Source of the DNA: Acidobacteriota bacterium | GTDB taxonomy: Bacteria; Acidobacteriota; Terriglobia; Terriglobales; Acidobacteriaceae | DNA: 64,000 bases | Direction of reading: 5' to 3' | Assembly (NCBI GenBank): GCA_021803035.1 | Contig: JAJZME010000024.1 | Coordinates: 38,888 to 102,887, forward strand | In this document: piece after piece, positions 1-64,000 of the stretch | Layout: every line of letters begins with the position of its first letter | Position numbering within the stretch: position 1 is the stretch's first letter | Program-made: the position numbers and the translations under genes | Notes under the pieces: generated by a model | The model's input: only the letters and a program-made list of their open reading frames with translations | Database searches by the model: none | Told to the model about the DNA's origin: nothing

Positions 1-266
1 TTGACCGGAGCGCCCAGCGCCCGCATGGATGCGAAGATGGTGCGCAGATTCCGGCTCATCCACTCCGGGGAGCGGCTCCGGCTCTCGCCTGCGATGCCAA
101 TCGCGCGATATCCGGCGAACGCCTTGAGGCTGCGCTCTTCGGGCGGATGCGTGAACAACACCGCCCGGACCCCATTCAGGGCCAGCGCCTCCAGGACGTC
201 TGTCGAGCCGGTGAAATCGTCGCCGTAGTAGACGTAAAGCAGGCCGGATTTTTTGATCTTCGTCAA
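1..266 (-). CDS. Four-carbon acid sugar kinase family protein (DUF1537/OtnK-OiaK-like), N-terminal part, runs off window
   Basis: Reverse-strand reading from a TTG at 266: LTKIKKSGLLYVYYGDDFTGSTDVLEALALNGVRAVLFTHPPEERSLKAFAGYRAIGIAGESRSR...; YGDDFTGSTDVLEAL is the typical N-terminal motif of the family. Start overlaps the RLP stop (TTGA). Confidence 0.75.
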   Translation of the reverse strand, partial: MTKIKKSGLLYVYYGDDFTGSTDVLEALALNGVRAVLFTHPPEERSLKAFAGYRAIGIAGESRSRSPEWMSRNLRTIFASMRALGAPV

Positions 267-1591
267 CGCGCAAAGGCCTCCAATGCCACGCGCAGCTCCG
301 CGTGTCCGCCCGCATACTCGGAAAGCGAAACACCCAAAGCGGCTGCCTCCCACGCCTGATGAAGGCTGCGCACGCCAGCGGCCGGCCCGGTCGGATGAGC
401 CAGGATGCCTCCGCCGCACGCGTAGATCAAATCGGTTGATCCGAGCGCTTTATATGTGTCCGGCGCCTGCCTGGCCGACTGGCCTGACGAGAACACCGGC
501 ATAATCTCGCATCCCTTGTGCGGCGCCGCGAACATCGGCGTCAGGCACTCGCGCGCCGAGGCGATCACCGAAGCGTCTTCTTCGCAGAACTTGTTTTGCA
601 GTCCGTTCACGTGCACGTGATCGATCCCCGCCAGCCGCCAGAATTTCTGATAGGCAATGAAACTCATGCCCGTGGCGTGCGAACGGCTGAACATGCCCCA
701 CCCGTTGCGATGGCCGTGAATCGCCAACTGCGCATGGCGGCGCAGCGCCGTCATGGCCGGCAGGCCCACGCTGTTCAGGCTCACCATCACACACGTTCCT
801 CCGGCCTGTGCCACCGTGTCATGGCGGCGCAACATCTGGTCAATTTCCCCCGTGATATTAGCCGCATACATCGGCATCTTGCCGGTCTTGCCGGCGTAAT
901 CGTTCAGTACACGCAACACGGCCGTGGCGCGTTCCTCGAACGGGCAGTGCGGGCCGTCGGCCTGCAACTCGTCGTCCTTGATGAAGTCGATGCCGGCCTC
1001 GGCCAACATCCGAACATGCTCCGCCGTCTGCTCCGGCGTCATGCCCACACTGGGCTTGATGATCGTGCCCATCACCGGCCGCCCGTAAATGCCGGTCAGC
1101 CGCCGCGTACCTTCCACGCCGAACTGCGGCCCCTCATATGCATCAAGAAATGCAGGCGGTAAGGTAACATCCAGCAGCTTGAGGCCGGAGAACGGCTTCA
1201 GCTCAAAGAGGTTGCCGGCTACCGTGGCCAGCAGGTTCGGCAGCGATGGTCCCATATTCGCAAGCGGCCAGGAGAGCGTCACTTCAGCAGTCCGCCGCGT
1301 CACCGGACCGATGTGTCCTTTCGGCAGTCCCGAGCCGGGCAGGGAAGGCCTGTCTACCATCTCCAGTTCGACAATCCGCTCCACACGCGCCGCATGGCGC
1401 TCGCGCAGTTCATCTGTCTCGCCCGGAACGCGGACAAAGGTTCCCGTCGACTGCTCTCCCGCCATGATGGCTGCGGCATCCGCCAGCGGATAGGCCGTCT
1501 CGATCCAGTAGCGAGCCTTGATGCGGTCATACGTGGCCTTGCCGGTCATCTCTCCATCTTTCATTGCAGCTTGCATCTGACTCCTTGTCAT
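263..1591 (-). CDS. RuBisCO-like protein (form IV-type RLP)
   Basis: 442 aa; GTIIKPSVGMT, GIDFIKDDE (carbamylated Lys + Asp/Glu metal ligands), HGHRNG, DHVHVNGLQNKF (loop-6 Lys) align with RuBisCO large-subunit motifs; second Lys of TIKPK is Ser. Confidence 0.9.
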   Translation of the reverse strand: MTRSQMQAAMKDGEMTGKATYDRIKARYWIETAYPLADAAAIMAGEQSTGTFVRVPGETDELRERHAARVERIVELEMVDRPSLPGSGLPKGHIGPVTRRTAEVTLSWPLANMGPSLPNLLATVAGNLFELKPFSGLKLLDVTLPPAFLDAYEGPQFGVEGTRRLTGIYGRPVMGTIIKPSVGMTPEQTAEHVRMLAEAGIDFIKDDELQADGPHCPFEERATAVLRVLNDYAGKTGKMPMYAANITGEIDQMLRRHDTVAQAGGTCVMVSLNSVGLPAMTALRRHAQLAIHGHRNGWGMFSRSHATGMSFIAYQKFWRLAGIDHVHVNGLQNKFCEEDASVIASARECLTPMFAAPHKGCEIMPVFSSGQSARQAPDTYKALGSTDLIYACGGGILAHPTGPAAGVRSLHQAWEAAALGVSLSEYAGGHAELRVALEAFAR

Positions 1592-2234
1592 TCAAAACCG
1601 GTGACATCCATCTGCCTGTGCGCAACGACCGGCGGCTGCCGATGCGCATCGACCTTCCCCTCACATTACACGCCGGCAGCCGCTTGTCCGAGACCTGAAA
1701 CGCAGCGCGGAGAAATTCCGAGTATCGGAATCACTCGTTTCGCTCTGGCAGTGGAGGCGTTTCCGCTTTGACCGCCGGGCGGGGCGGAACCGGCGGAGTG
1801 CGGATCGGCCCGCGCCTGCGCAGAAATTTGCGGGCCTGTCGAATCCTCTCGATGCATTCGATTCTGCCTGCCTTAACTCCTGAAAACGTCAGTTATGCCG
1901 AGTTATCGGCACGCATCGGCGACGAAGAATGCTTTGCCGATTCTTGGCCGATGCGATTTGACCCAGGGAAGTATGGTCCATGGAAATCAATCCCGTTTGA
2001 TGGAGACCGGCTTGCAATCTCTCCCAACTCGACGCGCTTGCGCATCCCGGCAGGTTGGATGTTCAATAGTGGACGTACCAGTTGTCCCTACTAAAGCGTT
2101 TCTGGATCGTCCAGCGCGCAACCCTTCGATGCCCCAGCTTGGATTAACCGGCTCAAACAGGTCGCTGAACCCCGCAAGCATCCCGGCAGAAACCGTAAGC
2201 GTAACTCGTGTGGCTGCTCTGGAGCGGCCGTCAA

Positions 2235-3317
2235 ATGGAGATGAAAAGAATGAGTTTTACCCCAATTACCGCTTCTCGCACTCTTGGCCGCACGGGTCTC
2301 AAGGTCTCTTCGCTGACATTGGGAGCCATGACCTTTGGCTGGGGAGCGGACAGAGAGACGGCGCAAACACTCTTTGACACGTACCGGGATGCGGGCGGCA
2401 ACTTCATCGATACCGCCGACATGTACTCCGGGGGAACAAGCGAAGAGTGGCTGGGAGAGATGATTCAGACGGCGCGGGCGCGCGATGAGATCGTATTGGC
2501 CACCAAGTTCACTTTTTGCGGTCAACAGGGCAATCCCAATGCCGGAGGCAACGGCCGCAAGAACATCATGCGGGCATTGGAAGCCTCGTTGCGGCGGCTG
2601 CGCACGGACTTTATAGACCTGTACATCATCCACACATGGGATAAGGTGACGCCCGTTGAAGAGGTTGCATCCACTCTGAACGATCTGGTGCGCAGCGGCA
2701 AGGTTCGCCACATCGGCCTGAGCGATGTTCCGGCGTGGTACGCGGCACGCTTTGCCACAATTGCGGAGCTGCGCGGTTGGGAGCGGCCGGCAGCGCTGCA
2801 ATTTGAATACTCATTGGTCGCACGCAATCTGGAGCGGGAGCATCTGCCGCTGGCCCGCGAGCTGGGCATCTCGATTACACCGTGGAGCCCGCTGGGCAGC
2901 GGGTTTCTGTCAGGCAAATTCCGCCGCGTCGACGGCAAGATTACCGGAAGCGGCCGGGTGTTTGACATGAAAGACTCGGGTAATCCCACCATTGAGAAAT
3001 ATGCGAAGCGCGAACGGAACTGGAAGATTCTGGAGACGCTGCTGACGGTTGCGGAGGACCTGGGCAAGTCGCCGGCCGAGGTTGCGCTTGCATGGCTCAT
3101 GGCGCGCCCCTGTGTGACATCCACCATCATTGGCGCAACGCGCCTGGAGCAGCTCAGGAAGAATCTCAGCGCGGCGGAGATGAAACTTCCCGAGGATGCG
3201 GCGCAACGGCTGGATGCGGCAAGTTCTCTGGAGCCCAACGAGCTTGATGATTTCTTTGGCAAAGAAATGCAGGCGATGGTGAATGGCGGTACAACTGTAA
3301 CTCGAACCAGCTTCTGA
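2235..3317 (+). CDS. Aldo/keto reductase
   Basis: LGRTGLKVSSLTLGAMTFG, GGNFIDTADMYSGGTSEEWLGE, LATKF; ATG at 2235 chosen over upstream 2208 alternative. Confidence 0.92.
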   Translation: MEMKRMSFTPITASRTLGRTGLKVSSLTLGAMTFGWGADRETAQTLFDTYRDAGGNFIDTADMYSGGTSEEWLGEMIQTARARDEIVLATKFTFCGQQGNPNAGGNGRKNIMRALEASLRRLRTDFIDLYIIHTWDKVTPVEEVASTLNDLVRSGKVRHIGLSDVPAWYAARFATIAELRGWERPAALQFEYSLVARNLEREHLPLARELGISITPWSPLGSGFLSGKFRRVDGKITGSGRVFDMKDSGNPTIEKYAKRERNWKILETLLTVAEDLGKSPAEVALAWLMARPCVTSTIIGATRLEQLRKNLSAAEMKLPEDAAQRLDAASSLEPNELDDFFGKEMQAMVNGGTTVTRTSF

Positions 3318-3444
3318 GTTCTTCTTTTGAGAGCGTTGAATGTTGCTCTGTAAGAACCACGGCCGCAAGAGTCCGGGGCATTTCGTGCAAGAGGACCAAT
3401 GGCACGCAGATGATTGTAAATGAACCAGGAATCGAGGTAGATGG

Positions 3445-5961
3445 ATGTATCGTCCAGCGGGAGTGTTAGCGGTTGTAGCGTTGCTTGCGGCCAGCGTGCC
3501 GGCGGCGGCACAGATGGGGAATCCGGCAATCGGACCAACCAAAATTCCCGATTCGCAGATCGATCCTGCGCGAAACCTGCCGCCATCGCAGTTGGAATCT
3601 GCGCTGCATAAGCCCCTGCCTGAACAGTACATCTGGACAACGGCGAACTCGGCGGCCATGCATCGGTACAGGCACAATCCTGGCCCCGGCTCCCATTATT
3701 TCCGGCGCTCCTTTGAAGTGGCCAGCGTTCCGGCGCACGCGACACTTTATCTGGCCGGCCCGCGCAAGGCGGCAATTTATCTGAACGGAAAAAGGGTAGG
3801 GAAGTACCAACTGAATTTGGACTTCCCGATGGGGATTCGGGTTTATTGGTGCGATGTAACCAGCGCTCTGCGCGCGGGCAAGAATGTGCTGGCGATCGAG
3901 GCTGTGCGCGGACCCCGTGCTGGCAATGAGGCTCAAGGAGCGATAAGCCAGCATTTGCAGCGGGGTAAGGTACTGGCCGCAATGATTGTTCCAGCGGCGC
4001 GTGGCATTCAGGCTCCGCCTCTGGTGATGAGCGATGAAAAGTGGAAGGCAACCGTGCAGACCCCACCGGCAGGATGGCAGGATGCTGGTTTCAACGACGC
4101 AACCTGGCCGAATGTGGATGATCTGGGAGGCATCGAGAGCTCGATCAATCTCTTCCAGGCAAACGCCGATGCGGGGATGTATGCTTGGCCGGGCTACGAT
4201 GGCATCTCACCGTTTCTGGCGCATTATTCGTTGAAGGCCATGACGGTGAGCCATGTGTCTCCCGGCGTGGGCGGCATCAAGGACGTCCAGGCGCTGACCG
4301 GAGATACGCAGGCTGGGGAATTTACCGTCACCCTGCCGGAAGACCGAGTTTCGATTTATAACTCGCCGCAGGTGATGTTGGATTTCGGACGCGAAGTTTC
4401 GGGCCGCATCGAACTTCAATCAGATTCAAATACTCCCGCGTGGGTAACTGTGCAGTATGGCGAATCCGAGGCCGAAGCACTTCTGCAGCCGTACCTTGGC
4501 ATAGATCCCGTCTATCTGCCGCCTCATGGAACGGCGTACGGGCCCAAGAGCGCATTTCGCTATGCAATCATCCGCTTTACCGGCGGCCGTTCGACCGCAT
4601 TCCGCGCCATTCGCCTGGATGGAATTGCCTATCCGGTGAAATATGAGGGCTCATTTGAGTCGTCCGATCCGGAGCTGAACAAGATGTGGGCGATCGGAGC
4701 TTACACGGCGCACCTGTGCATGCAGGACGATATATGGGACGCGCCCAAGCGGGATCGCAATCGCTGGATGGGAGATCTGGCTGTTAGCGGGCTCACCATC
4801 GACGATGTGTTCTTTGACCACTTCCTCATGCAGGACACGCTCAATCGCTTGATCGGTCCCGCGCCAGTCCACCGGCACGTGAATGGCATTCCCGGTTATT
4901 CGGCATTCTGGGTGGTTGGCGAGAGGGAATATTACCTGCATACCGGCTCCATGAAGCAACTGGAAAGCGTGCATACTCGGCTCGTCCAATTACTGGAATA
5001 TATGGAGAAAGATCTGAACCAGCACGATCTTTTCTCCGATCAGACTCATGCGTGGCCGTTTGTCGACTGGTCGCCGAAGATGCATAGCTACGACGCGCAG
5101 ACGCGCATGGCGACGCAATTCGAATATTACTCGGCATTCAAGGACGGCGCCTATCTGCTGCGCGTGTTGCACGACGAGAGCAACGCAAAGCGTATGGAAG
5201 AGAAAGCGGATGCCCTCAAGGCCGCGGCCCAGGAGTACATGCTGGATGCTCAGGGATCGTTTGGAGATTACTGGCAGCCCAACGCATATGCTGTGTTTTC
5301 CGGCGTTGCAAACAAGGATCAGTATGCGGCGATCTGGCACAACGCGCTTTCGCACGTCGGCAAGCCAGCTTATGAGTCTTACATCATTACGCCTTACTAC
5401 AATTACTTCGTGGTAAGTGCGATGGCGGAAATGCACCACCGGCAAGCTGCGCTCGATTGGATTCGCCAGTACTGGGGCGGCATGGTGCAAGAGGGTGCGA
5501 CAAGCTTCTGGGAAGGTTATAACCCAACCTGGTATAAGGGCTTTCTATTTCACGCGTCCCTCCAGGCCGATGAAATGTCCGGATTCCGCGTGAGCCTGGC
5601 TCACGGATGGTCAAGCGGAGTTACACCCTGGCTGATGACACAGATATTGGGAATTCAGCCGGCAGCAGGTGGCTTTGCGAAGGTAAACATCCGGCCCGAT
5701 CTGATTGGCCTTAGATGGGCAAAAGGCGGAGAGCCAACGCCGCATGGAATCCTGAAGGTATCGATTCGCAGGAGCAACGGCTACGTGACGACCATCGACC
5801 TGCCGGCTGACGAGACCGCTCGGGTTTCCGTGCCGGTCTCGCTTCCCGGCGCAAAGGTGCTGGTGAACGGTAAGCCGATGGCCAGCGTTTCCACGGACGG
5901 AGGCAGGCGGGCGGTAGTTGTGCTGAGCAGTCAGGGACAGTATGTCGTGACGAGCCAATAG
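3445..5961 (+). CDS. Secreted alpha-L-rhamnosidase-like glycoside hydrolase (GH78 type)
   Basis: Signal peptide MYRPAGVLAVVALLAASVPAAAQ; DDIWDAPKRDRNRWMGDLAVSG and (alpha/alpha) barrel motifs (FWEGYNPTWYKGF, HGWSSGVTPWL) typical of bacterial rhamnosidase family. Confidence 0.85.
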   Translation: MYRPAGVLAVVALLAASVPAAAQMGNPAIGPTKIPDSQIDPARNLPPSQLESALHKPLPEQYIWTTANSAAMHRYRHNPGPGSHYFRRSFEVASVPAHATLYLAGPRKAAIYLNGKRVGKYQLNLDFPMGIRVYWCDVTSALRAGKNVLAIEAVRGPRAGNEAQGAISQHLQRGKVLAAMIVPAARGIQAPPLVMSDEKWKATVQTPPAGWQDAGFNDATWPNVDDLGGIESSINLFQANADAGMYAWPGYDGISPFLAHYSLKAMTVSHVSPGVGGIKDVQALTGDTQAGEFTVTLPEDRVSIYNSPQVMLDFGREVSGRIELQSDSNTPAWVTVQYGESEAEALLQPYLGIDPVYLPPHGTAYGPKSAFRYAIIRFTGGRSTAFRAIRLDGIAYPVKYEGSFESSDPELNKMWAIGAYTAHLCMQDDIWDAPKRDRNRWMGDLAVSGLTIDDVFFDHFLMQDTLNRLIGPAPVHRHVNGIPGYSAFWVVGEREYYLHTGSMKQLESVHTRLVQLLEYMEKDLNQHDLFSDQTHAWPFVDWSPKMHSYDAQTRMATQFEYYSAFKDGAYLLRVLHDESNAKRMEEKADALKAAAQEYMLDAQGSFGDYWQPNAYAVFSGVANKDQYAAIWHNALSHVGKPAYESYIITPYYNYFVVSAMAEMHHRQAALDWIRQYWGGMVQEGATSFWEGYNPTWYKGFLFHASLQADEMSGFRVSLAHGWSSGVTPWLMTQILGIQPAAGGFAKVNIRPDLIGLRWAKGGEPTPHGILKVSIRRSNGYVTTIDLPADETARVSVPVSLPGAKVLVNGKPMASVSTDGGRRAVVVLSSQGQYVVTSQ

Positions 5962-6088
5962 CGATCACCCCTTGAAAGGCCGTGCCCCAGAATGGTCTTG
6001 GCGGAATAATACGCAATCTGAAAGAGTATCTTGTATGTCTGATAACGGATATTCTGTTATCTAAATCTATTCAATCGAAGATTATCCT

Positions 6089-6814
6089 ATGCTTATGCCA
6101 GACAGCCCTTTACATGCCATCGTATTCCAGCACGTCCCTTTTGAGGATCTCGGCTCCCTGCTGCCATGTCTGACCGAACGCCGCTTTGCGATTGAGAGCG
6201 TTGATGTGAGCACCTCCCGATTTCCCATGGCACCGGCCGCCGATTGCGATCTGCTCGTGGTGCTCGGCGGTCCCATTGGCGTTTACGATGCCGCGGAATA
6301 TCCCTTCCTCACCCAAGAGATTGCGTGCATTCGCCAGCGCCTGGCCGCACGGAAACCCCTCCTCGGCATCTGCCTCGGTGCTCAACTGATGGCGGCGGCT
6401 CTGGGCGCTCGAGTCTACCCCGGAGCGGCCGGCGCCGAGATCGGCTGGCATCCCCTCAAGCCCCCGGCAGGTGCCGCACCTCCAAAGTGGTTCGCTCCGC
6501 TGCTGACTCCGGGGCTGCATCTCTTTCATTGGCATGGAGACACTTTCGATCTACCTTCAGGCGCGACGCAGCTAGCCGAAACGGACCTCTATTGTAATCA
6601 AGCATTTATGACAGATAACTTCACGTTAGGCTTGCAGTTTCATCCTGAAGTCGACGCTGCGGGGCTGGAGCGCTGGTACGTAGGCCATGCCAGCGAACTA
6701 CATGCCAGAGGACTCCGCGCAGCAAACCTGCGGGCGGATTCCCAGCGGTTTGCCCCCGCGCTTGCCTCGGCTGCTCAATCTTTTTGGAACCAATGGCTGG
6801 ATGCGATCTTTTAG
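6089..6814 (+). CDS. Class I glutamine amidotransferase (GMP synthase-like)
   Basis: LLGICLGAQLMAAALGARVYPG (nucleophile Cys), LQFHPEVD, FHWHGDTFDLP. Confidence 0.9.
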   Translation: MLMPDSPLHAIVFQHVPFEDLGSLLPCLTERRFAIESVDVSTSRFPMAPAADCDLLVVLGGPIGVYDAAEYPFLTQEIACIRQRLAARKPLLGICLGAQLMAAALGARVYPGAAGAEIGWHPLKPPAGAAPPKWFAPLLTPGLHLFHWHGDTFDLPSGATQLAETDLYCNQAFMTDNFTLGLQFHPEVDAAGLERWYVGHASELHARGLRAANLRADSQRFAPALASAAQSFWNQWLDAIF

Positions 6815-6841
6815 CACTCCGAACTGCCGTGCGGTAAGGCT

Positions 6842-8362
6842 CTACGACCCCGTGCCTGCCAGCACCACGCCAATGGTGCGCAGGATAATCTTCATGTCGA
6901 GCCAGATGCTCCAGTTCTCGATGTAGGTTACATCCATCGAGACATAGCTGTTGAAGGACGGGTTGGTGCGCCCCTGCACCTGCCAGAGGCCGGTGATTCC
7001 CGGAGTGACGTCGAGCCGCCTCAGATGATTCAGGCTGTATTTCTTGACCTCGCTGGCAATGGGCGGCCGCGGCCCGACGATGCTCATATCGCCGCCGAGA
7101 ACATTGAAGAACTGCGGTAACTCGTCCAGGGAGTATCTGCGCAGAAAGCGTCCCAGTCTGGTGATGCGCGGATCGTTCGCAACCTTGAACAGAACCTCAT
7201 CGCGCTCGTTCATATGCATCAGTTCGGCGCGCCGCGCTTCGGCGTTCCGCACCATGGTGCGGAACTTCAGGCACGAGAACACGCGCCCTTTCTTGCCGAT
7301 GCGTTCCGAGGCGTAAAACACAGGGCCGGGGGAATCGAGCTTGATGGCGATGGCCACCGCCAGCATGACGGGGGAAAGAACGATCAGCGCCGCGCTGGAA
7401 AACAGGATATCGAAGATGCGCTTCAGAATGAAACCCACCTCGTGCATCTGGCCGCGGTGCAGCGGTATGGTGGGAAACTGCCCGATAAACTCAATGGGAT
7501 TGCTCCAGGCCATTCCGTCGTACAGATCGGGAACCAGGCGAAGATCCACTTTGTGTGTGCGGGCCTGTTCCAGAACGCTGTGTACGATCTCCCGCTCGTA
7601 GGGGCTGGTGAAGAAAATCTCATCTACAAAGAGCTTCCGAGCTTCGACGAAAAGCGTGTCGAGGGTGCCAACCACCTCGCTGGAAGCAAACTGTCCAGAG
7701 CTATCAGAGCCAGGGAGTTCAACAAAGCCCTTGAATGTGTATCCGAGATATCGAGTGCGGCTGAGCTGGTGACGAAGCGCCATCGCTTCCGGTCCTGTGC
7801 CCACAATGAGGACATTGCGAGTATCCACACCCCGCGCGAAACGCCTATAAAGCAGCATGCGATAGACCAGGCGCCGAACGCTCAAGGCCACCGTCACGAT
7901 GATCAGCGTGATCAGTACGATGGCGCGGGGAATAATACCGTCGTGAAGCAGGTAAAGGGCGCCGCTCAGAAGCAGACCAGCGCTCAGGCAAGCCTGTACG
8001 CTCAGCCTCTGCTCGTGCAAATAGCCGGCCATGTGAGTTGGCGAATAGAGCTGCAACCGGCGGCTGATTGCAATCAAAGAAATTACGAACCCGCAAAGAA
8101 GAGCCAGCAGCCCTCCCATTGATTGGCGATGAATCAGCGTGCCATGCAGGAATTCCCGGGCGCCGTTTACCACTCCTCCGGTATCCATTCGATAGAGCGT
8201 CGCCACCACCACGGCACACAGAACCGTCAATGCGTCCGCGGCCATCCACAGTTTTGCTGCGCCCCGCGATTCGCGCGGAGGGGCATTCTCAGATCCTTCC
8301 GCAACCCCGAGCGAGGAGGATACTGAAGCCGATACTCTTTGCCAAAAGTCCGATGTCGCCAT
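6842..8362 (-). CDS. Exopolysaccharide polyprenyl-phosphate glycosylphosphotransferase (WbaP/WcaJ type)
   Basis: Multiple N-terminal TM helices; C-term KRIFDILFSSAALIVLSPVMLAVAIAIKLDSPGPVFYASERIGKKGRVFSCLKFRTM, SLDELPQFFNVLGGDMSIVGPRPP. Confidence 0.93.
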   Translation of the reverse strand: MATSDFWQRVSASVSSSLGVAEGSENAPPRESRGAAKLWMAADALTVLCAVVVATLYRMDTGGVVNGAREFLHGTLIHRQSMGGLLALLCGFVISLIAISRRLQLYSPTHMAGYLHEQRLSVQACLSAGLLLSGALYLLHDGIIPRAIVLITLIIVTVALSVRRLVYRMLLYRRFARGVDTRNVLIVGTGPEAMALRHQLSRTRYLGYTFKGFVELPGSDSSGQFASSEVVGTLDTLFVEARKLFVDEIFFTSPYEREIVHSVLEQARTHKVDLRLVPDLYDGMAWSNPIEFIGQFPTIPLHRGQMHEVGFILKRIFDILFSSAALIVLSPVMLAVAIAIKLDSPGPVFYASERIGKKGRVFSCLKFRTMVRNAEARRAELMHMNERDEVLFKVANDPRITRLGRFLRRYSLDELPQFFNVLGGDMSIVGPRPPIASEVKKYSLNHLRRLDVTPGITGLWQVQGRTNPSFNSYVSMDVTYIENWSIWLDMKIILRTIGVVLAGTGS

Positions 8363-8774
8363 GTCGGTTTCGCAGATGGAACCTGCAAAGGCCCCGAAAG
8401 CGCGGCCAAATCAATACCACAAGCAGAAAAAGCAAGCTACTCAAAGTTGGGTAAATATCCACCGGCAAAGCCGTTGGTCGTCTCGCTGGAGGTTAAATTC
8501 TTAAGGTAAGGGGCTTTGCATTCACGCTGTTTTCCGAGCGCAGCAAAGACAACCAGAGACACGTCACCCTTAAACTACGCGCATGCCATTGTGCTCAAAA
8601 AGGCGTTAACTGCAGTCAATGGAGAAGACACCCCGTACCCGAGTGCCCTCTACCCTTTAAATTCCTCATCTTGATGAAAGTCGATGAAAAAGAGTGAAAA
8701 GCCAAGCTTCAATATCTGCTGTGAGGCGACACCCATTACCCTCTCGCTGGGTTACGCCACACTAAAGGACTACA

Positions 8775-8802
8775 CGTTAAGCATGACTCGTCATGCGTAA
8801 CG
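8775..8802. repeat. 28-bp near-perfect inverted repeat CGTTAaGCATGAC-tc-GTCATGCgTAACG
   Basis: Direct reading; 13-bp arms with one mismatch and a 2-bp spacer in the 8.36-8.85 kb intergenic region. Confidence 0.85.
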
Positions 8803-8849
8803 ATAGCAAGAACTTTCCTGCCGGAAAGGATTACAAGATAATCGATGTG

Positions 8850-9749
8850 CTATTCCGAAGGTAACATGTATGCGTCGAGTGTTAGGAACTGCTGAATATG
8901 GGGGTCGCTGGAGGCGAGAAAACCATCGAGCGGTCCGAAGTACTGCGCGCGCCCCTGGTGCAGGAAGAGCACCGTATCAGCGAGCCGCTCGGCAACGCGC
9001 ATGTCATGCGTCACTACGATGCTGGTCTTTCCAACCTGCTCCTTGAGCCGCTGGATCAGGTTCCCGAGCCGTCTCGCGATAATCGGGTCCACCATGGTCG
9101 TCGGCTCGTCATAGAGCACGATTTCAGGCTGGGCTGCCAGGGCGCGGGCAATGGCGACGGCGCGCTTGCGCCCTGTCGAGAGACTGGCCGGTAGAGCATC
9201 GCAAACATCTTCGGCTCCCACCAGCGTGATGAGACGTTCCACAAGCTGAAATATCTGGTCCTCACGCAGGCCGCCGTGCTCACGCAGCGGAAACGCGACG
9301 TTCTCGCGCACGCTCAGCGAATCAAACAGAGCGCCATTCTGGAAGACCATGGTGATGCGCTTGCGAATGGTCTCGAGCTCCCTTTCCGTCATGCCGCAGA
9401 TTTCCCGCCCTTCCACGCGGATCGAGCCCGAATCCGGCGCTAAAAAGCCCATCAGCAGGCGCAGCGTGACCGACTTGCCCACGCCGCTGCGGCCCAGGAT
9501 GCAGAGCGTCTTTCCGCGATCGATCGTAAAACTCACATCATCCAGGACCCGGCGGTCGTCGAAGGCGACCGAAACATGGCTAAACTCGATAATCCGCTCG
9601 TTGGGCACTTCCGCCGGCACGACCGACAGCTGCGCGTCTTCCTCACTTTCCGAGATCTCGCTCAGTTCCGCAGCCAACTCCTGCAGCGGCTCAAGATCCG
9701 AGGACTGCTCGGGATGGGTAGGCTCGGGATTTGTCGAAGAATCCGCCAT
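8850..9749 (-). CDS. ABC transporter ATP-binding protein (MlaF-like) with acidic N-terminal extension
   Basis: Walker A LGRSGVGKSVTLR, Walker B EIVLYDEPTTMVDP, H-loop VVTHDM; about 47-residue acidic extension before IIEFSHVSVAF. Confidence 0.88.
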   Translation of the reverse strand: MADSSTNPEPTHPEQSSDLEPLQELAAELSEISESEEDAQLSVVPAEVPNERIIEFSHVSVAFDDRRVLDDVSFTIDRGKTLCILGRSGVGKSVTLRLLMGFLAPDSGSIRVEGREICGMTERELETIRKRITMVFQNGALFDSLSVRENVAFPLREHGGLREDQIFQLVERLITLVGAEDVCDALPASLSTGRKRAVAIARALAAQPEIVLYDEPTTMVDPIIARRLGNLIQRLKEQVGKTSIVVTHDMRVAERLADTVLFLHQGRAQYFGPLDGFLASSDPHIQQFLTLDAYMLPSE

Positions 9750-9764
9750 GTCCGTGAGACCAGC

Positions 9765-10424
9765 TTACGCGAACAGGCCCAGCAATGACTCGGCACGCCG
9801 CAGGTCAACCGGACTGTTGACATTGACGAACCAGACCCCGGCGGGCAACCCGTCCGGGTGCGCGGCCTGGCCCGATTGAGCCAGCAGCTCCACCGGAACC
9901 GCGGCCACGGACTGTCCCAGGCCGGCAGCCGCCGCCTGAAACGCCGCAAAACATCCTCCGTGCCCGCTCTTCAGCTCGCTTTCGAGCGCCGGCAGTGCGG
10001 CCGGATCCACCACCGCGGGAAATGTCTGCGCAAATCCTCCCGCCGAGGCCACGGTAACCGCATCACCGCTGACTTGCGCCCGATAGACGAGAAAGGCGAT
10101 CAGTGAAGCCGGTACAAGCGGCAAATCCACCGGCAAAAAGACGGCCCATCGGCCGGTACATGCGCCCAGCGCCGCACAGACTCCGCCCAACGGTCCGCGC
10201 CCTGGCCCGGCATCGGGCACAACCGGCGCAAGCCCCTCCAGCGCCGAGCGCGCGCCGGCAATCCGCGCCTCCAGCCCGGCCTCGCGCAGCATCGCGAGCG
10301 CATGCACCACCAGCGGCCGCCCGGCAAACGGCAGCAGCGCCTTATCCTGGCCCATGCGGCTCGATTCCCCGCCGGCCAGCACAAAGCCAACCACGCGCTC
10401 CAGTCCGGCGCTGGCCTGGCTCAA
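9765..10424 (-). CDS. mobA: Molybdenum cofactor guanylyltransferase
   Basis: VGFVLAGGESSRMGQDKALLPFAGRPLVVHAL and PVDLPLVPASLI; ATGA overlap with upstream peptidase gene. Confidence 0.85.
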   Translation of the reverse strand: MSQASAGLERVVGFVLAGGESSRMGQDKALLPFAGRPLVVHALAMLREAGLEARIAGARSALEGLAPVVPDAGPGRGPLGGVCAALGACTGRWAVFLPVDLPLVPASLIAFLVYRAQVSGDAVTVASAGGFAQTFPAVVDPAALPALESELKSGHGGCFAAFQAAAAGLGQSVAAVPVELLAQSGQAAHPDGLPAGVWFVNVNSPVDLRRAESLLGLFA

Positions 10425-11791
10425 CGCGCCGCCTCCTCCAGAAAGCGGATCAAAGACTCAATGCCCAATTTGAAGTTCTGCAGGCTAAACTTCTCATTTG
10501 GCGCATGAATCTGATCGTCCGGAAGTCCGAAGCCCATCATCACGCTGGGCGCACCCAGATGCCGCGCAAAGTCGCCCACAATCGGAATCGACCCACCGGA
10601 GCGGATAAAGACGGTCTCTTTGCCCCAAACCTCGCCGAGCGCCCGCGTTGCCGCCTGAATGTAGGGGTTGTCAACCGGGGTCAGGCAGGTATCGCCCGAG
10701 TGAATCAGCCGCACCTCAACATCCACGCCCGCCGGCGCAACCTCCTGCACGTAGCTCTTGAACTGCGCAAACGCCTTGGCCGGCGTCATATTCGGAACCA
10801 GCCGCATGGACACCTTGGCCTGCGCACGGGCTGGAATCACGGTCTTCGCGCCCGCACCGGTAAAGCCGCCGGGCATCCCGTGCACGTCCAGCGAAGGCCG
10901 CGCCCAGGTCCGCTCCAGCACGCTGTAACCCGGCTCGCCCACCAGCTCGCGCGAACCGACTTCCGCCTTGCGATACTCTTCCTCGTTGAACGGCAGGCTG
11001 CTCCACGCGGCAAGCTCCTCCGGACTCGGCGCCACCACGTCGTCGTAAAAATGCCGGATGAGAATGCGCCCGTCCTCATCCTTGAGCCGCGCGATGATCT
11101 GCGCCAGCGCCACAAAGGGATTGGGCGCCGCACCCCCATACATGCCCGAGTGCAGATCGGTCCTGGCGCCGCGCACGTCAATTTCGGTGTAGATCATGCC
11201 GCGTAGACCCACGCACAGCGTCGGCAGCCCCGGCGCAAACATCTCCGTGTCGCAGATGAGCGCGAAGTCCGACTTAAGCTCCCCGGGCTTCGAGGCCACA
11301 TAGCCGGCAATTCCCTCTCCGCCCACTTCTTCTTCGCCTTCCAGCAGCACGCGTACATTCAGCGGCAACCGGCCGTCGGCCGCCAGCAGCGACTCCAGCG
11401 CGCACAACTGCGCGCACACCTGGCCCTTGTCGTCCGCCGCGCCGCGCGCATAGATGTTGCCGTCGCGCTCCGTCGGCTCAAAGGGCGGCGAAAGCCACTC
11501 ATCCAGCGGATCGGGGGGCTGCACGTCATAGTGGCCGTAGACCAGCACCGTCGGTTTGCCCGCGGCATGGAGCCAGTCGGCATAAACCAGCGGATGCCCT
11601 TCGGTCTCGATCAGCCGCGCGTTCTCCATACCCACGCGCTTCAGCGCATCGGCAAGCCGCTGGGCGGCTTTGCGGCAATCGCCCTGGTGCTCGGGCAGCG
11701 TGGAGATGGAAGGGATGCGCAGCAGCGCCTTCATTTCATCAAGAAAGCGGGCATGATTGCGGCGGGCATACTCAACTGCGGCTGAGGCCAT
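10421..11791 (-). CDS. M20 family dipeptidase
   Basis: VLVYGHYDVQPPDPLDEW, YARGAADDKGQ, LLEGEEEVGGEG metal-binding motifs; start MASAAVEYARRN. Confidence 0.92.
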   Translation of the reverse strand: MASAAVEYARRNHARFLDEMKALLRIPSISTLPEHQGDCRKAAQRLADALKRVGMENARLIETEGHPLVYADWLHAAGKPTVLVYGHYDVQPPDPLDEWLSPPFEPTERDGNIYARGAADDKGQVCAQLCALESLLAADGRLPLNVRVLLEGEEEVGGEGIAGYVASKPGELKSDFALICDTEMFAPGLPTLCVGLRGMIYTEIDVRGARTDLHSGMYGGAAPNPFVALAQIIARLKDEDGRILIRHFYDDVVAPSPEELAAWSSLPFNEEEYRKAEVGSRELVGEPGYSVLERTWARPSLDVHGMPGGFTGAGAKTVIPARAQAKVSMRLVPNMTPAKAFAQFKSYVQEVAPAGVDVEVRLIHSGDTCLTPVDNPYIQAATRALGEVWGKETVFIRSGGSIPIVGDFARHLGAPSVMMGFGLPDDQIHAPNEKFSLQNFKLGIESLIRFLEEAAR

Positions 11792-11970
11792 AGCGAACTC
11801 CTGGCACAACAAAAGGATGGATCAGATCAATAAGAGAGTATAGGATGCGGACCGCTCCGGCGCGAAGCATCGGGTGCTCATGCATAGCCCTCGCCTCCAT
11901 AGCCGGAGGCTGACAGCAGGACCTGATTCTCAATGAAGGCGCAGGCTTCCGCAGCACTGCGCGCTCCCCT

Positions 11971-13575
11971 TCAATTGAAAGGAGAACGCGCAAACAGGTT
12001 CACGAAGCGTCCCCGGCGGCACAATGACGCGCAGATGCCGACGGCTGCGGCATCCAGTTTTGCCCCCGATTGGCTTTCCAATTGCGCAAGGACCGCTTCC
12101 ATGGGAATGGCCGGACGGTAAGGACGATAGTTGGCCATTGCTTCAAAAATGTCGGCGACAGCAAGGATTCTGGCTTCGGGCAGAATGTCGTTCTCGATCA
12201 GGCCATGTGGGTATCCGGAGCCGTCCAGCTTTTCATGATGTTGGAGCACGATGGTTGCAATCGGCCACGGAAAAGGAATGCCTTTGAGAATATTGAATCC
12301 ATTTTCACAATGCTCATTGAGCAAGGCCCGCTCGGCATTCGACAGGCGCCCCTGCTTGGTGAGGATGTCGGCAGGAATGGACATTTTCCCGATGTCATGA
12401 ACCTGCGCAGCCAGGCGTAGACCGGCGAGCCGTTCCGACGACCAGCCCATCTCCCCCGCGATGGCCACTGCAATTTCCGCAACCCGATTCTGATGCCCAG
12501 CCGTATACGGATCACGCAATTCCATGGCAAGAGACATTGGAGTCAGCATCAGCGACATCGCCTCGGCCGTCCTGCGCTCTGCCTCCACTACGTTTTGCCG
12601 TTCTTTTTCAAGAAGTTCCCGCTGTTCTATCGCACATATGCCATGGCAGAGCTGCTCAGCCAGATGCGTAAAAACATCGGTGGCGTCCGCTTCGAAAGCA
12701 CGTGGCTTGGACGCACAAACGACGAGCGCGCCTTCCGCTCCGTTCCCAACCTGAAATGGAATGGAGATGATGGATCGGATGCCAAATTCTCTGGCACGCT
12801 CTGCCCACGTGCTGAATACTTGCAATTCGCGCAGGTCATGAATCGTCTGCAGCTGTTCGGTCCGGATGGCGACAGGGGTAGGACCTTGGCCAGAGGGATC
12901 GTCTTCCGACCAACTCAGAGACAAGCCCTCCAGGATGCTTCCGCCCGGCCCAGCCCGAGCCACTAAACGGATGGGTCTGCCTGGGCCTTGCTCGGCGATT
13001 CCAACCCACGCCAGTACATAGGTGGGTTCCGTCACGATGGCTTTACAGATTGCTGCATACAGATCGCATGCCGCATGCTGCTGCGAGAGGGCGACGGCTG
13101 CGGCAGCATACGCCGACAAGGCCCACCGCTGCGCGGCAAGCCGGTACTCCTGCTGCTTTTCCAGTGAAACATCGCGAAATTCAATCACCGCAATGGGTGT
13201 GCGGCCACCCAGTTTAATGACCCCGGAACTGGACACGGCAATCGGGATTTTGCGCCCCTTGTTGTCCAAGAGGTGAAAGTCGTCATACTGAACCGGCTCT
13301 TCGGTTAGCCGCAACAGCTCGTATGTCGCCCTGCTCCGTTCGCTTGGGGGAACAAACTCGTGTACGCTCCTGCCGACAATATCCGCCCGGCTTTTGCCAA
13401 GAAGGGATTCGGCGGCGGGATTGCAATCAAGAATCGTTCCGTGCGGAATGGTGATAACGGCCTTCGAACTCGATGGACACTTCCATGACAGCTCATAAAT
13501 GGATTGCCCATCGACGGATTGTTCCAGGGTGCGGCCTTCCCAAGCGGAACAATAGGCAAGATCGGAATTTGGCAC
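11971..13575 (-). CDS. PAS-GAF-HD-GYP protein (probable c-di-GMP phosphodiesterase)
   Basis: PAS-like ITIPHGTILDCNPAAESLLGKSRADIVGR; QVHDIGKMSIP and HHEKLDGSGYPHGL are HD-GYP signatures. Confidence 0.9.
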   Translation of the reverse strand: MPNSDLAYCSAWEGRTLEQSVDGQSIYELSWKCPSSSKAVITIPHGTILDCNPAAESLLGKSRADIVGRSVHEFVPPSERSRATYELLRLTEEPVQYDDFHLLDNKGRKIPIAVSSSGVIKLGGRTPIAVIEFRDVSLEKQQEYRLAAQRWALSAYAAAAVALSQQHAACDLYAAICKAIVTEPTYVLAWVGIAEQGPGRPIRLVARAGPGGSILEGLSLSWSEDDPSGQGPTPVAIRTEQLQTIHDLRELQVFSTWAERAREFGIRSIISIPFQVGNGAEGALVVCASKPRAFEADATDVFTHLAEQLCHGICAIEQRELLEKERQNVVEAERRTAEAMSLMLTPMSLAMELRDPYTAGHQNRVAEIAVAIAGEMGWSSERLAGLRLAAQVHDIGKMSIPADILTKQGRLSNAERALLNEHCENGFNILKGIPFPWPIATIVLQHHEKLDGSGYPHGLIENDILPEARILAVADIFEAMANYRPYRPAIPMEAVLAQLESQSGAKLDAAAVGICASLCRRGRFVNLFARSPFN

Positions 13576-13717
13576 GCATCACCTCTGGATAGGGCCACGG
13601 AAGTCATTCCCCCAATGGCACACCGATTGATAGCTCCTGCCGGAATGATTGAAAGTGCGGCCAGGGAAACGGGTAAATTCGTCTGGACCAAGTCTAGAGA
13701 TCAAACGATAAATGGGT

Positions 13718-13733
13718 TGTGATTTAAATCACA
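13718..13733. promoter_or_regulatory. CRP/FNR-family operator-like palindrome TGTGATTTAAATCACA
   Basis: Perfect 16-bp palindrome matching TGTGA-N6-TCACA, 143 bp upstream of the HD-GYP start codon. Confidence 0.6.
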
Positions 13734-13839
13734 GCCCATGCGAACAAATTTCGGATCGCAGGTGTCTGCGCTGGCAATCCTGGCAGTGTGTATAGAACGC
13801 GGAGTCTGATGCCCAAGCCTGCCAAACACCCATCCCTCC

Positions 13840-14328
13840 TTACCCCTCTCCAATATCCTCATTCCATATCTCCGGCTTCTCCGCGATAAACCCCTCCAGC
13901 AGTTCCCTGCACTCGCTGCTGTCCAGGTCGATCACCTCCACGCCGTTCTCGCGCAGCCAGTGCACTCCGCCGCTGAAGGTCCGGCTTTCGCCCACCACCA
14001 CCGTGCCGATGCGGAACTGGCGTACCAGCCCGCTGCAATACCAGCATGGCGCCAGCGTCGTCACCATCACCATGTCGCGATAGCTCCGCTGCCGCCCCGC
14101 CCGCCGGAACGCGTCTGTCTCGCCGTGAATGCTCGGGTCTCCGTGCTGCACCCGCCGGTTGTGCCCCCGGCTCACCAGCTTCCCATCCCGCGTAAACAGC
14201 GCCGCCCCAATCGGAATTCCACCCTCCGTCCGGCTCATCCGCGCCTCTTCCAGCGCCACAGCCAGCATCCGCTCATGCAATTCCCGCTCCGCCATCGCCA
14301 TTCTCCTTTTGGGCTGCCCGAACCGCAC
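13840..14328 (-). CDS. Nucleoside/cytosine deaminase (CDA-fold, FCY1-like)
   Basis: SIHGETDAFRRAGR (HxE) and TTLAPCWYCSGLV (PCxxC) zinc motifs. Confidence 0.88.
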   Translation of the reverse strand: MRFGQPKRRMAMAERELHERMLAVALEEARMSRTEGGIPIGAALFTRDGKLVSRGHNRRVQHGDPSIHGETDAFRRAGRQRSYRDMVMVTTLAPCWYCSGLVRQFRIGTVVVGESRTFSGGVHWLRENGVEVIDLDSSECRELLEGFIAEKPEIWNEDIGEG

Positions 14329-14355
14329 CCTTCAAAAAAATCCAGATCCCAGGCA

Positions 14356-14371
14356 AACTAATTCATTAGTT
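14356..14371. promoter_or_regulatory. Candidate BlaI operator AACTAAT-TC-ATTAGTT
   Basis: Perfect 7-bp inverted repeat about 67 bp upstream of the blaI-like start; same dyad recurs at 16501. Confidence 0.6.
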
Positions 14372-14437
14372 GATCGTCAAAACGAGTGTAGGGCCCAGGC
14401 ATGATCAACGTGGGCCTCTTTGGAATTAACAAGTTAC

Positions 14438-14836
14438 ATGCCTCCGAAACGATCCAACACGCTGACCGAAGCCGAACTGAGGCTGATGAAGATCCTTTGG
14501 CAGCGCGGTGACTCAGCCGTAACCGACCTGGTTTCCGCCATGCCCGAGGGCGAAACTTTGGCATACAACTCGGTGTTGACCACAATCCGCATCTTAGAAC
14601 GTAAGGGGTATGTGGAGCATCGACAGGAAGGCCGGGCGTTTATTTACCGCCCGCTGATCGCCGAGAATGAAGCCGGCCGTTCTGAGGTACGCCGCGTGCT
14701 GAACCGGTTCTTCGGCAACTCGCGTGAACAACTATTGCTCTCGCTGCTCAATGACGAAGAGATTTCCCCCGAGGAGCTTGAGCGCTTGAAAGACGCCATA
14801 CGCGACGCATCGCCAGACAGCTTGGATGAGGCTTAG
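14438..14836 (+). CDS. BlaI/MecI/CopY family transcriptional regulator
   Basis: LTEAELRLMKILWQRGDSAVTDLVSAMP...LAYNSVLTTIRILERKGYVEHRQEGRAFIYRPL winged-helix signature. Confidence 0.93.
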   Translation: MPPKRSNTLTEAELRLMKILWQRGDSAVTDLVSAMPEGETLAYNSVLTTIRILERKGYVEHRQEGRAFIYRPLIAENEAGRSEVRRVLNRFFGNSREQLLLSLLNDEEISPEELERLKDAIRDASPDSLDEA

Positions 14837-14842
14837 GGACCT

Positions 14843-16456
14843 ATGCACCTGACCGCATTTTTCGATCTCGTGCTTCACGCCATCGAGGGCGCCGCGAATT
14901 CCCTGCCCGCCGCCTGGCTCACCTTGTCGCAGTCCGCCGCGGCCCAGGTGATCACGGCCGCCTGGCAGGGCGCGGCCGTTGCTTTAGGTCTGGCCATCTG
15001 CCTCCGCCTGGCGCCGACGAGCCCCGCGCGGCACCGCTTTGCCTTGTGGGCCGCCGGCTTTGGCACACTCGTCGGTTTGCAGCTCTTCCCTTTGATCGCG
15101 CCGCTTCTCCCGACTCATCTTTCCGGCGCTCCGGTTGCCGCCGCAGCAGTCGGCGCAGCGCAATCTGTCTCGCATCCGTGGCTGCAGTTGCAATTGAATG
15201 CCGCCTGGAGCATCGTGATCGCCTCGCTGTGGCTGGCTGCGCTGCTTTACCGCGCCGCCGACCTCGCGCTTCACTCCTTCCATCTGCGCAAGCTCTGGAA
15301 GACCGCAGTTCCCGTCGAGCCTGCAGCCTCGGCTCCCCTGCTGAGCTCGCTGCGTGTAGAAGGCCGCGGGACCATTCAAATCTGCACCACGCACGAACTG
15401 GAACGTCCCAGCGTCATCGGCTTCATCGCCCCGCGCATCCTCATCCCCGACTGGCTCTTTGCGCGCCTCACGCCCGGCGAGCTTGAGCAGATTGTGCTGC
15501 ACGAGACCGAACATCTGCGCCGCCGTGATGACTGGACCAATCTTCTGCAAAAACTTTGCCTGGTTCTCTTCCCTTTGAACCCCGGGCTGGCGTGGATCGA
15601 GCGCCGTCTTTGCCGTGAGCGCGAGATGGCCTGCGACGACGGGGTCATTCGCATCACCCGCGCGCCGCGCGCCTATGCGGCCTGTCTCACCAGCCTGGCC
15701 GAACGCGGCCTGCAGCGCCGCACCGGCGCTCTATCGCTGGGTGCATGGAGCCGCCGCCCTGAACTGGTGCATCGCGTTCACAGCATCCTGCGGCACAAAC
15801 ATGCGCTCAGTCCAGCCGCGGCTCGCGCCCTGATGGGCGCATTGGGTTGCGGCTTGCTATTCGGCGCCGTGGCTCTGGCGCGCTGCCCGCGCTTGATCGC
15901 ATTCGTACCGGCGCATAAGGCGTCCGCGCCGGCGGTGCTTGCCGCACACGCATCGGCACAGTCCGCCCCAGCCCTGCCCGTCGCAGCGAATGTGGCCGCC
16001 AATGCGCGTGTTATGGATGCATCAGCCCGGATGGCCGCGCCGCGCCGCCCGGTGGTCAAAACAATTCCATTGCACGCCTCGGTAAGACATGCCGCTCCGA
16101 GGCCGGTTCGCACCAGCGCTTGGGGTGCGTCGTTTGCTCCTGAAGCAAGGCCTGTGGCAACGAAGGCGCTGGAAGGCACGGATGCCGCCAAGACCGGCGA
16201 AAGCCTGATCGTGGTCACCACGTGGGAGCGAGTACAAATGACCGGCAGTCTGAACGCCCAGTTGGCAGGTGTTGCACCCGGCTCCGAGCCGGGAATGATC
16301 CGCGCCACCAGAGCCAGGACTCCGCGCGTAGGCAACGAATTAACTCATCAGATTATGGTCACCCGAATGTTTCTTCGCATCTACCCCGCCGGTTCCGTCG
16401 TGAGCCGCGATGGCGTAGCAACCGGCTATGCAGGCTGGCTGGTGATCCAACTTTAA
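14843..16456 (+). CDS. BlaR1-like M56 family membrane metallopeptidase
   Basis: TM segments, VLHETEHLRRRDDW (HExxH), LCREREMACDDGV; follows blaI by 6 bp. Confidence 0.88.
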   Translation: MHLTAFFDLVLHAIEGAANSLPAAWLTLSQSAAAQVITAAWQGAAVALGLAICLRLAPTSPARHRFALWAAGFGTLVGLQLFPLIAPLLPTHLSGAPVAAAAVGAAQSVSHPWLQLQLNAAWSIVIASLWLAALLYRAADLALHSFHLRKLWKTAVPVEPAASAPLLSSLRVEGRGTIQICTTHELERPSVIGFIAPRILIPDWLFARLTPGELEQIVLHETEHLRRRDDWTNLLQKLCLVLFPLNPGLAWIERRLCREREMACDDGVIRITRAPRAYAACLTSLAERGLQRRTGALSLGAWSRRPELVHRVHSILRHKHALSPAAARALMGALGCGLLFGAVALARCPRLIAFVPAHKASAPAVLAAHASAQSAPALPVAANVAANARVMDASARMAAPRRPVVKTIPLHASVRHAAPRPVRTSAWGASFAPEARPVATKALEGTDAAKTGESLIVVTTWERVQMTGSLNAQLAGVAPGSEPGMIRATRARTPRVGNELTHQIMVTRMFLRIYPAGSVVSRDGVATGYAGWLVIQL

Positions 16457-16489
16457 ACAGAAACTTCAACCCCAAGTACAGAGGTAGAC

Positions 16490-18049
16490 ATGAGGCAACC
16501 AACTAATTCATTAGTAGCGAAATTGAAGGGATACGCGGTGCCGGTGGGAACTGCAGCCGCGCTTATCATCGCCACGTCCTTCTTCCTGTTCGGCCATGAC
16601 ACTACGGCCATGGCCGCCACAACAGCAGCCACGCAGCCGCAGCTCACGCAGAGCGAAATGGCTCCCCTGAATACCCTGGATAACTCGATAGAAGATGTGG
16701 TGAGTCATGTAATGCCCGCGGTCGTGAATATATCGGTAACTGCGCGCATAAAGTCCAAACCGTCAAGCGAAAATGGTCAGGGCTCCTTTGGCGGCATACC
16801 GCCGCAGGACCTTCCCCCCGGATTCCGTCATTTCTTTTTCTTCGGTCCCGGTAACGGCCAGGGCCAGCAACAGAAGCCCCAGTATGAATACGGCATTGGC
16901 AGCGGCTTCATCATCTCGCCCGACGGCTACATTGTCACCAACCATCATGTCGTCAAGGGCGCCACGAGCATTCATGTCACGCTGCACGATCACCGCATGT
17001 TTACCGCCAAGGTTGTCGGTGTGGACAAGCTCGACGATCTCGCCGTCATCAAGATCAATGCCACCAACCTGCCCACCGTCAAATGGGGCGACTCCAGCAA
17101 ACTGCGCCAAGGCCAAACTGTTCTCGCTTTTGGCAGCCCCTTCGGCTCTTTGCACTTTTCAGTTACCCGCGGCATCGTGAGTGCGGATCATCGCGCCGTC
17201 CGTGTCAGCAACAACGCCCGCGCCCCGGAAGATTACATCCAGACCGATGCCGCCATCAATCCCGGCAACTCCGGCGGCCCACTGGTTGATTCGCACGGAG
17301 ACGTAATCGGAATCGACACCTTCATCTACACCAACACCGACACTTTCGCGGGCGCCGGCTTTGCCATCCCCTCAGACCTCGCCGAACACTACGTCAACGA
17401 GATCATCAAGACCGGCAAAGTGGTGCACGGTTACCTGGGCATCGGCATCACGGATATCACCCCGGAGAATGCAAGCTTCTTCAACGTTCCCACCGCTTCC
17501 GGAGCTCTTGTCGATCAGGTCAATCCTGGCACGCCGGCTTCAAGCGCCGGCCTGCAACGCGGCGACGTAATTCGTAAGATCAACGGCCATGAAGTTGCCG
17601 ACATCACTGCATTGCAGGTGATGGTAAGCGAAATGACGCCGGGCACACCCCTTACTCTAGGCATCCTCCGCAACGGCAAGCCGCTTACTTTGAAGGCTAC
17701 GGTCGGCCAATACCATCCCAACAACCAGCATGCGTCCAACAGTTCGGCCTCGGGGCAGCACGTGCATTTAGGCATCTCGGTTGAGAGCATCACGCCGCAA
17801 GTGCGCCAGGAGCTGGGCATCCCCACCAATGTGCAGGGCGTAGCCATTCAGAGCGTTCGCGCCGGCAGTGCGGCGGATGTCGCGGGTCTTGCGCCTGGCT
17901 TCGTCATCATGGAGGTGGATCGTCATCCGGTGGACAGCGCGCAAAGCTTCGACAGCGAGATGCGGTCTATCCCTGCCGGCAAGAACGTTCTGCTTCTCAT
18001 TTGGACCAAGCAGGGCACCATCTATCGTGTTGTGCAGCCAAACCAGTGA
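16490..18049 (+). CDS. Do/DegP-family periplasmic serine protease (trypsin-like + two PDZ domains)
   Basis: VTNHHVVKGA, DLAVIKI, INPGNSGGPL catalytic triad motifs; two PDZ regions. Confidence 0.94.
   Translation: MRQPTNSLVAKLKGYAVPVGTAAALIIATSFFLFGHDTTAMAATTAATQPQLTQSEMAPLNTLDNSIEDVVSHVMPAVVNISVTARIKSKPSSENGQGSFGGIPPQDLPPGFRHFFFFGPGNGQGQQQKPQYEYGIGSGFIISPDGYIVTNHHVVKGATSIHVTLHDHRMFTAKVVGVDKLDDLAVIKINATNLPTVKWGDSSKLRQGQTVLAFGSPFGSLHFSVTRGIVSADHRAVRVSNNARAPEDYIQTDAAINPGNSGGPLVDSHGDVIGIDTFIYTNTDTFAGAGFAIPSDLAEHYVNEIIKTGKVVHGYLGIGITDITPENASFFNVPTASGALVDQVNPGTPASSAGLQRGDVIRKINGHEVADITALQVMVSEMTPGTPLTLGILRNGKPLTLKATVGQYHPNNQHASNSSASGQHVHLGISVESITPQVRQELGIPTNVQGVAIQSVRAGSAADVAGLAPGFVIMEVDRHPVDSAQSFDSEMRSIPAGKNVLLLIWTKQGTIYRVVQPNQ
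16501..16516. promoter_or_regulatory. Second copy of the BlaI-like dyad (AACTAATTCATTAGTA), inside codons 4-9 of degP
   Basis: 15 of 16 bases identical to 14356-14371. Confidence 0.55.
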
Positions 18050-18080
18050 GAAACAGACCATAACCTGTAAGCCAGCAAGC

Positions 18081-18119
18081 CAACGGGCCGCCGCTTCAGA
18101 AGGAAGCGGCGGCCCGTTG
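18081..18119. terminator. Strong hairpin between convergent degP and methyltransferase genes
   Basis: CAACGGGCCGCCGCTTC-AGAAG-GAAGCGGCGGCCCGTTG: perfect 17-bp stem, 5-nt loop. Confidence 0.8.
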
Positions 18120-18157
18120 CATTTCCAACTCATCTGCCTGTACCGGTGCGGCTCGCG

Positions 18158-18931
18158 CTATCCAACGCTGCCAAGCTGCGCATAGCGCATAACGCAGTCA
18201 TAGCGGACCGTCACCATGCCGCCCGACTGATTTTCCGCGAACAGCCTCTTGATTGCTGCAATCATCTCTTCAAATCGCGCATCCCCTGGCTGCGGCATGT
18301 AGGAAGCCGACAGGATGCGTCCTTCGAGAGCTTCCTCTGTCAGCGTCCGTGCGTTAGGAAACATGACGTACTTCATTTCCGCGGGGGCGTAAAACTCCGC
18401 CAAGCGCTCATCGCTCACCAGTTGCTGCCTCACGGAAAGATAATCGATCCCGAACTCTCGCTGAATCCCATCCAAACCAACGTGAAGCGCGTCCCCTTCC
18501 GAGCGCAGCGTGTTGTAAATCGCCGCGCACCAGCCGCCCGGCTTCAGAATGCGCAGGAACTCGCGCCGTGTCCGCTCCAGATCGAACCAATGCATCGCCT
18601 GCGCCGCGGTAACCAAATCCACTGAGCGATCGGCAAGTCCTGTTGCCTCCGCGGTTCCCGCGACCACCTGCAATTTGTTGTATTGCTCCTTCAATTCGGA
18701 ACAAGCCGCCCGCATCTCCGCGTTCGGCTCAACAGCGGTCACCGCAAAGCCCGCCGCTAGAAAGATCTCCGACAGCAAGCCTGTTCCGGCGGCAATATCT
18801 CCCACCATTGCATCGTTCCGCAATCTACACTGGCGCATCAGCAGATCGACAATCTCCGCCGGATATCCTGGCCGGTATCGCCGATAACTCTCGACACGCC
18901 CATTAAAACGCCCTGCGGGATCTGGCAACAT
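18158..18931 (-). CDS. Class I SAM-dependent methyltransferase
   Basis: RFNGRVESYRRYRPGYPAEIV, VGDIAAGTGLLSEIFLAAGFAVTAVEPNAEMR, DLVTAAQAMHWFD. Confidence 0.9.
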   Translation of the reverse strand: MLPDPAGRFNGRVESYRRYRPGYPAEIVDLLMRQCRLRNDAMVGDIAAGTGLLSEIFLAAGFAVTAVEPNAEMRAACSELKEQYNKLQVVAGTAEATGLADRSVDLVTAAQAMHWFDLERTRREFLRILKPGGWCAAIYNTLRSEGDALHVGLDGIQREFGIDYLSVRQQLVSDERLAEFYAPAEMKYVMFPNARTLTEEALEGRILSASYMPQPGDARFEEMIAAIKRLFAENQSGGMVTVRYDCVMRYAQLGSVG

Positions 18932-18979
18932 CAACAATATTCCTCCTCTTCTATATATTGAAGGGCCCAAACCGTGCTC

Positions 18980-21022
18980 TTACATCGCTTCCGGACTTTC
19001 AATTCCCAGCCAATCAAGAGCCGTGACCAACTCGCGCAGCGCAACGGCTGCTGTAGCCAGCAGAAAGGTCCGCCGTGCCGGATCATCTTCTGTGAGAATA
19101 TGGTGCCGATGATAGAAGTTATTAAACTCCTGTGCTAACTGAAAAGCATGTTTTGCCAGATAGGCCGGCTCCGACGTAGCAAGGCATTGCTCCAGCACCT
19201 GCGCCCGGCGCCCGGCGCGCAGCCACAAAGCCCAGATGTCCTCATTTTCTTCGCCCGCCAGAAACGCGGCAATTCTCTCCGTGGCATTGCTGCCATCCTG
19301 CTGTCCCGCTAACTCGCCAACTTGCTGAGCTTCAAACTTCGCTAACTCCGCCTCCGGCGTTGTGTTCCCTTTGCGAAAGATATTGCGAATGCGGACCACG
19401 GCATATTGCACATACGGCCCCGTCTCGCCCTCGAAGCTCAGCGCATCCTTGAAGTCGAAGGCGATGACCGAGTTGCGCGTGTACTTCAACATGAAGTAAC
19501 GCAGCGCGCCGATAGCGATCTGCCCGGCAATCTTCTGCCGCTCGCCCTCGTCGCGGCCGGTCTGCCGCGCATCCACCTCGCGCCGGGTCGCCCGGATCAG
19601 TTCATCGATCAGGTCGTCGGCCTTCACGCCGAAGCCCTTGCGCCCGCTCACCTCGATGTAGGCCCGCCCGCGATCTTCCTCGACGACGTCGTAGCCCAGT
19701 TCCATGGCGCAGCGCGGCGTCAGCGCAACCATCTCATAGCTGAAATGCGTGTAGTGATCGGCTTCGGCGGTGTGCCCCATGCCGCGCAATGCCTGAATCA
19801 CATTGGCCTGTGGGTCCGACTGGCGCGAATCGATGACGTTGTAAATAGCCTGTGCGCCGCCAAAGTGCGGGTGCGGTTCAATTCCCTGCTCGGTCGAAAT
19901 CCAGCACTCGCGGTCGGCGTAATCAAAGAACGGCTTGTAACCAAAATCGCGGCCCAGCAGGCCGAACTTCCATAAGTGGTACGCAATGTCCTTGCCTACA
20001 TAAGTCACGGTTCCGTTGGAGCGGACAATCACTTTGGCATCTTCGTCCGTTTCGTCCTCGGCGGCCGTCGCGCCGGGCCGCGCCATCACCCAGCAGCCCT
20101 TGTTCTTCCCCTCGCTCTCAAAGTACAGCACTCCCGATTGCTTGAGCAGCTCAAACGCCGCTTCCCAGAACTTCAGGTGCAGAATCTCGCTCTCGCGCGG
20201 CAGAAAGTCGTACTCGATGCCCAGCCGCAGCATGGTTTCCAGATGCCGCCGCAAAACCGCCGTCGAAATCAGATCCGCAATCGCAGCCGTCTCATTGCCG
20301 CCGCGCTCGATCTCGTGCAGTGTGCTCAGGCGCAGTTGCTTGCGCGCTTCTTTTTCCTCCGCGGTTCCCTGCTCGTACCACTGCGAGGTGCGCGCATAAA
20401 GATCCCAGCAGTAGTAGTCGATGCGCTGGCCGCTGCGGCTTAGCTCGTCCAGCAGAGCGCGCACTCCCTCGGGTGTCTTGCCTTGCAGATGCCTCAGCCC
20501 CACAACCACATCGGCCACCTGCACGCCGGTGTTGTCGATGTAATTCTGCACATCCACCTTGTAACCGGCGGCGCGCAGCAAGCGCACAAACGTGTCGCCG
20601 AGAATCGCGTTGCGCAGATGCCCTATGTGCGCTGCTTTGTTGGGATTAATGCTCGTATGTTCAACCAGCGCATGAGGCCGCGTTGCAGCCGATTCCCGCG
20701 CCAACTGCGCATTAACTGCGCTCTCCATCGTCAGCCGTACAGCCGCTGCGCGGTTCAGCCGAGCATTGATGTAGCCCGCGCCCGCCACTTCGAATCCGGC
20801 AAAGCCCTCAACCTGTCCGATCCCCGCGACAATCTCCTGGGCAATCATCTTCGGCGCCTTGCGCAGCTTGCGCGCCAGCTCGAACGCAATGGGCGTAGCC
20901 ATCTCGCCCAAGCTCAGATCGGGCGGAATCTCCAGCGGAATGTTGTTCAGTTGAAGTCCGTATTTGGCTTCGAGCGCGGTACGGATGCGGCCCGTGAGCC
21001 TCTTCTGCAATGCTAAATACAC
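18980..21022 (-). CDS. argS: Arginyl-tRNA synthetase
   Basis: HTSINPNKAAHIGHLRNAILGD (HIGH), GRKGFGVKADDLID, C-terminal DALR-type anticodon domain. Confidence 0.97.
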   Translation of the reverse strand: MYLALQKRLTGRIRTALEAKYGLQLNNIPLEIPPDLSLGEMATPIAFELARKLRKAPKMIAQEIVAGIGQVEGFAGFEVAGAGYINARLNRAAAVRLTMESAVNAQLARESAATRPHALVEHTSINPNKAAHIGHLRNAILGDTFVRLLRAAGYKVDVQNYIDNTGVQVADVVVGLRHLQGKTPEGVRALLDELSRSGQRIDYYCWDLYARTSQWYEQGTAEEKEARKQLRLSTLHEIERGGNETAAIADLISTAVLRRHLETMLRLGIEYDFLPRESEILHLKFWEAAFELLKQSGVLYFESEGKNKGCWVMARPGATAAEDETDEDAKVIVRSNGTVTYVGKDIAYHLWKFGLLGRDFGYKPFFDYADRECWISTEQGIEPHPHFGGAQAIYNVIDSRQSDPQANVIQALRGMGHTAEADHYTHFSYEMVALTPRCAMELGYDVVEEDRGRAYIEVSGRKGFGVKADDLIDELIRATRREVDARQTGRDEGERQKIAGQIAIGALRYFMLKYTRNSVIAFDFKDALSFEGETGPYVQYAVVRIRNIFRKGNTTPEAELAKFEAQQVGELAGQQDGSNATERIAAFLAGEENEDIWALWLRAGRRAQVLEQCLATSEPAYLAKHAFQLAQEFNNFYHRHHILTEDDPARRTFLLATAAVALRELVTALDWLGIESPEAM

Positions 21023-21181
21023 GTGGGTGGGCCTCTAGAAATTCCTGATTTTCAAGGCTGATTCTAACAGAGCGGTCTCCTCGCACTCCTCGCCCAGGAG
21101 TTCAGCAATGACGGCCTCCACGCATCAGGTACGTGGGCATCGCGAACTACGCCATGCGGCCCGCTGACTCGCCAACTCGCT

Positions 21182-22600
21182 TCACCGCTCGCACAGCCTT
21201 TTCGCCCACCCGCGCACCGCTTCGGCGCCAATTGGCTGCCCCGGCGCGTCGCTCGCAGCCAGTTGCACGGCCAGGCTCCCGATCGTCGAGCCTTCAGTCT
21301 GCCCGATCTCCACCGGCAACCCGGTGCGCTGCTCGGTAAGCTTGACCAGCAGCTTGTTGCGCGTGGCGCCGCCCATCATATGGATGCCGGTCAGCTTGCG
21401 GTTCAGCATCTTCTCCAGGTTGGCCAGCGCCGAGGCGTAGCGAATCGCCAGGCTCTCAAAGATCGTCCGCGCAAAAACCGGCTCGTTGCCCGGCACATCA
21501 GGAATCGCCTCGAAGCCGCGCCGCACCAACTCGCTGTTGATGCGCTCCGGCATCCCGCTATCCAGCATCAGCGGCTCGGCATCCATATCCAGCACGCCCG
21601 GCGTCGCATCGCACGCGGTTGCCTGCTGAACCAGCTCTTCAATCGCCCAGGACCGGCCCGCCGCTTCCCATGCGTTCATGCACTGCTTCAGCACCCACAT
21701 GCTGTTGATGAGCGAGTGGAAGAGCAGCCCGCGCGTCGCCGCGCCCAGGTTGGTATAGCCCGCGTCGAAGGCCAGCCGGGTCGTGACCGGCTCCTGAATA
21801 ATGGTGCCGACCAGCGACCACGTGCCCGAGCTGATATATGCGGCCGAACTCAGATCGCTGGGAATGCCGGCGATGGCTGAAGCCGTGTCGTGGCAGGCCG
21901 GCGCGATAAGCTGCGTATGACGGAATGCGTCCAGCGAAGCCAGCGGGCCTTTTAGCGTGCCCAGCACGTCGCCGGCGTGCGCGATCGGCGGCGCGGCTTC
22001 AAGCGGTAAGCCGAGCCGCCGGAAGACCTCCGCCGACCAGTTGCCCGTCTTCAGATCCACAAGTCCCGTATGCGTTGCGTGCGTGTACTCCGAGACGCGC
22101 CGGCCGCCAAGCCAGTAAAGAATGTAGTCGGGAATGGTGATCCACGGAGCCTTCGCGTCGATCCCCGCGGCCTGATCGGCCATCAACTGGTAGACGGTGT
22201 TCAGCCGTAGCGGCAGCGCCCCGGTAGTCTGGTACAGCTCGAACGGTGGAATGATCCGGTCCGCCGCTTCCTTTGTCGCCACCGTGCGCTCATCGCGATA
22301 GCAGAAGGGATCGCGCAGAGCCTTACCGTCCGGCGCCAGCCGCACGTAGTCCACGCCCCAGCTATCCACGGCAATCGACGCGACTCCCTCGCTCGCCATT
22401 CCGGCCGCCTTGCGCAGGCCCTCTTCCAGGCCGGCCAGAATCGACCCCAGAGGCCAGTGCAGCGATTGCCCGCGATGCACGGGGCCGTTGGGAATGCGGT
22501 GAACAACCTCGATAGACGGCTTGCCGCTCTTCCAGCGAAGCAGAGAGACGCGGCAGCTTTCAGCGCCTAAATCGATGGCAATGCGGGCGGGTTCCTGCAT
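21182..22600 (-). CDS. rhaB: Rhamnulokinase
   Basis: IDLGAESCRVSLLRW, DSWGVDYVRLAPDG, MGGATRNKLLVKLTEQRTGLPV; FGGY sugar kinase fold. Confidence 0.93.
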   Translation of the reverse strand: MQEPARIAIDLGAESCRVSLLRWKSGKPSIEVVHRIPNGPVHRGQSLHWPLGSILAGLEEGLRKAAGMASEGVASIAVDSWGVDYVRLAPDGKALRDPFCYRDERTVATKEAADRIIPPFELYQTTGALPLRLNTVYQLMADQAAGIDAKAPWITIPDYILYWLGGRRVSEYTHATHTGLVDLKTGNWSAEVFRRLGLPLEAAPPIAHAGDVLGTLKGPLASLDAFRHTQLIAPACHDTASAIAGIPSDLSSAAYISSGTWSLVGTIIQEPVTTRLAFDAGYTNLGAATRGLLFHSLINSMWVLKQCMNAWEAAGRSWAIEELVQQATACDATPGVLDMDAEPLMLDSGMPERINSELVRRGFEAIPDVPGNEPVFARTIFESLAIRYASALANLEKMLNRKLTGIHMMGGATRNKLLVKLTEQRTGLPVEIGQTEGSTIGSLAVQLAASDAPGQPIGAEAVRGWAKRLCER

Positions 22601-22626
22601 GATCGCGGATCATTCTCCGGTTCAAT

Positions 22627-24855
22627 TTACCTTAAAAACGCCTCGGGCAACCCCGCATCCACGGGAATCAGATGGCCCGTGGTGCAGCGGGAACGGGGAC
22701 TGGCCAGAAACAGGATCGCCTCCGCGCAGTCGGCCGGATCGACCGTCTTCAGCGTCAGTGAGCGCTCCGCATAATAGGTTTCCAAGCGGCTGCGGAGCTC
22801 TTCGTCGCTGAACGACTCCTGAAACGGAATGTTGTACTTGGTCAAGGACACGCGCAGCCGCTCACGCGAGAAGTGCGCCGCTGCCTTGACCACCGTGGCA
22901 GGGCTGATGCCGTTGACGCGCACATTGGGCGCGTAGGCCACGGCCAGGTCACGGATGAGATGCGAGAGCGCGGCCTTGCTTACGTCGAATGCTTCGTTGC
23001 CGCTCTCGGCCACCACGGCGTTTGCCGAACTGGTAAACACAATGGTGCCGTGCAATCCCTGTTCCTGAAAGATCTTGGCCACTTCGTCCGCCAGCAGGTA
23101 GTTTGCCGTCACGTTCACCTTCAGTGTGTCCGCCCAGGCTTCATCGGGCAGAACGGCGCCCGGCGCCAGCGGATAAACCGCAGCCGTGTTCACCAGGATG
23201 TCGATGCCGCCGAAGGCCGCCACAGTGACCTTCATCGCGTTGGCAATGGCCTCGCGGCTGTGAATGTCCACGCCAGTGCTGCCCACCATCTCCGGCAGAG
23301 TCACTGCTCGCAAGTCGTTCGCCGCCTGCGCCGCCCGGGCCTCATCGATGTCGGCAACCATCACATGTGCGCCCCGCGCAGCCGCCATCCGGGCCACCTC
23401 GCGGCCAATGCCGCCTGCGCCGCCCACGATGAGCGCCACCCGGCGGCTCAGCTCTTTCTCCGGCGGCCGGCGCCGGATCTTCGCCTCTTCCAGCATCCAG
23501 TACTCGATGCGGAAGGCTTCCGCCGCGGGCAACGCAACGTAATTGTCGAAGACCTTGAAGCTGGCCGGGTCCATGGTTTTTCCGCATTGCGGAAGCTGCG
23601 CTGGCGCAGCGCCGGAGCCCAACAAGCTGGCGCCCTCCATTACATGAATGGCGTTTGTGTAGAACTCGCCGGTAATGCGCGCTTCCACCTTGTTCGTGCC
23701 GAAGCTGAACATGCCCATGCCGGGAATCAAAACTACCGTTGGGCTGGCGTCGCGTATCGCCGGCGACTCAGTTGTGGCAAAGGTGCGATAGTAGGCGCGG
23801 TACTGCTTGCGGTACTCCGCCAGCGCGCAATCGATCTGTTTTTTCAAGTCAGCCAGATCCGCGCCCGCGGCCCAGGGAACGAACAACGGCCGGATCTTCG
23901 TGCGGATGAAGTGGTCGGGGCAGCTCGTGCCCAGAAACGCCAGCTCGCGCGCGTACGCGGCGTTGACGAACTGCAACACATCGGGCGCATCGGTAAAGCT
24001 CGCAATCCAGCGCCGCTGCGCGCTGATGCGCCCGCGCAAAAACGGCGCAATCTTCACGGCCAGATCCCTGCGGTCGGCGCGCGCCGGAACCACCTCGCCG
24101 CCGAAGCGCGCAGTGCCCTTGGCCGCGGCATGGCGGTCGATAAACTGCCCGATATGGTCGATGGTGGTGATCGTGTTCAGATAGCACTCGCGCTGCGTCT
24201 GTCCCCACGTGAACAGCCCGTGTCCGCCCAGCACAATGCCGTCGCAGCCAGGATTGTCTTCCACCGCCCGCTTCATCATCATCGCCAGCTCGAAGCCTGG
24301 GCGCTGCCAGGGAATCCAGATCAGCGAGTGGCCGAACTCGCGATTAAACTCCTCCATCTTGTCTCTGCCGTTGGCCGAGGCGGCCAGTGCAATGGCCCAG
24401 TCGGGGTGCAGGTGATCGACGTGCGCAAAGGGAAGAAACCCATGCAGCGGCGTATCGATGGAAGCAGCCACGGCACTGCTGCGGAAGGCGCACAGCGGAT
24501 ACATTTCCGCCATCTCGTCTTCCGTGTCCACGCCCCTGTAAATGTATTCAAGCGCAAGCAGTTTGTTCTGATAAAGCGTGGCAAAGCCCGTGCGCTTGAT
24601 GCTGCCCAGATCGCCGCCCGATCCCTTTACCCAGAGAACTTCCACCGGCTCGCCCGTCAACGGATCGACGTCGGCGATCTTCGAGCTGGTATTGCCGCCA
24701 GCAAAATTGGTGATGCGCAGGTCGGAACCAAGCAGGTTGGAGCGGTACCGCAACAGTTCCGCTTCATCCAGGGTTGCAGCCACGTTGGAGTCCCAACGGT
24801 CTTGAAGAAACGCCAGCTCACGGCCGGCAGAAGTCGCTAAAGTCATATACACCAC
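22627..24855 (-). CDS. Bifunctional rhamnulose-1-phosphate aldolase / short-chain (lactaldehyde) dehydrogenase
   Basis: N-term class II aldolase (GGNTSSK, GGHGLFTWG, HVDHLHPDW), C-term SDR (ALIVGGAGGIGREVARMAAARGAHVMVADID, SKAALSHLIRDLA). Confidence 0.93.
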   Translation of the reverse strand: MVYMTLATSAGRELAFLQDRWDSNVAATLDEAELLRYRSNLLGSDLRITNFAGGNTSSKIADVDPLTGEPVEVLWVKGSGGDLGSIKRTGFATLYQNKLLALEYIYRGVDTEDEMAEMYPLCAFRSSAVAASIDTPLHGFLPFAHVDHLHPDWAIALAASANGRDKMEEFNREFGHSLIWIPWQRPGFELAMMMKRAVEDNPGCDGIVLGGHGLFTWGQTQRECYLNTITTIDHIGQFIDRHAAAKGTARFGGEVVPARADRRDLAVKIAPFLRGRISAQRRWIASFTDAPDVLQFVNAAYARELAFLGTSCPDHFIRTKIRPLFVPWAAGADLADLKKQIDCALAEYRKQYRAYYRTFATTESPAIRDASPTVVLIPGMGMFSFGTNKVEARITGEFYTNAIHVMEGASLLGSGAAPAQLPQCGKTMDPASFKVFDNYVALPAAEAFRIEYWMLEEAKIRRRPPEKELSRRVALIVGGAGGIGREVARMAAARGAHVMVADIDEARAAQAANDLRAVTLPEMVGSTGVDIHSREAIANAMKVTVAAFGGIDILVNTAAVYPLAPGAVLPDEAWADTLKVNVTANYLLADEVAKIFQEQGLHGTIVFTSSANAVVAESGNEAFDVSKAALSHLIRDLAVAYAPNVRVNGISPATVVKAAAHFSRERLRVSLTKYNIPFQESFSDEELRSRLETYYAERSLTLKTVDPADCAEAILFLASPRSRCTTGHLIPVDAGLPEAFLR

Positions 24856-24998
24856 ATTGTGAAATGAAGGAGAAGTCTCCTAAGAAAATGATACGACGGT
24901 TGCCTTCGCGCCCGGCCCGGACACACAGAAATACCCGCCAACAAACAGGGATTTCACTTGAATCGCGGCCAGCGCGAAGATGGGTCGCATCCGGCTGC

Positions 24999-26099
24999 TC
25001 ATGCCTGTTCTTCGGCGCCCAGCGTCTCCGGCGTAACCACGCGGTGCCGCACATAGTTATAAGGAGGCACGGCATAGCCGCGCAGCAGCGCAATGCCCAG
25101 TTGAATCAGGCGGGGACCGTAGCTTTCCACCTCGTGCGAGATCGAGCCGATAATGGGGCTGGACTTGCGGCCCATCTCCTGCAATACCTCCGGAATACAA
25201 TCCTGGCCTACAATCGCGAAATCCTGTTCGCGCCCCGCGGCGCGCACCGCGTCCAGCACGCCCAGTGCGCTGGAGTCAGTCGCCGTAGCCACCAGCACCC
25301 GCTGCCGTTTGGTCTCCTTGCGCAGAAACTCGCTGATGGCGCTTGCGCTCTGCTCTCTCATGCCGCGGCCCTCGATTTGCAGGAAGCGATCGGCCGGAAT
25401 ATGGCTCAACCGGTCGCGAATCCCGTCGAAGGCACCCGCCATGCGGCTCTGCACAACGCTTCCAGCCTCGGAGAAGCCCACGCCCAAAACGCAGTCCGCC
25501 GTTCCCTTCCACTTGCGCAGCGCGTGCTGCGCAAGCAGGCTCCCGGCCTCGTAGCCCACCTCGAAGTTGTCCACGCCAAAGTAGGTGGCATTCGGGTGAG
25601 GCACATCGATGGCCACCAGCGGAATATCTGCTTTCTTGAAGATATGAGCCACGCGCGGAGCCGCCGCCTCTTCCACCTGCAGTTCCAGCGCCAGGTCAAC
25701 GCGCTTGGCCACAAACTCCTCGGCGTTCTGCACCGCAACGTCCGGATCGTAGCGGTTGTCGAGTATCAGCAGCTCAACGCCCGCGGCCGCGGCCGCGGCC
25801 GTAATGCTCTGCGTCACGGCAATCGAGAAAGGCATCTCGGCGCTGGACGTGGCAAAGCCGAAGCGCAACCGCCGTGGACGCGAGACCAGCCGGTATTGCC
25901 CGTTCTGCGCCTGCGCCACATAGCCCCGATGCACCAGCGTCTTCAGGATGCGGTAAACGCTGGTCTTCGAGATATGGGTCTTCTGATAGACGTCTTCCAG
26001 GCTCGCCGGTCCATGATTCTGCTCGAGCAGTTCGAGCACATCAAGTGCCTTCGACAGGATAGGGATCAAGTAGAGCCGTTTGATTTTAGCTTTGGGCAC
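24999..26099 (-). CDS. Transcriptional regulator: IclR-type HTH fused to periplasmic sugar-binding-type domain
   Basis: N-term ILSKALDVLELLEQNHGPASLEDVYQKTHISKTSVYRILKTLVHRGYV (IclR wHTH); C-term type I periplasmic-binding-like (VATATDSSALGVLDAVRAAGREQDFAIVGQDCIPEV). Confidence 0.85.
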   Translation of the reverse strand: MPKAKIKRLYLIPILSKALDVLELLEQNHGPASLEDVYQKTHISKTSVYRILKTLVHRGYVAQAQNGQYRLVSRPRRLRFGFATSSAEMPFSIAVTQSITAAAAAAGVELLILDNRYDPDVAVQNAEEFVAKRVDLALELQVEEAAAPRVAHIFKKADIPLVAIDVPHPNATYFGVDNFEVGYEAGSLLAQHALRKWKGTADCVLGVGFSEAGSVVQSRMAGAFDGIRDRLSHIPADRFLQIEGRGMREQSASAISEFLRKETKRQRVLVATATDSSALGVLDAVRAAGREQDFAIVGQDCIPEVLQEMGRKSSPIIGSISHEVESYGPRLIQLGIALLRGYAVPPYNYVRHRVVTPETLGAEEQA

Positions 26100-26209
26100 G
26101 CTGTCCTTTCGCTGATTGTCCAGCGGGTAAATCAGACTTATGCAATATCATAATTCACCCTTTGGGCATAACTTCTACCTGGCTCCTTGCTCCGTCGCTT
26201 TTTCTTGCC

Positions 26210-27406
26210 TCACGCGTAACTGCTCACGGCGGCATGCCGGCTTCCCCGTTCGGCCTCGACGCGCTCCACATATCCGCTTTCGTGCAGCGCCTGCAGCGGG
26301 TCGGCGGGTAGCCCGCGCGCTTCACGCCAGGCCCGGGTCAGCGGCCGGACGTCGTTCCAGAACGCGCCCCGGAAATGCTCCTCGGCGGCTACCAGATCGC
26401 ATGCTTTCTGATAGGTGGCCAGCCGCTCCCGGTCGAGCAGCGCAGCCTTCAAATACAGCTCCTGCGCCATCACCACGGTCTGTACCATGGCTTCCATCTT
26501 GCCCTTCAGGTTGTGGCTCTGGTCGATCATATAGGCCACATCGAGCGTCAGGCCGTCGGCTGCGGCGGCGTGGATCTCATGAAAAATGCGGAAAATCTGG
26601 TAGGGATCGATGGAGCCCAGTGTCAGGTCGTCGTCGGCATAGCGGCGATCATTGAAGTGGAATCCGCCCAGCATGCCCGTGTGCAGCAGCCAGGCCACTA
26701 TCTGCTCGATGTTCTGCGCCACGTAATGATGGCCGGTATCCACCAGCACCCGCGCCTGCGGGCCAGCGGTCCGCGACAAGTGCGCCGACATGCCCCAATC
26801 GGCGATATCGGTGTGATAGAAAGCCGGCTCGAAAGGCTTGTACTCCACCAGCAACCGCTGGTCGGGCGCAAGATGGTCATGGCAAACGCGCAGCGCATCC
26901 TCGAGCCAGCCAATCCGCTTGCGGATGCTCTGTGTTCCCGGATAGTTCGACCCGTCGGCCAGCCACAGCGAGATATCCCGTGAGCCAAGCGCCTTGCCGA
27001 TCTCGATCGAATCGAGCATGTGGGCCACCGCCTGCTCGCGGATCTCCGCCGCAGGGTTGCAGAGCGACCCGTGTTTGTACTGCTGATCCTGAAAAAGGTT
27101 GGGGTTGATGGAGCCGGAGCGGATGCCGAAACGGCGCTCCAGCTTCTGCACCGCGGGAACGTCGGCCAGGCCGCGAGGCAAGTCCCACAGCACATGCAGA
27201 GCCAGCGTCGGAGTGACGCCGGTGAGCCGGTTCACCTCGGCGGCGTCGGCAAATTTCTCCTCGATGGTGGACGCGGCCGCGGCCTGCACGAACTTGCCGA
27301 AGCGCGTACCGGTGTTGGCGAACCCCCATGAGGGGATCTCGATCTGGAAGGAATCCAAGGCCTTGCAGACGAGATCAAAGGTTGCGGATTCGGCATATTT
27401 CGTCAT
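26210..27406 (-). CDS. rhaI: L-rhamnose isomerase (TIM-barrel RhaI type)
   Basis: IEIPSWGFANTGTRFGKF, HVLWDL, DGSNYPGTQSIRKRIGWLEDAL, VDTGHHYVAQNIEQIVAWLL, FHFNDRRYADDDLTLGSIDPYQIFRI. Confidence 0.93.
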   Translation of the reverse strand: MTKYAESATFDLVCKALDSFQIEIPSWGFANTGTRFGKFVQAAAASTIEEKFADAAEVNRLTGVTPTLALHVLWDLPRGLADVPAVQKLERRFGIRSGSINPNLFQDQQYKHGSLCNPAAEIREQAVAHMLDSIEIGKALGSRDISLWLADGSNYPGTQSIRKRIGWLEDALRVCHDHLAPDQRLLVEYKPFEPAFYHTDIADWGMSAHLSRTAGPQARVLVDTGHHYVAQNIEQIVAWLLHTGMLGGFHFNDRRYADDDLTLGSIDPYQIFRIFHEIHAAAADGLTLDVAYMIDQSHNLKGKMEAMVQTVVMAQELYLKAALLDRERLATYQKACDLVAAEEHFRGAFWNDVRPLTRAWREARGLPADPLQALHESGYVERVEAERGSRHAAVSSYA

Positions 27407-27448
27407 TCTTGATCACCTCTCCCCGGTCGTAAGCTCTTTGGCCGGGCT

Positions 27449-28123
27449 TCAATTCAAAGTTGGTTGCGAGCCCTGGTCGAACACGAGAATCACGTCGAGA
27501 AACCGCGGTCCATGTACGCCCTTAATACGTGTCATTTCGATGTCGGCGGTGGCGCTCGGCCCTGAAATCCAGGTCACCAGCGCCGGCGGTTGCGGGCAGC
27601 GGCTGAAATACTCCGGTAACGTTTCCACGACCTGGCTTGCCCGCAGAACGCAAAGATGCCAGTCGGGAAGCAAAGTTAATATTCGCCGGCCCTCGCCGGC
27701 CTGATGGTGCAGCACAATCGTTCCGGAATCCGCGATGCCGCAAAACGCCGCGGTCACCACGCCCTCGGCACTCTCGATCTCGGACACCGGCAGGCTCTTC
27801 AGGTTCTTGTCGACCTTCCAGACGAACTCCTCGGCCTGCCATTCCGCGGGAAGCCCGGCGGGAGCCACGAACACGCGCCGCCCGCTGCCTTTGAGCCGTG
27901 CCGCAATCGTGGCCTCCAATTCGTCCGGCATGCACCTGGTCACCTCGGCATCGTACTCGCGCAGCCGCTCGATCATCCGCTCTACGCAGGCATTCGCGCT
28001 CATCGCGCCCAGGCGGACGTATTCGCGCGGCAGAGCCGCATACGCCTCTGCAAGCTGCGGCGCCGCAGCCGGGGTCGCAGCCCGGATGCGATCCAGAATC
28101 CGTTGCCGTGACGAAGCGCTCAC
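27449..28123 (-). CDS. lutC: LUD-domain lactate utilization protein (LutC-like)
   Basis: GTG start overlapping lutB stop (GTGA); VSASSRQRILDRIRAAT...; CGIADSGTIVLHHQAGEGRRILTLLPDWHLCVL. Confidence 0.88.
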   Translation of the reverse strand: MSASSRQRILDRIRAATPAAAPQLAEAYAALPREYVRLGAMSANACVERMIERLREYDAEVTRCMPDELEATIAARLKGSGRRVFVAPAGLPAEWQAEEFVWKVDKNLKSLPVSEIESAEGVVTAAFCGIADSGTIVLHHQAGEGRRILTLLPDWHLCVLRASQVVETLPEYFSRCPQPPALVTWISGPSATADIEMTRIKGVHGPRFLDVILVFDQGSQPTLN

Positions 28124-29592
28124 GCAACCCCCTTTCCCTGCGCATTGCCTCTCGCCGCACACCATTCGCGGAAGGTCTGCGGCGGCATCCCGCGCAGGTC
28201 GCGCGTCTGCGTCCACTTGCCGCCGACACCCGGCAGCGAGTGAATCCACCCGTCCTTGCGCGTAAAGCAGCGCATGCCCACGCGCCCCACCCGTTGCGCC
28301 GCCTGGAACATCCACGCGCGCGAAAACAGCACGTTGGCGACGCGCAACCCCATATAGATGGGGTCGAAGAAGCGCCCCGCCTGCTTGCGCTCCTGCTCTA
28401 CAACCTGGGAGCGCAACTCCAGCAGCACCTCGGGAATATTGATCTTGACCGGGCAAACCTCGTAGCACGCCGCGCACAGCGATGAAGCGTACGGCAGCGA
28501 CTGCGCGTGGCGCATCTGCTGGAGCTGCGGCGTCAGAATGGCTCCGATCGGCCCCGGGTAGACGGAGCCGTAAGCGTGCCCGCCCGTCTGCCGGTACACC
28601 GGGCAGGCGTTCATGCACGCCGCGCAGCGAATGCACCGCAGCGTCTGCTGCTCCGTGTGCCGGCCCAGGATGGAGGAGCGCCCATTGTCCAGCAGCACCA
28701 CGTGAAAGCGCTGCGGCCCGTCGCCCGGCGTTACGCCGGTCCACAGCGACGTATACGGGCTCATGCGCTCGCCCGTAGCCGAGCGTGCCAGCACCTGCAA
28801 CATCACTTCCAGGTCCTCGAACCGTGGCAGAATCTTTTCGATGCCGGCCAGCGTAATCAGGGTGCGCGGCAGAGTCAAGCACATTCGCCCGTTGCCTTCC
28901 GACTCCACCACCGCTACCGCGCCCGTTTCGGCAATCAGGAAGTTCGCTCCGCCGATCGCCGTCGGTACGCCAAGAAATTTTTGCCGCAAATAATTCCGCG
29001 CTGCGGCCGTCAGCTCCCGCGGTTCGTCCGACAATCCCTCGATCCCCATCCGCCGGGCAAAGATTTCCCGCACCTGGCTGCGGTTCACATGCAGCGCCGG
29101 AACGACAATGTGCGAAGGCTCGTCTTCGCCAAGCTGCAGAATGATCTCCGCCAGGTCCGTCTCAAAGACCTTTACGCCCGCAGCTTCCAGAAACGGATTC
29201 AGTTGAATCTCCGCCGAGGTCATCGTCTTGATCTTGATGACCTCCGAGGCATGCTCTTCGCGCAGGATCTCCCCGATGATCCTCCGCGCCTCGTCCGCGT
29301 CGGCCGCCCAATGCACTTGGCCGCCCGCCGCCGTGCAGCGCTCCTCGAATTGCACCAGATACGCGCCCAAATTCCCCAGCACATGATCGCGGATCGCCGC
29401 TCCGGCCGCGCGCAGCGCCTGCCAATCGGTCTTCTCTGCAACCAGCCGGGCGCGCTTGTCTTGAATCACGTCGATGGCGTGGGCCACGTTCTTGCGCAGT
29501 TGCGGGTTGCGCAGCACTGGCAGAGCCGCCTGCGGAAACGGCGCCGCCTGCGCCGGATCGAGCACGGGATGCTCCCCCACGGCGTGGCTCAT
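28120..29592 (-). CDS. lutB: LutB-like iron-sulfur lactate utilization protein
   Basis: EIQLNPFLEAAGVKVFETDLAEIILQLGEDEPSHIVVPALH; 4Fe-4S motifs CIRCAACMNACPVY and CAACYEVCPVKINIPE. Confidence 0.95.
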   Translation of the reverse strand: MSHAVGEHPVLDPAQAAPFPQAALPVLRNPQLRKNVAHAIDVIQDKRARLVAEKTDWQALRAAGAAIRDHVLGNLGAYLVQFEERCTAAGGQVHWAADADEARRIIGEILREEHASEVIKIKTMTSAEIQLNPFLEAAGVKVFETDLAEIILQLGEDEPSHIVVPALHVNRSQVREIFARRMGIEGLSDEPRELTAAARNYLRQKFLGVPTAIGGANFLIAETGAVAVVESEGNGRMCLTLPRTLITLAGIEKILPRFEDLEVMLQVLARSATGERMSPYTSLWTGVTPGDGPQRFHVVLLDNGRSSILGRHTEQQTLRCIRCAACMNACPVYRQTGGHAYGSVYPGPIGAILTPQLQQMRHAQSLPYASSLCAACYEVCPVKINIPEVLLELRSQVVEQERKQAGRFFDPIYMGLRVANVLFSRAWMFQAAQRVGRVGMRCFTRKDGWIHSLPGVGGKWTQTRDLRGMPPQTFREWCAARGNAQGKGVA

Positions 29593-30347
29593 GCCGTCAC
29601 CTCCGCCGGAGATGTCTCCGTGCTGGCCAGAATCTGCGCTATGTGGATGGTCTTCATACCCGCATACTGCCGGTGCATGGCTCCGCCCAGGTGCATCAGG
29701 CAGCTATTGTCCACTCCCGTGCAATACTCCGCCCCGGTCGCCACAATGTCCTGCAGCTTGGCGGCCAGCATCGCCGACGATACTTCCCCGTTCTTCACCG
29801 AAAATGTCCCGCCGAATCCGCAGCAGCGGTCCAAATTCGCCAGGGGCACCAGCTCCAGTCCCCGAACCTTGCCCAGCAGCCGCCAGGGCCGGTCGCCCAG
29901 GTGCAGGCTGCGCAGTCCGTGGCAACTGGCGTGATACGTCACCCGGTGCGGAAAATACGCGCCCACATCCTCCACGCCCAGCCGGTCAATCAGAAATTCG
30001 CTCAGCTCGTACACCCGCGGCAGCAGCGCCGCCAGCTCCTTGCCCTGCTCAGCCGTGCCCAGCTCCGCAAACAGCCCCGGATACTGGTCGCGGACCATCG
30101 CCACGCACGAGGAAGACGGAACCACAACTGCCTCAGAGTCCCGATACAGCCTGACAAATCGCTTTGCCTGACTGAACGCCTCGCCGCGAAAGCCGGTGTT
30201 GGCGTGCATCTGCCCGCAGCAGGTCTGCGCCGGATTGAAACCCAGCTCGACGCCCAGCCGCTCCAGCAGGTGCACCACCGCACGACCGGTTTCTGGAAAC
30301 AGCGTGTCGTTATAGCACGTGATGAAAAGCGATACGCGCATGTTCAC
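29589..30347 (-). CDS. lutA: LutA-like Fe-S oxidoreductase (CCG domains)
   Basis: LFITCYNDTLFPETGRAVVHLLERLGVELGFNPAQTCCGQMHANTGF, RCCGFGGTFSVKNGEVSSAML. Confidence 0.95.
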   Translation of the reverse strand: MNMRVSLFITCYNDTLFPETGRAVVHLLERLGVELGFNPAQTCCGQMHANTGFRGEAFSQAKRFVRLYRDSEAVVVPSSSCVAMVRDQYPGLFAELGTAEQGKELAALLPRVYELSEFLIDRLGVEDVGAYFPHRVTYHASCHGLRSLHLGDRPWRLLGKVRGLELVPLANLDRCCGFGGTFSVKNGEVSSAMLAAKLQDIVATGAEYCTGVDNSCLMHLGGAMHRQYAGMKTIHIAQILASTETSPAEVTA

Positions 30348-30837
30348 CCAGTTTGCCGAGCAGTAGCTGCGAAGAAGTATGATATGTGATAGGAAACCAA
30401 TTGTCTATTGCAATAAATATTCACGCACTATTTCCTTTGGGCTTTCCGCGTTCGGCCGCATTGCGCATTGAGTCAACCGTTTCGCGCCCCGGCTCGTCTA
30501 ATTGAGATGGGCAAGTGCAAGCGCTTTTTCAGATCGGCGCCCAATGTCATCATCTTATTTCCTCCTGCCTTCGTCTCGCTTGGGTTTTTCTTCAGGTTGC
30601 ATAAGGATGCAAAAGCTCGTGCCCTTAGTAAAGGCTTTTACCCTTCCCTGGAGATTCGCGGTGCAGCTTTCTTCTCTCTTGAAACCGCGCTATGATGTCT
30701 CATCGTTCGCAGCCGGTTCCTCGGAATCCATGGCGCATCCCTGACGCCGGCTGTTTGACCGGCACGGCAACTTTCCGGCTTATCGGGGGTTGTCATACAC
30801 ATTAGGTTCCAGAAAGAAAGGTTCCAGGAAAGCCATC

Positions 30838-33800
30838 ATGAGAAGTCTGCGTACGCTCTCCTTGTGTGCAGTAGCTGGCGCATTTTTCAGTTCAACCGCG
30901 CTGTTTGCCCAGCACGTCGGCCCCACGGTGCGCATCACCGGCCCCATCAGCACAAGCCAGGTCGTTACGCTCAAGGGCACGGTTCCCTTCCTGGCCAATG
31001 CGCATAACGACCGCGGCCTCGCGCCAGCCGGAATGCAACTGGAGCGCATGCACCTCATCCTCAAGCGCAGCCCCGCCCAGGAAGCCGCCCTCAGGCAGCT
31101 CATCGCCGAGCAGAACACCCCCGGATCGCCCAACTACCACAAGTGGCTCACCCCCGCCCAGTTCGGCGCCGAGTTCGGGCCCTCGCAGCAGGACATTGCC
31201 ACCCTCGAAAAATGGCTCACCAGCCAGGGCTTCCAGATCCTCAAGCTCGAGCCCGGCAATCAGACCCTCGACATTTCCGGCACCGTCGGCCAACTGAGCA
31301 GCGCCTTCCATACGCAGATTCATAAATACATGGTCAACGGCCGCCTGCACTATTCCAACGCCAACAATCCGCAGATCCCCGCGGCTCTGTCCCCTGTCGT
31401 TGGTGGCTTTGTTTCCCTCAATAACTTCCACTACCGCAGCCAGGCCGTCAATCTCGGCGAGGCCACCTATAACCCCGCCACCGGCCTTGCCAAGCCAAGC
31501 TGGACCGTCGGCTCGGGATCCTTCAATTACCAGAACTACAACTTCGTTCTTTCCCCTGTCGATTTCGCCACCGAGTACAACCTAGCCCCGCTCTACCAGG
31601 AAGGCCTCAACGGAACCGGCCAGACCATCGCCATCGTCAACGACTCCAACATCAACCTCAGTCTGGTTAACCAGTTCCGCAGCCTCTTCAATCTGCCCTA
31701 CAATCCCCCGCAGGTCATCATTGACGGCAACGACCCCGGCATCAACGGCATCAACAACCCGGATGGCCCCAACTACGACTCCGTCGAAGCCTATCTGGAC
31801 GTCGAATGGGCTGGCGCCATCGCCCCCAATGCCACCATTGACCTGGTCATCGCCGCCGACACCGCGGCTGAGAACGGCCTGATGCTTGCCGCCGAGCACG
31901 CCGTTTATTCCGACATCGCTCCGGTCATCAGCGTCAGCTTCGGCCAGTGCGAATCCATCCTCGGCAGCAACAATGGCTTCGTAAACAGCCTCTGGCAGCA
32001 GGCAGCCGCCCAGGGCCAGACGGTGATGGTCGCGGCCGGCGACAACGGCTCCGCCGGCTGCGACGATCAGAATACCGTCGAGTACGCCAGCGGCGGCCAG
32101 GCCGTCAATGGCCTCGCCTCCACGCCCTACGACGTCGCCGTGGGCGGCACGGACTTCTTTTACAGCTCCTATAACTCCGGCAGCTCGGCCATCAATTCCC
32201 AGTTGCAAACCTACTGGGACACCACCGCCAGCAACAGCACGCCCACGGCATCCATCAAGGGCTACATCCCCGAGCAGCCCTGGAACAACAGCCAGTACGG
32301 CCTCAATCTCTTCAGCTATTACAGCGCAACCGGTTCCACCACCATCACCGCCGGCAGCGGCGGCGCCAGCAATGCCGCCCTCTGCAGCAATAACAGCTAT
32401 AGCAGCACCACCGGGCAATGTACCGGAACAACTTCCGGCTATTCCAAACCCGCGTGGCAGCAGGCGCTGGTGGGCCTCAGCGGCTTCAATATGCCCAATG
32501 ACAAGGTCCGTGACCTGCCCGACGTCTCTCTCTTCGCCGCCTCAGGCTACAACGACAGCTTCATTCCCATCTGCGCCACCGATGGCGACTGCCAGCCCGT
32601 TTCCAGCGGCAGTACCGTGCAGGTCTTCGGCGTAGGAGGCACCTCGGCTGCGGCGCCGGCCTTTGCCGCCATCATGGCGCTGGTTAACCAGAAATACGGC
32701 CCTCAGGGCCAGGCCGACACCATTCTTTATCCCCTTGCCGTGCAGGACCCCACTGCCTTCAACGCCGTTACCCACGGCACCAACACTGTCCCCTGCGAGT
32801 ATTCGCCCACCCTCAGCACCAACTGCATTCAAGGCACCAATCCTCTCACCGTCCAGATCACGAACTCCAGTGGCGTCTCTTCCTCGGTCACCGAAGGCGA
32901 GATCGGCACCGGCTCAACAGCGGACTATAACGCCGCCGCCGGCTACAATCTGGCCACCGGCCTGGGCAGCATCAACGCCTACAACCTGGTCACCGATTGG
33001 GGCAACGTCAAGCTGCCTTCCACGACGGTCACTCTCAACCCCACCACGTCAACCAGCTTCACCCATGGCGACACCTTCTCCTTCAACGGAACTGTGACCG
33101 GCACAGGCAGCGGCACGCCCACCGGCGACGTCGCCATCATGACCAACAGCACCGAGCAGTCCCAGCAGGGCATCACCACATTCCCGCTCGGTAGCAGCGG
33201 CAATTACTCCGGCAGTCTCACCACCCTGCCCGGCGGCAACTACGACATCTGGGCTTCCTACAGCGGCGACAGCAACAACGCCATGAGCGTCTCCCAAAAG
33301 ATTCCCCTTACAGTGCAGCCCGAGCCCAGCGGCATCGCCTTCGGCATCTACCAGAACACCAGCATCAATGCACCCGGCAGCGGATCGTACCTTACAACCA
33401 GCCCGTCCGCATCCATCGATTACGGCACGCAGCTCATGCTCAGCGCCAAGGTCGCGCCCACGGCTGACGTCACGGCCGTGCAAAACTGCTCCGCTTCCAC
33501 CTCCACCGCCAAATGCCCCACCTACGGCGCCCCCACCGGCGTCATTACCTTCCTGGACAACGGCGCCACCCTGAACACGGCCGTTCTCAACTCGGAGGGC
33601 GACGCCGAATTCAACGCGCCCCTCTCGGTGGGAAGCCACTCGCTCTCGGCCAGCTACGCCGGTGACAACAGTTACGATAAGTCCACGAGCGCCAACCCCA
33701 TCACCGTCACGGTGGCCAAAGACACTCCCGTCATTTCCCTCGGCACATCGGTCACCGGAACCGGCTCCAGCGGAACCACCAGCCTGGTCAACGGACCCAA

Positions 33801-35733
33801 CCAGCCCACGGTCCTTACCGTCGAGGTGGAAAATGGCGCCCAATGCAACGCCGTGCAATGCACCAGCTCAACCTCGACCTCTGCACCAAGCGCCATCTAC
33901 CCCGCACCGGTCGCCGCGCCCACCGGCACTGTTACCCTCACCAGCAGCCTTGCCGGGCTTTCTGGCACCCAGACGCTCCAGCCGTTTGTTGATCCCGCCA
34001 CCGGCGCCATCGCCGGCGTGGCCACCTACACCCTCCCCGCCAACACTTCCGTAAGCACTGTCAACAGCTATACGCTTGCGGTTGCCTACTCCGGAGACTC
34101 GAATTACAACGCCCTATCGAGCTCGTCGAACAGCTATAGCCTTCCCTTCGTCTCCACCAGCGGAAGCGGCGTCACCACCACAATCGCCGCGACCATGACC
34201 GGCAGCATTTCGCCCGATTCCACCATCACCATCTCGGGAACCGTCACCGGCCAGAGTGGGAGCAGCGCGCCCACCGGCACCATCTACGTCTACTCCTCCG
34301 GCAACTACCCCGCGCAGACCGGCTTCTATTCGAGCTCCGGCGATGTCTCCTCCTTTGCCATCACCTTAAACAGCCAGACGCTCTTCCAGGGCTCGAACTA
34401 CATCTCGCTCGAATATCTGCCCTCCTCCAGTTCCAGCTACAATCCCTCCGAACTGGTGCTGACCAAGCTCATCTCCAACCCGCTCTCCGACTTCAACATG
34501 GTTCCGGAGCAGACTATCGTTCCCGTCACCGCCGGCGGCAGCAGCGGCACGGCAACCGTCAACCTCACCTCGACAAATGGATTCACCGGAAACGTCAGCC
34601 TCTTCTGCACCGCCACTCCGGGCGTGGACTGCTCCGTTTCTCCCTCATCCGTCTCTTTGACCAACGGCGGCAGCGCCTCCACCACCCTCACCATTACCGC
34701 CCCCGCCGACACCGCCAATGCCACCTATAGCGTTGCGGTTGTAGGTCAGGACTCGACCGGCGAATATATCCACACCGCCGGCGTGCAGGCGGCCGTTACG
34801 GGCTCGTCCGTTGGGGCCAGCAGCTATGCGCTGAGCGCCAATCCGGGAGTTCTTGCCTTTACGCCTGGGGCCACCACCGGCAACACCACGACGATCGCCG
34901 TCACCCCGCTCGGTGCCGCTGGATTCACGGGAACCGTTGATCTGAGCTGCAACGTCACTCCGGCCGGCTCCAACAGCCCAACCTGCAGCATCGCTCCTTC
35001 CACAGTCAACGTCAGCGGCACGGTGGCGCAGACGCCCACCCTGACCGTGACTTCCAGCGCCTCAACCACGCCCGGAACCTACACCGTCAACGTGCAGGGC
35101 ACATCGGGCAGCATCGCCATGAACACCGCCGTGACGGTCAACGTCGGCAACTTCACCCTGACTCCCAACCCCGCATCGCTCACCCTGAGCGCCGGGGCCA
35201 CCAGCGGCAACACCTCCGCCATCACCATTGCGCCACAGGCCGCATTTGACGGCAACGTCTATCTGAGCTGCAAGGTAACCACCAGCATCTCCAATCCAGG
35301 CTCCCTGCCCAGTTGCAGCGTTCCAGCGTCGGTAATGCTGAACGGCACCGGCTCGCAGACCGCCACGGTAACTGTCTCCACCACGGCCAGCGCCACCAGC
35401 GCCATGAACGATCAGAAGAAGCCCTTCTGGCCGGCGGCTGGCGGCGGAGCCATGCTGGCAGCGGTGCTCTTCTTCTGGGTGCCGAAGAAGCGCCGTAGCT
35501 GGCTGGCCATGATTGTGCTGATGGTCGGTCTGGTCTCCATGGCCGGCATGGGCTGCGGTGGGGGCTTAGGCAGCGGCGGCAGCGGAGGCAGCGGAGGCGG
35601 AGGCACCAGCCCCGGCGGACCGGGCAACACCTCCTCACTCACCGGCACCAGCTCCGGAGCCTACACCGTCACCGTGACGGGAACCTCTGGAAGCCTGACC
35701 CAAACCGCCACGGTAACCCTGAACGTGAATTGA
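30838..35733 (+). CDS. S53 (sedolisin/kumamolisin) family protease with Ig-like repeats and C-terminal TM/Gly-rich module
   Basis: Pro-kumamolisin region (SPNYHKWLTPAQFGAEFGPSQQDI), SVEAYLDVEWAGAIAP (E/D), GGTSAAAPAFAAIMALVNQ (Ser), then repeated Ig-like blocks such as TVTLTSS/TPTGTV. Confidence 0.92.
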   Translation: MRSLRTLSLCAVAGAFFSSTALFAQHVGPTVRITGPISTSQVVTLKGTVPFLANAHNDRGLAPAGMQLERMHLILKRSPAQEAALRQLIAEQNTPGSPNYHKWLTPAQFGAEFGPSQQDIATLEKWLTSQGFQILKLEPGNQTLDISGTVGQLSSAFHTQIHKYMVNGRLHYSNANNPQIPAALSPVVGGFVSLNNFHYRSQAVNLGEATYNPATGLAKPSWTVGSGSFNYQNYNFVLSPVDFATEYNLAPLYQEGLNGTGQTIAIVNDSNINLSLVNQFRSLFNLPYNPPQVIIDGNDPGINGINNPDGPNYDSVEAYLDVEWAGAIAPNATIDLVIAADTAAENGLMLAAEHAVYSDIAPVISVSFGQCESILGSNNGFVNSLWQQAAAQGQTVMVAAGDNGSAGCDDQNTVEYASGGQAVNGLASTPYDVAVGGTDFFYSSYNSGSSAINSQLQTYWDTTASNSTPTASIKGYIPEQPWNNSQYGLNLFSYYSATGSTTITAGSGGASNAALCSNNSYSSTTGQCTGTTSGYSKPAWQQALVGLSGFNMPNDKVRDLPDVSLFAASGYNDSFIPICATDGDCQPVSSGSTVQVFGVGGTSAAAPAFAAIMALVNQKYGPQGQADTILYPLAVQDPTAFNAVTHGTNTVPCEYSPTLSTNCIQGTNPLTVQITNSSGVSSSVTEGEIGTGSTADYNAAAGYNLATGLGSINAYNLVTDWGNVKLPSTTVTLNPTTSTSFTHGDTFSFNGTVTGTGSGTPTGDVAIMTNSTEQSQQGITTFPLGSSGNYSGSLTTLPGGNYDIWASYSGDSNNAMSVSQKIPLTVQPEPSGIAFGIYQNTSINAPGSGSYLTTSPSASIDYGTQLMLSAKVAPTADVTAVQNCSASTSTAKCPTYGAPTGVITFLDNGATLNTAVLNSEGDAEFNAPLSVGSHSLSASYAGDNSYDKSTSANPITVTVAKDTPVISLGTSVTGTGSSGTTSLVNGPNQPTVLTVEVENGAQCNAVQCTSSTSTSAPSAIYPAPVAAPTGTVTLTSSLAGLSGTQTLQPFVDPATGAIAGVATYTLPANTSVSTVNSYTLAVAYSGDSNYNALSSSSNSYSLPFVSTSGSGVTTTIAATMTGSISPDSTITISGTVTGQSGSSAPTGTIYVYSSGNYPAQTGFYSSSGDVSSFAITLNSQTLFQGSNYISLEYLPSSSSSYNPSELVLTKLISNPLSDFNMVPEQTIVPVTAGGSSGTATVNLTSTNGFTGNVSLFCTATPGVDCSVSPSSVSLTNGGSASTTLTITAPADTANATYSVAVVGQDSTGEYIHTAGVQAAVTGSSVGASSYALSANPGVLAFTPGATTGNTTTIAVTPLGAAGFTGTVDLSCNVTPAGSNSPTCSIAPSTVNVSGTVAQTPTLTVTSSASTTPGTYTVNVQGTSGSIAMNTAVTVNVGNFTLTPNPASLTLSAGATSGNTSAITIAPQAAFDGNVYLSCKVTTSISNPGSLPSCSVPASVMLNGTGSQTATVTVSTTASATSAMNDQKKPFWPAAGGGAMLAAVLFFWVPKKRRSWLAMIVLMVGLVSMAGMGCGGGLGSGGSGGSGGGGTSPGGPGNTSSLTGTSSGAYTVTVTGTSGSLTQTATVTLNVN

Positions 35734-35982
35734 TCCTCTGACCGTCAGAATCTGTACCAACTTGGCTGCCCCAGGTCCGGATTTTCGGACCTGGGATACA
35801 ACCTCCCGGCCCAAAATCCCTCTTCTGCTCTGCAGAAAATTCCTGCTCCCTGGAGCGCAATCAGCTTGCAGGCGGGTTGACGAGCCAGCCTTGGTGCGCT
35901 CCTGAAAGCACAAGTCACCCTACATTTTGCAGAATCCGCGAGAGAGTGGCGGCGCAAGCCTGCGGAGAATCGCCGGACGTAC

Positions 35983-36645
35983 TTATTTCCCCATCTTGTT
36001 GAGCGCCAGGTTCAGCTCCAGAACATTCACTCGCGGCTCGCCCAGAAAGCCCAGTTCCCGCCCCTGAATGTGCTGCCGGATGAGCGCGTCAATCGCGGCC
36101 ACGGAAACTCCGCGCGCCTTGGCCACGCGCGGCGCCTGGTAGAAGGCATTATCCGGGGTAATGTCCGGATCAAGCCCTGAACCCGATTCGGTCACCATGT
36201 CGATCGGTACCGGCTTTCCCGGATTCCGCGCCTGGAGCTTGTTGATGGCGCCCTGAATGCGCTGGATCAGCGCGGCATTGGTTTGTGCCAGATTCGATCC
36301 GCCGGAGCCTTCCGCATCGTAGCCAACCGCCGACGGCCGCGGATGAAAGTAGCGATTCGACGTAAAGCTTTGCGCCAGCAGCTTCGACCCGATAACCTGC
36401 CCGTTCTTGAGAATCAGGCTTCCGTTCGCCTGATAGGGAAAGACCACGTGCGCAATGCCGGTGATTAGCAGCGGATAGCCGACGCCCAGCACAAGCCCGG
36501 TGAAAAGCGTAAAAAGGATTGCGGTCCGCCAGATCGAATGCCGGGCGGGGCTCCCTTGCCCTTTTGACGTTTGCTCAACCGGATGCTCGGCCATCTCCAC
36601 TTGTTCAATCAGTGTACTCGAAGAATCCATAATCGAAATCTCCAT
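35983..36645 (-). CDS. kdpC: K+-transporting ATPase subunit C
   Basis: FTGLVLGVGYPLLITGIAHVVFPYQANGSLI, LLAQSFTSNRYFHPRPSAVGYDAEGSGGSNLAQTN. Confidence 0.97.
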   Translation of the reverse strand: MEISIMDSSSTLIEQVEMAEHPVEQTSKGQGSPARHSIWRTAILFTLFTGLVLGVGYPLLITGIAHVVFPYQANGSLILKNGQVIGSKLLAQSFTSNRYFHPRPSAVGYDAEGSGGSNLAQTNAALIQRIQGAINKLQARNPGKPVPIDMVTESGSGLDPDITPDNAFYQAPRVAKARGVSVAAIDALIRQHIQGRELGFLGEPRVNVLELNLALNKMGK

Positions 36646-36733
36646 CCCGGTTAGCCTCTCCGCCCGTAGTGAAAGCTTGGTGTTGAACGGGCACGGCCTG
36701 AGAGGCTGCGGAAAAACTCTGTGTTTTGAAAGG

Positions 36734-36787
36734 GCACGGCTTCAGCCGTGCCGTGAACGTTACAAAATCCGTGCGGCTTTAGCCGCT
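36734..36787. repeat. REP-like hairpins in the kdpB-kdpC spacer (GGCACGGCTTCAGCCGTGCC; GCGGCTTTAGCCGC)
   Basis: Two adjacent palindromic elements; the first is similar to GGCACGGCTTCAGCCGGGCC at about 51.6 kb. Confidence 0.7.
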
Positions 36788-36842
36788 GAGCGTCAACTTC
36801 TTCGAAATTTCGACTTTTGCCACAGGATGCCCAGCCTCTCCG

Positions 36843-38876
36843 TCACGCCAGATGCAGCGCCACCAGGCACAGGTCGATAAGCTTGATGCCAATGAAAGGA
36901 ATAATGATGCCGCCCACGCCATAGAGCAGCAGATTTTGCCGCAACAGAGCGGCGGCAGGCCGCGGCTCATACTTCACGCCCTTCAGGGCCAGCGGAATCA
37001 GCGCCACAATAATCAGGGCGTTGAAGATCACCGCCGAAAGAATGGCCGAGTGCGGAGAGTGCAGATGCATGATGTTGAGCACGCCCAGCACCGGAAACGC
37101 AACCGCAAACATGGCCGGGATAATGGCGAAGTATTTGGCCACATCGTTGGCGATCGAAAACGTGGTCAGGGCGCCGCGCGTCATCAGCAGTTGCTTGCCG
37201 ATCTCCACAATCTCGATCAGCTTGGTGGGGTTTGAATCCAGATCGACCATATTGCCGGCTTCTTTTGCGGCCTGCGTGCCCGAGTTCATGGCCACGCCCA
37301 CATCGGCCTGGGCCAGCGCCGGAGCATCGTTCGTGCCATCGCCGGTCATCGCCACCAGCTTGCCTTTGCCCTGCTCGCGCTTGATCAGGTCCATCTTGTC
37401 CTTGGGCTTGGCCTCGGCAAGAAAATCGTCCACGCCGGCCTCGCGCGCAATTACGGCCGCTGTCAGCGGATTGTCGCCCGTAATCATCACGGTGCGGATA
37501 CCCATGGCCCGCAGCCGCGCCAGCCGCTCCTTCAGCCCGCCCTTGACGATGTCTTTCAGATGCACCACGCCCAGCGCCGTGGCATTTTCAGCCACCACCA
37601 ACGGCGTGCCACCAGCGCGGGCGATCTGTTCCACGGTGTCGCGCACCTTTTGCGGCAGGGCCGCTCCCTGCGCTTCCAGAAAATTCGCAATCGCGTCCAC
37701 CGATCCTTTGCGGATCCGCGTGCCCGGCAGATTCACCCCGCTCATGCGCGTCTGCGCGGTAAACGGCACAAACTCGGCGTGCATGCCGCCCACGTCGCGT
37801 CCGCGCAGGTTGTACTTTTCCTTGGCCAGCACCACAATGGAGCGGCCCTCGGGAGTTTCGTCGGAGAGCGACGCAAGCTGTGCGGCATTGGCCAGCCGCT
37901 CATGGCTGATATCGGGCGCCGGAACAAACTCCGTGGCTTGGCGGTTGCCCAGCGTGATCGTACCGGTCTTGTCCAACAGCAGCGTGTTGATGTCGCCCGC
38001 GGCCTCCACGGCGCGCCCGCTCATGGCCAGCACGTTATATTGCACCAGCCGGTCCATGCCCGCAATGCCGATGGCCGAAAGCAGTCCGCCGATGGTCGTC
38101 GGAATCAGGCAAACCAGCAGCGACACCAGCACAAATACGGTCTGCGGCGCGTGCTCGTACAGGGCGAACGGCTGCAGCGTAACCACGGCCAGCAAAAAGA
38201 TGATGGTCAGGCCGGAGAGCAGAATGCTGAGCGCGATCTCATTGGGCGTCTTCTGGCGCGAAGCTCCTTCCACCAGCGCAATCATGCGGTCCAGGAACGT
38301 TTCGCCCGGATTCGAAGTGATCCGCACCTTGACCCAGTCGGAAAGGACCTTGGTCCCGCCGGTAACAGCCGAGCGGTCGCCGCCGGCCTCGCGAATCACG
38401 GGCGCCGATTCGCCGGTGATCGCCGATTCGTCCACTGACGCCACGCCCTCGATCACTTCACCGTCGCCGGCAATGTAATTACCCGCTTCAACCAGAATCA
38501 CGTCTCCCGCGCGCAACTGTCCGCTGGAGACCTCCTGCAGTTCTCCGCTGTCGGTATAGCGTTGGGCCACGGTCTCGCCCTTGGCCTTGCGCAGCGTGTC
38601 GGCTTGCGCCTTGCCCCGCCCTTCGGCCACGGCCTCGGCAAAGTTGGCGAACAACACCGTGAACCAAAGCCAGAGCGTGATCTGCAGATTGAAGGCAAAG
38701 CCAGGCCGATGATGCAATGTGTTCACCACCAGCAGCACGCTGGTCAATACCGAACCCACTTCCACCACGAACATCACCGGGTTCCTGACCATGAGGCGGG
38801 GATCGAGCTTGCGTACCGAATCAATTGCCGCATGGCTGAGAATTTCCGGATTCCAAAGGCTCTTTTTTTCAATCAT
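36843..38876 (-). CDS. kdpB: K+-transporting P-type ATPase subunit B
   Basis: [55 protein letters not shown]. Confidence 0.98.
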
Positions 38877-39003
38877 GGTTCATCCATCCAGTAGTTTCGA
38901 GTCAGCTTCGAGTTATCGGTTGGTCGTCCTTCTCGCTATCGCTCTTCGCTCCCCGCCCACAGCTCGCCGCTCCGTGTCGCCTGCGGTCGGCGGATCGAGG
39001 AAA

Positions 39004-40731
39004 TCAGGAGAACATCTTTCCGGCGTGCAGCAGCAGTTGTTCGAGAATCGGCCCCAGGCTCAATGCCGGGAAGAACGTCAGCGCGCCGACGATCAGAATC
39101 ACGCCCGTCAACAGGACGGTGAACAGCGGCGTATTGACCGGAAAAGTTCCCGGCGATGGCGGCACGCTCTTCTTCTGCGCCAGGTTTCCCGCCAGGGCCA
39201 GCACCGGAATCATCATCAGGAAGCGGCCCATCAGCATGTCAAAGCCCATCGCGATGTTGTACCAATTGTTGGCCGATAGGCCGGCGAAGGCCGAGCCATT
39301 GTTGGCAGCTCCGGACGTGAACGCATAGAGAATCTCTGTAAATCCATGCGGCCCGGGGTTGGCAATGCTGGAGAGCCCTGCCTTGGTGAGCACCGAAATG
39401 GCGGTGAAGGTGAGAATAATCAGCGGAAAGATGAGCGCATAGAGCATCGCCATCTTCACGTCGTAACTCTCGATCTTCTTGCCCAGATACTCGGGCGTTC
39501 GGCCCACCATGAGGCCGGCGATGAAGACCGCCAGCACCACAAAGATGAGCATGCCGTACAGGCCCGAGCCCACCCCGCCGAACACCACTTCGCCGAGCAT
39601 CATGTTGACCAGCGGCATCATTCCGCCAAGAGGCGTGTAACTGTCGTGCATGCTGTTAACCGCCCCGGTGCTGGTGTCTGTGGCCACTGTGGCGAACAGT
39701 GCGCTGTCGGCAACCCCGAAGCGTACCTCCTTGCCCTCCATGTTGCCGCCCGGCGATGTCGCTGTGGCTGTCTGCTGTGCCCCGTGTATCAGGGGATTAG
39801 GCTGTGACTCGGCCCAGTAGGCTACCGCAAAGCTGGCCGTGAACAGGATGAACATGGCTGCCAGCACGGCCCGGCCGTGACCGGGCGAACCCGTCATCCG
39901 GCCCAGCGTATACGTAAGGCCGGCGGGAATGAGCAAGATCAACAGCATCTCAAATTCGTTCGTCAGCGGCGTAGGGTTCTCGTAGGGATGGGCGCTGTTG
40001 GCGTTGAAGAATCCGCCGCCGTTGGTGCCCAACTCCTTGATGGCCTCCTGGGAGGCCACAGGCCCTTGCGCAATGGTCTGAACTTGCGCCGGATTTTGAA
40101 GCGGGTGAGCCGTCGTATAGGAATTAAAATTCTGCGGCACGCCCTGCGCCACCAGAAACAGGGCGCCGATGATCGACACGGGCAGGAGCACATAGAGGAT
40201 CGTGCGCGTCATGTCCACCCAGAAATTGCCGATGGTTCTCGAAGCCGTCCGTTTGATGCCACGAACCAGAGCCACCGCGACCACGATACCGCAAGCTGCC
40301 GACCAGAAGTTATGCGTCGCCAGGCCCGCCATCTCCGTCAGGTAGCTCATGGTGGTCTCAGGCGTGTAAAACTGCCAGTTGGTGTTGGTCGTGAAGCTGG
40401 CGGCGGTGTTCCAGGCCAGCACCGGCGACACGCCGGCCAGATGTTGCGGATTGAGCGGCAGCAGTTGCTGCAGACGTTCCAGAGCGTAGGTCAGCAGCAT
40501 GCTTACGACGGAAAATCCCAGCAGCGCTCCGGCGTACTGCCGCCAGTTCATCTCCCGTTCAGCATTGACGCCGCACAATCTGTAGATGAGACGCTCGCAG
40601 GGCCGCAGCACCGGGTCAAGCCAAGTGCGCTCACCCTCAAGCACGCGAGCCAGATAAGCGCCTACCGGCCGCACGGTTGCAAGCAGAATCGCCGACAAAA
40701 TGGCAAACTGCACCCATCCGTTTGCAAACAT
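39004..40731 (-). CDS. kdpA: K+-transporting ATPase subunit A
   Basis: MFANGWVQFAILSAILLATVRPVGAYLARVLEGE; SFTTNTNWQFYTPETTMSYLTEMAGLA; ELGTNGGGFFNANSAHPYENPTPLTN. Confidence 0.97.
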   Translation of the reverse strand: MFANGWVQFAILSAILLATVRPVGAYLARVLEGERTWLDPVLRPCERLIYRLCGVNAEREMNWRQYAGALLGFSVVSMLLTYALERLQQLLPLNPQHLAGVSPVLAWNTAASFTTNTNWQFYTPETTMSYLTEMAGLATHNFWSAACGIVVAVALVRGIKRTASRTIGNFWVDMTRTILYVLLPVSIIGALFLVAQGVPQNFNSYTTAHPLQNPAQVQTIAQGPVASQEAIKELGTNGGGFFNANSAHPYENPTPLTNEFEMLLILLIPAGLTYTLGRMTGSPGHGRAVLAAMFILFTASFAVAYWAESQPNPLIHGAQQTATATSPGGNMEGKEVRFGVADSALFATVATDTSTGAVNSMHDSYTPLGGMMPLVNMMLGEVVFGGVGSGLYGMLIFVVLAVFIAGLMVGRTPEYLGKKIESYDVKMAMLYALIFPLIILTFTAISVLTKAGLSSIANPGPHGFTEILYAFTSGAANNGSAFAGLSANNWYNIAMGFDMLMGRFLMMIPVLALAGNLAQKKSVPPSPGTFPVNTPLFTVLLTGVILIVGALTFFPALSLGPILEQLLLHAGKMFS

Positions 40732-40732
40732 A

Positions 40733-40828
40733 TTAAAATTTCTCCGGGAAAAGCAGCGTTGCCGCCAGATACCCAAACAGCAAAACCGAGAGAACCACGG
40801 CAATCAAGGAAAGAATGGCACTATGCAT
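40733..40828 (-). CDS. kdpF: KdpF small membrane subunit (31 aa)
   Basis: Hand translation: MHSAILSLIAVVLSVLLFGYLAATLLFPEKF*; directly upstream of kdpA. Confidence 0.85.
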   Translation of the reverse strand: MHSAILSLIAVVLSVLLFGYLAATLLFPEKF

Positions 40829-40831
40829 CGG

Positions 40832-40918
40832 CTACCTCAATTTCTGGCACGCTTTGACATAAAGAAAAGCCACGGCAAAGAAGCCAACCGTGCAGAGCAA
40901 CATCAGCGCATCCTGCAT
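40832..40918 (-). CDS. 28-aa single-TM microprotein upstream of kdpF
   Basis: MQDALMLLCTVGFFAVAFLYVKACQKLR*; 3-bp gap to the kdpF start. Confidence 0.7.
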   Translation of the reverse strand: MQDALMLLCTVGFFAVAFLYVKACQKLR

Positions 40919-41194
40919 GACAGATCTCCAAAAATTTGGCCGGGGCGTTCCCAGCCCGGTTGCTGCTGCGAAGACCTCGCACAATTCAGATCCGCGCCGC
41001 CGCTTCATCTGCGGCTCTGATCCGAAGCCTCGTGTGCTCTGTCTTGGCCGCAGGGTGTTGCGTACCAAAGTCAGTTTCCACGTTCTTCTGTTTCAGTATC
41101 GAAAGGAATTCCTAAAGAAGGCATAAAGACAGCGGGCGCCTTTAAGATATTTAAAATCAATTAAGAAGAGCTGCCCGTTTCAGGAGCAGCCCCC

Positions 41195-41707
41195 CTATTG
41201 GGGATTCGGGAAATCCATCGGGTATGTCGTGGGAGTCGTCACGTTCCCGTTATACGACCTCTTCATGTTCTTTTCAACGTTTCGCGCGAGCTTTTCGATT
41301 TGGGCCACCTTCTGAATCTGCCTTTTGCTCAGCGCCCCGGGCCTGGACTGGCCGATTTCGGCGTTCAGCTCCGCCGCCAGACTGAGCAGCTTCTGGGTGT
41401 CTTTAATCAAGGCCTTTTGCCGCAATGCCCTGAGTTGGCGCAGCACCATCGCCTTCTGCGTTGGATCGCCGCCGATATCGGGATAATGATGGGTTGGTTG
41501 CGGCCATTTCTGGATGTCCGGGAAGGGCGACTGCGGCGTGGAATAGCCCGGGTATCGTGAGTCGGGATACGGAGTCTGACTCTGTGCGGGGAGCGCCGCG
41601 TATAGCACCATACCCAGACTCCCCAGAAAAATCCACAAACTAAACCGTGTGATATACGCTGATCCGCCTCTCTTCTGGCAGCCTGCGTTCTCTTGCCGCG
41701 CTTTCAT
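41195..41707 (-). CDS. Small secreted helical protein, paralog A
   Basis: Signal-anchor-like N-term FSLWIFLGSLGMVLYAALPAQSQ; C-term LLSLAAELNAEIGQSRPGALSKRQIQKVAQIEKLARNVEKNMK shared with 42396-42863. Confidence 0.75.
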   Translation of the reverse strand: MKARQENAGCQKRGGSAYITRFSLWIFLGSLGMVLYAALPAQSQTPYPDSRYPGYSTPQSPFPDIQKWPQPTHHYPDIGGDPTQKAMVLRQLRALRQKALIKDTQKLLSLAAELNAEIGQSRPGALSKRQIQKVAQIEKLARNVEKNMKRSYNGNVTTPTTYPMDFPNPQ

Positions 41708-41751
41708 GACGAGCCCTTCGTTTCACCTGCACGCAGGCGTGGGAGAAACCG

Positions 41752-42180
41752 CTACTTCTTCTCTGCCACGGGCTGCGCTTGTTGCCGTATCTTATGTGCC
41801 AACTCCTTGATCTGGCCTGCCTTGCGAAGTACGCCGAGCGACAACGTCTGGTTGGAGTCGGTCTTTTCCATCGCTGCCTTCAATTCCTTGGCCAGCTTGA
41901 GCAGATCAGCGCACTCATCCGCCACCTGCGACTTTGCCGGATCTGCCGGCGCTGCCGCATCGGCCGGCTTTTGAGCCGCCTTGGCCGCAGGAGCCTCTTG
42001 CGGTGCGGGAGCCTGCTCAACAGCCGGCGCTTGCGCCTTTTGCCCGCCGCTCTTCACCGGCGCCTGTGCACAAACCTGCGCCGCCGCAAAAACAGCTACG
42101 GCAGCGATGGCGTGAAGTGCCAGGCCCTTCAGCCGATAGAGGCGCCAAGGCGTCGTCGCATTGGAGCCAGAAAGTCTCAT
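41752..42180 (-). CDS. Small secreted helical protein, paralog B (Ala/Pro-rich)
   Basis: Signal-like LKGLALHAIAAVAVFAAAQVCAQ; C-term DLLKLAKELKAAMEKTDSNQTLSLGVLRKAGQIKELAHKIRQ resembles the neighbours. Confidence 0.7.
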   Translation of the reverse strand: MRLSGSNATTPWRLYRLKGLALHAIAAVAVFAAAQVCAQAPVKSGGQKAQAPAVEQAPAPQEAPAAKAAQKPADAAAPADPAKSQVADECADLLKLAKELKAAMEKTDSNQTLSLGVLRKAGQIKELAHKIRQQAQPVAEKK

Positions 42181-42395
42181 GAATGTTGAGAGGATTATAG
42201 GCCCAAATCGCACCGATGCAACAAAACTTTTTTTCGGGCGACCGGCTGCGCAATATTGATTCAGCCTGCCGCGCCGCGCTGCTCACGTCGCAACCTCAAT
42301 CCCGGCTCTGCGGAATCCCGCGCAACATGCGGCGAAGGACTTTATTTACTGCGGATTCGGAAACTCCGCGGGATTGGGATATGGCGCCGCGGCAC

Positions 42396-42863
42396 TCACG
42401 CTCCACCGTTCCCGCCATACGACATTTTCATGCTCTGCTCAAAGTTTTGCGCGAGCTTTTCGATTTCGGCCACCTTGTGAAGCTCCTCCTTGCTGAGGGA
42501 GCCGGGCCTGGACTGGGCGATTTCGGCGTTAAGCTCCGCCGCCAGCTTGAACAGCTTACGGGAGTACGTGATCAAGGCCTTTTGACGCAATTCTCTGAGC
42601 TCATGCAGCACCGTCGCCTCCTGGATCGGATCGCTAATGTTGGGAAAAGGAAACCCTGCCTGATCCCATGTCTGCCTGTCGGGGACAGACCAACCCGGTC
42701 CTTTATTATTCGGGCTTCCCTGCGAGGGAACCTGGCTACAGGTGGGGAGCGCCGGCCATAGCACCATACCCAGACTCCCCAGTAAAATCCACAAACTGAA
42801 ATGTGCGATATACCCTGATCTGCCCCGCTTCTGGCAGCGAACTTTCTCTTGCCCCGGTTTCAT
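42396..42863 (-). CDS. Small secreted helical protein, paralog A'
   Basis: MKPGQEKVRCQKRGRSGYIAHFSLWILLGSLGMVLWPALPTCSQ...KLFKLAAELNAEIAQSRPGSLSKEELHKVAEIEKLAQNFEQSMK; near-paralog of 41195-41707. Confidence 0.75.
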   Translation of the reverse strand: MKPGQEKVRCQKRGRSGYIAHFSLWILLGSLGMVLWPALPTCSQVPSQGSPNNKGPGWSVPDRQTWDQAGFPFPNISDPIQEATVLHELRELRQKALITYSRKLFKLAAELNAEIAQSRPGSLSKEELHKVAEIEKLAQNFEQSMKMSYGGNGGA

Positions 42864-42890
42864 GACTTGCCCTTTATGTCCCTTGCACGC

Positions 42891-43010
42891 CGGCGCTCCG
42901 CACCGGCGCCGCCGCAAAGACACCCACGGCGGCAATGGCATGAAGTGCCAGGCACTTCAGCCCATAGAAGCCCCACGGCGTCGCCGCACAGGAGCCGGAA
43001 GGTCACAAGA
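42891..43010 (-). pseudogene. Decayed 5' remnant of a second copy of paralog B
   Basis: Nucleotide similarity to the start of 41752-42180 and its leader (CGCCGCCGCAAAgACa..; gaatgttgagag); start codon changed (cat to cac) and gene body missing. Confidence 0.65.
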
Positions 43011-43137
43011 ATGTTGAGAGAATTTTAGGCCCAAATTGCGCCGGTGAAACAAAATTTTTTGCCGGGGACTGCGCAATCCTCCTTCAAATTGCCGCACCGC
43101 GCCGCTCACGTTCTACTCTGATTGCAGGAGCTTCAGG

Positions 43138-44094
43138 ATGATCTGTTACTCGCCGGCGTCTCTTGGGGACTGGTATGCGGTCGGAGGCATTTTCACAAAG
43201 ATTCTCAACGGCTGGTCTGCCGATCTGCAGAGCTTCGCGCGCGACAAGCTGCCCCGCCTGATCGCGGTTGCCCTGATCGCCTTTCTGCTTGTTCAACTTC
43301 TCAGGTTGATCACCCGGCGCATGATCCACGTGGCCGAAAGGCACGCCGCGGGCGTCGAGCGCGTGGCGCCCGTGAAGACGCTGGCCGGCGTCATTCGCGC
43401 CACCGGGCTGGCGGTCATCGCCGTCATTACGGGATTGCAGTTTATGGCCGCCATAGGCGTCAATCTGGCTCCGTTGCTGGCTTCCGCGGGCGTCGCCGGC
43501 ATCGCCATCGGCCTGGCCGCGCAGACCATCGTCAAAGATGTCCTCAACGGCATACTGATTCTCGTCGAGGGCCAGTTCAACCTGGGAGACCCCATCAAGG
43601 TAGCCGGAATCACAGGCGTCGTTGAGGCCATGACCCTGCGCACAACCACCGTCCGGGACGTCGACGGCTCGCTCACCGTCATTCCCAATTCGCAAATCAC
43701 GACCGTCGTCAACATGAACGCCGGCTTCTCGGTAGCCACCGTCAACGTCAGCGTGGACTTCTCCGCCCACCCCGACGAAGTAACCGGGCTGCTCAAAAGC
43801 GTCGCCATGGATGTGCGCAACAGCGAAGCATTCAAGACACTCTTTACCGAGGATCCGCAGGTTCTCGGAGTGGACGCGGTCAAAGGCTCGGAGGTGATCT
43901 ATTCCGTGGTCTTCAAGACGCTTGCCAACAAGCAATATGCGCCGGCACGGGAGTTCCGCCGCCAGATGCGGCTGGCGCTCGAAGAACATCATCTCCTGCC
44001 TGGCGATCCCTATCGCGTCCTCGGTTCCTCCGGCTCTCCGGCCAAAGGCATTGCCGCCGCGGCACAGAGGGAGCAATCGGCGAGCGCCGGATAA
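43138..44094 (+). CDS. MscS-family mechanosensitive channel
   Basis: GVAGIAIGLAAQTIVKDVLNGILILVEGQFNLGDPIKVAGITGVVEAMTLRTTTVRDVDGSLTVIPNSQI. Confidence 0.95.
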   Translation: MICYSPASLGDWYAVGGIFTKILNGWSADLQSFARDKLPRLIAVALIAFLLVQLLRLITRRMIHVAERHAAGVERVAPVKTLAGVIRATGLAVIAVITGLQFMAAIGVNLAPLLASAGVAGIAIGLAAQTIVKDVLNGILILVEGQFNLGDPIKVAGITGVVEAMTLRTTTVRDVDGSLTVIPNSQITTVVNMNAGFSVATVNVSVDFSAHPDEVTGLLKSVAMDVRNSEAFKTLFTEDPQVLGVDAVKGSEVIYSVVFKTLANKQYAPAREFRRQMRLALEEHHLLPGDPYRVLGSSGSPAKGIAAAAQREQSASAG

Positions 44095-44245
44095 ATGAAC
44101 CGTTCACGCCTGAACGCTCCCGCTGTAGCCCACCGCGAATTTGCGCAATGATCCGGTCAAGAGCTGCGTGATCCAAACTAGCCCTGCCAACCCCGCCAGC
44201 TCCCCTGCCGCAGCGCAAAGAGAGCTGCGTATTGCGGCGGCTGCC

Positions 44246-46384
44246 CTAGCTCTCCGGCTGCAGCGCGCGCCGCACTGCTTCCGCATCCGTAACCGGGGGC
44301 AGGCAGGTGCGCCCGCGGCAGACCAAAGCCCACGCTGCGGCTCCGGCTGGCGCAGGCGCCTGCAGCAAAACCTCTTCGATGGCTTCCGGCAAGCCGCCGG
44401 GGACCAGCCGCGATGGCGCGATGCGCATCACCGTCCTGTTAACGGCATAGCCGCTGGCGGCTGCCGCCTCAAGCTGCTCCGCCTCAGGCCCCGAGCCGGT
44501 GACGATCACCTGCACCGGATCGAGGAGCAGGCGTTCGAGTGCCAGCCCGTAGCTGCTGGCAAAAAGACCCAGGCGCTCCACCACGCCGGCAAAACACGCC
44601 AGCGTGTCCTCGGCAATCTCGCGATATTCCCTGCGGCCGCTCAGCGCTTCCAGCCGCACCAGCGCCGCTGCTGCCGCGGGATTACCGGCAGGCGTGGGGG
44701 AATCCTGCAATGGCTTGCGCTGCGTGCCCAGCGCACCCAGCGGTGCCACGCCAACCGGCGCGGCTGTGTCGAAGAATCCACCCGATGCGCGGTCGTGGAA
44801 TGCGGCGATCATGGCGTCGGCCAGCTTCTCGGCGGCGCGGTAGTAGCTCATTTCGCCGCTGGCAATCCATGCGTCGACACATGCATGCACTGTAAAGGCA
44901 TAGTCGTCCAGCGTCGCCGGCGGCTGGTCCAGAGGGGTTTCGCCTTCCGGATAAGCGATGACATGGCGGAGCGCGGATTCGCCATCCCAGCCTGCGCCCA
45001 GCAGCCGGTCCAGCGTGCGCAGCGCAAAGTCCCGCGCCGGATCCATGCGCAACACACGCGCCGCTTCCAAATAAGCTGATGCCGCCATCGCATTCCAGCT
45101 TGTGTAAAGCGTTCTGTCGATAAACGGCGTGGGCCGTTCGGCGCGGGCGGCCAGCAGCTTGCTGCGCGCAGCATCGCGCAGCGCGCGCAGCGTCTCCAGG
45201 CTTCGGCCTTCCCGCGCGGCCCGCTCTTCCAGCGTCTCATTGACGTGCAGTACATTCTTGGCCGGGTTGTGGTGCATGTCGCCCACTTCGCCGATGTCCC
45301 AGTAACCGGCTGCAAACGCGAACTCCTCCGGGCTCAGCACCGCGCGGGCCTCGGCCGCGGTCCAGGTAAAGTAGTCGCCGTCGTCATCCAGACCCACATC
45401 GGCATCCTGCGAAGCGTAAAAGCCGCCGCGCTCCCGGTCGGTCATCGTTGCATCCAGCCAGCCCATCATGTGCAGCGCCGTTTCGCGAAAATCGTCACGC
45501 CCCAGGCTCTGGAATCCGTGCACATAGTTGCGCAGCAGCTCGGAGTTGTCATAGAGCATCTTCTCGAAGTGCGGCACAATCCAGTGCTCATCCACCGAGT
45601 AACGATGGAACCCTCCCGCAAGCTGGTCGTAAACTCCGCCGCGCGCCATCTTTTCCAGCGTGATTTCAGCGGCTTCCCGGGCGCGCGCGTCGTCGCGGCT
45701 CGCCCCCAGATGCAGCAGCAGGTCCAAGGCTGAAGGATGCGGAAACTTCGGCTGCCCGCCAAAGCCGCCGTTATCCAGGTCGAAGGTGCTCAGCGCCGCG
45801 GAGGCAATTTTGTCCGTGAGCGCCCGTGTCAGTTCGCCGCCGCCTGGGAAGCTTTCGTTCCCTTCAATCGCCGCCATAACATTGCTGGCGGCCTCCAGGG
45901 CTTCATCGCGGCGTTCGCGCCACACCTGCGCCATGGCCAGCAGCACCCGCCCAAAGCCCGCGCGCCCATAGCGGTCGCTGCGCGGAAAATAGGTGCCGCC
46001 GTAATAAGGCCGGCCATCGGATGTCAAAAATCCTGTCAGCGGCCAGCCGCCCTGCCCGCTGATGGCCGACACCGCCGACTGATACCGCGCATCCACGTCC
46101 GGGCGCTCGTCGCGATCCACCTTCACCGCCACAAAGTTCCCGTTGATGATGGCGGCAATCTCCGGGTCCTCGTATGACTCGCGGTCCATGACGTGGCACC
46201 AGTGGCACCACACCGCGCCGATGTCGAGCAGTATGGGCTTGTCCTCGGCCTGAGCGCGGGCAAATGCAGCCTCGCCCCATGCATGCCAGCCGACAGGCTG
46301 ATGACGCGCCGAGCGCAGATAAGACGACGCAGCGGATGCAAGCTGATTGATTGCACCGGAGGTTGGGGAAGCATCCTGGGGCAT
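44246..46384 (-). CDS. Thioredoxin-domain protein of the DUF255/YyaL type
   Basis: PVGWHAWGEAAFARAQAEDKPILLDIGAVWCHWCHVMDRESYEDPEIAAIIN; GGTYFPRSD; GGVYDQLAGGFHRYSVDEHWIVPHFEKMLYDN. Confidence 0.93.
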   Translation of the reverse strand: MPQDASPTSGAINQLASAASSYLRSARHQPVGWHAWGEAAFARAQAEDKPILLDIGAVWCHWCHVMDRESYEDPEIAAIINGNFVAVKVDRDERPDVDARYQSAVSAISGQGGWPLTGFLTSDGRPYYGGTYFPRSDRYGRAGFGRVLLAMAQVWRERRDEALEAASNVMAAIEGNESFPGGGELTRALTDKIASAALSTFDLDNGGFGGQPKFPHPSALDLLLHLGASRDDARAREAAEITLEKMARGGVYDQLAGGFHRYSVDEHWIVPHFEKMLYDNSELLRNYVHGFQSLGRDDFRETALHMMGWLDATMTDRERGGFYASQDADVGLDDDGDYFTWTAAEARAVLSPEEFAFAAGYWDIGEVGDMHHNPAKNVLHVNETLEERAAREGRSLETLRALRDAARSKLLAARAERPTPFIDRTLYTSWNAMAASAYLEAARVLRMDPARDFALRTLDRLLGAGWDGESALRHVIAYPEGETPLDQPPATLDDYAFTVHACVDAWIASGEMSYYRAAEKLADAMIAAFHDRASGGFFDTAAPVGVAPLGALGTQRKPLQDSPTPAGNPAAAAALVRLEALSGRREYREIAEDTLACFAGVVERLGLFASSYGLALERLLLDPVQVIVTGSGPEAEQLEAAAASGYAVNRTVMRIAPSRLVPGGLPEAIEEVLLQAPAPAGAAAWALVCRGRTCLPPVTDAEAVRRALQPES

Positions 46385-46470
46385 GGGCTGAGAATACACG
46401 CCCTCATCCCACCATTGCCAGCGCCGCCCCAGTCGCTTCCCTGCTGGTGAAACGGCGCCTGCACCCGCGC

Positions 46471-47508
46471 TCAGGCGAGAAGCTGCTTGCCTACCTTGAC
46501 GTACAGCTCCACCGCTTCCAGCAGCTCCTTCTTGGCCAGCTTCTCATGCGGCGTGTGCGCCACATGAATGGAGCCGGGACCGAGCAGCAGCGGCTCTCCC
46601 CAGTTGGAAAGCTGCGGAATGTCGGTGGTGAATTTGGCGATCATGGTCGGCAGGCCGGGAACGGCGCGCAGGCGGGCAAAGGGAATCTCCAGCGTGAAAT
46701 CCACCTCGGCCAGCTCCCCGGCGGCATCCATCAGCGCAGCCCGCACCGGCGCGGAGTCGCCCACCAGCCGGACCAGCACCTGCGCCTCGGCCTTGTCGGC
46801 AATCACGTTCGGTGCATAGCCGCCATGAACCTGGCCGATGTTGAGCGTGCTGGGGCCAACATCTTCCGTAACCGGCAGTTTGAGCGCCAGCAGCCGGGCC
46901 AGCACTTCCACCAGCTTGTGCACGGCGCTGTCGCCCAGCTCGGGATAGGCCGAGTGCGCCATCTTGCCCTTGGCGCGAAAAACTGCCCGCAGCGCCCCTT
47001 TCGAGGCCAGCGCAAGCCGGTTGTCCGTGGGCTCGCCGTTAATCAGGAACCGGCTGCCCTTCGACGTCAGATTCGCGGCCTTGGCGCCTGCCGAGTCACG
47101 CTCTTCGCCCGAGACAAAAAGCAGCCCAACCCGGAATCCGTCCGCCCTCAGAATTTCCGCGGCTGCGGTTTGCGCGGCAATAATCCCCTTCGCGTCGCAA
47201 ACGCCCCGGCCGTAAATGAACTCCGCATCCTCGAAGAAAGGAATGAAGGGTGGAACCGTGTCCATGTGGGTGGAAAAAACCAGATCGGGAGTCTGCCCCG
47301 TCACGCCCGCGTAGACGTTCCATCGGGAGCCGTCACCAACGCTTTCCGGTGGTTGTGGCACCGGAGTTTTCTCCACGGCCCAACCCCGGCCGGCGAGGAA
47401 ACTGGCCAGGAACTCGCCCACCGCGCCTTCGTGGTAAGTGATGGACTCAATTTCGCATAGCTGCTGTGTGAAGCGGATTGGGTCAAGAGGCAAACGATCG
47501 GACATGAT
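46471..47508 (-). CDS. M20 family deacetylase/peptidase (ArgE/DapE/LysK-like)
   Basis: VFSTHMDTVPPFIPFFED, IYGRGVCDAKGIIAAQ, FVSGEERDSAGAKAA. Confidence 0.88.
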   Translation of the reverse strand: MMSDRLPLDPIRFTQQLCEIESITYHEGAVGEFLASFLAGRGWAVEKTPVPQPPESVGDGSRWNVYAGVTGQTPDLVFSTHMDTVPPFIPFFEDAEFIYGRGVCDAKGIIAAQTAAAEILRADGFRVGLLFVSGEERDSAGAKAANLTSKGSRFLINGEPTDNRLALASKGALRAVFRAKGKMAHSAYPELGDSAVHKLVEVLARLLALKLPVTEDVGPSTLNIGQVHGGYAPNVIADKAEAQVLVRLVGDSAPVRAALMDAAGELAEVDFTLEIPFARLRAVPGLPTMIAKFTTDIPQLSNWGEPLLLGPGSIHVAHTPHEKLAKKELLEAVELYVKVGKQLLA

Positions 47509-47617
47509 GCTGCCAGAATACCCTACGAAGGGTTGAATTCTCAGCACCGGACGCCGCAACAAGCCTGCGCATTTGTGTCGTGTAGAGAAAAAACGGAAAG
47601 AGACAGGAGAATTTCGC

Positions 47618-47633
47618 TTTGATGTGAGTCAAA
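47618..47633. promoter_or_regulatory. FNR/DNR-like dyad TTTGATGTGAGTCAAA
   Basis: Fits TTGAY-N4-RTCAA; lies between divergent genes starting at 47508 (-) and 47676 (+). Confidence 0.4.
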
Positions 47634-47675
47634 TCAATGAAGCGCCGGGATGGTTGCGCGTAGAATGGGGCTGCA

Positions 47676-48425
47676 ATGAACGCTACGGCTGCCTGTGCGA
47701 AACCAGATTCTTTTTCAGTCGTTCCAGCAGCCGGAGTCTCCCCAGACAACATGCCCTCGGAAGCCGGATTTCAGCGTAGTGTCGATTTGACGGGGCCGGC
47801 AGGCCGCCTTGAAGCGCTTTTGACCGAAGGAGCGCCGGAAGCAGCCTTTGCGGCGCTGGTGTGCCATCCTCACCCGCTCGGTGGCGGCACCATGCACAAC
47901 AAGGTTGTGTACCATGTTATGAAAGTTCTGAATGGCGAGGACTGGGGCTCTCGTTTCCCCGTGCTGCGCTTCAACTTCCGCGGCGTGGGACTGAGCCATG
48001 GCAAGCACCACGGCGAAGCGGAGGCCGACGATGTGCAAGCGGCGCTCGCCTGGCTCGAACAAGTCTTCAATCTTCCCGTTATTGCCGCCGGCTTCAGCTT
48101 TGGCGCGGCGATGACCCTCAAAGCCTGTTGCCGCCCAGGCAGTGCGCCCAGAAACATCCACGCCGTTGCGGCTCTGGGGCTTCCAACCGATGCGGCTGGC
48201 CGCAAATACGACTACCCATTCCTGGGCACTTGCGCAATTCCAAAATTATTCCTTAGCGGAGACCGCGACCAGTTTGCGCCGGCAGATCGGCTGGCGCAGT
48301 TCGCCGCCTCAGCCGCCGGCCCAAAGCAGCTCGTCCTCGTGCCCGGCGCCGATCATTTTTTCACGGGCCAGCTCAGGCCGATGCAACAAGCCCTGGCCGT
48401 CTGGCTGAAGGAGCAGATACGATGA
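47676..48425 (+). CDS. Alpha/beta hydrolase
   Basis: VCHPHPLGGGTMHNKVVYHVMKVL, LRFNFRGVGLSHGKHHGEAEADDVQAAL, IAAGFSFGAAM nucleophile elbow. Confidence 0.88.
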   Translation: MNATAACAKPDSFSVVPAAGVSPDNMPSEAGFQRSVDLTGPAGRLEALLTEGAPEAAFAALVCHPHPLGGGTMHNKVVYHVMKVLNGEDWGSRFPVLRFNFRGVGLSHGKHHGEAEADDVQAALAWLEQVFNLPVIAAGFSFGAAMTLKACCRPGSAPRNIHAVAALGLPTDAAGRKYDYPFLGTCAIPKLFLSGDRDQFAPADRLAQFAASAAGPKQLVLVPGADHFFTGQLRPMQQALAVWLKEQIR

Positions 48426-49873
48426 CCCCAACAAGCGAATCCGTATTGGACGCACAACACGGCACGGCTACGGAGATCTTCACCGGCGCACTGGCGGCCT
48501 GCAACATCGCCTCGGCCTTTGACCGGCGAATTCGCTTTGAGGGTACCAGGATGCAACGCTTGATCTCTGACGGATCGGGGCCTGAAGAGATCGATCTTGC
48601 CGCCTTCAAAAAAATCTTTGTCATAGCCATCGGCAAGGCCGCCGTGCCCATGCTGGATACCTTGCTTGACCGCATGAAGCGGCGCCAGGGAGTGCGCGGA
48701 ATCTGCTGCGCCGGGCAGCGGCCCGCTAAGCGCAACTGGCGTTTCCGCTACTTCGAGGGCGGTCACCCGCTGCCCAACGAGGACAGCTTTAATGCCGCGC
48801 GCGCCACGCTGGCTCTGCTCAGGAAAGCCCGCAAAGATACGCTCATTTTCTTCCTCATCTCTGGCGGAGGTTCGGCCATGTTCGATCTGCCGCTCGATCC
48901 GCAAATCACGCTGGAAGAGACCATCGCATTTCACCAGCTGCTGGTGGCTTCGGGCGCGCCCATCAATGAGATCAATACCCTCCGTAAACACTTCTCCGCG
49001 GTCAAAGGCGGGCGCCTGGCCCTGGCCGCGCCGGATGCCGCCAAAGTCAGCCTGCTCCTGCCCGATGTGCCCCTGCGCGCGCTGGATGCTCTTGCTTCCG
49101 GCCCGTCATCGCCCGACCACTCCACCGTCAACGATGCCCGGGAACTGCTGGTGAAGTACGATCTGGCTGCCATGCTGCCGCCCTCGATTCGCGCGTTTTT
49201 CGAGCGGACCGACCTGCCCGAATCCCCCGGAAACAAAGGCTGGCGCCCGCCGTTTTTCCCCAAACCGGCCCGGAGCGGACCCGTACCCGAGCGGCGTGTA
49301 CCGGCCGTCACCAGCATGACCGACGAAGACCCTGCCTTTCAGAACTCGGTCTTCGAAATTCTCCTCTCCACGCACGACCTGGTCGAGAACGCGCGCGCGT
49401 TAGCGCAAAAAGCCGGCTTCTTTACCGTTGTGGACAACAGCGTCGATGACTGGGATTATGCCGCCGCGGCGCGCTATCTGCTGGAGCGGTTCCATGCGCT
49501 GCGCGCCAGGCACCCGCGGCTTTGCCTGATCTCGGTCGGCGAGGTCACGGTGACGCTCAACCGCACGCCTGGCGCGGGCGGCCGCAACCAGCAGTTCGCC
49601 CTGACCTGCGCGCTGGAGCTGCAAAAGCACCCCGGCCAGCATCTCACCGTGCTCAGCGCCGGCTCCGATGGCATCGACGGCAACACCCAGGCCGCCGGCG
49701 CCATCGCCGATCCCACCACCGTGGAGCGCGCCCGGACCTTCGGCTTCGATCCCGAACAATCGCTCGCCGCCTTCGACGCCTGCCCGCTCTTCACCGCCAT
49801 CGGCGACTCGGTCGTGACCGGCCCCACAGGCCACAACCTGCGCGACGTGCGCCTGCTGATCGCGGAAGAGTAA
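48422..49873 (+). CDS. Glycerate 2-kinase family protein (DUF4147/TtuD type)
   Basis: VIAIGKAAVPMLDTLLD, FLISGGGSAMFDLP, INTLRKHFSAVKGGRLA, VTLNRTPGAGGRNQQFAL; ATGA overlap with the hydrolase. Confidence 0.92.
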   Translation: MTPTSESVLDAQHGTATEIFTGALAACNIASAFDRRIRFEGTRMQRLISDGSGPEEIDLAAFKKIFVIAIGKAAVPMLDTLLDRMKRRQGVRGICCAGQRPAKRNWRFRYFEGGHPLPNEDSFNAARATLALLRKARKDTLIFFLISGGGSAMFDLPLDPQITLEETIAFHQLLVASGAPINEINTLRKHFSAVKGGRLALAAPDAAKVSLLLPDVPLRALDALASGPSSPDHSTVNDARELLVKYDLAAMLPPSIRAFFERTDLPESPGNKGWRPPFFPKPARSGPVPERRVPAVTSMTDEDPAFQNSVFEILLSTHDLVENARALAQKAGFFTVVDNSVDDWDYAAAARYLLERFHALRARHPRLCLISVGEVTVTLNRTPGAGGRNQQFALTCALELQKHPGQHLTVLSAGSDGIDGNTQAAGAIADPTTVERARTFGFDPEQSLAAFDACPLFTAIGDSVVTGPTGHNLRDVRLLIAEE

Positions 49874-50036
49874 CCCCGCAGGCCAATCGCAATCAAAAGC
49901 ATTGAATATAAGTCCGGCTTAATGTGCGCCTCATGCGCCGCAGGTTTTGCTCCCTTGCAAACCGCATTTCGTAAAATTTTTGAGGGCGATCGCAATAACA
50001 TCGTTTTCACACACGCAATCGCTGAATTAGGATTGG

Positions 50037-51089
50037 TTGGTGCCTCGAAAAGCATCCCGCAAGACGCCGGCCAAGAGCCCTGATATCCGCACTGTTGCCG
50101 CCTTGGCAAAGGTTTCGATCGCCACCGTCTCTCGCACCATCAATGGTTCGCCGGTGGTGAGCGAACGTCTTGCAAAGCGCGTCTGGCAGGCCATCCACGA
50201 GCTCGGCTACCTCCCCAACACGCATGCGCGCACGCTGGTTTCCGGCCGCAGCCGCCTCTTCGGCATCATCGTGGAAAACATCACCAACCCGTTCTTCCCG
50301 GAGTTGATCCAAAGCTTTGAAGAGGTCGCGGTGGCGCACGGCTACGAGATCCTGGTCAGCTCCTCGAACAGCAATCCGGCCATTCTGACCACCTGCGTAC
50401 GCCGCATGCTGGAACGTAAGGTGGATGGCGTCGCCGTCATGACCTTCGGCGAAGAAGAGCCGGTTCTTGACCAGCTCATGCACCGCAAAATCCCCATCGT
50501 GCTGGCCGAATTCAAGCTCCAGGATCCCCACTGCAGCACCATCCTGCTCGACTACAGATCGGGCATTCACGCCGCGGTAAGGCACCTCGCCGGTCTCGGA
50601 CACCGGCACATTGCGTTTCTCGCCGGCCCGCACACGCTCCACTCCGCCCTTACGCGCGAAAATGACTTTCGCGCGGCCATGAAAACCGCCGGGCTGCCCA
50701 TCCAGAAGAACTGGATCGTCGAGTGCGATCACACCCTCAAAGGCGGGGTCAACGGATTCGATCAACTGCAGGCCCTGGCCACCCGCCCCACCGCCATCGT
50801 TTGCTCCAATGACATGACCGCCATCGGCGTACTCCGCGCGGCCTTCATGAAAGGGCTGCAGGTTCCCAAAGATCTTTCGGTAATCGGCCTGGACGACATC
50901 GATTTTGCCGAGTTCACCCTGCCACCCCTGACCACCATCCGCCTGTCACGCGCCGACCTTGCGCGCGCGGCCTTCGAGGCGCTTCGCCAGCAGGCCGAGG
51001 ATCCTTCCAATCCCCATCTGCAGCGCGAGTTTCTGGTTTCCACCAGCCTGGTGATGCGCGGATCGACGGCGCCACCCGTGGCCGATTGA
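50037..51089 (+). CDS. LacI-family transcriptional regulator
   Basis: TVAALAKVSIATVSRTINGSPVVSERLAKRVWQAIHELGYLPNTHARTLVSGRS; TTG or nearby GTG start. Confidence 0.94.
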   Translation: MVPRKASRKTPAKSPDIRTVAALAKVSIATVSRTINGSPVVSERLAKRVWQAIHELGYLPNTHARTLVSGRSRLFGIIVENITNPFFPELIQSFEEVAVAHGYEILVSSSNSNPAILTTCVRRMLERKVDGVAVMTFGEEEPVLDQLMHRKIPIVLAEFKLQDPHCSTILLDYRSGIHAAVRHLAGLGHRHIAFLAGPHTLHSALTRENDFRAAMKTAGLPIQKNWIVECDHTLKGGVNGFDQLQALATRPTAIVCSNDMTAIGVLRAAFMKGLQVPKDLSVIGLDDIDFAEFTLPPLTTIRLSRADLARAAFEALRQQAEDPSNPHLQREFLVSTSLVMRGSTAPPVAD

Positions 51090-51162
51090 TGGAGGCTGAT
51101 CTCCGTTAGCTGGTGACGCACCCCAAATCCCGAACGCAACCTCTCATCCCGGCCGCAGGGAG

Positions 51163-51349
51163 GGATCCGCGATTGCTTTTGGCGCATTCCGCAACACCAC
51201 AAACGCTCAATCTTCACCGAGTCCGGGAATCCATGCGCCACCCGGCTTCGTAACAGGGCGCGACTCCGGTCTTGCCGAAAACGCCCCCAAAATGCCTCGT
51301 GCTTCAGCCCCTGCGGGCTGTCCCGGGGGCAATCTCCGGTTTGCCGGTC
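51163..51349. repeat. Imperfect direct repeat, copy 1
   Basis: ggatccgcgattgcttttggcgcattccgcaa...cacaaacgctca...gtaacagggc...cttcagcccctg...ggggcaatctccggtttgccggtc. Confidence 0.65.
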
Positions 51350-51523
51350 ATTGGCTCCCGACCGCCGGATAACCGCTCATTGCCGACAATAACGCGCTGT
51401 CATGCTGAGCGCAGCGAAACATCTGCGGTTGCTTTTCGGTCCAGTCAGCAGGTCATTTCCGGTTGGCCGGTGATCCGCCCGCCTCCTCCAAAAGAGTAGC
51501 TGTCATCCTGAGGCGAAGCCGAA

Positions 51524-51711
51524 GGATCCGCGGTTGCCTTTAGCGCACTCCGCAATCTCACAAACGCTCATCAGTGATACGGCCAACGCGGAGCTTTGTA
51601 ACAGGGCACGGCTTCAGCCGGGCCGAAAACGCTCGCAGCAAATGACCCGGGCTTCAGCCCCTGCTATCTGCTTTTGGGGGTAATCTCCGGCAAAGGTCCC
51701 ACTTGGCGGTC
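51524..51711. repeat. Imperfect direct repeat, copy 2
   Basis: ggatccgcggttgcctttagcgcactccgcaa...cacaaacgctca...gtaacagggc...cttcagcccctg...gggggtaatctccgg...ggcggtc. Confidence 0.65.
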
Positions 51712-51985
51712 GTTCGGGCGCTTGCCACCTTCAAGGCAGCCGGTAGCAGGACGACTGCTGTGCTATATAACAAGGGCACGGCTTCGGCCGGATCAAAAAC
51801 GCTCGCAGCCAACTATGCGACCGGAGCGGCTCCGAAATGCCGAGATTGGGTAGAACTCTCACCATCCCCGGCCCCCAAACGCGAAGGGGCACCGTGGCCA
51901 CCCGCCGTAGATGAGCTTCTACGGATAGAAAGAGTCCATCTCCAGCCTCACGCACCGGGCGCTAATGACGGAAACGTTGTACCCT

Positions 51986-53719
51986 TTAATTTGCAGAAGG
52001 CTGATCGACGTGCTCGACGATGATTGTCTCTACCGGACCTCTTCCCGAAGCGAGGTTCAGACCGATTCCTTTCATTGCCGCTCGCAAGATTCCTGGAATG
52101 TCGTTGTCGTTCTGCTCGTCTCCGATTCGATATTCAAAATCGTACGACCCCTTCAACCCGGTGCGGTCGAATACCGGACAATGCAGGAATCTACTCAGCC
52201 GGTGGGCGAGTTGGGGCATGGAGATGTTCTCGCCGCGCACACCTCCTCCAAGCCATCCGCCGCTAATTCCCCCGGCCCAGGGGAACGCATTCTTATCTGC
52301 TGGTGGATCCAACTTGAGCGGCTTGCTTCCCCGGGTGAGGAGAAATACGCGGCCTTGCCTGGTGGTGGCTTGAAACTGGAGTTGGAACCGATGTATCAGG
52401 AGCGAAAGCAGCATTTGGCGCTGTTCAATGTTGGGTGGCAGCTTGGGGAGAGCGGGATCAGACCTGGCTGAAAGCGATGACGCTGGGGGCTTCGCCTGAA
52501 TGTCGTATCTTTGCCCTCGCACTAAATTGATCCAGCCAGGACCGCCGGAAATCTGGTAGGGTTGCACGTTTAACGCCTCCATGATTAGATACTGCACCGT
52601 GCACCCCTTGCAGACGACCATGCCCCCAGGATAGGTATAAAGCCCATTGAGTTCCCGTTGAGTTGGACCGGATGGCCGGATTGAGGCAACTTCAAACTCG
52701 GGTAGTGTGGATGGAACGCTTTGCGTGTTGACAGGCTTGGCGTCTATCAGGCCAAGCGCCAAAGGGGCGGTTAACGCCACCAGTCCAGCCGACCCCAGCA
52801 AGAGCTTCTTGCATAGATTCAATTTATGTGTCGCGTAGCCGATCATGATGCGCAGAATCCGCTCTTTCAGATCGGCGCTTGTTACTCCGGCAGCACAACC
52901 CAGCGACGTCTCAACATAAAGCTTACACACGTTGAGGATGCTCTCTGCATATATCTCTGCCGCGTTACCTTCCTGCACAACCGTCTCGTCGCAGGCCCGC
53001 TCGCGTTCCTCGATCAGCCGCGCACCAATCCACCATACTGGCGGATAGAACCAGAACACTACTTCGACGATCATGTGCAGAGCAAATGTCAAGTTATCGC
53101 GCCGCATGGCGTGGCACATCTCGTGCGCAATGACAGCCTTTACTTGTGACGGCGTAAGGCGAGTCAAAATATCTTCGGGCAACAGCAGCACCGGGTGGAA
53201 GATGCCGAAGACCCCGGGTTCAATAAGTTCATTCGTCGAAAACACAGGCAAGGATGCCATGGATTCGCGAGGCGATGCGGCCCGGACCGCCGCACGAATG
53301 TGCCGCCACGCCCTAGACCACCTCGCGGCGACCACCAGCGCCCCACACGCCCAGACCACCAGAAGTGCTAGCGGTAGCAAATTCGCATGTTGCGCGGCCA
53401 CTGCGGCTGGCGCCGCGCTCAAAACCTGCTGGAATGCAATTGGCTGCTCGATCTGCTGCAGAACAGAGGCGATCGCCGGCTGTGCAGTAGCGGGATGTGA
53501 TAACAGAGACCGTGCCCACTCGCCTGCCGCAACAAGCAGCGAAAACGGTAGGAGGAACTTTAGCGAGGCCGCCATCCACACCCAGTAGCGAGTTCGTGCT
53601 TGATTCTTTCGCAACAACATCGCCAGTAGCCACGCTATCGCGACCACGATTGTCGATTGCCAAAGGTGGTTTACTATTGCAGCGGTCCAGTGCTCGTGCC
53701 ATATTCCCGGAAAGCTCAT
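51986..53719 (-). CDS. BlaR1-like M56 metallopeptidase fused to a TIGR03435-like C-terminal domain
   Basis: IAHEMCHAMRRDN (HExxH); C-term EFEVASIRPSGPTQ...YLIMEALNVQPYQISGGPGW...RYDIQAKPP...MLLSLLIHRFQLQFQATTR...FDRTGLKGSYDFEYRI. Confidence 0.88.
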   Translation of the reverse strand: MSFPGIWHEHWTAAIVNHLWQSTIVVAIAWLLAMLLRKNQARTRYWVWMAASLKFLLPFSLLVAAGEWARSLLSHPATAQPAIASVLQQIEQPIAFQQVLSAAPAAVAAQHANLLPLALLVVWACGALVVAARWSRAWRHIRAAVRAASPRESMASLPVFSTNELIEPGVFGIFHPVLLLPEDILTRLTPSQVKAVIAHEMCHAMRRDNLTFALHMIVEVVFWFYPPVWWIGARLIEERERACDETVVQEGNAAEIYAESILNVCKLYVETSLGCAAGVTSADLKERILRIMIGYATHKLNLCKKLLLGSAGLVALTAPLALGLIDAKPVNTQSVPSTLPEFEVASIRPSGPTQRELNGLYTYPGGMVVCKGCTVQYLIMEALNVQPYQISGGPGWINLVRGQRYDIQAKPPASSLSARSDPALPKLPPNIEQRQMLLSLLIHRFQLQFQATTRQGRVFLLTRGSKPLKLDPPADKNAFPWAGGISGGWLGGGVRGENISMPQLAHRLSRFLHCPVFDRTGLKGSYDFEYRIGDEQNDNDIPGILRAAMKGIGLNLASGRGPVETIIVEHVDQPSAN

Positions 53720-54099
53720 TGCTCCCCCTTTCTCCTGGCGTGCCTCCGCAGAGTCCGCTCGGCTTCTTGCACTTCTTCGAGCGACAATTTGCCTGATTCG
53801 ATCAGATGCGCCATTACTGCCTTGGAACGCCCTCCAAAGATGCTCAGCAGCTCGTCAATCAACCGGCGTTCGGCTGAATCGCGTGAAATCGACGCAGAGA
53901 AAACGTGAACGTTCCCGACCTTTTTGACCCTATGGACGAATCCTTTTGCCTCCATGCGATACACGGTGGTCTGGATGGTTGTGTATGCAGGTCTCCGTTT
54001 TCCTGGCAACGACTCTAACACGTCGCGAATCGCGCATTCTCCGTTGGCCCACAAGGCCTCCATGATCTGAAATTCGAGTTTCGTCAGCTTTCGTGTCAT
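53716..54099 (-). CDS. BlaI/MecI-family transcriptional repressor
   Basis: MTRKLTKLEFQIMEALWANGECAIRDVLESLPGKRRPAYTTIQTTVYRMEAKGFVHRVKKVGNVHVFSA; overlaps the blaR1 start by ATGA. Confidence 0.94.
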   Translation of the reverse strand: MTRKLTKLEFQIMEALWANGECAIRDVLESLPGKRRPAYTTIQTTVYRMEAKGFVHRVKKVGNVHVFSASISRDSAERRLIDELLSIFGGRSKAVMAHLIESGKLSLEEVQEAERTLRRHARRKGEQ

Positions 54100-54115
54100 C
54101 AATTCGTTCTCCTAT

Positions 54116-54139
54116 CGAAGTAGTAGTACTACTACTTCG
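54116..54139. promoter_or_regulatory. Perfect 24-bp palindrome CGAAGTAGTAGTACTACTACTTCG, probable BlaI operator
   Basis: Direct reading; 16 nt upstream of the blaI ATG, next to the RBS (AGGAG). Confidence 0.75.
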
Positions 54140-54879
54140 GTATGTTCTTGTCAAGCAATCCTGGGCATCTTGCCCTGAACCCTCTTTTCGAGGCTTGCCA
54201 CGGAATCGACGCGCCCGAGTCGTCGGCAATGGTGACCTTTGCCCCATTTTGCTCACCCCAGCCGGAGCGCCACGCCTCCGAAAGGGCCGGAAATCGCCTC
54301 GCGCCGATGCGTTTCCAAAAAGCGTCAAGCCCCATGCACTCCAACCCCTGCGAATCCTTCAATTTACATTTGCAGATAATTTCCGCCCCTTCGCCGACAA
54401 TAGAACCATTGACCGTTCCACACGCCTCGCCGCGGAGAAAACAATCATGACCGGGCCAATCCATACCGTATCCCGCTCAGCTTTTGCAGGGCGCTCTCCG
54501 CGCACCCAGGCCGCCGGACGCCAAACGCTGCATACCACCCCCCTCAAAATATTTTTCTTTCCCTCAGATTCTTTGCAGGTAATTTCATTTCCAGCCAAAA
54601 TGCAGAGCCGCATCGCCTCGCTTGCCGTATTGCGGTACAAAATTACGCGCAGCCGCCCTGGGCAACCGGGATGCCCGGCACGAAAGCAATCTTCCCAACA
54701 GCGCACTCCAACGGGCGGCGGCCACTCCGAGGCTGAGAATGCGGCTCATATGAGAAACTGAAAGAGCGGAATACTCTTGAGGGGTTGCCGGCGGGCGCCC
54801 GAATCAGACTCAACTCTTTGCCTTGCAGTGGCCTCAGCAGCCGATGCCTTGCTGCGGCCCGCCCACAGGAATCTGCCAG

Positions 54880-56478
54880 ATGATCAGTGTCAGTAACATC
54901 ACCATGCGCTACGGCTCCAAGGTGCTCTTTGAAGAAGTGAGCACCACCTTCACGCCCGGACGGCGCTACGGCCTGACCGGCCCCAACGGCGCCGGCAAAA
55001 CCACCTTCATGAAGATCCTCACCGGCGAACTCGAGCCGCAGACGGGCACCGTCGTCCGGCCACGCAAGCTCGGCGTGCTGCGCCAGGATCAGTTCGCCTT
55101 CGACGCCTATCGCGTCATCGATACCGTCATCATGGGCAACAAGGCTCTGTGGGCCGCCCTTGAAGAGCGCGACCGCATCTACGAAAAGGCCGGGATGACC
55201 GATGAAGACGGCATGCGCCTGGGCGAGCTGGAGGGCATCATCGGCGATGAAGACGGCTACACGGCCGAGAGCGACGCTGCCATTTTGCTCCAGGGCCTCG
55301 ACATTCCCGACGCGCTCCACGAGCGCAAGATGGGCGAATTGCAGGGCGGACAGAAAGTGCGCGTGCTGCTGGCGCAGGCGCTCTTCGGCAAGCCAGAAGC
55401 GCTGATGCTCGATGAGCCCACCAACTATCTCGACCTCGACTCCATCCACTGGCTCCAGGACTTCCTGCTCAACTACGACGGCACGCTGATCGCCATTTCG
55501 CACGACCGGCACTTTCTCAACAGCGTCACCACCCACACCGCCGATATCGACTACCAGACCATCATCACCTACACCGGCGGCTACGACGACATGGTGCTGG
55601 CCAAGACGCAGATCCGCTCGCGCCTGGAGGCCGAAAATGCACAGCGCGAAAAGAAGATCGCGCAGCTCAATGAGTTCATCGCCCGCTTTGCCGCCGGCAC
55701 GCGGTCAAGCCAGGTAACCAGCCGCCGCAAAGAGGTGGAGCGGCTGCAAACCAACGATCTGGCGCGGTCCAACATTCAGCGCCCCTTTATCCGCTTTGAC
55801 CAGGTGCGCCCCAGCGGCCGGCACGTTCTCGAATTGAAAGGTCTGGCAAAGAGTTACGACAACTTGAAAGTGATCGGCGGCTTTTCCGCCAACGTGATGC
55901 GCGGCGAAAAGATCTGCCTGATAGGCCGCAACGGCATCGGCAAAACCACGCTGCTCAAGTGCCTGCTCGCCAACTATCCCGGCCTCGCCAGCGCGGATTT
56001 CACGCTCGACGCGGGAACGGTCTTCTGGGGTCACGAAGCGCAGGTGGGCTACTTCCCCCAGGATGTAGGCTCGACCATCGAACCCGGCCTCACAGTGGCC
56101 GAGTGGCTGCATCGCTGGAACCCTGCGGCGCACATGGAGGACATACGCGGCATTCTCGGCCAAATGCTCTTCAGCGGCGAGGAAGGCGCGAAGCCCACCA
56201 AAGCGCTGAGCGGCGGCGAACAGGCGCGGCTGGCCTTCTGCCGGCTCATTCTCACCAAGCCCAACATCCTCATCTTCGACGAGCCTACCAACCATCTGGA
56301 TCTGGAATCCATCAACGCGCTCAACATCGCCCTGCAGCGGTATGAAGGCACGGTGCTGCTGGTCACGCACGACCACGACCTGATCGACGAAGTGGCCACG
56401 CGGCTCTGGGTATTTCACGATGGGCAGATCGAGGACTTCCAGGGGCCCTATGAAGAGTGGAAAGGCAAGCACAGCTAA
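54880..56478 (+). CDS. ABC-F family ATPase
   Basis: Two NBDs: GPNGAGKTTFMKILTGE / LMLDEPTNYLDLDS and GRNGIGKTTLLKCLL / LSGGEQARLAF...LIFDEPTNHLDLES; no TM region. Confidence 0.95.
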   Translation: MISVSNITMRYGSKVLFEEVSTTFTPGRRYGLTGPNGAGKTTFMKILTGELEPQTGTVVRPRKLGVLRQDQFAFDAYRVIDTVIMGNKALWAALEERDRIYEKAGMTDEDGMRLGELEGIIGDEDGYTAESDAAILLQGLDIPDALHERKMGELQGGQKVRVLLAQALFGKPEALMLDEPTNYLDLDSIHWLQDFLLNYDGTLIAISHDRHFLNSVTTHTADIDYQTIITYTGGYDDMVLAKTQIRSRLEAENAQREKKIAQLNEFIARFAAGTRSSQVTSRRKEVERLQTNDLARSNIQRPFIRFDQVRPSGRHVLELKGLAKSYDNLKVIGGFSANVMRGEKICLIGRNGIGKTTLLKCLLANYPGLASADFTLDAGTVFWGHEAQVGYFPQDVGSTIEPGLTVAEWLHRWNPAAHMEDIRGILGQMLFSGEEGAKPTKALSGGEQARLAFCRLILTKPNILIFDEPTNHLDLESINALNIALQRYEGTVLLVTHDHDLIDEVATRLWVFHDGQIEDFQGPYEEWKGKHS

Positions 56479-56534
56479 GCGGCCTTTTTGCGTTGAGCCT
56501 TGGCGCGTCCAATATTTCGGAAGGGACACGGTTC

Positions 56535-57158
56535 ATGAGTACGCAAACTCATTGGAATCACATCTACCAGACCAAGTCTCCGCAGGAGACAAGCTGGTAC
56601 CAGCCGCACCTCGAAACCTCGCTTGACTGGATCCTCGAAGCCGCCCCGGATCGATCCGCTTCGATCATCGATGTGGGCGGAGGTGAATCGACGCTGGTCG
56701 ACGATCTGCTGGCCAGACGCTTCGCCTCGGTCACGATCCTCGATGTTGCGGGAGCGGCGCTCGGCAAGTCACAGAACCGTCTGGGAGACCGTGCAAAAAA
56801 CGTCGCGTGGATCGAAGGCGATGTGACAGAAGTTGCGCTTCCTCCTCGCGCCTACGACATCTGGCATGACCGGGCAGTCTTCCACTTCTTAACGCAGGCC
56901 GAACAACGGTCGGCCTACGTGCGTCAGCTCAGCGCGTCCCTCAAAACCGGCGGACAGGTTTTGATGGCAACATTTGGACCGGAAGGCCCCCAGAAGTGCA
57001 GCGGACTGCCCACGCAACGTTATGACGCGCTATCGCTGCTGCGGGAATTGGGCCCGGACTTCAGGTTGGTGAGGCATTCAGTGGTAGACCACCAAACGCC
57101 TTTTGGCACGAGACAGCAGTTTCTCTACTGCCACTTCGCGTTTGCTGCTTCGTGCTGA
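56535..57158 (+). CDS. Class I SAM-dependent methyltransferase
   Basis: THWNHIYQTKSPQETSWYQPHLETSLDWI, ASIIDVGGGESTLVDDLLARRFASVTILDVAGAAL, DIWHDRAVFHFLT. Confidence 0.88.
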   Translation: MSTQTHWNHIYQTKSPQETSWYQPHLETSLDWILEAAPDRSASIIDVGGGESTLVDDLLARRFASVTILDVAGAALGKSQNRLGDRAKNVAWIEGDVTEVALPPRAYDIWHDRAVFHFLTQAEQRSAYVRQLSASLKTGGQVLMATFGPEGPQKCSGLPTQRYDALSLLRELGPDFRLVRHSVVDHQTPFGTRQQFLYCHFAFAASC

Positions 57159-57234
57159 GCTGGCGCGCAGCAAACGGACGGAGGGCACGCACGACCCTCG
57201 ATCTTCGGAAACCTGAGCGGATGCATCGTGGAGC

Positions 57235-57399
57235 CTAGCTCTTCTTTTCGGTAACGGCGGAAAACGCCGCTACCAGTTGGCTCACGCGCTTGCTCCCGCA
57301 ATGCGGACAGGTGATGCCGCCCTTTTCGGCTTCCGAGATGTGGAGTGTCAGGGTGAACTCCTTGTTGCACTCATCGCAATGAAACGTGTATTGTGACAT
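57235..57399 (-). CDS. 54-aa zinc-ribbon protein (FmdB-like)
   Basis: Hand translation: MSQYTFHCDECNKEFTLTLHISEAEKGGITCPHCGSKRVSQLVAAFSAVTEKKS*; CxxC...CxxC. Not in the supplied ORF list. Confidence 0.8.
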   Translation of the reverse strand: MSQYTFHCDECNKEFTLTLHISEAEKGGITCPHCGSKRVSQLVAAFSAVTEKKS

Positions 57400-57539
57400 G
57401 GCCGTCTACCCCGCTTCATATTAGCGCCAATTCAGTCTGCGGGCGAGTGCCGCCGGGCAAGATTTTTCTTGCCGCGCGCGCAGCGCCGGCGCGATGTTTT
57501 GCGATGCGAAAGACTGCCAGTCTGCCGCTGCTGTCCGTT

Positions 57540-58997
57540 TCAGGCGCGCTTTTGCGCAACTTCTTCGTAGACTTCAGCATACTGGCGGGCAGGCTTTTCC
57601 CATCCGTAATGCTGCGCCATCCCATTCCGCATAAGGCGAACCCACCCATCCTGATTCCGGAAGGCCTCGAGTCCTCGATCGACAGCGGCCAGCAGGTCTT
57701 CTGACGAATAGTTCAAAAATTTGAACCCCGTGCCGGTGCTCGTTTCGGCATTCCATTCCTCAACGGTGTCGTCGAGGCCGCCGGTGGCGCGCACCACTGG
57801 CACGGTTCCATACCTGAGCGAGTAAATCTGATTCAACCCGCAAGGCTCGTAGCGCGAGGGCATCAGAAACATATCCGCGCCCGCCTCGGCCTTGTGCGCC
57901 AACGCCTCATCGTAGCTCAGGCGCGCCGCCACATTGCCCGGATGCCGAAAAACCCAACTGCGGAAGAAATTTTCGTAGTAGGGGTCGCCGCTGCCCAACA
58001 CCACCACGGCGACATCGCGGCTGGCCAGCGCATCGGCCACCTGAGCCATCAGATCGATGCCCTTCTGTGCGGCAAAGCGCGACACGATGGCGATAACCGG
58101 CACGTTCTCTTCCACCGCTCCCAGGCCGAAGGCGTGAAGAAGATCCTTGCGGCACTCGCGCTTGCCGGCCAGATCGCCGGCATTGAAGTGCGCCGCCAGG
58201 TGGCGATCTGTCTCCGGATTCCATCTGCTGTAATCCACGCCGTTCAGGATGCCGCGCAAATCCGCAGCGCGGCGCCGAAAAACGTCTTCGAGGCCATTGC
58301 CGAACTCGGCCGTCTGGATCTCTTCGGCATACTTGCGGCTGACCGTGGTCAGCATGTCGGAGTACACCACTCCGCCCTTGAGAAAGTCGAACCGGTCATA
58401 CTGCTCCAGCCGGTCCATGGTGAAGATCTCCCAGGGAAACAGCAGTTGCTCCGTGGTGGCCGGTGGAAACCAGCCCTGGTAGCCGGCGTTGTGAATCGTC
58501 AGCACCGTTCCTGCGCCCAACAGCGCGGGATCGGCGGCGTACACAGTTCGCAGATAGACAGGAATCAGAGCCGTCTGCCAATCGTGCAGGTGAAAGACCT
58601 GCGGCACGCCAAGCTGCTTGGCCGCTTCGACCACCGCCCGGCAGAACAGGCCGAAGCGCTCCGCATTGTCACCGTATTCGCCGCCCCGCGGTCCATACAG
58701 CTCTGGCCGGTCATACAACTCCGGGCAGTCCACAAAGTAGTACTGAACACCGCCCCGCTTGCCGCCGTCCACGATGCCCGCAAAGCGGTTGTAGTAGCGG
58801 AAGGGGATGGTGAGCGAGCGGATGGCGTAATTCAGCTCGCCTTGAAGGCGCTGCCGCGCCTGCAAGTAGAACGGAAGGTAGACGGTTACTTCGTGGCCCA
58901 GCTTCGCAAGCTCCGGCGGAAGCGTTCCAACCACGTCGGCCAACCCGCCTGTTTTGGCAAATGGAACGCACTCTGAGGCGGCAATGACGATCTGCAT
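57540..58997 (-). CDS. glgA: Glycogen synthase
   Basis: MQIVIAASECVPFAKTGGLADVVGTLPPELAKLGHEVTVYLPFY (KTGGL), MPSRYEPCGLNQIYSLRYGTVPVVRATGGLDDTV. Confidence 0.97.
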   Translation of the reverse strand: MQIVIAASECVPFAKTGGLADVVGTLPPELAKLGHEVTVYLPFYLQARQRLQGELNYAIRSLTIPFRYYNRFAGIVDGGKRGGVQYYFVDCPELYDRPELYGPRGGEYGDNAERFGLFCRAVVEAAKQLGVPQVFHLHDWQTALIPVYLRTVYAADPALLGAGTVLTIHNAGYQGWFPPATTEQLLFPWEIFTMDRLEQYDRFDFLKGGVVYSDMLTTVSRKYAEEIQTAEFGNGLEDVFRRRAADLRGILNGVDYSRWNPETDRHLAAHFNAGDLAGKRECRKDLLHAFGLGAVEENVPVIAIVSRFAAQKGIDLMAQVADALASRDVAVVVLGSGDPYYENFFRSWVFRHPGNVAARLSYDEALAHKAEAGADMFLMPSRYEPCGLNQIYSLRYGTVPVVRATGGLDDTVEEWNAETSTGTGFKFLNYSSEDLLAAVDRGLEAFRNQDGWVRLMRNGMAQHYGWEKPARQYAEVYEEVAQKRA

Positions 58998-59174
58998 CGA
59001 TAGGTTTTCCCGGGGAGAGAAAATGACGCGCTCAAGCGTCAGTCTACTACGTGGCCGCTCCTTGAGCGGGAAGCAACCAAGTGATGGCGGGTATAGAACC
59101 GCTCCTGCGCATGCTGAAAAAGCCGGAACGCCGTCTTAGCGCTTCTGAAAGAAACGTGGCGCCAGATAAAGCTA

Positions 59175-59218
59175 ATCCCAGGAACGCTGCCTGCTTCACG
59201 CGGATGCGTTCCTGGGAT
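59175..59218. terminator. Hairpin downstream of the M48 gene
   Basis: ATCCCAGGAACGC - 18 nt - GCGTTCCTGGGAT, perfect 13-bp stem just past the stop at 59224 (minus strand). Confidence 0.65.
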
Positions 59219-59223
59219 CGAAC

Positions 59224-60558
59224 TTACTGAAAATTCTGATTCTCGTCGCCGCGCCGATGGAGGGTGGGCTGATCGGTCTTGTTGGTACCGCTGCCTGTAC
59301 TGGCGTGGCGGAGCGAGGGTTTGTTCGGCCCCTTGGTCTGCATCAGTCGCTGCCGGTTGATGATGCGCGCCAAGCGGGCCTTGACAGCCTCGAACTCTGA
59401 GGTATTTTCCAGATATTCGTGCCGCGGCGGCAGGATGCGCGCTATCTCCTCCTGCGTATGGAGAATACGCTCCGGCGTCATCGGATGATTGGAAAAGATC
59501 TTGTCTACCAGTCCCGGCTTCCGTTTTTGGAGCGCCTCAATCTTTTCAAACATGTCGATCATGCCCTGCGGGTCGTAGCCGGCGCGGTACATGTATTGCA
59601 CGCCCAGGTAATCGGCCTGCGCCTCGAAGTCGCGGGAGAATTTGAGGAAAACAACAGGGATGGCCAACTGGGTTGCTTCGTAAATGCCATATCCGGTCCA
59701 CGTGTATCCAGTCATCATAATCAACGGGACCATGCCGATCTGGGCATAGTGCATGCGCGTCATCTCGCGGGCGGCGTGCTGGGCACAGACGTGCGCCGTT
59801 TCATGCGACATCACTCCCGCCAGCTCGGCTTCGTTGTCGGCCGCCAGTATCAGGCCGGAGTCGACGTAGAAGAAACCACCCGGCAGCGCAAAGGCGTTGA
59901 TCACGTCCGAATCGATGACCTTGATCGTGAACGGAACCTTGCAGTCGGAGTTGCGGACGATATTTTGGCCCACGGTGTTGATGTACGTATCCACCACGGG
60001 GTCCGTGATGAAGCGGCTGCTCTGATCGATCTGCTGGGCATACGACTTGCCCATCCGGATCTGAGCGTCCATCGAATACCAGTTGCCCAGGCCGCGATGG
60101 AAAATGTCCCGGTGGCCAACGGCATCTACATCCTCAAGACTGCCCGGCTTGACTTTGATCAGATCGCTACCCACGCCGACGACCTGATTGGGATCAAACT
60201 TCTTGCTATTGACGTTGCAATTCCCAGGATTCGTACCCGGCTCTGCCTGGTTGAGCATCTTTTTATATTCCGCTTGCGCCGCGGTTTCTTTCTTATCCTT
60301 GTCTTTCTTGTCCTTTTTGTCCTTTTTCTGATTCGCGCTGGCCGTTTCACAAGGCATATCGTTCTTCGCGCTAGCGGGGATTGATTCGTCGCTGAAGGCC
60401 GTTAACGTTGAGTTTGCGGTCGGCGTGGCGTGGGGAGTAACGTAGGCGGGATCAAAGCCGCCCCCCGAGGCGCCAAACGCCGTACTAGAGGCGAGTAGGA
60501 ACCCAAGCGCCAGCCCCCCAAGCGCCGTCCCCGTCGAGACCTTGAAAACGTTCTTCAT
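59224..60558 (-). CDS. M48 family metalloprotease (secreted)
   Basis: VMSHETAHVCAQHAAREMTR (HExxH), FSRDFEAQADYLGVQYMYRAGYDPQG; signal peptide MKNVFKVSTGTALGGLALGFLLASSTAFGA. Confidence 0.92.
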   Translation of the reverse strand: MKNVFKVSTGTALGGLALGFLLASSTAFGASGGGFDPAYVTPHATPTANSTLTAFSDESIPASAKNDMPCETASANQKKDKKDKKDKDKKETAAQAEYKKMLNQAEPGTNPGNCNVNSKKFDPNQVVGVGSDLIKVKPGSLEDVDAVGHRDIFHRGLGNWYSMDAQIRMGKSYAQQIDQSSRFITDPVVDTYINTVGQNIVRNSDCKVPFTIKVIDSDVINAFALPGGFFYVDSGLILAADNEAELAGVMSHETAHVCAQHAAREMTRMHYAQIGMVPLIMMTGYTWTGYGIYEATQLAIPVVFLKFSRDFEAQADYLGVQYMYRAGYDPQGMIDMFEKIEALQKRKPGLVDKIFSNHPMTPERILHTQEEIARILPPRHEYLENTSEFEAVKARLARIINRQRLMQTKGPNKPSLRHASTGSGTNKTDQPTLHRRGDENQNFQ

Positions 60559-60732
60559 GACCTTACCTCCGGCCCCGAAGCATTTCGGGCACAACCCCAC
60601 TTCGTGCTAGTAAAGTTAGACGCAAGTATCCATCAATTTGGCTTCCTGTGGAAGTGTTTTGAAAGTATTTTTTGAACCGGCAAACAATCCGGATCTCTCG
60701 GAGCCGTCTTTCGGGCGCGCTTTTTCAGGCAC

Positions 60733-62925
60733 ATGGTCGACTTTCCCGGATGCGGCTCCCGTCTCAATCTGAGAGATAATGCACAAACAAGCAGGAGACC
60801 GCCTTTGCGCCGAACGATCCTAAGCTTTACCATGGCAGCGGTTTGGGGAGCAGGAATCCTCGCCGCCCAGTCCCGGCCTGCCGCAGCACCGGCGGACAGA
60901 CGATACCAGTTCCCAAATGGGTCAAACGCGGCGGAATCCGCAGCCGGACCGGTGTTCAACGCCACCAGCCTCGGCTCCCCGCTCCTGCTAAGCAAGGACT
61001 GGCGCGTAGGCATCTCCTCCGATCAGGCGGCCACGCAGCCCGGATTCGACGACTCCGCCTGGGCGATCCGGGACGCGAAAAGCTACATAGAGCCTGTGCC
61101 GGAACCTGAAGCGGCAACCGGTGCATCCTCCCCGGCGTCGCCGAACCAGACGGGCGGCCGCAACGCGCCGGGAGCGCGCCAGCCGCGGCCATACGTCTGG
61201 TTCCGGCTGCACATCCGGCTGGGCGAGCATCATGGACCGCTGGCCCTGCTGATTGAGTTGCCGGTATCGCAGGATACCTCCTTCGGCTTCGGCGCGCCGG
61301 GTTGGGGCGAGGAGGTTTTCGCCAATGGCAGGCTGATTCAGCCCGAGGGGCCGAACGGCGGCAACCCGCTGCATTATCAGCAGATATCCCGCATTTACGA
61401 CCTCAATGTTGCTCCCACCCAAACATCCCTGATCCTGGCGGTGCGCACCGTCTATATGCCAGTCGGTTTTGACGCCTACACAAGCTTCTTTGCCCGCCGC
61501 AAGCTGCTCCTGGGCAACCCCGGCGAGCTGGAGCAGGAACTGGCACTTTGGTCGGCCCGGGGATTATTCGAGCGGCTGCCACGGCTTGTGATTTCGATTC
61601 TTCTGGTGATCCTGGCGGCCTTCCTGCTGGCGCTTTATTTCTCGCAGCGCGGGCACCCGGAGTACCTGTGGCTGGCGCTGCACGAGCTGCTCCAGGCCCC
61701 GATCGGCTTTGTGGAGCTGGCGGGAAGCACGGCGCGGCTGGACAGCCTGTGGTACGCGGCCATCGTTCTGCAGTTGCTGGCGGCATCGGCCTACCTCTAT
61801 TTTGAGTTTCTGATTGCCTTTCTTGCGCTGCCCCGGCGCTGGCACACGCGCACACTGCGCTACACCGCTCCGATTCTGGCAGGAGTTGGCCCCTCACTGC
61901 TCCTGGTGGGCCACAGCCAGGCCGCGGGCGTCGCGCTGGCGGTCGTTTTCGCCGGCAGTGCGCTGTGGATCGCGGGCTGGCTACTGTTCATCTTTGTCAC
62001 ACTGATGGCGGCTACGCTGCGGCGCAACTTCGAGGCCGGTTTGCTGCTGTTGTCCCTGGCGCTGATCATTGTGGGAGTCATAGAGCCGGTACTTACCGCC
62101 GGGATGAGGGACCTGACCGGACACCGGTATCACTCGCCGCTCACCATTCAGGCCGGGCCCATTCCGATCAACTTTGCCGCGATCGCCGACTTTGTGGGCA
62201 TCGTCATCATTGTGCTGATTATCTTTGTCCGCTTTTTGCGCGTGCAGCGCGACCAGCAGCAGGCCAAAAGCGAACTGGCCGCTGCGCGCAGCGTGCAGGA
62301 GCTGATGATTCCCCAGGAGAAGATTGAGATACCGGGCTTTGAGGTCGATTCCGTCTATAACCCAGCCCAAGAGGTCGGCGGTGATTTCTATCACATTCAA
62401 TCGGCTGGCGACGGCGGGCTGCTGGTGGTGATTGGCGATGTGGCCGGCAAGGGGCTAACGGCGGCCATGAACGTGTCGATGCTGATGGGCGCGTTGCGCC
62501 ATGCGACGGAACGCAGCCCGGCGCGGCTGCTCGAGTCGCTGAATCGCGTGCTGACCGGCGGCGGCAGCTTCACCACCTGCCAGGCGGCCTGGTTCCGGCC
62601 CAACGGCGAGCTTCTGGTGGCCAATGCCGGGCATCTGCCGCCTTACCTGAACAGCCAGGAAGTGGTTTTGCAGGGCGGATTGCCCCTGGGCGTGCTGCCC
62701 GAGGCGAAGTACGAGGAGACGCGGCTTTACCTCCACCCCGGCGACCGCATTCTGCTCCTATCTGACGGCGTGGTGGAGGCGCGCAAACCTTCAGGCGAAC
62801 TGTTCGGCTTTGAACGCATGCACAATCTCAGCAACCAGTCGGCGTTCTACGTGGCAGAGGCGGCGAAGGACTTCGGACAGCAGGACGATATTACCGTGCT
62901 GACGGTGCGGAGGGCAGCGGCTTAG
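60733..62925 (+). CDS. Membrane PP2C-type serine phosphatase (SpoIIE/RsbU) with extracytoplasmic N-domain and multi-TM region
   Basis: Signal-like N-term, multi-TM core, then AARSVQELMIPQEKIEIPGFEVDSVYNPAQEVGGDFYHI...VVIGDVAGKGLTAAMNVSML...LLLSDGVVEA. Confidence 0.88.
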   Translation: MVDFPGCGSRLNLRDNAQTSRRPPLRRTILSFTMAAVWGAGILAAQSRPAAAPADRRYQFPNGSNAAESAAGPVFNATSLGSPLLLSKDWRVGISSDQAATQPGFDDSAWAIRDAKSYIEPVPEPEAATGASSPASPNQTGGRNAPGARQPRPYVWFRLHIRLGEHHGPLALLIELPVSQDTSFGFGAPGWGEEVFANGRLIQPEGPNGGNPLHYQQISRIYDLNVAPTQTSLILAVRTVYMPVGFDAYTSFFARRKLLLGNPGELEQELALWSARGLFERLPRLVISILLVILAAFLLALYFSQRGHPEYLWLALHELLQAPIGFVELAGSTARLDSLWYAAIVLQLLAASAYLYFEFLIAFLALPRRWHTRTLRYTAPILAGVGPSLLLVGHSQAAGVALAVVFAGSALWIAGWLLFIFVTLMAATLRRNFEAGLLLLSLALIIVGVIEPVLTAGMRDLTGHRYHSPLTIQAGPIPINFAAIADFVGIVIIVLIIFVRFLRVQRDQQQAKSELAAARSVQELMIPQEKIEIPGFEVDSVYNPAQEVGGDFYHIQSAGDGGLLVVIGDVAGKGLTAAMNVSMLMGALRHATERSPARLLESLNRVLTGGGSFTTCQAAWFRPNGELLVANAGHLPPYLNSQEVVLQGGLPLGVLPEAKYEETRLYLHPGDRILLLSDGVVEARKPSGELFGFERMHNLSNQSAFYVAEAAKDFGQQDDITVLTVRRAAA

Positions 62926-63505
62926 CGGTGGCGACGCAGGGATTGGCTCACCCCTCTCACATGGCCTTGCCTGAGTTGCGATGAGGCGCGCGAGACGGGC
63001 GAGTGCGCACGGAATATCTCCCAGGGATAGACCGAACTCATCTGGAGCGCGATGCGGCGCACGTGGACCAGCTCGAAGAAAGCGACAAGCCGACCCATCT
63101 AGCCAGCGATCTTTCAAGCCCCGTGACCGGCGAGACACACTCCATGCACTGCGGACACAATATCATGAGTTTCTGAGTTATCGATTGAATCAGGAACGAA
63201 TCAAGACAGTACATCCAACGTCGATCTTTCGACTCCTGCGTAATACCTTATGACCTAAGTCATCTGCCGAATCCACTCAACTAAATTCACGCAAAGCAAC
63301 GAGCTCTGGAGACATGCTCCCGAGCTCGCGCTTGTTACTTTGGCATTTGCGTGCGAAACGCTCTGAGTTATCGTCGAAGAAACCGATCCAGTAAAGCGCC
63401 ATTTTCCTCGCACTCGTGATCCTGGCAGCATGTCTTCGCCGCTGGGAAGGGACAATTGGCACTTTGCGGAGGCTCTACTAACCGCATGGGAATTCAGATT
63501 TTGCG

Positions 63506-64000
63506 CTAGAAGTGCAATACCACGCCAGCCGTGTAGCGGAAGCCATCGGTACTGATGTCAAGGCCTGTATGGGTCACCCCCCCGGACAGGGCATCCAGGG
63601 AGACTCGCTCGTTGAAGTAATCCATCTCGAACGGACGGACCGAAATCAGGTGGTTAATCCTGACATCCAGGCCGCCACCGGAGAGCATCGTGAAGGGATT
63701 GGCCGTCCCAAGGTGACTGCTCTGGGGCTGCGTAGACAGACCGGAGAACGTCATGTGCGTCACGCCGAAGAGCTGGTGTGCAAATAGCACGTAGCGGCTG
63801 CTCTTCAGATCGAAGCGGAAAGTCGGTCCGAAAACGTAACGGCTGTTTGTCATACTCGCAGTGGTGGTCGGGAAGGTTCCGGTCATACCCGAAAACTCCG
63901 CCGTGAGACCGGCGTATTTGGTCACAAAGTAGGTAACTGAGGCCTGACCGCCGTTCAGACTTACCGGCGATTCAGGGATATTGGCGATATAGCCGTGGTC
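63506..64000 (-). CDS. Outer-membrane beta-barrel protein, C-terminal part, runs off window
   Basis: Alternating strands (SSRYVLFAHQLFGVTHMTF), terminal Phe (TAGVVLHF); frame stays open to 64000 (DHGYIANIPESPVSLNGGQASVTYFVTKYAG...). Confidence 0.75.
   Translation of the reverse strand, partial: DHGYIANIPESPVSLNGGQASVTYFVTKYAGLTAEFSGMTGTFPTTTASMTNSRYVFGPTFRFDLKSSRYVLFAHQLFGVTHMTFSGLSTQPQSSHLGTANPFTMLSGGGLDVRINHLISVRPFEMDYFNERVSLDALSGGVTHTGLDISTDGFRYTAGVVLHF

Follow-up and report, generated by a model that had tools for sequence, protein, structure and literature searches.

The locus and its gene products

The gene under study encodes a protein in which a membrane protease of peptidase family M56 is followed, within one polypeptide, by a TIGR03435/DUF3738 domain (Table 1; by "window" we mean the whole analysed stretch of 64,000 nucleotides). 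It starts with ATG and runs as a single open frame with no internal stops. As the original prediction had proposed for this gene, it is an M56-TIGR03435 fusion, both parts of which exceed curated cut-offs: Peptidase_M56 (PF05569, Pfam) matches aa 21-289 (4e-31, 108.7 bits; cut-off 31), DUF3738 (PF12543, Pfam) matches aa 377-571 (4.2e-36, 125.3 bits; cut-off 22) and TIGR03435 (NCBIfam) matches aa 340-577 (2e-42, 145.6 bits; curated cut-off 40). A failure of the C-terminal domain to match TIGR03435 had been named as evidence against the prediction, and the match extends over the full model (positions 1-241). The score above the PF05569 cut-off and the zinc-site residues of the HExxH and ExxxD motifs place the protease part in family M56. 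No beta-lactam sensor domain was found with the NCBIfam model blaR1_generic, which is covered over positions 8-315 of 585 only (79.9 bits; cut-off 400), and PADLOC reported no match for the fusion protein. The claim that TIGR03435 stands in place of a beta-lactam sensor fits the anatomy, but the trees described below do not show that a penicillin-binding domain was replaced in this lineage.

Table 1. Features of the BlaI/fusion locus (window coordinates)
Feature	Position	Strand	Basis
M56 metalloprotease + TIGR03435/DUF3738 fusion, 577 aa	51986..53719	-	ORF list, Pfam, NCBIfam
M56 membrane protease part, aa 1-336	52712..53719	-	HEMCH at 199-203, E240xxxD244
TIGR03435/DUF3738 domain, aa about 337-577, two predicted internal repeats, predicted extracytoplasmic	51989..52711	-	
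BlaI/MecI-type repressor gene, 127 aa	53716..54102	-	PF03965, 88.7 bits
24-nt perfect palindrome CGAAGTAGTAGTACTACTACTTCG, putative BlaI operator	54116..54139	.	

The cryo-EM study of BlaR1 assigned catalytic roles to His201, Glu202, His205, Asp210, Glu242, Asp246, Tyr261 and Arg294 (PMC9834060). In the alignment to BlaR1 (8EXS) these residues correspond to H199, E200, H203, D208, E240, D244, Y257 and R287 of the fusion, and all eight are invariant in 33/33 fused sequences, the window protein included; judged by its sequence, the fusion protease looks active. Where BlaR1 has its autocleavage loop, the fusion family has a conserved loop of its own, typically NVCKFYLESPLACxSGVTGxDLKKRI, in which Phe is missing at the equivalent of the scissile bond. 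Two cysteines in and beside this loop (aligned to aa 265 and 275 of the window protein) are conserved in most of the fused homologues. The M56 part contains hydrophobic segments at about aa 18-36, 47-65, 114-132 and 307-325, the last of which has basic residues ahead of it and precedes the TIGR03435 domain like the last transmembrane helix of BlaR1. Their arrangement is compatible with the topology of BlaR1, which would place the C-terminal domain outside.

The repressor gene upstream of the fusion and the palindrome ahead of it had not been mentioned in the original prediction. The stop of blaI overlaps the protease start by 4 nt, and its own start is a TTG directly followed by ATG. In Staphylococcus aureus BlaI the cut falls between Asn101 and Phe102, and the Phe has been described as almost invariant (PMC9834060). 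At the aligned position the window BlaI carries His98-Leu99 (numbered from the ATG), not Asn-Phe. His-Leu is common to most of the other 29 aligned repressors, exceptions including Arg-Leu in the homologous loci L039 and L050 and His-Phe in L043, and the position is hydrophobic throughout. We predict His98-Leu99 as the BlaI cut site; the membrane protease probably destroys the adjoining DNA-binding repressor.

The palindrome lies upstream of blaI, separated from its ATG by 16 nt, and none of this size was expected from shuffles of the window. In the whole genome its central 14 bases have no second place with up to 2 mismatches, and the sole weak second place (C42:3808) comprises 18 bases with three mismatches; with a unique putative operator, the analysis found no target gene besides the pair. 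In several homologous loci (L039, L050, L051, L062) BlaI-type dyads with the pattern CTAC...GTAG precede blaI by about 45-50 nt; the one in L051, TCTACCACATATGTAGTAGA, lies about 45 nt ahead of the gene. The window palindrome has its half-sites in the opposite order (GTAG...CTAC) to several of these relatives. A sigma-70 promoter scan gave nothing above chance, and an Rfam search reported no RNA. Elsewhere between genes, GGCACGGCTTCAGCCG elements were observed (window 51605-51790 and 36733-36752), with five matches in the window at up to 2 mismatches against 0.17 expected.

The whole-genome scan of the host identified three places with TIGR03435, namely the fusion and two stand-alone genes, and two M56 genes, each with a BlaI gene directly upstream. 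Both BlaI-M56 pairs are inside the window; in the second (14420-14836 and 14843-16456, plus strand) the M56 part is followed by neither TIGR03435 nor another Pfam domain, and its C-terminal part is unassigned.

The TIGR03435 domain and its contexts

TIGR03435 had been described in the original prediction as abundant and functionally uncharacterised. It is abundant in some of these bacteria, a single genome of the phylum sample having as many as 13 reported places, and a PMC literature search found no paper naming TIGR03435, DUF3738 or PF12543. Comparison of the N-terminal with the C-terminal half of the domain (68 sequences) yielded an hhalign score of 28.6, whereas the best of 200 column shuffles reached 18.7 (P about 1e-4); a previous comparison gave 21.5-24.2 for the real halves and 2.0 for a reversed control. 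The excess over the shuffles suggests that the domain is most likely an internal tandem duplication. Homology to STN/secretin-N domains, suspected from the strand-helix pattern, found no support: with the two repeats compared to each other as the yardstick (28.6-29.7), the hhalign scores of 7-15 fell inside the range of the shuffled controls (the TonB_C control profile consisted of 2 sequences only and is worth little). A search for homologues of solved structure returned none that was credible, and an AlphaFold model of the single domain, at a pLDDT of 30, was of no use. Four columns of the alignment are invariant (W, F, T and G), and inspection by eye recognised no enzyme-like conserved motif.

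Signal-peptide-like starts were found in 30/32 of the non-fused TIGR03435 ORFs, which suggests that the domain is normally exported and extracytoplasmic. The predicted extracytoplasmic location of the domain in the fusion is in keeping both with the stand-alone form and with its place in the protein, where BlaR1 has its sensor. Other contexts were also seen: the domain follows a secreted thioredoxin-like/AhpC-TSA domain in L020, L021 and L027, which belong to other families of the phylum; an unassigned WQGTL...SIDQGG-type domain, some 125 aa long, separates M56 from TIGR03435 in five fusions (L014, L051, L055, L059, L061) and stands N-terminal to TIGR03435 in L001 and L013; and the homologous fusion L043 contains two TIGR03435 domains. 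Three copies of the WQGTL-type domain (from L051, L001 and L013) were scanned against Pfam and gave no match.

Distribution and history of the fusion

An architecture of M56 plus DUF3738/TIGR03435 is listed in Pfam/InterPro, mainly in Acidobacteriota. A whole-protein search of 399 genomes of the class gave matches in 275 at E <= 1e-8, a count that mixes in M56-only and TIGR03435-only matches. The survey of fused and stand-alone genes advocated in the original prediction shows the fusion to be widespread: among the best 30 loci of the class (the window's own included), 30/30 have both domains in one frame, 29/30 have a BlaI ORF beside the fusion, and in at least 7/30 a stand-alone TIGR03435 gene is no more than 1.5 kb away from it, a closeness that suggests a pathway shared by the fused and the stand-alone proteins. 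With an architecture so widespread, the window protein is no singular find, and it is diverged, with about 38-56% identity to its best relatives. Other collections were less productive: a protein search of the genome-contig collection reported only a distant M56 protein of Eubacteriales; a plasmid search gave partial matches, none of them covering 80% of the query and the annotated ones being BlaR1, MecR1 or M56; and scans of viral contigs yielded one truncated relative only. A 4-kb IMG/VR contig carries at its edge the truncated TIGR03435 ORF L071 (1-522; L081 is on the same contig), and the ORF beside it resembles, by eye, the large subunit of a phage terminase.

In the tree of TIGR03435 domains, copies from fusions are intermingled with unfused ones, and the well-supported branches require at least eight changes between the two states, which indicates that fusion or separation happened repeatedly; only one other end branch is of a length comparable to that of the window domain, these two being the longest. 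The M56 tree unites the window protein with L039 and L050 (support 98/92). A sensor swap in the lineage was considered, as the window domain stands apart from those of L039 and L050 on the domain tree, and was not retained, since the AU test does not reject co-inheritance with the M56 part (p = 0.47). The trees show a fusion that has been kept across the class.

In the host itself the locus is likely a recent acquisition. It overlaps the stretch of lowest G+C of the window, and its GC3 is 0.63, against 0.72-0.83 for the other window genes checked. Neither blaI nor the fusion nor the LacI-type gene was found upstream of the orthologous ABC-F gene in the 15 same-genus genomes whose readable sequence covered the ABC-F start together with several kb ahead of it; another genome offered just 1.8 kb of upstream sequence, and four did not yield the start of ABC-F. 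A rearrangement at the locus would look the same.

A proposed BlaR1-like signalling pair with another input

We propose, with a probability of roughly 0.65, that blaI and the fusion gene form a self-regulating signalling pair of the BlaI/BlaR1 kind that responds to an input other than beta-lactams. A BlaI dimer would bind the 24-nt palindrome and repress the two-gene operon. The second product would be a zinc protease with four membrane helices, its active site, as homology to BlaR1 predicts, in the cytoplasm, while the TIGR03435 domain with its two predicted repeats would reside outside the cytoplasmic membrane. A signal from the envelope, which may be a small molecule, a fragment of the cell wall or one of the exported stand-alone TIGR03435 proteins, would bind to this domain, change the membrane protease and free its site, whereupon the protease would cut BlaI at His98-Leu99, the equivalent of the Asn-Phe site, and repression would be lifted. 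We count in favour of this proposal the curated domain matches, the invariant catalytic residues, the last hydrophobic segment, the linkage to blaI, the palindrome and the dyads of the relatives, the signal-peptide-like starts and the nearby stand-alone TIGR03435 genes; against it we count Leu for the near-invariant Phe in BlaI, the replaced autocleavage loop with its missing Phe, the single strong operator in the genome and the half-site order reversed with respect to several relatives. The reading of the TIGR03435 domain as the sensor is, on the grounds of its position, export and linkage, the most plausible single explanation of what it does here.

The domain could also be a structural, inhibitory or anchoring module, acting for example via an envelope partner, with the input arriving through the membrane segments or another protein. 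Its varied contexts (alone behind a signal peptide, following a thioredoxin-like domain that is secreted, with the WQGTL-type domain) would suit an exported module of general use better than one dedicated to sensing, and so would an alignment in which W, F, T and G are the invariant columns and no enzyme-like motif is seen by eye. However, it sits where BlaR1 carries its sensor and has been kept in 30/30 of the best-matching M56 sequences, which argues for a role in M56 function, and we regard such a module as rather unlikely. A protease that degrades a target other than BlaI, the repressor being regulated only by its abundance or by a ligand of its own, would account for the change of Phe to Leu at the cleavage site in nearly all cognate repressors, but the near-universal linkage of blaI to the M56 subfamily with TIGR03435 and the hydrophobic residue retained at that site make it highly improbable.

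The composition and history of the locus bear on whether the pair does anything for its host. The low G+C and GC3, the absence of the locus upstream of ABC-F in the 15 readable same-genus genomes and the one strong operator would all be expected of a recently acquired, mostly self-contained autoregulated pair with no important host output, selfish or decaying; the intact reading frames, the invariant catalytic residues and the many genera of the class that keep the same gene pair speak against this, and we consider it very unlikely. Extending the proposed signalling pair beyond the window, we tentatively raise, as a doubtful generalisation, that TIGR03435 is a two-repeat extracytoplasmic input for BlaI/M56 systems across the class, the exported stand-alone proteins encoded nearby being signals or co-receptors; if true, one large protein family would be explained as envelope signalling. 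In any case the fusion is an entry point to a large family for which the PMC search returned no literature, and it offers a direct assay, with BlaI cleavage as the readout of ligand binding to TIGR03435. A positive outcome would show that the BlaR1 chassis takes non-beta-lactam inputs, with a recoded cleavage site in the repressor.

Compared with the BlaR1/MecR1-BlaI/MecI systems of Staphylococcus and Bacillus, the window locus has the same gene pair, the M56 gluzincin core with the same catalytic residues, a last membrane segment predicted to lead to an extracytoplasmic C-terminal domain, a BlaI-type repressor and a palindrome, here a putative operator, ahead of the repressor gene. Unlike those systems, it has a TIGR03435 domain and no penicillin-binding sensor, its own loop in place of the autocleavage loop, and Leu where the cleavage site of BlaI has Phe, and neither a beta-lactamase nor a PBP gene was seen beside the pair. 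The other M56 + DUF3738/TIGR03435 proteins of the class share the architecture of the window protein, which has diverged from them, whereas the exported stand-alone proteins (Soli_TIGR03435) have the same domain above the curated cut-off, with signal peptides of their own and without the protease. To these comparisons the present analysis adds the probable tandem duplication of the domain and its predicted extracytoplasmic location, the interleaving of fused and unfused copies, the family's own loop and the His-Leu site of most cognate repressors.
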